Shown here piece after piece: positions 1-22,092 of a DNA stretch of 22,092 nt; the stretch's first letter is position 1, and every line of letters starts with the position of its first letter. This DNA is from a virus. The stretch spans positions 1 through 22,092 of IMG/VR virus record IMGVR_UViG_3300025079_001188; one strand, written 5' to 3'. A program made the position numbers and the translations under genes. Below the pieces are notes generated by a model, which was not told where the DNA came from, searched no databases, and saw only the letters and a program-made list of their open reading frames with translations.

Positions 1-56
1 AAATTAATTTCAACTATTTTGCTGAAACACTTGCAATCGGGGTCTCAGATGAATAA
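1..56 (+). CDS. 3' end of an unidentified upstream gene (partial)
   Basis: A reading frame is open from the left edge (first full codon at base 3) and stops with TAA at 54-56. Its last residues read NYFAETLAIGVSDE, a protein-like composition, whereas the other two plus frames are short or less convincing. Only 17 codons are visible, so the product cannot be named. The following 109 bases to the queD start hold a promoter and no other gene that I can see. Confidence 0.4.
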   Translation, partial: INFNYFAETLAIGVSDE

Positions 57-130
57 GTGGACTATAGGACAGTGATTGATCCTAGGCTCTAAATCTAAAG
101 GTCTATATTTAATATTATTCTATTTACTAG

Positions 131-159
131 TTGATTTACTTATAATAGTAGCGTATAAT
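131..159 (+). promoter_or_regulatory. Sigma70-like promoter for queD
   Basis: TTGATT (131-136), a 17-base spacer and TATAAT (154-159) make a good match to the bacterial sigma70 consensus. The -10 box ends 6 bases before the ATG at 166, so transcription would begin at or very near the start codon. No Shine-Dalgarno sequence lies in between. Confidence 0.6.
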
Positions 160-165
160 ATACGT

Positions 166-789
166 ATGAGATTTACGAGCAATAAAGTAATTAACTTGGG
201 TAGCGCTGCGTTTAGACAATGGAGATCTACTCACAGTCACTGTCAGTTTATACATGGTTATAATTTAACTGCAGATATTACATTTGAAGCTGAAGAGTTA
301 GATGAACGTAATTGGGTTATGGATTTTGGAGGTCTAAAAGATCTTAAGAAAACTCTAGAACATACGTTCGATCATAAACTAGTTGTTGCATCTGATGATC
401 CTCAACTTGACGTAATTAAGCAGTTAGAAGAAGTCGGAGTTGCAGAAGTTATCGTATTACCTGGTGGTGTAGGTTGTGAACGGTTCGCTGAATTTGTACT
501 TAAGACTGCAGATACTTTTGTTGATGAATCAACCGATGGTAGAGTCCGTGTAAGGTCAGTACAAATTAATGAAAATGGTAGTAATTTTGCAACATGTTAT
601 AATACGCTAGGTACTGCTAGAGATGAATTAGTAGTAACTATATCAGATGGTGTTACTCCACCTGAATCAGTCACAACTAATGATGTAGAGACCCCTCCGG
701 AAGAAGCACTGGTAAATAGAGCTGCTCCAGTGGGTAATAAAGTAACACAAGGTAAAGGCAATTGGTTTGAAGGTACCTCCTGGGGTTAA
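166..789 (+). CDS. queD: 6-carboxytetrahydropterin synthase-like protein (QueD/PTPS family)
   Basis: QueD converts 7,8-dihydroneopterin triphosphate to 6-carboxytetrahydropterin, the second step toward preQ0 and 7-deazaguanines. The 207-residue product has a family-like zinc region, with His23, His25, Cys26 and His30 in THSHCQFIHGY. It continues with VMDFGGLK and then FDHKLV, the usual QueD order. The canonical HGHN is HGYN here, so one zinc ligand is altered or supplied elsewhere. After about residue 155 comes a Pro/Thr/Glu-rich tail ending in GNWFEGTSWG, much longer than the roughly 120-residue bacterial enzyme. ATG 166 is preferred over an upstream in-frame TTG at 76: that extension is hydrophobic and unlike the family, and a promoter lies inside it. 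The QueE gene lies nearby. FolE and QueC are not in the window. Confidence 0.8.
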   Translation: MRFTSNKVINLGSAAFRQWRSTHSHCQFIHGYNLTADITFEAEELDERNWVMDFGGLKDLKKTLEHTFDHKLVVASDDPQLDVIKQLEEVGVAEVIVLPGGVGCERFAEFVLKTADTFVDESTDGRVRVRSVQINENGSNFATCYNTLGTARDELVVTISDGVTPPESVTTNDVETPPEEALVNRAAPVGNKVTQGKGNWFEGTSWG

Positions 790-988
790 TATAGAAAGGG
801 ATTCAACTATTTTATCTTTAGAGCAATCTATACAAAATAAGTTGAATACGCTGGCTAAAGAAACAAAAAAAGAGCTTCCTCAGATCGACCCTATAAAAAA
901 TATAGGTTTAGAGGAAGCTCTTAAAGAATTATTAGCTCTCGAGAACGGAGCAAATATAACGCAGAATCTTACTGCGAACGATCTCTGA
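767..988 (+). CDS. Small hypothetical protein, 73 aa
   Basis: An open frame starts at TTG 767, inside the last codons of queD (23-base overlap in another frame), and ends at 988, overlapping the 3' end of the convergent phoH-like gene. The product is Lys/Leu/Glu-rich and probably helical, with segments such as SLEQSIQNKLNTLAKETKK and IGLEEALKELLALENG. It has no motif I recognise. There is no ATG in the frame; TTG 842 is an alternative start giving about 48 residues. The hairpin at 870-922, read here as the phoH terminator, lies inside it, so it may be a chance ORF. Its amphipathic composition argues weakly for a real gene. Confidence 0.4.
   Translation: MKVPPGVNIERDSTILSLEQSIQNKLNTLAKETKKELPQIDPIKNIGLEEALKELLALENGANITQNLTANDL
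862..922 (-). terminator. Rho-independent terminator for the phoH-like gene
   Basis: A perfect 12-bp inverted repeat (AAGAGCTTCCTC at 870-881 and GAGGAAGCTCTT at 911-922) encloses a second 6-bp stem (CCTATA at 890-895 and TATAGG at 901-906). On the minus strand the stem is followed by a T-rich run (complement of the A-run at 862-869), the layout of an intrinsic terminator. It sits about 10 bases beyond the phoH stop. On the plus strand no U-tract follows, so it is directional. Confidence 0.75.
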
Positions 989-1678
989 TGTACCAAATTC
1001 GTAGGAGTATATACCTTTAATCTCTGAATCGGTACTACAAAATTTATCAAATATTTTTTTAAACCCTGTCTTTTTACCAATGTCAGCTTGATTGGTATCA
1101 CCAGCTACTACATATTTACTATTTCTTCCAAATCTTGTTAGAATAGTAGTAAGTTCACCTGATGTTAAGTTCTGAGATTCATCAATAATAACTACTGAAT
1201 TATTAAAAGTTAAACCTCTTACAAAGTTAACTGGTATAGCTTCAATAATACCTTTGTCTCTTAACATCTTACTAGTACTTTCATTTGTAATTTCTCTTAC
1301 CTTTTCGAGTAGGGGCATTGCATAAGGTAGAAACTTATCATCTACTTCACCAGGTAGTGAACCTAAGCTCTTTTCAGCAGATTCTGCTACTGATCTAATG
1401 TATATTAGTCTCCCAAACTCTTCATTTTTGATCATTTCTAGAGCTGCATATACAGCTATGTATGTTTTCATTGAACCAGCTGGACCATCTACGAATGCCA
1501 TTTTAGTTGTGCTATCCATAATACAGTTATAAAACTGTTTGTGATGCGGATTTAAGTAAAATGGCTTACGTAACTTAAAGTCAAGTAGCCAATTTTCCGA
1601 ATTACTAATTTCGAAGTCATTTAATCTAGTTGTAAGATCAACCACCTCCCGACGAGTGCGGGCAGTTTTTTTGCTCAT
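932..1678 (-). CDS. phoH: PhoH-like P-loop ATPase
   Basis: PhoH-family proteins are predicted nucleotide-dependent ATPases/RNA helicase-like enzymes, widespread in marine phages; the phage function is unsettled. The 248-residue product has Walker A GPAGSMKT (65-72), the PhoH segment YIRSVAESAEKSLGSLPG (93-110), Walker B IIDESQN (164-170) and the GDTNQ motif (193-197). Walker A has SM where TG is common, but the key Gly and Lys-Thr remain. The start is ATG at 1678, preceded on its strand by TTAAATA and no Shine-Dalgarno. It is divergent from queE across 62 bases, convergent with the small ORF at 767, and followed by a strong terminator. Confidence 0.93.
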   Translation of the reverse strand: MSKKTARTRREVVDLTTRLNDFEISNSENWLLDFKLRKPFYLNPHHKQFYNCIMDSTTKMAFVDGPAGSMKTYIAVYAALEMIKNEEFGRLIYIRSVAESAEKSLGSLPGEVDDKFLPYAMPLLEKVREITNESTSKMLRDKGIIEAIPVNFVRGLTFNNSVVIIDESQNLTSGELTTILTRFGRNSKYVVAGDTNQADIGKKTGFKKIFDKFCSTDSEIKGIYSYEFGTSEIVRSKILRYICSVLES

Positions 1679-1685
1679 CTGTTAA

Positions 1686-1692
1686 TATTTAA
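1686..1692 (-). promoter_or_regulatory. Possible late-type box (TTAAATA) for phoH-like gene
   Basis: On the minus strand TTAAATA ends 7 bases before the ATG at 1678. It resembles the TAAATA boxes at the structural genes, but the T in place of the consensus leading TA and the looser spacing make this a weaker call. Confidence 0.35.
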
Positions 1693-1704
1693 TCAAATTT
1701 TAAG

Positions 1705-1732
1705 TTGAAACGCGTTATAAGGCATATATAAT
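1705..1732 (+). promoter_or_regulatory. Sigma70-like promoter for queE
   Basis: TTGAAA (1705-1710), a 16-base spacer and TATAAT (1727-1732) lie between the divergent phoH and queE starts. The -10 box ends 8 bases before ATG 1741, giving a near-leaderless transcript. It probably drives queE and the HNH gene. Confidence 0.6.
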
Positions 1733-1740
1733 TAAACTTG

Positions 1741-2499
1741 ATGGACTTAGATAAGGAAACATTAATACTTTCAGATGATAAAATATTTTATACTATTGAA
1801 GGTGAAGGTGAGTATGTTGGTCAACGGTCATTGTTTATGCGTATGGCTATGTGTAATCTAACATGTATAGGGTTTGCGAGTGAAGACTCACCTCATGGAT
1901 GTGATTCCTTTATATCTTGGTCTGTTAAGAATAAGATGTCTTTTAATGAAATCTTTCAGATGATGGAAAATAATAACTGGGTTGAGAAGCTTGAGAAAGG
2001 TACTATTTGGAAATTAACCGGCGGTGAACCACTCATTCAACAGAAGCAACTACTTAAGCTTGTTGAAGCCTTTATTAATAAGTATAAATTTATACCAAAG
2101 ATTGACTTTGAAACTAACGCTACTCTTATGCCTAATGACAGGTGGAGAGATCAGTTTAATGCTACCTTTACTACTTCACCTAAATTAACTACAAATGGAG
2201 ATCCAGAAAATAAAACTTATAAGCCTGAAGTACTAAAGTATCATAGAGAGATTGGTTCAGGCTTTAAGTTTGTTATCAATGATCCAGCTGAGGATATAAA
2301 AGAAATATGGCTCAAGTATGTTGAGGATGAGCATGGTATTAACGTAACACGAGATCGTATATGGTTTATGCCAGTGGCTGGATCCCGAAAAGAACATATT
2401 GAGAATGCAGAGGCTGTAGTTGAGTATGCTAAATCAATGCATGTTAACTTTTCATCTAGGCTTCATTTATTAGTTTGGGATAAAGCACTTAAAGTGTAA
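1741..2499 (+). CDS. queE: 7-carboxy-7-deazaguanine synthase-like radical SAM enzyme (QueE)
   Basis: QueE rearranges 6-carboxytetrahydropterin to 7-carboxy-7-deazaguanine using SAM and a [4Fe-4S] cluster. The 252-residue product begins with the typical IFYTIEGEGEYVGQRS substrate/SAM region. Three cysteines follow (Cys38, Cys42, Cys54) as CX3C-X11-C, where the textbook radical SAM motif is CX3CX2C; QueE is known to carry insertions in this cluster loop. TGGEP (93-97), FETNAT (124-129) and SPK (147-149) are conserved SAM- and product-binding motifs, and the RLHLLVWDK end also fits. ATG 1741 is chosen; a TTG codon sits directly before it. The stop overlaps the next ATG by one base (TAATG), so the HNH gene is translationally coupled. 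With queD this suggests 7-deazaguanine synthesis for phage DNA or host tRNA. Confidence 0.88.
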   Translation: MDLDKETLILSDDKIFYTIEGEGEYVGQRSLFMRMAMCNLTCIGFASEDSPHGCDSFISWSVKNKMSFNEIFQMMENNNWVEKLEKGTIWKLTGGEPLIQQKQLLKLVEAFINKYKFIPKIDFETNATLMPNDRWRDQFNATFTTSPKLTTNGDPENKTYKPEVLKYHREIGSGFKFVINDPAEDIKEIWLKYVEDEHGINVTRDRIWFMPVAGSRKEHIENAEAVVEYAKSMHVNFSSRLHLLVWDKALKV

Positions 2500-3098
2500 T
2501 GAAAGAACATACACTTATTCTTAATAAGTACTATTTTCCTATTAATGTAGATGATTATAAGCGAGTATTTACAAATATTGCGTCTGGATCTCAACTACCT
2601 CTAGATATACATTATGAAGTAAATGAAGATGGGTCTACTAACTTTGAAAATATTAACTTTTGGAATATTATTAAGTCTATCGATTTGTGGATGGATTTAC
2701 CTATCAGGCCATATGATAATTTTATTCATACTGTTAACGGTCCTATACGGCTCCCTACTGTAGTTATATGTTCTACCTATAAAGGTATAATGCATAAGAG
2801 GGCAAAGTTTCCAACAAAGAAAAATATATGGGAGCGTGACAAATATACATGTGTTTATACTGGAAAAAAATTACAGAAAACAGAACTTAGCGTTGATCAC
2901 GTGTTACCAAAAAGTAAAGGTGGTAAGGACTCGTGGGATAATTTAGTAACATGTGATAAGCTACTAAATTCTAAGAAAAGTAATAATTTACTATCCGAAA
3001 CCAAATTAAAGTTGCTATATAAACCTTTTAAACCTGCTGATGGTTATAAGTTTGAAATATATAGAGAAGAGTGGCATTCCTTTCTTGCCAATTTTTAA
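2499..3098 (+). CDS. HNH endonuclease
   Basis: The 199-residue protein has a C-terminal HNH nuclease domain at about 112-162: RDKYTCVYTGKKL, then SVDHVLPKSKGG with Asp133-His134, WDNLV with Asn148, and Asn157 followed by Lys160. HNH enzymes make metal-dependent cuts in DNA. The zinc-knuckle form CxxC is reduced: Cys118 is followed by Thr-Gly, and Cys152 is the only other nearby cysteine. The N-terminal ~110 residues (ILNKYYFPINV...) match a pattern common in phage HNH proteins but give no function. It starts within the queE stop (1-base overlap) and is probably co-translated. It may be a free-standing homing endonuclease or a DNA-processing enzyme; the sequence does not decide. Confidence 0.85.
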   Translation: MKEHTLILNKYYFPINVDDYKRVFTNIASGSQLPLDIHYEVNEDGSTNFENINFWNIIKSIDLWMDLPIRPYDNFIHTVNGPIRLPTVVICSTYKGIMHKRAKFPTKKNIWERDKYTCVYTGKKLQKTELSVDHVLPKSKGGKDSWDNLVTCDKLLNSKKSNNLLSETKLKLLYKPFKPADGYKFEIYREEWHSFLANF

Positions 3099-3103
3099 AC
3101 TGA

Positions 3104-3111
3104 ATTAAATA
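3104..3111 (+). promoter_or_regulatory. Late-type box (ATTAAATA) before the P-loop gene
   Basis: ATTAAATA ends exactly 5 bases before ATG 3117, the same geometry as at the portal-region genes. It differs from T4 TATAAATA at its second base. Confidence 0.45.
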
Positions 3112-3116
3112 ATTGT

Positions 3117-3848
3117 ATGCGATTATCATTAACAGGTGCTGCTAACACTGGTAAGACATCTCTACTACAAAGCTTTTTACATACCTGGAATACATATAAA
3201 ACACCTGAAAAGACATATCGCGATATTATTGAAGAAAAGCAATTAGAGCATTCATCTAAAACAACTACTGAGACTCAAACTGAAATATTAAATTTTTTAA
3301 CTGATCAGCAATTAGGTAATACAGCTGATGATGATATAATTTATGATAGATGTACATTAGATGTTTTAGCTTACACTATTTGGGCTCATGAAAAAGGTAT
3401 AAAAGGATTTGATACCGCATTTGTTAATACCCAAATTAAATTAGTTAAAGAATCAATGCGTTCATTGGATATTATATTTATTTGCAAATTTAATGAGAGT
3501 ATGTCTGTCGAAGATAATGGTAAGCGTGATGCAAATAAGGAATATATTATTGAAATTAATAATATTATTGAATCGCTATATCAACAATATAAGCAAAATA
3601 TGGATTCAGATATATTCTTTCCAAAAGATGATTCACCTTGTCTTATAAAGTTACCAGACAGTATGCAACAACGCGTTAACCTTATCGCTGAGTACGTTGC
3701 CCCGGATGGCGGTATGCATAGTGAGGAAGATTCGATTTTAAATCCAGACAATCTTAAAGAGCTTGAGCAATTAGTTAAGCAACAATCTAATGCTCACGAA
3801 TCTGAAGAAGAAGAGAAGGAACTATTTAAGAAATTTGGTTTAAAATGA
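3117..3848 (+). CDS. P-loop ATPase/kinase-like protein (NadR/AAA_28 type)
   Basis: The 243-residue protein has an N-terminal Walker A GAANTGKTS (7-15), followed by a region ending in DIIYDRCTLDVLAY near 73-86. That Asp-Arg followed by a helix resembles the catalytic segment of NadR-type and deoxynucleoside kinases. A helical C-terminal tail from about 210 is very acidic (ESEEEEKELFKKFGLK). The likely activity is nucleotide-dependent phosphorylation of a small metabolite, but the substrate cannot be read and an AAA-type regulatory role is possible. It has no Shine-Dalgarno; a TTAAATA box lies 5 bases before the start. Its stop overlaps the stop of the convergent gene by 9 bases. Confidence 0.65.
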   Translation: MRLSLTGAANTGKTSLLQSFLHTWNTYKTPEKTYRDIIEEKQLEHSSKTTTETQTEILNFLTDQQLGNTADDDIIYDRCTLDVLAYTIWAHEKGIKGFDTAFVNTQIKLVKESMRSLDIIFICKFNESMSVEDNGKRDANKEYIIEINNIIESLYQQYKQNMDSDIFFPKDDSPCLIKLPDSMQQRVNLIAEYVAPDGGMHSEEDSILNPDNLKELEQLVKQQSNAHESEEEEKELFKKFGLK

Positions 3849-4421
3849 TTCTAATTTAAATCCAATATTTGCTGCTGCTGCAGCTCTTTGATCAGTGACA
3901 GGGTCTACAACAGAAAGTTCAACAAAGTTAGTACTTCTATCTGATAATACGATCATAGCTATATCACCTGCTGTATTTATAATACTTGCAGATGGTAATA
4001 CTAAATAATCTTCTGTTAAAAAGTTAGATATAAAATTGAATCTAATAATACCTCCATCTACTTCAGCTGAAGCAATATTATTACTCTTATGAATACGTAC
4101 ACCGTGTTCATCCCAAGCAGATAGTGTAAATAAAGCTTTTGTATTAGATGTTATAACAGATGAACTAAGAGCATCAACTGAGTTATTTAATGCGGAGCTA
4201 AGAGTATCGAAACTACTTGATAGAGCAGCAATATCTGTAGTATTAGTTGATAAAGTTGATCCAAATGTTGTATTATCAACACTTATAACAAAATTTTCAA
4301 AATCTAAAATATTAGTACCATTTTCTGTTTCTATTAATAATAGATCACCATTTGATATAGAAAAAATCTCAGGTAATTCAGTTACATTATAAACAATACT
4401 ATCACGGTTAGTGCACGGCAT
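3840..4421 (-). CDS. Putative late structural or fibre-like protein with coiled coil, 193 aa
   Basis: No family is recognised. From ATG 4421 the product has an N-terminal beta-like region (SISNGDLLLIETENGTNILDF about 21-41), a Ser/Leu/Asp heptad-like stretch at about 56-89 (DIAALSSSFDTLSSAL and NSVDALSSSV), and a C-terminal domain beginning FTLSAWDEHGVRI and ending ANIGFKLESF. A short coiled coil between beta-rich domains is typical of trimeric fibre, neck-fibre or decoration proteins. A longer frame reaches 4640, but it would run antisense through the glycosyltransferase, and the perfect late promoter TATAAATA sits 5 bases before ATG 4421, fixing this start. The late promoter supports a virion role. 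It is divergent from the glycan operon. Confidence 0.7.
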   Translation of the reverse strand: MPCTNRDSIVYNVTELPEIFSISNGDLLLIETENGTNILDFENFVISVDNTTFGSTLSTNTTDIAALSSSFDTLSSALNNSVDALSSSVITSNTKALFTLSAWDEHGVRIHKSNNIASAEVDGGIIRFNFISNFLTEDYLVLPSASIINTAGDIAMIVLSDRSTNFVELSVVDPVTDQRAAAAANIGFKLESF

Positions 4422-4426
4422 GTATA

Positions 4427-4434
4427 TATTTATA
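4427..4434 (-). promoter_or_regulatory. Perfect T4-type late promoter TATAAATA
   Basis: The minus strand reads GGTATAAATATATACATG, with the T4 late consensus TATAAATA ending 5 bases before ATG 4421. T4 late promoters are read by host polymerase carrying gp55 and gp33 with the sliding clamp. Initiation would fall at or next to the start codon. Confidence 0.75.
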
Positions 4435-4470
4435 CCAAAGATAGTTGATTCTAACCTACTTTGGTATAAA
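4429..4470. repeat. 12-bp perfect inverted repeat forming mirrored promoters
   Basis: TTTATACCAAAG (4429-4440) and CTTTGGTATAAA (4459-4470) are exact inverted copies around an 18-base spacer. Each arm provides CTTTGGTATAAA reading outward, toward the minus-strand gene at 4421 and the plus-strand operon at 4480. It may be a shared regulator or polymerase site, or a duplicated promoter. Confidence 0.7.
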
Positions 4471-4477
4471 ATATAAT
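4465..4477 (+). promoter_or_regulatory. Promoter for the glycan operon (TATAAAATATAAT)
   Basis: TATAAAATA (4465-4473) overlaps TATAAT (4472-4477), directly before ATG 4480. The upstream TTGATT (4445-4450) is spaced 14 or 21 bases from these boxes, so a sigma70 reading is poor. The mirrored CTTTGGTATAAA arm suggests a late-type promoter with one base changed from TATAAATA. Confidence 0.5.
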
Positions 4478-4479
4478 AT

Positions 4480-6081
4480 ATGGGCAAAATTGGTGTTGGT
4501 ATTGTTACATGTGATAGAGTAGATATGTTTAATATTTGCTTTGAATCGCTAAGCGATGAATGGTATGATGAATTAGTTGTTATTGATGATGGTATAGAAG
4601 AATACCCGCTAAAGAGACGAGGAGCTGAGTTTATACGCACAACTGGTCGGATTGGTGTAGGTAAAGCTAAAAATGCTGCTATACAAAATCTGTTAGATAA
4701 AGATTGTGATTACATTATTCTCGTTGAAGATGATATGATCTTTAAGGGTAATTTGTTTGCTGAATATATAAAAGCTTATAAGAAAACAGGTATACATCAC
4801 TTTATGTTTGGATATCACGGACCGGCAAATAAAGCAGGTATTAGTGGAGGTAAACCAGTACCGAGAGGAGTTGTAGAATATGGAGATGGTATTAAATTAG
4901 CGCTTAACCAACATTGTGTTGGAGCTGTAACTTTTTATACCAGAGAATCATTAGAAGTTGTTGGTCTATATGATGAGCAATACACTAATGCATTTGAGCA
5001 TGTGGATCATTCATATATGCTAGCCAAAAGAGGGTATAGTACTCCATATTGGTGGTGGGCTGATATTGCTAATAGTACAGATTTTGTAAATGAGCAAAAA
5101 TGTTCTGAAGAATCGTCTGCAATAAGACCACTTAGTGACTGGCAATCTAATATAAATAAAGCGAGTAAATATTTTATAGAGAAGAACGGGAAGCATCCAG
5201 TTGATGTTCCAAATATGCCATTTAATTATGTTCAGGATTTTCTTAAGACTAAAAAATTAAACCCAGCCATATCCTTTATAGTCCATTATAGAAAGGATAC
5301 TGAAGAAAGATTAGATAATTTACATATAGTATATGAGTACTATAAGGTTATATACCCTAATTGTGAATTTATATTTGTTGAAGATGATTCAGAAAAAACA
5401 ATCGAGCATCTAGTAAAAGAAGATGATACTTACGTCTTCTTTAATAATGATGGTGTATATCGTAAATGTGAGGCTTATAATATAGGATTTAAAGCTTCAA
5501 CAAATGATATAGTATGCTTTTTAGATATAGATTGCTTAGTAAGTATAAATAGTTTACTTACATCAATTAAGGCTCTAAAGTCAGTAGAAGATGCTTTAAT
5601 TATAGGTTATAATGGTGTCGCTATTTATATAGAATATAATTTAAAAAACGCTACTCAGCACTTAACAGGCATAAATTTATTCAATAGTTTAACTTTAAAT
5701 GTTGATAAGACAAATATAACTTCTTTATATAATAATAAGTATTATACTATTGGTAATACTGAGGCTGTTGGAGGATGTGTTATAGCTTTACGCGATACAA
5801 TTGATAAAGTTAATGGGTTTAATCCAAACTTTATAGGTTGGGGATATGAAGATAATGAAATGATTTCACGTTGTAGAATTTTAGGATGTAAGGTTATATC
5901 GGTAGGTGCTGGTGATTTAAATTTAGATAATGTTTTGTTTCACTTACCTCATGAAGATACATATAAAGTAGCGTTAACTGATAAAAGTCAACATGAATTC
6001 TATAAGAGTAACTGGGAAGAAGTTTCAAAAGTAGAAAAAATGAATCAAAAAGAACTTAAAAAATATATAAAATCATGGTAG
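4480..6081 (+). CDS. Tandem two-domain GT2-type glycosyltransferase
   Basis: The 533-residue protein carries two GT-A units. The first (about 1-205) starts IGVGIVTCDRVDMF and has the metal- and nucleotide-binding motif VEDDM (82-86) with acceptor-region FEHVDHSYMLAKRGY. The second (about 262-490) starts ISFIVHYRKDTEERL, has DID (349-351) in place of DXD, and ends with VGGCVIALRDTIDKVNGF and GWGYEDNEM (453-461), the C-terminal motif of galactosyltransferase-like enzymes. The two units probably add two sugars, like chondroitin-synthase-style fusions. It opens a plus-strand operon; the stop overlaps the next ATG by 7 bases. The sugar donor and acceptor cannot be read. No membrane segment is apparent, so it likely acts in the cytoplasm. 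Confidence 0.85.
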   Translation: MGKIGVGIVTCDRVDMFNICFESLSDEWYDELVVIDDGIEEYPLKRRGAEFIRTTGRIGVGKAKNAAIQNLLDKDCDYIILVEDDMIFKGNLFAEYIKAYKKTGIHHFMFGYHGPANKAGISGGKPVPRGVVEYGDGIKLALNQHCVGAVTFYTRESLEVVGLYDEQYTNAFEHVDHSYMLAKRGYSTPYWWWADIANSTDFVNEQKCSEESSAIRPLSDWQSNINKASKYFIEKNGKHPVDVPNMPFNYVQDFLKTKKLNPAISFIVHYRKDTEERLDNLHIVYEYYKVIYPNCEFIFVEDDSEKTIEHLVKEDDTYVFFNNDGVYRKCEAYNIGFKASTNDIVCFLDIDCLVSINSLLTSIKALKSVEDALIIGYNGVAIYIEYNLKNATQHLTGINLFNSLTLNVDKTNITSLYNNKYYTIGNTEAVGGCVIALRDTIDKVNGFNPNFIGWGYEDNEMISRCRILGCKVISVGAGDLNLDNVLFHLPHEDTYKVALTDKSQHEFYKSNWEEVSKVEKMNQKELKKYIKSW

Positions 6082-6890
6082 AAGTAAATATAAGAGATAA
6101 AAACTTTGGTGGTGAGGCGTCTTCTTGTCATAAAGGAGTTAATAAGCATGTTAAATGGAACTTTACTAATAATCCAGTTAGTGATACGTGCTTTCTGACA
6201 GATATGTGCCTTGAAGACATTCATAAAGCGAGTGGAGTTAAGCGTAAAGTGGCATGGTTATTAGAACCCAATGCCATACATCCTCATATGTATGAGTGGA
6301 TTAAAACTAATAATAGATTGTTTGATTATGTTTTAACTTTTGATGAAGATCTTATAAGTAAGGGTCAAAACTATCTTTATTACCCGCATGGTAGATGCTG
6401 GATTAATAATTATAAAGATTTAAAGAAAGAAAATAAAGTTTCTATTATAGCGTCATCAAAGAATTTTACAGAAGGTCATCAGTTAAGACATAAAGTAATT
6501 GATAAATTTAAAGATATTGAAGTGTTCGGTTATGGTTATAATCCAGTTGAAAATAAAGAAGATTCTTTATCCAAATATATGTATTCTGTAACTATAGAAA
6601 ATTGTAGACAACCTGGATATTGGACAGAAAAAATTGTTGATTGTTTTGCTACTAAAACAATACCTCTATTTTGGGGTGATGATGCAGTAAGTGACTTTTT
6701 TGATCCAGACGGTATTATATATTTCAACAGCCAAGAAGAATTAGGAGAGATACTAGAAGATCTTAAGGTTAACGGGGAGTCTATATTTGAGTCTAAGAAA
6801 GCTGCAGTAGAAAAAAACTTTAAGTTAGTAGAAGATTATAGAATACCTGAAGATTGGATGTACCTTAATTATAAGTTTTTATTTAAGTAA
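6075..6890 (+). CDS. GT10 alpha-1,3-fucosyltransferase-like glycosyltransferase
   Basis: The 271-residue product has the donor-binding half of family GT10: YSVTIENCRQPGYWTEKI (170-187) followed by FATKTIPLFWGDD (191-203) and FFDPDGIIYFNS. In GT10 enzymes the Glu-Asn and TEK residues contact GDP-fucose. The N-terminal half (VAWLLEPNAIHPHMYEWI, YYPHGRCWI) is typical of phage and bacterial short GT10 forms. It starts inside the end of the preceding gene (7-base overlap) and its stop shares a base with the next ATG. It probably adds an L-fucose-like sugar; the GDP-mannose 3,5-epimerase homologue downstream suggests GDP-L-galactose as a possible donor. Confidence 0.82.
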   Translation: MVEVNIRDKNFGGEASSCHKGVNKHVKWNFTNNPVSDTCFLTDMCLEDIHKASGVKRKVAWLLEPNAIHPHMYEWIKTNNRLFDYVLTFDEDLISKGQNYLYYPHGRCWINNYKDLKKENKVSIIASSKNFTEGHQLRHKVIDKFKDIEVFGYGYNPVENKEDSLSKYMYSVTIENCRQPGYWTEKIVDCFATKTIPLFWGDDAVSDFFDPDGIIYFNSQEELGEILEDLKVNGESIFESKKAAVEKNFKLVEDYRIPEDWMYLNYKFLFK

Positions 6891-7612
6891 TGAACAGTAT
6901 ATGTATAATTAAGCAACCTGCTGGTCTAGGTGACATCTTATTCTGTCTTAAGATAGCGGTTAAGGTATTAGAACAGAAAAAAGCAGAAAAGGTAATATGG
7001 CCTGTATCTGATGTATATTCGTACATAGGAGAGTATATAGATATAAAAGGTCTAGAATTTGTAAATGAAAACGATGAATTTGAAGGTAAAGATCTTTATT
7101 TATCTGATCAAAAATCTGTGACATATGATAACGATAATATGATGATAAATCTACAGCGCGCCGATGAAGTAATAAAAGGTGTTGGTGTTATGTATTGTAA
7201 GTATAATATGATTAATCTAAAATACCAAAACTGGATAGATTATGTAGATATAAAACGAAATTATCAAAGAGAGCAGAAATTAGAATCCGTATTAAATTTA
7301 ACTAAAGATAGTTCTGATTATCATCTAGTAAATAGAGTTTTTGCGACATATCCTAACTTACTACAAGCTGAATCTGTTCCAACATTTAAAGAAAAGTTTA
7401 ATACTATCGAAGTAAAAAATATGAATTTTGATAGAATATTTGATTGGTTAGGAGTTATAGAACGTTCTAAAAGTTTTCATACAGTTGAAACTGCATTCTG
7501 CTATTTAGCAGCCTTATGTAATAAAGAAGAAGTTGTTGTTTATAACCGGAATTGTAAGACAGACTTTAGTTACGTTAAACAAATTTATCCAAGTAATTGG
7601 CAATATATATGA
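6890..7612 (+). CDS. Possible GT-B (GT9-like) glycosyltransferase
   Basis: The 240-residue product begins IIKQPAGLGDILFCLKIA, resembling the N-terminal glycine loop of ADP-heptose-type (GT9) transferases. Late in the protein, RSKSFHTVETAFCYLAALC resembles the GT-B segment where a conserved Ser/Thr-Glu contacts the donor. The middle is divergent and the protein is shorter than a full GT9 enzyme (about 320-350 residues), so the call is tentative. It overlaps its upstream neighbour by one base (TAATG) and its downstream neighbour by four (ATGA), so it belongs to the same translationally coupled operon. Confidence 0.45.
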   Translation: MNSICIIKQPAGLGDILFCLKIAVKVLEQKKAEKVIWPVSDVYSYIGEYIDIKGLEFVNENDEFEGKDLYLSDQKSVTYDNDNMMINLQRADEVIKGVGVMYCKYNMINLKYQNWIDYVDIKRNYQREQKLESVLNLTKDSSDYHLVNRVFATYPNLLQAESVPTFKEKFNTIEVKNMNFDRIFDWLGVIERSKSFHTVETAFCYLAALCNKEEVVVYNRNCKTDFSYVKQIYPSNWQYI

Positions 7613-8208
7613 AAATAATTGATTATAATAATAGTAAGCTATGGGATGTTTGTTGCGAGCGTCATAAAGCTAAGTGCAAACTTGCTCCAAATTGGTTTAT
7701 AGGTCTTCTTTTTGAGCTATCAGAAAAACGTGATTTATCTTATCTTAAGATTGCTATTGAAACGGGAACTTATAGAGGTGAAACTACTAAATTGTTAAGT
7801 GATTCGTTTGATAAAGTCTATAGTATTGAAAAATATTACAATAATAATTGGTACGGGGATAAAAGTCTTTTAGATTTGTATGAAGTAATACAATCTGAAA
7901 ACCCTAATATTAGTATTAAGTTAGGAGATTCGGTAGATCATTTAAGAGATATACTAAATAAGTATCCTTCAGAACCTATTATGTTTCTTTTAGATGCACA
8001 TAACGGCCCTGATGGTCCTATAAAAAAAGAATTAGAAATAATAAGAGATAATAGTAATAGTGAAAAGCATGTTATTATTATAGATGATTGGGGAGACTTT
8101 GTATCTATACACGCGGAATTAAAATCTATTATAATGGAAATAAATCCTAGCTATAAGATAAGCGAAACAGATTATGGTAGAGCAGGTATTACTATAATAC
8201 ATGAATAG
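7609..8208 (+). CDS. Class I SAM-dependent methyltransferase-like protein
   Basis: The 199-residue protein has IAIETGTYRGETTKLL (about 49-64), a glycine-loop SAM-binding motif I, then VYSIEKY as the acidic motif II strand, FLLDAHNGPDGP as the motif IV-like strand and IIIDDWGDF. This is the order of O-methyltransferases found in sugar clusters. ATG 7609 overlaps the upstream stop as ATGA; an in-frame TTG 12 bases earlier is less likely. It is a distant paralogue of the protein at 8633, sharing ETGT, LLDAH/WLDAH and IIDD at equivalent places. It may methylate a glycan, but catalysis is inferred only from the fold. Confidence 0.65.
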   Translation: MKIIDYNNSKLWDVCCERHKAKCKLAPNWFIGLLFELSEKRDLSYLKIAIETGTYRGETTKLLSDSFDKVYSIEKYYNNNWYGDKSLLDLYEVIQSENPNISIKLGDSVDHLRDILNKYPSEPIMFLLDAHNGPDGPIKKELEIIRDNSNSEKHVIIIDDWGDFVSIHAELKSIIMEINPSYKISETDYGRAGITIIHE

Positions 8209-8242
8209 ATAGAAAAATCAAAAAAGTAGAATATATATAATT

Positions 8243-8617
8243 ATGAATATTGAGGTTTCGGTAGGTGAGGTGTTAGATAAAATTTCTATATTAGAAATTA
8301 AGAGAAAAAAGATTAAAGATACTACTAAACTTAAAAATATTAATAAAGAGTTTATTGCTCTTTCAGAATCGTTTCCTAATTTTAAAGATCAGGAGGATTA
8401 TAATAATCTTTTAGAAATTAATAATACGCTTTGGGATATAGAAGATAAATTAAGAATAAAAGAAAGTAAACAAAGCTTTGATACGGAGTTTATTAGACTA
8501 GCAAGAGATGTTTACTTTACTAATGATATAAGATCAGAAATTAAAAAAGGAATTAATATAAAGCTTGGTTCTAATTTAGTGGAAGAAAAATCTTATGTGG
8601 AGTACAATAAAATATAA
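8243..8617 (+). CDS. DUF6165-type protein
   Basis: The 124-residue protein opens with VSVGEVLDKISILEIKRKKI, the signature start of the DUF6165 family, which occurs in bacterial and phage polysaccharide clusters; its activity is not known to me. The rest is helical with many Lys and Glu (LLEINNTLWDIEDKLRIKES). It lies between two methyltransferase-like genes. There is no Shine-Dalgarno: the 34 bases upstream are A-rich and contain TATATAATT right before the ATG. No transmembrane segment or catalytic motif is visible; it may be an accessory or scaffold protein for the glycan enzymes. Confidence 0.7.
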   Translation: MNIEVSVGEVLDKISILEIKRKKIKDTTKLKNINKEFIALSESFPNFKDQEDYNNLLEINNTLWDIEDKLRIKESKQSFDTEFIRLARDVYFTNDIRSEIKKGINIKLGSNLVEEKSYVEYNKI

Positions 8618-8632
8618 GAGTAAATTAATAAT

Positions 8633-9250
8633 ATGGGTGATATAAAAATATATGATATAGGTCAAATAATTGATAGATGTAAGTCACGGTTCTTTATTGA
8701 AACTGGCACTTTATTAGGTGATACAGTACAACATGTACAGCAATATAACTTTGAAAAAATTATTTCTTTTGAGATAATAGAAGAGCTAGCAGATAAAGCC
8801 AATACCCGATTTATAGAAGATAACCGCGTAGAGATTATTTTAGGTGATTCATCTAAAGTATTACCAAAAAGTTTAAACAAATTAGATGGTAATGCTATTT
8901 TTTGGTTAGATGCTCATTTTCCTGGCGCAGATATAGGAATTAATAATTATACGGATGATATAGAAACTGATACCAACTTACCGCTAGAGAAAGAAATTAG
9001 AGCAATCGCAGAACGTATAGGTAAATATAATGATGTATTGATTATTGATGATCTTTGGATTTACGAAGATGGTGATTGGGAGTGGGGCACGTTCGATAAT
9101 CATATGTCTAAGCATGGTCATGCTGTAAAACGGTCTGATCTTTGTGGTGGTGATACGAGCTTTATAAGAGATCTCTTTAGTGAAACTCATAATATAAAAG
9201 TAATAAACCGATATCAAGGTAGTTTGGTATTAATACCTAAAGATACTTGA
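8633..9250 (+). CDS. Class I SAM-dependent methyltransferase-like protein (paralogue of 7609)
   Basis: The 205-residue product has FFIETGTLLGDTVQHV (about 20-35) as SAM motif I, IISFEIIEEL as motif II, a VEIILGDSS strand, IFWLDAHFPGAD as the motif IV-like strand and VLIIDDLWIY. These line up with the 7609 protein, so the pair probably arose by duplication or joint acquisition of the same family. An insertion after WLDAH (GINNYTDDIETDTNLPLEKE) and a long WIYEDGDWEWGTF segment distinguish it and could form an acceptor site. Sugar O-methylation is a reasonable inference; the acceptor is unknown. Confidence 0.63.
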   Translation: MGDIKIYDIGQIIDRCKSRFFIETGTLLGDTVQHVQQYNFEKIISFEIIEELADKANTRFIEDNRVEIILGDSSKVLPKSLNKLDGNAIFWLDAHFPGADIGINNYTDDIETDTNLPLEKEIRAIAERIGKYNDVLIIDDLWIYEDGDWEWGTFDNHMSKHGHAVKRSDLCGGDTSFIRDLFSETHNIKVINRYQGSLVLIPKDT

Positions 9251-9281
9251 TAAATAAGCAATTTACATTATCATATAATAT

Positions 9282-10304
9282 ATGAAAAAAGCTTTAGTAT
9301 TAGGAGCCGGCGGCTTTATAGGCAATCACCTAGTTAACAGGTTAAAAGATGAAGGCTTTTGGGTGAGAGGTGTTGATTTAAAGTACCCCGAATACCAAGA
9401 AGCATCTAACGCAGATGAATTTATTAAAGGAGATTTAAAAGAAACAGGGCTGGTAAGTAGAGTCTTTTTCGCGCCAGATCAGAGTAAGATTACTAATCCA
9501 GGATTTGATGAAGTTTATCAACTTGCTGCAGATATGGGTGGTGCAGGTTATATATTTACAGGTGAGAATGATGCTAATGTAATGCATAACTCTGCAATGG
9601 TAAATCTTAATGCTGCAGCAGCCGCGGTTAAGTTTACAGTAAAGAGGCTATTCTATTCATCTAGCGCTTGTATGTATCCTGAGCATAATCAACTTGATCC
9701 TGATAACCCAAACTGTGAAGAATCTTCTGCTTACCCAGCTCATCCGGATAGTGAATATGGTTGGGAAAAACTATTTAGTGAACGGTTATATCTTGCGTTT
9801 AAAAGAAATCATAACCTAGATGTTAGAGTTGCTCGCTTTCATAACATTTTCGGACCGTTAGGTACCTGGGATGGTGGTAAAGAGAAAGCTCCTGCTGCTA
9901 TGTGTAGAAAAGCAGCAGAACTTAAACCTAATGAAACTCTTGAAGTATGGGGAGATGGATTACAGACACGATCATTTCTATATATAGATGAATGTGTAGA
10001 AGCTGTTTTAAGATTTATGCGCCAAGATGAGTTTGACGGTCCAGTTAATATAGGATCCGAAGAGATGGTTACAATTAACGAATTAGCAGAGCTAGCTATT
10101 AAAGCTGCAGGTAAAAATAACAGTATTTATAATATAGCAGGTGATGACTTTGTTGCAAAATATGGCTTTAAGTGTCCTGTCGGTGTAAGAGGCCGTAACT
10201 CAGATAATACACTTTATAAAGAAAAAATGAACTGGGAGCCTAGTCAATCATTAAAAGATGGTATTACCGAGACATACAAGTGGATATACTCACAAATTGT
10301 TTAA
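9282..10304 (+). CDS. NAD-dependent epimerase, GDP-mannose 3,5-epimerase-like
   Basis: The 340-residue protein is an extended SDR. It has the NAD motif GAGGFIG (8-14), AADMGGAG (82-89), SSSACMYPE (126-134) with Cys130, and Tyr159-X3-Lys163 in YGWEK. AADMGG and a catalytic Cys within SSAC-YP are hallmarks of GDP-mannose 3,5-epimerase, which makes GDP-L-galactose or GDP-L-gulose from GDP-mannose. Length and C-terminal motifs (DGLQTRSFLYIDECVEA, NIGSEEMVTINELA) fit. ATG 9282 is preceded by TATAAT two bases upstream, so an internal promoter is possible; TTGATA at 9247 is too far away to be its -35. It probably supplies a nucleotide sugar to the GT10 enzyme of this operon. Other GDP-sugar epimerases are the main alternative. 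Confidence 0.82.
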   Translation: MKKALVLGAGGFIGNHLVNRLKDEGFWVRGVDLKYPEYQEASNADEFIKGDLKETGLVSRVFFAPDQSKITNPGFDEVYQLAADMGGAGYIFTGENDANVMHNSAMVNLNAAAAAVKFTVKRLFYSSSACMYPEHNQLDPDNPNCEESSAYPAHPDSEYGWEKLFSERLYLAFKRNHNLDVRVARFHNIFGPLGTWDGGKEKAPAAMCRKAAELKPNETLEVWGDGLQTRSFLYIDECVEAVLRFMRQDEFDGPVNIGSEEMVTINELAELAIKAAGKNNSIYNIAGDDFVAKYGFKCPVGVRGRNSDNTLYKEKMNWEPSQSLKDGITETYKWIYSQIV

Positions 10305-10316
10305 ATAATATATAAA

Positions 10317-11075
10317 ATGAAGGATACCGACATAGTAATTCAAGGAGGGTTGTGGCCGGAAACTATAACTTTTGCAGAACAATATCTTAAGTTAGAATTT
10401 GTTAAAAATGTTTTTATATCCACATGGGTTAATGAGAAAGAAAAGATTAAAGGTTATGAGGGTAAAATAAAATTTATTTTTTCAGAGTTACCGGAAGAAG
10501 ATGGGGGCGGTAATGTCAATTTGCAGATTATATCCTCTTATAATGGAGTAAAAGGTTGTGAGTCAGAAAATATAATAAAAATGAGATCTGATCAAACTAT
10601 ACTAGATGAAGAGATGTATAAAATGAATCTTTTTTATAGAGAGAATTTAAAGGGTAAAGAAGTATTTGTTCTAGGATTGATGGGATTAGAGCTACCAAGT
10701 CACCCATACCATCCTCAAGATCATGTTTTTTGGGGTAAAAAAGAGAATGTATTAGAAGTCTTCAACATACCTTTATCTAATTGGGAAAGTTATAGGACTA
10801 ATGTTAACTTTGCTACTAATATGAGATCACCAATGTATATCGGAGCACATGCATATTCAAAAATTAGCAAAGAAGCTTTAATACATTTAAATAACGCGAA
10901 TGAATATTTACTTGACAATGCTCCTAAAAGAGATAAAGCTTTTGAAGAGTATAAAAAAATAAAAGAATTATGCTTTAAATCTTTTCCAAGAATTAATATG
11001 ATTTGGCATAAGTACGGTAACAAAAATTACCCCTACTCTTTTTATCACGAACAAGGAGAACGATATAATGACTAA
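10317..11075 (+). CDS. WavE-like LPS/polysaccharide biosynthesis protein
   Basis: The 252-residue protein starts TDIVIQGGLWPETI, then has VFISTWVNE (32-40), GGGNVNLQIISSYNGVKG (63-80) and IIKMRSDQTI (86-95). This series (IQG, STW, N-Q-SS, K-RSD) matches the WavE family from Vibrio LPS core clusters, which looks like a GT-A glycosyltransferase with RSD in the DXD position. Its C-terminal HKYGNKNYPYSF is also typical. A TTAAATA box lies 9 bases upstream of the ATG. It overlaps the following gene by 8 bases. The likely role is adding a sugar to a surface glycan. Confidence 0.68.
   Translation: MKDTDIVIQGGLWPETITFAEQYLKLEFVKNVFISTWVNEKEKIKGYEGKIKFIFSELPEEDGGGNVNLQIISSYNGVKGCESENIIKMRSDQTILDEEMYKMNLFYRENLKGKEVFVLGLMGLELPSHPYHPQDHVFWGKKENVLEVFNIPLSNWESYRTNVNFATNMRSPMYIGAHAYSKISKEALIHLNNANEYLLDNAPKRDKAFEEYKKIKELCFKSFPRINMIWHKYGNKNYPYSFYHEQGERYND
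11053..11058 (+). promoter_or_regulatory. Shine-Dalgarno site AAGGAG
   Basis: AAGGAG ends 9 bases before ATG 11068. It is one of the few clear Shine-Dalgarno sites in the window, and it fixes the start of the nucleotidyltransferase inside the WavE-like coding region. Confidence 0.6.
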
Positions 11076-11790
11076 TAAAAAAAAGAAAGTTTTAATACCG
11101 ATGGCTGGTCTAGGTAGTAGATTTCAGAAAGCTGGATATACTAAACCTAAACCGTTTATAGATGTAAACGGCGAAAAGATGATAAATCTAGTACTAAATG
11201 ATGTTATATCTAAGGACTGTGATGAAGCAATTTTAGTATCATTAACAGAAAATAATGCTAAATCTGAAGTTCAGGATTTAAATATAAACAATAAAAGTAC
11301 AACTATTAAGATAATTGATTTAGATAAATTAACAGAAGGTTCATTACAGACAATTCTAGCAGCGGAAGACTATATTAAAAATTGCTCTTTAATTTTATCA
11401 AACTGTGATCAAAAAATTAATTTTGATGTAGATGATTTTTTAAATTCCTGTGATGAGGTTGACGGGGGCCTAATTACCTTTACTTCTCAAAATACTCATC
11501 ACTCGTATGTACAGACAGAAGATAATATAATTACTAATATTATAGAAAAAGAGGTTATCTCTAATCAGGCTGTAGCTGGTGTCTACTATATAAAAGATGC
11601 AAATGAATTTATTAAAGCTGCAAAGAGTGTTATAAAATTTAACAAGAAAGAAAAGGGTGAATTTTACGTTTCTTCAGCACTACAATTGTTAATCTATAAA
11701 GGGTTAAAGTTAATCTCCTATAATGCTGAATCTATTATGCTCGGCACTCCGGAGGAATTAAATGCATATTTAAAAGAAAATAATGAATAA
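11068..11790 (+). CDS. Sugar-1-phosphate nucleotidyltransferase-like protein
   Basis: The 240-residue enzyme begins VLIPMAGLGSRFQKAGYTKPKPFIDVNG, in which GLGSRF and the Lys-Pro-Lys-Pro-Phe step form the NTP-binding loop of nucleotidyltransferases; LILSNCDQKINFD supplies the metal-binding Asp. It is shorter than full two-domain pyrophosphorylases and lacks a left-handed beta-helix tail, as in the compact synthases of capsule clusters. It would activate a sugar phosphate with NTP for the transferases here. The start has a good Shine-Dalgarno. It overlaps both neighbours by 8 bases. Substrate specificity cannot be read; one possibility is GDP-mannose for the epimerase at 9282. Confidence 0.8.
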   Translation: MTNKKKKVLIPMAGLGSRFQKAGYTKPKPFIDVNGEKMINLVLNDVISKDCDEAILVSLTENNAKSEVQDLNINNKSTTIKIIDLDKLTEGSLQTILAAEDYIKNCSLILSNCDQKINFDVDDFLNSCDEVDGGLITFTSQNTHHSYVQTEDNIITNIIEKEVISNQAVAGVYYIKDANEFIKAAKSVIKFNKKEKGEFYVSSALQLLIYKGLKLISYNAESIMLGTPEELNAYLKENNE

Positions 11791-12433
11791 TATATTAATA
11801 GTGGGTGGTGGTGATATAGCTGATAATGGTATAATTCCTTTATTAGGAGGAGTTAGTATTACTAAACAACATTGCGATATTCGTGATTATGAGTCTATCG
11901 AGAAAGAGATTATAAAGTATAAACCAGAGACGGTAATTTGTACAGCAGGTGTTTCACATGTATCTGATATTAAAAATTTATCACGTGATCATATAAAAGA
12001 CGAAATAGATATTAATTTATTAGGTAGTTTTTATGTGGCACAAGCTTGCGCATTACATGGCGTTAAAAATATGATATTCTTTGCATCTGTTGCAGGTTTA
12101 TATGGAAAGCCATCACATTCCGGTTATAGTGCATCTAAGGCTGGTGTAATTTCTCTTGTACAGTCATTAGGTATGGAGGGTTATAATGCATATGCAATCT
12201 CAGCTGGACGTGTACATACTAAAATGAGAGAACGAGATTTTCCAAATGAAGATACACGTACGAGATTATTACCAGAGAGTGTCGGTAAAGTAATTAAAGA
12301 AATTTTAGATAACAAACACACACCTGGTAGTAACGTGATTATAAGAAAGCGTGGATATAGAATTCTACGGAGAGTTGATAAAGGTTCCGGTTGGGCAGAA
12401 TATTTAAAAGTTGGCCAACCGCCAGTTTGCTAA
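11783..12433 (+). CDS. Short-chain dehydrogenase/reductase (SDR)
   Basis: The 216-residue protein has CTAGVSH (53-59) matching the NNAG motif, Asn78 in DINLLGSF, Ser102, and Tyr115-X3-Lys119 in GYSASKAG, a complete classical SDR catalytic set. The cofactor loop is unusual: VGGGDIADNGI replaces TGxxxGxG, so the N-terminal Rossmann strand-loop-helix is shortened and cofactor binding may differ. A GRVHTKM segment corresponds to the usual PG-hxT. It overlaps the upstream gene by 8 bases and the downstream ATG by one. It probably reduces or oxidises a sugar intermediate in the cassette. Confidence 0.8.
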   Translation: MNNILIVGGGDIADNGIIPLLGGVSITKQHCDIRDYESIEKEIIKYKPETVICTAGVSHVSDIKNLSRDHIKDEIDINLLGSFYVAQACALHGVKNMIFFASVAGLYGKPSHSGYSASKAGVISLVQSLGMEGYNAYAISAGRVHTKMRERDFPNEDTRTRLLPESVGKVIKEILDNKHTPGSNVIIRKRGYRILRRVDKGSGWAEYLKVGQPPVC

Positions 12434-12849
12434 TGAAAGTAATCTCTCATAGAGGTAATTTAAACGGAGCATCAACTTTAGAAAATAACCCTAACCAAAT
12501 CTCTAAAGTTTTAAGGTTAGGTTTTGATTGTGAGATTGATCTCTGGATTAAAGAAAATAAATATTTTTTAGGTCATGATACTCCAACTTTTGAAATTGAT
12601 AAGTCTTTTTTAAAGCAACCTGGGTTATGGATACATTGTAAGAATCTAGAATCGTTAGAAAAGATATCACCTAAATTAAATTATTTTTGGCATCAATCTG
12701 ACGACTTTGTGTTAACATCAAAAGGTTATATATGGACATTTCCAAATAAACCGGTAGTTAAAAAATCAGTAATTGTTGATAAAGATATTAATTGGCGATC
12801 TAAAAATTACGATTGCTTTGCAGTATGTGCAGATTATATCTTAACTTAA
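12433..12849 (+). CDS. Compact glycerophosphodiester phosphodiesterase-like protein
   Basis: The product, 138 residues from ATG 12433 (one-base overlap, TAATG), shows the GDPD catalytic pattern: His6-Arg7-Gly8, Glu17-Asn18, Glu34-X-Asp36 in CEIDLW, His48-Asp49 in LGHD, and WIHCKN with Lys70. GDPD enzymes are about 250-residue TIM barrels; this one is about half that size, ending after KDINWRSKNYDCFAVCADYIL. Short GDPD-like proteins with the same motifs occur in glycan clusters. It may cleave or form a glycerophospho-substituent, or bind a phosphosugar. It is the last gene of the cassette, with a new sigma70-like promoter just beyond. Confidence 0.7.
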   Translation: MKVISHRGNLNGASTLENNPNQISKVLRLGFDCEIDLWIKENKYFLGHDTPTFEIDKSFLKQPGLWIHCKNLESLEKISPKLNYFWHQSDDFVLTSKGYIWTFPNKPVVKKSVIVDKDINWRSKNYDCFAVCADYILT

Positions 12850-12857
12850 CATTAGAG

Positions 12858-12885
12858 TTGATAAGTGCTCAATCGAAACTATAAT
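12858..12885 (+). promoter_or_regulatory. Sigma70-like promoter after the glycan cassette
   Basis: TTGATA (12858-12863), a 16-base spacer and TATAAT (12880-12885) occupy the 41-base gap. The -10 box ends 5 bases before ATG 12891. It likely starts an early replication/chaperone unit. Confidence 0.62.
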
Positions 12886-12890
12886 TAGGT

Positions 12891-13472
12891 ATGATTATTG
12901 ATCAGCAAGTATATGACGGTGATTTTATTCATAAGCGTTTTGCATATGAACAATTTCGTAAAGAAGTATCTCCTTTCGGTAATATTGTAGCGTTTCGCGC
13001 GCCTATGTATGTTAAAGAAAATCTTATTGATCTGGAAGATACATTAACTAACGATTATATTCATTCAGCAGACTCTATTAATTTCTGTTGGGAGATTCCC
13101 AACTTATGCCCCTTTGGAGCTGTATCGTTTCAACGGCTATTTAATACATCTATTGCGCAAGTATTGGCAGGTATTATTGAAAGAGATATTATAGTTGATG
13201 GTGATGATCTTATGGTTAATGCTAAGTTTATCGGATCTGATAAGAAGGTTCATGAGCAAGGTAAAGTAAGTGTATCGATTACATATAGTAAAGATAGCGT
13301 TGCTCTTGGTCATACAGGTATTAATATTAAGGCTGGTGATAAAGCTCCCGGATTTGCTTACTCATCTGAATTAACTGATCATGAAGTGCAAACGTTTATG
13401 ACTAAAGTTATTGATCTATTTAACCATGAAGTTAAAGATCAGTGGATTGCTACAACAAAGATTATTACTTAA
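12891..13472 (+). CDS. Conserved phage protein of unknown function, 193 aa
   Basis: The protein begins MIIDQQVYDGDFIHKRFAYEQ and contains IVAFRAPMYVKENLIDLED, FCWEIPNLCPFGAVSFQRLF, IIVDGDDLMVNAKFIG and LGHTGINIKAGDKAPGFAYS. I recall the overall pattern from T4-like marine phages, possibly the DUF366 group, but cannot confirm that here. The dense invariant-looking Asp, His, Gly and Trp residues suggest an enzyme rather than a structural protein. It is driven by the promoter at 12858-12885 and overlaps the clamp-loader-like gene by one base, so it is likely an early replication-period protein. Confidence 0.6.
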   Translation: MIIDQQVYDGDFIHKRFAYEQFRKEVSPFGNIVAFRAPMYVKENLIDLEDTLTNDYIHSADSINFCWEIPNLCPFGAVSFQRLFNTSIAQVLAGIIERDIIVDGDDLMVNAKFIGSDKKVHEQGKVSVSITYSKDSVALGHTGINIKAGDKAPGFAYSSELTDHEVQTFMTKVIDLFNHEVKDQWIATTKIIT

Positions 13473-13825
13473 TGAACTTCTTTCAATTACAAAATAAGTT
13501 ATTTTATTCTAAAAAGGATAACGCTGGTGAGTTAGATCTCGAAGGTGAGCAATCCTTTGTACCTTTTCTCTTTAATAGATGGCTCTCATTTTATAGTAAA
13601 GATACCCCGCAGTTTGTCAATGAAACATTAAACAAATTTGGTGCTTTATTTGATGATAAGCAGCGTCAATACAGATTGTATTATAACTTGATACCACGTT
13701 TAAAATTTAAACGGATCAATTATATTAAAAAGATTAAGAAAGAGAAAGAAGATGAGAGTGATTTGTATATAATTGCTAAGAATAAAAATATATCTGTACG
13801 AGAACTTAAACAGTATCTTGATTAA
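13472..13825 (+). CDS. Putative clamp-loader small subunit (gp62-like)
   Basis: The 117-residue protein from ATG 13472 has FVPFLFNRWLSFYSKD (29-44), FVNETLNKF and YNLIPRLKFKRINYIKK, then KNISVRELKQYL at the end. The series of N-R-LSF-, NE-N and an Arg/Lys-rich helix resembles the compact gp62-type clamp loader subunits of T4-like marine phages, which are much shorter than T4 gp62 (187 residues). With gp44, such a protein loads the gp45 clamp, which also activates late transcription in T4. The start shares one base with the upstream stop. No gp44 or gp45 is in the window, so this rests on motif memory alone. Confidence 0.5.
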   Translation: MNFFQLQNKLFYSKKDNAGELDLEGEQSFVPFLFNRWLSFYSKDTPQFVNETLNKFGALFDDKQRQYRLYYNLIPRLKFKRINYIKKIKKEKEDESDLYIIAKNKNISVRELKQYLD

Positions 13826-13845
13826 ATCAAAACTAGACCTATATA
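13818..13845 (+). promoter_or_regulatory. Sigma70-like promoter for the GroES-like gene
   Basis: TTGATT (13818-13823), a 16-base spacer and TATATA (13840-13845) precede ATG 13852 by 6 bases. TATATT two bases further on (18-base spacer) is an alternative -10. The -35 overlaps the stop of the gp62-like gene. Confidence 0.5.
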
Positions 13846-13851
13846 TTTTAT

Positions 13852-14268
13852 ATGCCAGCCAATATCGATATACTTAAACCACAGGAACATTTAATTGACC
13901 TATCAACTCATAGTGAGGGTGATATTGGGTTATCAGATGATTTTGAATTATCCTTTATATTTGATGATATTCTTTTAGTTGAATACATTGATGAAAGTGA
14001 AGAAGGTGATATACAACGAAATGGCATTTACGTACCTACAAATGCTATAACTAGAGCCTGGCGTAAAGCTAAAGTTATATTAGCCGGTCCAAAAGCTAAG
14101 TATGCTAAAGAAAATGATATTGTTATCTTTCCGCATAATTTGGGTGTAACAGTATCTAACATGGATATAGCAGGTAAAGGTAAGATTAAAAAAGGTGTAT
14201 TTTTAAACGAAGATAGAATCTTCGGTATATGTAAACTAAAGAATGATAGTACAGAGAGCGACTCTTGA
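13852..14268 (+). CDS. GroES-like co-chaperonin (gp31-type role)
   Basis: The 138-residue protein has an N-terminal extension of about 35 residues and then a GroES-like barrel: FDDILLVEYIDESEEGDIQRNGIYVPTNA has the length and polarity of the strand, mobile loop and strand of GroES. It is followed by WRKAKVILAGPKAKYAKENDIVIFP (exit of the loop, V-hh-GP and G-D-V-hF-like turns) and a C-terminal NEDRIFGICK, matching the EDI-ah strand. Such phage proteins partner host GroEL to fold the major capsid protein. Its last 26 bases overlap the next gene in another frame. The assignment is by pattern, not by a search. Confidence 0.62.
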   Translation: MPANIDILKPQEHLIDLSTHSEGDIGLSDDFELSFIFDDILLVEYIDESEEGDIQRNGIYVPTNAITRAWRKAKVILAGPKAKYAKENDIVIFPHNLGVTVSNMDIAGKGKIKKGVFLNEDRIFGICKLKNDSTESDS

Positions 14269-14620
14269 TAATATCTTACTTAGCAATGTTTGTGAGTTGA
14301 GATTTGTTAGGAGAGTCCCTTTACCCGGATCTTCTCCAACTAGGCATATGCTTTGTACAAAATCATATAGTTTACTTAACTCGAGTAATGGAAGAATTAC
14401 TCTTAACTACAGACCACCGAGAGGTCCTGTTAAAATTAACGAAGCTGCAGATAATCTTATAGTTGTTTGGGATATATTAATGCAAGATTATAGAAACGTT
14501 AATATGAATCAATGTGATTTAGTAAAACAGTTTCCTGCGAATGAAGAATTCTGGACATACTTCAACGATAATATATACCCTATGTCTGGACAACAAAAAC
14601 TATCCTATATGAACTCATGA
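14243..14620 (+). CDS. Small protein with probable Sm-like SH3 barrel (WYL_2 type)
   Basis: The 125-residue product contains VCELRFVRRVPLPGSSPTRH, then MLCTKSY, a gap and LIVVWDILMQDYRNVNMNQC. The pattern of an F-T/R-type strand, an R-MLCT strand and a V-V-D strand followed by YR resembles small phage proteins with an Sm-like SH3 beta-barrel. The function is not known to me; nucleic-acid or protein binding is plausible. The C-terminal third is different (FWTYFNDNIYPMSGQQKLSY). It starts inside the end of the GroES-like gene and ends with ATGA coupling to the next gene. Confidence 0.55.
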   Translation: MIVQRATLDNILLSNVCELRFVRRVPLPGSSPTRHMLCTKSYSLLNSSNGRITLNYRPPRGPVKINEAADNLIVVWDILMQDYRNVNMNQCDLVKQFPANEEFWTYFNDNIYPMSGQQKLSYMNS

Positions 14621-14970
14621 ATGCTTGCCTAGAAGATGTAATCGAACATATTAAACCTCACCTATTATCAGATATAGTTATTAAAACTGATAAGAAGATT
14701 CTTAAGAAAGGAAAACTAAAAATTTTTCAAGTTAAACAGCATTACTTAAGGTTAATGATTGAAATTGCTGGTAATCTTAAAATGTATGAACTACCATACC
14801 CGTTTGATGTTAAAACAAAAAATGGTATAACTACGTTTAATTATAAACTTACTACATTTCTTAAAGATGATGACTTGCAGTTACAAGCTAAGTTAATGGA
14901 TACATCTAATAAATCTAAAATTTACGATAATTTAGTTTATATATTGCCTTTGAGTAGGTCTGGACTATAA
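14617..14970 (+). CDS. Hypothetical protein, 117 aa
   Basis: No family is recognised. The protein has an N-terminal helix (LEDVIEHIKPHLL), a Lys-rich segment (KTDKKILKKGKLKIFQVKQH), and beta-like stretches such as MYELPYPFDVKTKNGITTFNY and KIYDNLVYILPL. It is basic and has no signal or membrane segment. ATG 14617 overlaps the upstream stop (ATGA), and the helicase begins 7 bases beyond its stop. This position suggests a nucleic-acid-related early role but proves nothing. Confidence 0.6.
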   Translation: MNACLEDVIEHIKPHLLSDIVIKTDKKILKKGKLKIFQVKQHYLRLMIEIAGNLKMYELPYPFDVKTKNGITTFNYKLTTFLKDDDLQLQAKLMDTSNKSKIYDNLVYILPLSRSGL

Positions 14971-14977
14971 TAAGGTT

Positions 14978-16612
14978 GTGATATCCAACCTACTTAATAA
15001 CTTTCCAGAAGGCTATACTCCCAATACACAACAGGTTAAGTTATTAAAGAATATAGATCAAGCTTTTGAAGATGGTTATAAGTTTGTTGTATGTAATGCT
15101 CCTACAGGGTCGGGTAAGTCGTTTGTATCTAAAACTGTTGGTAATGTTTCACGTGAAAGTTCAAAGGAATTTTACGACGTTGTTACGTCATATTTAGCTT
15201 TTAAACACTCACAAGGTGGCAGTTACGCTCATGAAGATGAATGTAACGAGGAAGTTCCGTTTGGTTGTACAGCCTTAACTATAACTAAGACTTTACAGGA
15301 CCAATATAAGGATTTGTTTAATGATATAGAAGTTCTTAAAGGTAAATCCAACTATCAATGTGATTTGGATAATCGCTTTTCAGTCGACTTAGCACCATGT
15401 TTACATTTACCTCGACTTAAAGATGAATGCTGGGCTAAAAACAGCTGCCCTTATTATGAGCAGCGTAATAAAGCGCTAGTATCAAAGTTTAATACGCTTA
15501 ACTATAGTATGTTCTTTTCGTTACCGGAGCATCTTAAGAAAAGACAGTTTATTATTTGTGATGAAGCATCAGAATTAGAGGATCAGCTAGTAAAAGAGTT
15601 TACCTGTAAGATTGATTACGGATTTTTGCGTAAATCAGATATCGATTACGTACCGTATGTATCAACTAGGTCAGGTGAAAAGTGGTTAAATACTTTAGCT
15701 GTTGATGTAGAAGAAAAGATTGATGAGTTAAAGGAAATCTTATCTAATAAAAAGGATACAAGTAATAAGCGTATACTTATTGATCTTAAAAGTGAGATAA
15801 TTAAACTAAGAAACCTTCACGGTAAACTTACATTAATTATTGATTCATGGAGTGAAGCAGAGTATGTGTTTGAAAAGGATAAAGAAGGAGTGACATTCAT
15901 GCCGCTAAAGGTGGATAGACTTTCATATAGGTTATTTGATTACGCAGATAAAGTTATCTTGATGTCAGCTACTATTATTGATCCAGCTAACTTCTGTAAA
16001 ACGTTAGGAGTTAAACGGTTTAAATATGTTGAAGCAGAATCTAACTTTAGTGCTGCAAAGGCTCCGATTGTATGCAACTCTAAATATAAATTAAACTATT
16101 ATAACATGCAGAAGAACTTACCGCATGTGATGAAGATAGTAAAGCAGATATGTGAGCATCATAAAAATGATAAAGGTATTATTCATACTCATAATAATGT
16201 AATTACAAGTGCTCTATCTAAGCAGTTATATGGAGATCGTTTTCTATATCGTGAACCTGGAGTACGTAACGAAGATATACTTGAACAGCATTATGCATCT
16301 GAAGATAGTACAGTATTAATCTCACCATCAATGTCGTATGGAGTTGATCTACGAGACGAGTTAGCGCGTTTTCAGATTATAATGAAAGCACCGTTTTTAC
16401 CTACTAAAGATACCAGAATAGAGAGATTAATGAAAGATGATTTTGACTGGTATCAAAATAAAATGCTATGTTCACTTATACAGTCTTGCGGTCGTGGTGT
16501 TAGATCGTCAAAAGATTATTGTATTACGTATATACTAGATGCTACTATTGTTGAAAGTGTTCTTAAAAGTAAGCACAAACTACCAGCATACTTTTTAGAT
16601 AGGTTTAATTAG
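14978..16612 (+). CDS. DinG/XPD-type superfamily 2 DNA helicase with Fe-S cysteines
   Basis: The 544-residue protein is a 5'-3' SF2 helicase by motifs: Q-rich NTQQ, Walker A APTGSGKS (41-48), motif Ia TITKTLQDQY (101-110), four cysteines at 128, 141, 151 and 157 placed as in the [4Fe-4S] domain of XPD/DinG, Walker B as DEAS (195-198) where DEAH is usual, VILMSATI as motif III, and QSCGRGVRSS (502-511) as motif VI. It may unwind recombination intermediates or R-loops in phage replication. The start is GTG 14978; TAAGG lies only two bases before it, too close for a normal Shine-Dalgarno. The preceding gene ends 7 bases upstream. Confidence 0.9.
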   Translation: MISNLLNNFPEGYTPNTQQVKLLKNIDQAFEDGYKFVVCNAPTGSGKSFVSKTVGNVSRESSKEFYDVVTSYLAFKHSQGGSYAHEDECNEEVPFGCTALTITKTLQDQYKDLFNDIEVLKGKSNYQCDLDNRFSVDLAPCLHLPRLKDECWAKNSCPYYEQRNKALVSKFNTLNYSMFFSLPEHLKKRQFIICDEASELEDQLVKEFTCKIDYGFLRKSDIDYVPYVSTRSGEKWLNTLAVDVEEKIDELKEILSNKKDTSNKRILIDLKSEIIKLRNLHGKLTLIIDSWSEAEYVFEKDKEGVTFMPLKVDRLSYRLFDYADKVILMSATIIDPANFCKTLGVKRFKYVEAESNFSAAKAPIVCNSKYKLNYYNMQKNLPHVMKIVKQICEHHKNDKGIIHTHNNVITSALSKQLYGDRFLYREPGVRNEDILEQHYASEDSTVLISPSMSYGVDLRDELARFQIIMKAPFLPTKDTRIERLMKDDFDWYQNKMLCSLIQSCGRGVRSSKDYCITYILDATIVESVLKSKHKLPAYFLDRFN

Positions 16613-16628
16613 TATAGAGGTTTTTAAT

Positions 16629-16636
16629 CATAAATA
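16629..16636 (+). promoter_or_regulatory. Late-type promoter CATAAATA before the gp15-like gene
   Basis: CATAAATA matches T4 TATAAATA at seven of eight bases, ending 10 bases before the TTG start. It lies in the 34-base gap between the helicase and the structural module. Confidence 0.6.
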
Positions 16637-16646
16637 TATATAAGGT

Positions 16647-17774
16647 TTGAAAAAATATACTTACAATTTTGAGATTAAAGATCTGCTAACTCAATTTGTT
16701 GCTGCGTTTGACGATACAGTAATTAAGCGTTACGATAAAAACGGTAATGCAAAACAAGAGATAGAGGTTAGATATGTCTTCGCTCCAAAGCAAAGAGTGA
16801 TGTATGATATTGTTAATAAGGCTCAAAATATAACTCTACCAGTTGTAACAGTAGACTTAACATCTGTAGCCTATGATGATAGTAGAGTTTTTAATAAGTT
16901 AAATAACATACATAATTATATTAATGATGTAGATAATACAAAAGTACATATGCCTGTACCTGTTAACTTAACTGTTAAAATGTCAATGCTTTGTAGGTAT
17001 ATGCAAGATCTAGAACAGATCATAACTAACTTTGTACCTTACTCTAATCCATATATTGTAATAGCATGGCAAGAACCAACTGATACAGGTAACATAAATG
17101 AGATACGTACTGAAGTAGAGTGGGATCAGTCTATATCTATGAACCCGCCGACGGAGTTAAGCTATAGTGAAAAATTTAGAGCTGTAGCAGATACAACTTT
17201 TACAATAAAGGGTTGGTTGTTTAGAGATAGAAACGAAGTTACAAAGCCTATTTACTTTATTGAGAATAATTTTATAAATACTAGACAAGATTTTAATTTT
17301 AGTCAACCTATATCTAGTTTAGATTATAGCAGCTTCTTTAACAGTTTAACTAGTGTAACAGATACAGATACGTTTACATTATCAGGTATACCTAATATTA
17401 CAAATATATATTATAACACGACAGGTTCTCAGTTAGAGACTAGAGCCCCGCGAACTATAAATAGATCCGTCTCCGGTCTGAATCTTTACAACTATAACTT
17501 ATTAGGTGAGAATTTTAACAAGACTCAATTAGTAATGTTAAGCTCAAATAATGCGACGTTAACAAATAACTTTACAGCTTTTGATACAACATATACCGGA
17601 TCTGCATCTGGGTTCTTATTACCTAGTAGCAATTTTACGATCCTATCAGATAATGTAATGAATATAACTATACCAGCTCTTTCAGGTGATGGTAAGTTTG
17701 ATATAATAATTAAAAACCCAGCAGGTTGGTCTTCTACCCAATCTATTGCTGGGTTCTTCTTCACTTCAGAATAA
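16647..17774 (+). CDS. 15: Tail sheath stabiliser/completion protein (gp15-like) with extra C-terminal domain
   Basis: T4 gp15 caps the tail tube and sheath and joins it to the neck. The N-terminal ~220 residues follow the gp15 order: a first helical segment LLTQFVAAFDDTVIKRYD, EIEVRYVFAPKQRVMYDI, PVPVNLTVKMSMLCRYMQDLEQII, FVPYSNPYIVIAW, EVEWDQSISM, and ADTTFTIKGWLF. T4 gp15 has about 270 residues; this has 375. The extra C-terminal ~120 residues (YNLLGENFNKTQLVMLSS, MNITIPALSGDGKFDIIIKN, NPAGWSS) look like an IPT/TIG immunoglobulin-like domain, perhaps surface-exposed. TTG is forced as the start: a stop codon lies two codons upstream and the first in-frame ATG is about 50 codons in. Its stop codon lies within the next promoter. 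Confidence 0.8.
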   Translation: MKKYTYNFEIKDLLTQFVAAFDDTVIKRYDKNGNAKQEIEVRYVFAPKQRVMYDIVNKAQNITLPVVTVDLTSVAYDDSRVFNKLNNIHNYINDVDNTKVHMPVPVNLTVKMSMLCRYMQDLEQIITNFVPYSNPYIVIAWQEPTDTGNINEIRTEVEWDQSISMNPPTELSYSEKFRAVADTTFTIKGWLFRDRNEVTKPIYFIENNFINTRQDFNFSQPISSLDYSSFFNSLTSVTDTDTFTLSGIPNITNIYYNTTGSQLETRAPRTINRSVSGLNLYNYNLLGENFNKTQLVMLSSNNATLTNNFTAFDTTYTGSASGFLLPSSNFTILSDNVMNITIPALSGDGKFDIIIKNPAGWSSTQSIAGFFFTSE

Positions 17775-17777
17775 ATA
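17770..17777 (+). promoter_or_regulatory. Late-type promoter AATAAATA for the portal gene
   Basis: AATAAATA ends 6 bases before ATG 17784, and the stop codon of the gp15-like gene is embedded in it. It differs from T4 TATAAATA only at the first base. Confidence 0.65.
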
Positions 17778-17783
17778 ATAGCG

Positions 17784-19571
17784 ATGCCCGACACTTCACC
17801 AAATCAAAATAAATCATACGTAAGCAATGACGGCCGGGGGTCTACTTTCGGTAGAAATCTTGTTCAGTATATTCAAAATCGTTTGCCATATACTAGTTCT
17901 TTAGATGAGGGCGATAGCCTAAATCCAAAATATAAATATTTTAACAAGGCAGGCACACGTCGTGCTGAAGCTTTAGCTAAAACATCTGTATCTGCATCTA
18001 ATCCATATAATAATATGGCCATAGGAGACTTTGGAAAAGATACTTCCTTTTCAGATGTTATGTATGCGAGCCTTGATGAAAATAAAGGCGGTAGGTTACG
18101 TGATTATAGGGTAATGGCAGCTTATTCAGAGTGCTCTGACGCTTTAGATGAGATTTGCGATGAAGCAATAAACATCGACGAATCTGGCCATTCTGCTAAA
18201 TTACTATTTGATAATATAGATTTAAGTGTTGATGAAAAAGGTGATATTGAAAATGAATTTAGTAAATTCATTGACTTTTTTGATCTTAAAACAAAAGGAT
18301 GGCAGTACTTTAGACAGCTACTCGTTGAGGGTGAAGTATTCTTCGAGTTGATTCTACATGAAGATTATACTAAAGAAGGTGCATTAGGAGTTGTTAACAT
18401 ACCATCAGAAATTATCGACCCTGTATATAATAATATACAGAATATGATAACGAAAGGCTACATTTATAAGAAGCCTATTTTCAGTCAAACGCAACCAGAT
18501 AAGGTAGAAAAGTATGAATTCATACCTATGGATGCTAATCAGGTCGTGTATGTTAACTCTGGAGTTTATAATGAGACAAAAAACTTTGCTGTGCCGTTTT
18601 TAGAAAACGCACGTAGACCATATAGGCAGTTATCTCTCATTGAAGATGCTATTGTTATTTACCGTTTAGTTAGAGCTCCAGAACGTTTAGTTTTTAACGT
18701 AGATGTAGGTAATATGGCACCACCAAAAGCTGAAGCTTATCTAAGAAAGCTTATTCAAAACTACTGGTCCCGTAAGACATTTGATATAGATCAGACTGAT
18801 GTTGTTAAAAAGTTTAATCCTCAATCTATGCTTGATGCGTTCTGGTTTGCAAAGCGTCAAGGATCAGAAGGAACTTCTGTTAATCAGTTACAAGGTGGTG
18901 CTAATTTAGGTGAGCTTAGTGATTTAATGTACTTTATTAAGAAGCTTTACAGAGCACTTAAAGTACCGGCTACTCGTATTGATCCAGAAGATCGTACAGT
19001 TGATCAGTCAACCGTATTACGTGAAGAATTAAAGTTTGCAAAGTTTGTTATTAGGCAGCAACAGAGATTCGCCGGCGGTATCAAAAGAGGATTTATAACT
19101 CATCTTAAATTAAGAGATATGTGGGATAAGTATGATCTTAACGAACTTAATTTAGACGTTAACTTTAATGTACCTACTAATTTCTTTGAGTTAAGAGAGG
19201 GTCAGCGCTTAGAGCTTAAGGCATCTAATTTTAACAGTCTCGCTTCTAATGAATTTGTTTCTACTACATATGCGCAAAAGAAATACTTAGGTTGGAAGGA
19301 TAAAGATATACTTGCTAATAGAGAGTTTCTTCGTAAGGATGCTGAAATGCAATGGGAGTTAGGTCAAATACAAGCAGCGGGTCCAACTTGGAAAGAGCAG
19401 ATGGTTGCCGGTAATCTAGCGGGTGAAGGTGAAGCTGCTGTTGGAGGTGAAGGTGGTGGTGTTGCAGGCGGTGGTGGAGCTGTGCCAGAGTTTGGTGGTG
19501 GTCCAGCTGCAGAAGGGGAAGCCCCAGAAGCAGAAGCTCCTGAGGCGGTTGATCCAGTTGATGAAGTTTAA
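17784..19571 (+). CDS. 20: Portal protein (gp20-like)
   Basis: The portal forms the dodecameric ring at one capsid vertex through which DNA is packaged and to which the tail attaches. Diagnostic segments are RDYRVMAAYSECSDALDEIC with DEAI, KGWQYFRQLLVEGEVFFELI, ARRPYRQLSLIEDAIVIYRL, RAPERLVFNVDVGNM, NYWSRKTFDIDQTD, and KLYRALKVPATRIDPED followed by FAKFVIRQQQRF, all as in T4 gp20. It has 595 residues against 524 in T4. Much of the excess is a low-complexity Gly/Ala/Glu/Pro tail of about 60 residues, with the richest part near 545-595. The start is ATG after a late-type promoter. A minus-strand gene ends three bases beyond its stop. Confidence 0.95.
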   Translation: MPDTSPNQNKSYVSNDGRGSTFGRNLVQYIQNRLPYTSSLDEGDSLNPKYKYFNKAGTRRAEALAKTSVSASNPYNNMAIGDFGKDTSFSDVMYASLDENKGGRLRDYRVMAAYSECSDALDEICDEAINIDESGHSAKLLFDNIDLSVDEKGDIENEFSKFIDFFDLKTKGWQYFRQLLVEGEVFFELILHEDYTKEGALGVVNIPSEIIDPVYNNIQNMITKGYIYKKPIFSQTQPDKVEKYEFIPMDANQVVYVNSGVYNETKNFAVPFLENARRPYRQLSLIEDAIVIYRLVRAPERLVFNVDVGNMAPPKAEAYLRKLIQNYWSRKTFDIDQTDVVKKFNPQSMLDAFWFAKRQGSEGTSVNQLQGGANLGELSDLMYFIKKLYRALKVPATRIDPEDRTVDQSTVLREELKFAKFVIRQQQRFAGGIKRGFITHLKLRDMWDKYDLNELNLDVNFNVPTNFFELREGQRLELKASNFNSLASNEFVSTTYAQKKYLGWKDKDILANREFLRKDAEMQWELGQIQAAGPTWKEQMVAGNLAGEGEAAVGGEGGGVAGGGGAVPEFGGGPAAEGEAPEAEAPEAVDPVDEV

Positions 19572-19574
19572 TTT

Positions 19575-19736
19575 TTAATTACCGTCATCAAAGATTAATA
19601 CCATTCTTGGACCTGTTTCAAGTATTTGTATCAATGTACCACTGGCTGGTACTGTTGCTGTCATGAATGTTGAAAGGTATGCTGCTGACATGTGACCGCC
19701 AGTTACGGGAGGGACTACTGTTGCTGAAAGTGCCAT
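19575..19736 (-). CDS. Small opposite-strand protein, 53 aa, late-type promoter
   Basis: An ATG at 19736 (minus strand) opens 53 codons to TAA at 19575-19577, reading MALSATVVPPVTGGHMSAAY, then a Ser/Thr/Ala-rich hydrophobic stretch and finally GPRMVLIFDDGN. No family is recognised. ATTAAATA lies 5 bases before its ATG, the geometry of the virion genes here. The composition (no charged residue until Glu40) resembles small beta-rich virion or decoration proteins. It fills most of the 232-base gap between portal and neck genes, tail to tail with the portal gene. Confidence 0.6.
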   Translation of the reverse strand: MALSATVVPPVTGGHMSAAYLSTFMTATVPASGTLIQILETGPRMVLIFDDGN

Positions 19737-19741
19737 ATCAA

Positions 19742-19749
19742 TATTTAAT
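19742..19749 (-). promoter_or_regulatory. Late-type box ATTAAATA for the 53-aa gene
   Basis: On the minus strand ATTAAATA ends 5 bases before ATG 19736, matching the spacing at 4421, 19804 and 21411. The divergent plus-strand promoter at 19790-19798 is about 40 bases away. Confidence 0.5.
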
Positions 19750-19789
19750 ACAAAGCATATTTTTTTCTTCTATCTTTTTATTTTTATAT

Positions 19790-19798
19790 GACTAAATA
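19790..19798 (+). promoter_or_regulatory. Late-type promoter GACTAAATA for the neck-protein gene
   Basis: GACTAAATA ends 5 bases before ATG 19804. The identical nine bases recur with the same spacing before the gp21-like gene. Confidence 0.65.
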
Positions 19799-19803
19799 AT
19801 AGT

Positions 19804-20955
19804 ATGGCTTTAGCATGTGAAATTACACCTCTCTCAGCTTTTCTTTCTACCAATCTTAACAATAAGATTGAAACGTTTGATAGGTTAGGTGATAGAATAA
19901 AAAGATCGTTAGGATACCCTCTTGTATCTCTTGAGATTCATACTGATCAATTGAGAGAGAATATTCAAATTGCGGTAGAATATTTTACTAAATATGCTGG
20001 ATATACTCAAGAGTATCTTATTTTTGATTCGGGGTTATATGAAACAAATAAAGGTATACGTTTAGATTTATTATATACTCTTACTAACACTGATTTAGAT
20101 ACTAATGCTAAAAAGGTAGCAGGTACTAATCCTTTAGGTCCAGGTCCAGAGTTTTATGCAGAGACAGCTGAAACAGTATTTGTTGCTACTACCCCTATAT
20201 TAAGTTCAATATTTGCTAGCTCATCCGTACTTTCTGCTACCTTTACTGATGGTATAGCACAATTTGAGCTATTTGATAAGACTCTACATGATTCTATTAC
20301 AGCCTTTAATAACACATTATCTGGTTCATTTACACAAAATGCGAGAAAAACATTATCCTATCAAGGATCTGCTTCAGACGCGTTTACATATCAGAATGTG
20401 TATGATTATGATGTAATGGATTATAGAAAGGTAATTGAGGTTACAGATTTTGAAGAAGGTTCTTCAACGGGTATTAATACACTCTTCACGTTAGAACAAA
20501 CATTAGCCCAGCAAACATATTTTAGTTATGCATTAGGCAATTATGGCTTTGATCTTGTATCATGGTACACTATGAAAGAGTGGATGGATACAAGAGAGAA
20601 GGTATTAGCCACCAAACGAGATACTAAATTTGATAATAGAACTCAATATCTTAGAATGTATCCACAACCTAAAAATCATAAATTTTATGGAGTTATATCA
20701 TGTTATGTTGAGCGCGCTTTGCGTGATGTTATAAAGGAACAGTGGGTTTATGAATATGCTCTTGCGTTATCTATGATTACTATAGGTAGAGTTCGTGGTA
20801 AGTTTGGTAGTGTTAGCCTTCTAGGTGGTGGAGCACTTAATTACGATCTACTTCAAGAGGGAGTAGCTAAGAAAGCAGAGCTTGAGCAGAAGCTTCTAGA
20901 AGGAGCTTCACCAGGTATGGGTGATAATGATCCAACTATGTTTATTGTAGGGTAA
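19804..20955 (+). CDS. Putative neck/virion structural protein (gp13-like)
   Basis: The 383-residue protein has an N-terminal pattern seen in head-tail connector proteins of T4-like marine phages: FDRLGDRIKRSLGYPLVSLE, then DQLRENIQIAVEYFTKYAG. A C-terminal helical region follows (WVYEYALALSMITIGRVRGK) with FGSVSLLGGGALNYDLLQEG and an end in DDPT-like DNDPTMFIVG. A middle part of about 100 residues (ETAETVFVATTPILSSIFAS, HDSITAFNNTLSGSF) is Ser/Thr-rich and looks inserted. The neighbours are portal and gp4, and the late-type promoter 5 bases before ATG supports a virion role. T4 gp13 (309 residues) is the best guess; gp14 or an unrelated neck protein is possible. The stop overlaps the gp4 ATG (TAATG). 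Confidence 0.55.
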   Translation: MALACEITPLSAFLSTNLNNKIETFDRLGDRIKRSLGYPLVSLEIHTDQLRENIQIAVEYFTKYAGYTQEYLIFDSGLYETNKGIRLDLLYTLTNTDLDTNAKKVAGTNPLGPGPEFYAETAETVFVATTPILSSIFASSSVLSATFTDGIAQFELFDKTLHDSITAFNNTLSGSFTQNARKTLSYQGSASDAFTYQNVYDYDVMDYRKVIEVTDFEEGSSTGINTLFTLEQTLAQQTYFSYALGNYGFDLVSWYTMKEWMDTREKVLATKRDTKFDNRTQYLRMYPQPKNHKFYGVISCYVERALRDVIKEQWVYEYALALSMITIGRVRGKFGSVSLLGGGALNYDLLQEGVAKKAELEQKLLEGASPGMGDNDPTMFIVG

Positions 20956-21389
20956 TGGCAGCAAAAAAATGGCGACAAGGTCAGTTTGTACCTAAAAATA
21001 AGGGCAAGTTTATAGGTTCTAAAGCTACTTATCGATCTGGATTAGAGTTAAAGTTCTTTAGATTCTGCGATAACAATAAAAATGTTATAAAATGGGGTAG
21101 TGAAAATGTAATTGTTCCATATTATAGCCCGCTAGACGGTAGAATGCATAGGTATTACGTAGATAATTATGTAGTTATTAAGGAAGGTCACGTTATTAAG
21201 AAATATTTAGTAGAAATTAAGCCATCTAAACAAACCAAACCTCCTCAAACCAAGTATAGAAAGAAGCAGCATCTTATATATGAGCAGAAAGCTTATGTTA
21301 TAAACCAGGCTAAGTGGGAAGCTGCACGTAAATATAGTAAAAAGCGTGGAATTTCGTTTATAATAGTTACTGAAAAAGAGCTTTTATAG
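20955..21389 (+). CDS. 4: Head completion protein (gp4-like, TnsA-type nuclease fold)
   Basis: T4 gp4 (also called gp50/65) joins filled heads before the neck attaches. The 144-residue protein (T4 gp4 has 150) contains FVPKNKGKFIG, TYRSGLELKFFRFCD, VIKWGSENVIVPYYSPLDG, MHRYYVDNYV, KYLVEIKPSKQTKPP and YVINQAKWEAARKYSKKRG. These follow the conserved gp4 series. Possible nuclease residues are Glu31, Asp70 and Glu87-X-Lys89; the usual Pro-Asp step before the second acid is Val-Asp-Asn here. Whether the phage protein cuts DNA is not known from sequence. It starts one base inside the upstream stop and is translationally coupled to the neck gene. Confidence 0.85.
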   Translation: MAAKKWRQGQFVPKNKGKFIGSKATYRSGLELKFFRFCDNNKNVIKWGSENVIVPYYSPLDGRMHRYYVDNYVVIKEGHVIKKYLVEIKPSKQTKPPQTKYRKKQHLIYEQKAYVINQAKWEAARKYSKKRGISFIIVTEKELL

Positions 21390-21396
21390 TGCGCAC

Positions 21397-21405
21397 GACT
21401 AAATA
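21397..21405 (+). promoter_or_regulatory. Late-type promoter GACTAAATA for the protease gene
   Basis: GACTAAATA ends 5 bases before ATG 21411, identical to the box at 19790-19798. It sits in the 21-base gap after the gp4 stop. A second ATG at 21407 is out of frame. Confidence 0.65.
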
Positions 21406-21410
21406 AATGT

Positions 21411-22076
21411 ATGCCTCTCAAACTTAACCTGGTTGTAGAAAATCCCGATGTAATCGATAGCTTCGAAATTATTGAGGAGGAAACAAATAAAAATTCTCCT
21501 TCAAATCTCTTTATAAAGGGACCATATATGATGGCTGAAGGAGTTAATCGTAACAAAAGACTGTACCCTAGACAGGAGTTAGAGCGTGAAGTTGCTCGTT
21601 ATAATGAGGAAATGGTTATACCAGGACGCGCAATGGGAGAATTAAACCACCCATCTTCAGCAGATGTTGACTTAGAACGCGCTTGTCATATGGTAACAGA
21701 ATTAACTCAGGATGGTAACATCTTTTATGGTAAGTCAAAAGTGCTCTCTACACCATGTGGGCAAGTTGTACGATCATTAATTAATGATGGTGTTAAATTA
21801 GGTATGTCTTCAAGAGCGTTAGGTTCATTAGAAGAAGGTACTAATCATAACACAGTTCGTAACTTAAAGCTTGTAGCCGTTGACTGTGTTGCAGATCCAT
21901 CATATTCTAGTGCTTTTGTTAATGGCATTTTAGAGTCTAAGCAATATGTATTAGCACAAGATGGTAGCTACGAAGAGATTTACGATAAGTTTGAAGAATC
22001 AATTAAAACTTTACCACGTAAGGATGTTGACGCATATTTACGTAAGAGGTTTATGAATTTTATTAAGAATCTTTAA
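21411..22076 (+). CDS. 21: Prohead core protease (gp21-like)
   Basis: T4 gp21 is a serine protease that degrades the scaffold and trims the capsid protein before DNA packaging. The 221-residue protein (T4 has 212) has MMAEGVNRNKRLYPRQELER (40-59), GELNHP with His80, a GMSSRALG block with Ser133/Ser134, and VAVDCVADPSYSSAF (155-169). This is the His/Ser arrangement of the gp21/herpesvirus assembly protease fold. The C-terminus is a basic, acidic-mixed helix (RKDVDAYLRKRFMNFIKNL). It follows a GACTAAATA promoter and a 21-base gap. The gene is complete. In T4 the scaffold (gp22) and capsid (gp23) genes follow, and a late promoter at the right edge fits that. Confidence 0.93.
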   Translation: MPLKLNLVVENPDVIDSFEIIEEETNKNSPSNLFIKGPYMMAEGVNRNKRLYPRQELEREVARYNEEMVIPGRAMGELNHPSSADVDLERACHMVTELTQDGNIFYGKSKVLSTPCGQVVRSLINDGVKLGMSSRALGSLEEGTNHNTVRNLKLVAVDCVADPSYSSAFVNGILESKQYVLAQDGSYEEIYDKFEESIKTLPRKDVDAYLRKRFMNFIKNL

Positions 22077-22083
22077 AATTACC

Positions 22084-22091
22084 TATAAATA
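22084..22091 (+). promoter_or_regulatory. Perfect T4-type late promoter at the right edge
   Basis: TATAAATA lies 7 bases after the gp21-like stop, at the edge of the window. By T4 gene order it should drive the scaffold or major capsid gene just outside. Confidence 0.75.
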
Positions 22092-22092
22092 A

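Follow-up and report, generated by a model that had tools for sequence, protein, structure and literature searches.

A compact divergent junction in an uncultured T4-like phage with putative early and late promoters set against the start codons

The DNA analysed here, referred to as the window, comprises the 22,092 nucleotides of IMG/VR virus record IMGVR_UViG_3300025079_001188, for which no near match was found among sequenced phages. At the locus of interest two genes diverge: a fibre-like (virion-like) gene on the minus strand, and on the plus strand a glycosyltransferase that heads a glycan operon (Table 1). The fibre-like gene has no Pfam or PHROG match and its protein none among the proteins of sequenced phages; its start codon is backed by the N-terminus MPC, which is invariant among seven homologues. 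An AlphaFold model of the protein displays a beta/long helix/beta pattern at low confidence, and with a mean pLDDT of 48 the model is too poor for a fold search.

Table 1. Coordinates of genes, promoter elements and repeat arms in the window
Feature	Position	Strand	Remarks
Early-type TTGATT-N17-TATAAT	131..159	+	6 nt before QueD-like ATG 166
Early-type TTGAAA-N16-TATAAT	1705..1732	+	8 nt before QueE-like ATG 1741
Late-type octamer ATTAAATA	3104..3111	+	5 nt before ATG 3117, thymidylate-kinase-like gene
Fibre-like (virion-like) gene, 193 aa	3840..4421	-	ATG at 4421
T4-type late promoter octamer TATAAATA	4427..4434	-	Perfect match; gap of 5 nt (4422-4426) to ATG 4421, kept in relatives
Repeat minus arm, CTTTGGTATAAA	4429..4440	-	CTTTGG portion not conserved
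-35 element TTGATT, glycosyltransferase promoter	4445..4450	+	TTGAnn/TTGCCA with N16 conserved in relatives
Repeat plus arm, CTTTGGTATAAA	4459..4470	+	CTTTAG in nearest relatives where the window has CTTTGG
-10 element TAAAAT	4467..4472	+	16 nt from -35, 7 nt from ATG 4480; predicted leaderless or near-leaderless
Glycosyltransferase, glycan operon gene 1	4480..6081	+	Pfam/PHROG matches
Early-type TTGATA-N16-TATCAT	9247..9274	+	7 nt before epimerase ATG 9282, within glycan operon
Early-type TTGATA-N16-TATAAT	12858..12885	+	5 nt before ATG 12891
Late-type octamer AATAAATA	17770..17777	+	6 nt before portal (gp20) ATG 17784
Late-type octamer ACTAAATA	19791..19798	+	5 nt before neck protein (gp13-like, Ad2) ATG 19804
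Late-type octamer ACTAAATA	21398..21405	+	5 nt before head maturation protease ATG 21411

The octamer upstream of the fibre-like gene sits unusually close to its start codon by the standards of T4. The T4 late octamer occupies positions -13 to -6 (PMC1524935), and a gap of five nucleotides therefore places the predicted RNA start on the A of ATG 4421; upstream of this codon there is no Shine-Dalgarno sequence. Counted across the window, TATAAATA is not enriched (10 occurrences against 8.0 +/- 2.9), nor does it outnumber the reversed pattern used as a control; genome-wide counts are therefore uninformative, and only position before start codons carries information. The perfect late promoter that a sequence-only reading had assigned to the minus-strand gene is borne out, in that the octamer is of T4 type, relatives conserve it, and these phages encode the late sigma factor gp55 (phrog_234, present in 9 of the 14 relative contigs searched; within the 22-kb window it would not be expected).

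On the plus strand, the element TTGATT-N16-TAAAAT is, judged on its sequence, a sigma-70 (early-type) promoter of the glycosyltransferase. It scores 9/12, and six such matches in 1.2 kb compare with 7.4 in shuffles; the promoter is thus ordinary by score and its case rests on conservation and position. No Shine-Dalgarno sequence precedes ATG 4480 either, and by standard geometry both junction promoters are predicted to start RNA at the start codon or within about 2 nt of it.

Conservation was followed by scanning IMG/VR with the N-terminus of the glycosyltransferase, which yielded 49 loci. Those designated type A (L004-L016, L039, L041/42, L045/46, L049, L051) possess the divergent fibre-like gene, and in those designated type B (e.g. 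L017-L037) the glycosyltransferase directly follows the kinase. In all parsable type-A junctions, a TTGAnn-N16-TAAAAT/TATAAT pair lies 5-9 nt before the glycosyltransferase ATG, with TTGCCA serving as the -35 element in L041. On the minus side, the nearer relatives of the window keep NATAAATA 5 nt before the ATG and L051 has CATAAATA; L049 carries AATAAATA at a gap of 6, and L045 has no canonical late octamer on this side of the junction. The space from ATG to ATG is down to about 26-28 bp in L041, L045 and L049, where the early -35 element overlaps the minus start codon.

The junction had first drawn attention through its symmetry. As described at the outset, CTTTGGTATAAA is present exactly on both strands at an 18-nt spacing, forming a perfect 12-bp inverted repeat; the minus arm continues into TATAAATA (4434-4427) and the plus arm into TATAAAATATAAT, upstream of the glycosyltransferase ATG. 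If the loop is limited to <=40, the window contains two 12-bp inverted repeats without mismatch (the second at 870); order-1 Markov shuffles average 0.13, and 8% of them have one or more. Allowing <=2 mismatches, CTTTGGTATAAA itself has 11 matches against 5.7 +/- 2.3 in shuffles. The repeat is somewhat above chance expectation, an excess tempered because the promoter cores dictate half of each arm (the TATAAA half). A third perfect CTTTGGTATAAA lies in the window at 2089-2100 on the minus strand, within the QueE-like coding region, where its position suggests chance, and the whole palindrome has no other match in IMG/VR.

It had been proposed that the CTTTGG extension marks a factor-binding site or a recent duplication. 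In this account, a duplicated CTTTGGTATAAA element, bound by such a factor or by gp55, would drive both genes late, and the glycan operon would be co-expressed with virion proteins. We consider this highly improbable: the perfection of the repeat, rarer in Markov shuffles, and the perfect late promoter in its minus arm are what the account would expect, and against them stands the behaviour of CTTTGG. Of the relatives with both genes, none has CTTTGG in both arms, L004 reading CTCTTG (minus) and CTTTAG (plus), and L005 TTCAAC and TTGGAG, respectively; absence of the repeat from such relatives is what the proposal had itself named as its refutation. An alignment of 67 late octamers of the clade revealed no CTTTGG signal upstream of them, and together with the relatives and the IMG/VR scans this rules out CTTTGG as a conserved element. 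A separate scan of IMG/VR with CTTTGGTATAAATA found contigs among the matches listed, with no bearing on CTTTGG conservation. Nor is the late promoter once ascribed to the plus arm supported. This arm reads TATAAAAT, which is not an NTAAATA octamer, and lies 7 nt from the ATG as compared to the clade spacing of 5; what is conserved there is the putative early-type pair, of the kind also found before gp55, UvsX, SSB, QueD/E and nucleotide-sugar epimerases. The relatives have thus largely refuted the duplicated element. As far as their sequences tell, what they conserve is two different promoters and not the repeat, the mirror image being mostly coincidence and its CTTTGG halves a coincidence particular to one lineage.

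Whether promoters abut start codons beyond this junction was queried in a clade set of 15 sources, the window included, with contigs of up to 209 kb and 1104 gene starts; these starts come from one simple first-ATG caller, the contigs are partial and the relatives are not mutually independent. The occurrence of WATAAATA upstream of start candidates peaks at a gap of exactly 5 (24 cases in G001, 14 in G005 and 10 in G007). When all hexamers were counted at all distances from the 1104 starts, with no prior use of the motif, TAAATA at gap 5 ranked first, with 147 occurrences against 3.9 expected. The next promoter hexamer, after TAAATA and its overlapping shifts, was TATAAT at gap 6 (47 against 3.6 expected), and TTGATT/TTGAAA was enriched at gap 28, which corresponds to a -35 element with a 16-nt spacer. 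In G001 alone, TAAATA occurs 41 times at gap 5 against 27 times summed across gaps 10-45, a count within one genome that is therefore independent of kinship between contigs. Early-type gaps are mostly 5-8 with a peak at 6, and late-type gaps are 5; two unrelated promoter classes thus converge on one base, which argues for an RNA start on the start codon. Numerous genes, either coupled or with neither motif, are unaccounted for by either promoter.

The two motifs distribute as promoters should. Divergent starts, which must have a promoter, carry one motif or the other in 47% of cases (late 32%, early 15%); for overlapping starts the figure is 3%. Genes of the late-type set include fibre, gp13 neck, portal, amidase/endolysin and homing endonucleases (HNH), plus genes of unassigned function; the early-type set comprises gp55, UvsX, SSB, QueD, QueE, exonuclease and nucleotide-sugar epimerases, and in several relative contigs the gp55 gene itself lies behind an early-type promoter that is predicted to be leaderless. 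SD-like motifs accompany 0-12% of clade genes as compared to 51% in T4. This near absence, along with the rigid spacing to the start codon, would also be expected were TAAATA-N5-ATG an A/T-rich signal for translation initiation, of the sort found in SD-less bacteria, with leadered transcripts arriving from elsewhere. That explanation is very unlikely, however, given that the hexamer is identical to the late promoter core of T4 and sits where T4 geometry predicts, that an independent -35/-10 pair converges likewise, and that the late motif, found at 32% of divergent against 1% of overlapping starts, follows late gene classes.

Other phages were passed through the same pipeline. T4 has no TAAATA at gap 5, 17 leadered cases and SD-like motifs in 51% of genes; VH7D has none at gap 5 and 10 leadered, two cyanophages together 3 at gap 5 and 18 leadered, Cr30 none at gap 5 and CPX one. 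HTVC008M is intermediate, with 9 at gap 5, 6 leadered and an SD frequency of 41%. A gut relative (L243) is SD-less and has TAAATA at gap 6; this contig, from a Lachnospiraceae MAG of goat colon, has a neck protein gene whose product is 40% identical, probably represents a T4-like phage caught in the binning, and points to a gut branch. When bacterial genomes were searched with the neck protein for a host, the only match was one goat-colon MAG contig, and a phage-encoded bS21 that might act as a translation helper was not found in 11 clade contigs. The spacer of the early-type promoters is an almost uniform 16 nt across the clade, not 17, with TTGAWW at -35, a combination that may be the signature of a host sigma factor. 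The largest contig, G001 (209 kb; L199-L200, L208), has about 25 tRNA genes, the majority grouped in a single cluster around 37-45 kb.

Further sites of both classes are dispersed across the window (Table 1). A second compact divergent junction at 1678-1741 sets an early/late pair back to back, with TAAATA 7 nt before the ATG of PhoH on the minus strand and the early-type promoter of QueE on the plus strand. The QueD-like and QueE-like genes (166-2499) both lie behind early-type promoters, as does the gene at 12891-13472; the former two suggest 7-deazaguanine DNA modification in the phage of the window. The last bases of the window (22084-22091) again read TATAAATA, from which the spacing rule predicts the next gene start at 22097, just outside; this gene is probably the scaffold.

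The early-type promoter bears on the timing of the glycan operon, for which late expression had been proposed. The operon's own promoter belongs to the early class and lends that proposal no support, but in the sub-lineage of the window the kinase gene upstream has a promoter of late type, which leaves a possible late route. Late RNA could read through into the operon from ATTAAATA-N5-ATG before kinase 3117, which is present in the window and its nearest relatives, crossing the fibre gene in antisense; an unlisted late site could have the same effect. Several type-B relatives, which lack the fibre gene, have the glycosyltransferase directly after that kinase. In the window, however, a strand switch and the conserved early-type promoter stand between, and in the type-A relatives L039, L041 and L049 the kinase is itself behind an early-type promoter. 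We regard a late operon by such a route as unlikely in the window, where the glycan operon is probably expressed early; since the promoter class of the kinase varies among relatives, timing may differ by lineage.

Taken together, a model for the junction emerges, in which we place good confidence: in a T4-like phage with leaderless mRNAs, positions 4421-4480 serve as a compact divergent promoter, late and gp55-dependent on the minus strand, early and sigma-70-dependent on the plus strand, with the same grammar holding clade-wide. The motifs, their spacing, conservation and enrichment, the gene classes and the presence of gp55 are observed, and from these we infer the 5' ends, the timing, the mutual exclusion and the mode of translation. 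Early in infection, a host sigma-70-type polymerase would read TTGATT-N16-TAAAAT and start RNA at the glycosyltransferase AUG or 1-2 bases before it. Late in infection, gp55 and the clamp machinery would read TATAAATA and initiate the fibre-like transcript on the A of its AUG. Ribosomes would initiate on the 5'-terminal AUG in the absence of a Shine-Dalgarno sequence. A distance of only some 10 bp (4434 to 4445) separates the two promoters, which probably makes joint occupancy impossible, and early use would yield to late use as gp55 accumulates. Across the clade, the corresponding grammar would be TAAATA-N5-ATG for late genes and TATAAT-N6-ATG for early genes.

T4 late transcription is a textbook system whose mRNAs are leadered and contain Shine-Dalgarno sequences. 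The clade resembles this gp55/gp33/gp45-dependent system in its octamer core (N-A/T/C-TAAATA in the clade), in the late-class genes downstream and in encoding gp55, and differs in position: for T4 octamers the distance to the start codon is about 14-35 nt, and half of T4 genes have SD-like motifs, whereas in the clade the gap is 5 and SD-like motifs are almost absent. The CTAAATA of the window's neck and protease genes is the form that Aeh1 is reported to use (PMC1524935). That bacteria have leaderless genes is well established (PMC3160421, PMC12340547), and the TA-led genes of Actinobacteria and Deinococcus-Thermus resemble those of the clade in having a -10 element a few nucleotides from the start codon, no SD and only ATG/GTG starts at the motif (PMC3160421, PMC12340547, PMC4633059); the clade differs in consisting of lytic phages with both host-type early promoters and promoters for their own late sigma factor. 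The start codons at TAAATA-N5 in the clade (171 ATG, 20 GTG and no TTG) agree with measurements on the leaderless mRNAs of mycobacteria, which follow an ATG/GTG rule (PMC4633059).

Among marine phages, HTVC008M and the cyanophages (Kyanoviridae) have TAAATA at gap 5, with no leader, in a minority of genes (9 in 100 kb of HTVC008M and 3 in two cyanophage segments); they also retain late genes with leaders, and 33-41% of their genes have SD-like motifs, unlike the almost wholly SD-less clade of the window. The nine TAAATA-N5-ATG starts of HTVC008M (L234), a cultured pelagiphage, include 6280, 7562, 18392 (minus strand) and 31132, stand beside leadered late genes and are candidates for leaderless late genes; one of the nine forms a divergent pair at 18916-18943. 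In P-SSM4 (L238), the plastoquinol terminal oxidase gene (PTOX) at 22316-22816 of the segment, record position 107316, a host-derived metabolic gene, has TATAAATA-N5-ATG and is a further leaderless late candidate. Phage transcripts have been mentioned in passing as often leaderless (PMC5312081), and searches of the openly available full-text literature brought up no account of late mRNAs without leaders in a T4-like phage. Start-codon-fused promoters may help explain why late-promoter detection by standard methods failed in a study of pelagimyophages (PMC7029224).

The phages of this clade most likely run both early and late programmes on leaderless mRNAs. We lean towards the broader view that this uncultured T4-like clade, which is widespread and has a relative in the gut, dropped leaders altogether, fusing its early host-sigma promoters and its gp55-dependent late promoters to start codons; short divergent junctions would then act as early-to-late switches at which only one promoter can be occupied at a time. 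The pattern hints at the translation habits of the host, presumably one whose ribosomes favour 5'-terminal AUGs. In uncultured phages, the spacing offers an easy guide to start codons and to early and late gene classes, and its predictions are testable in the cultured phage HTVC008M. A T4-type promoter locked to the start codon would mean that the starts of transcription and translation can merge across a phage genome.
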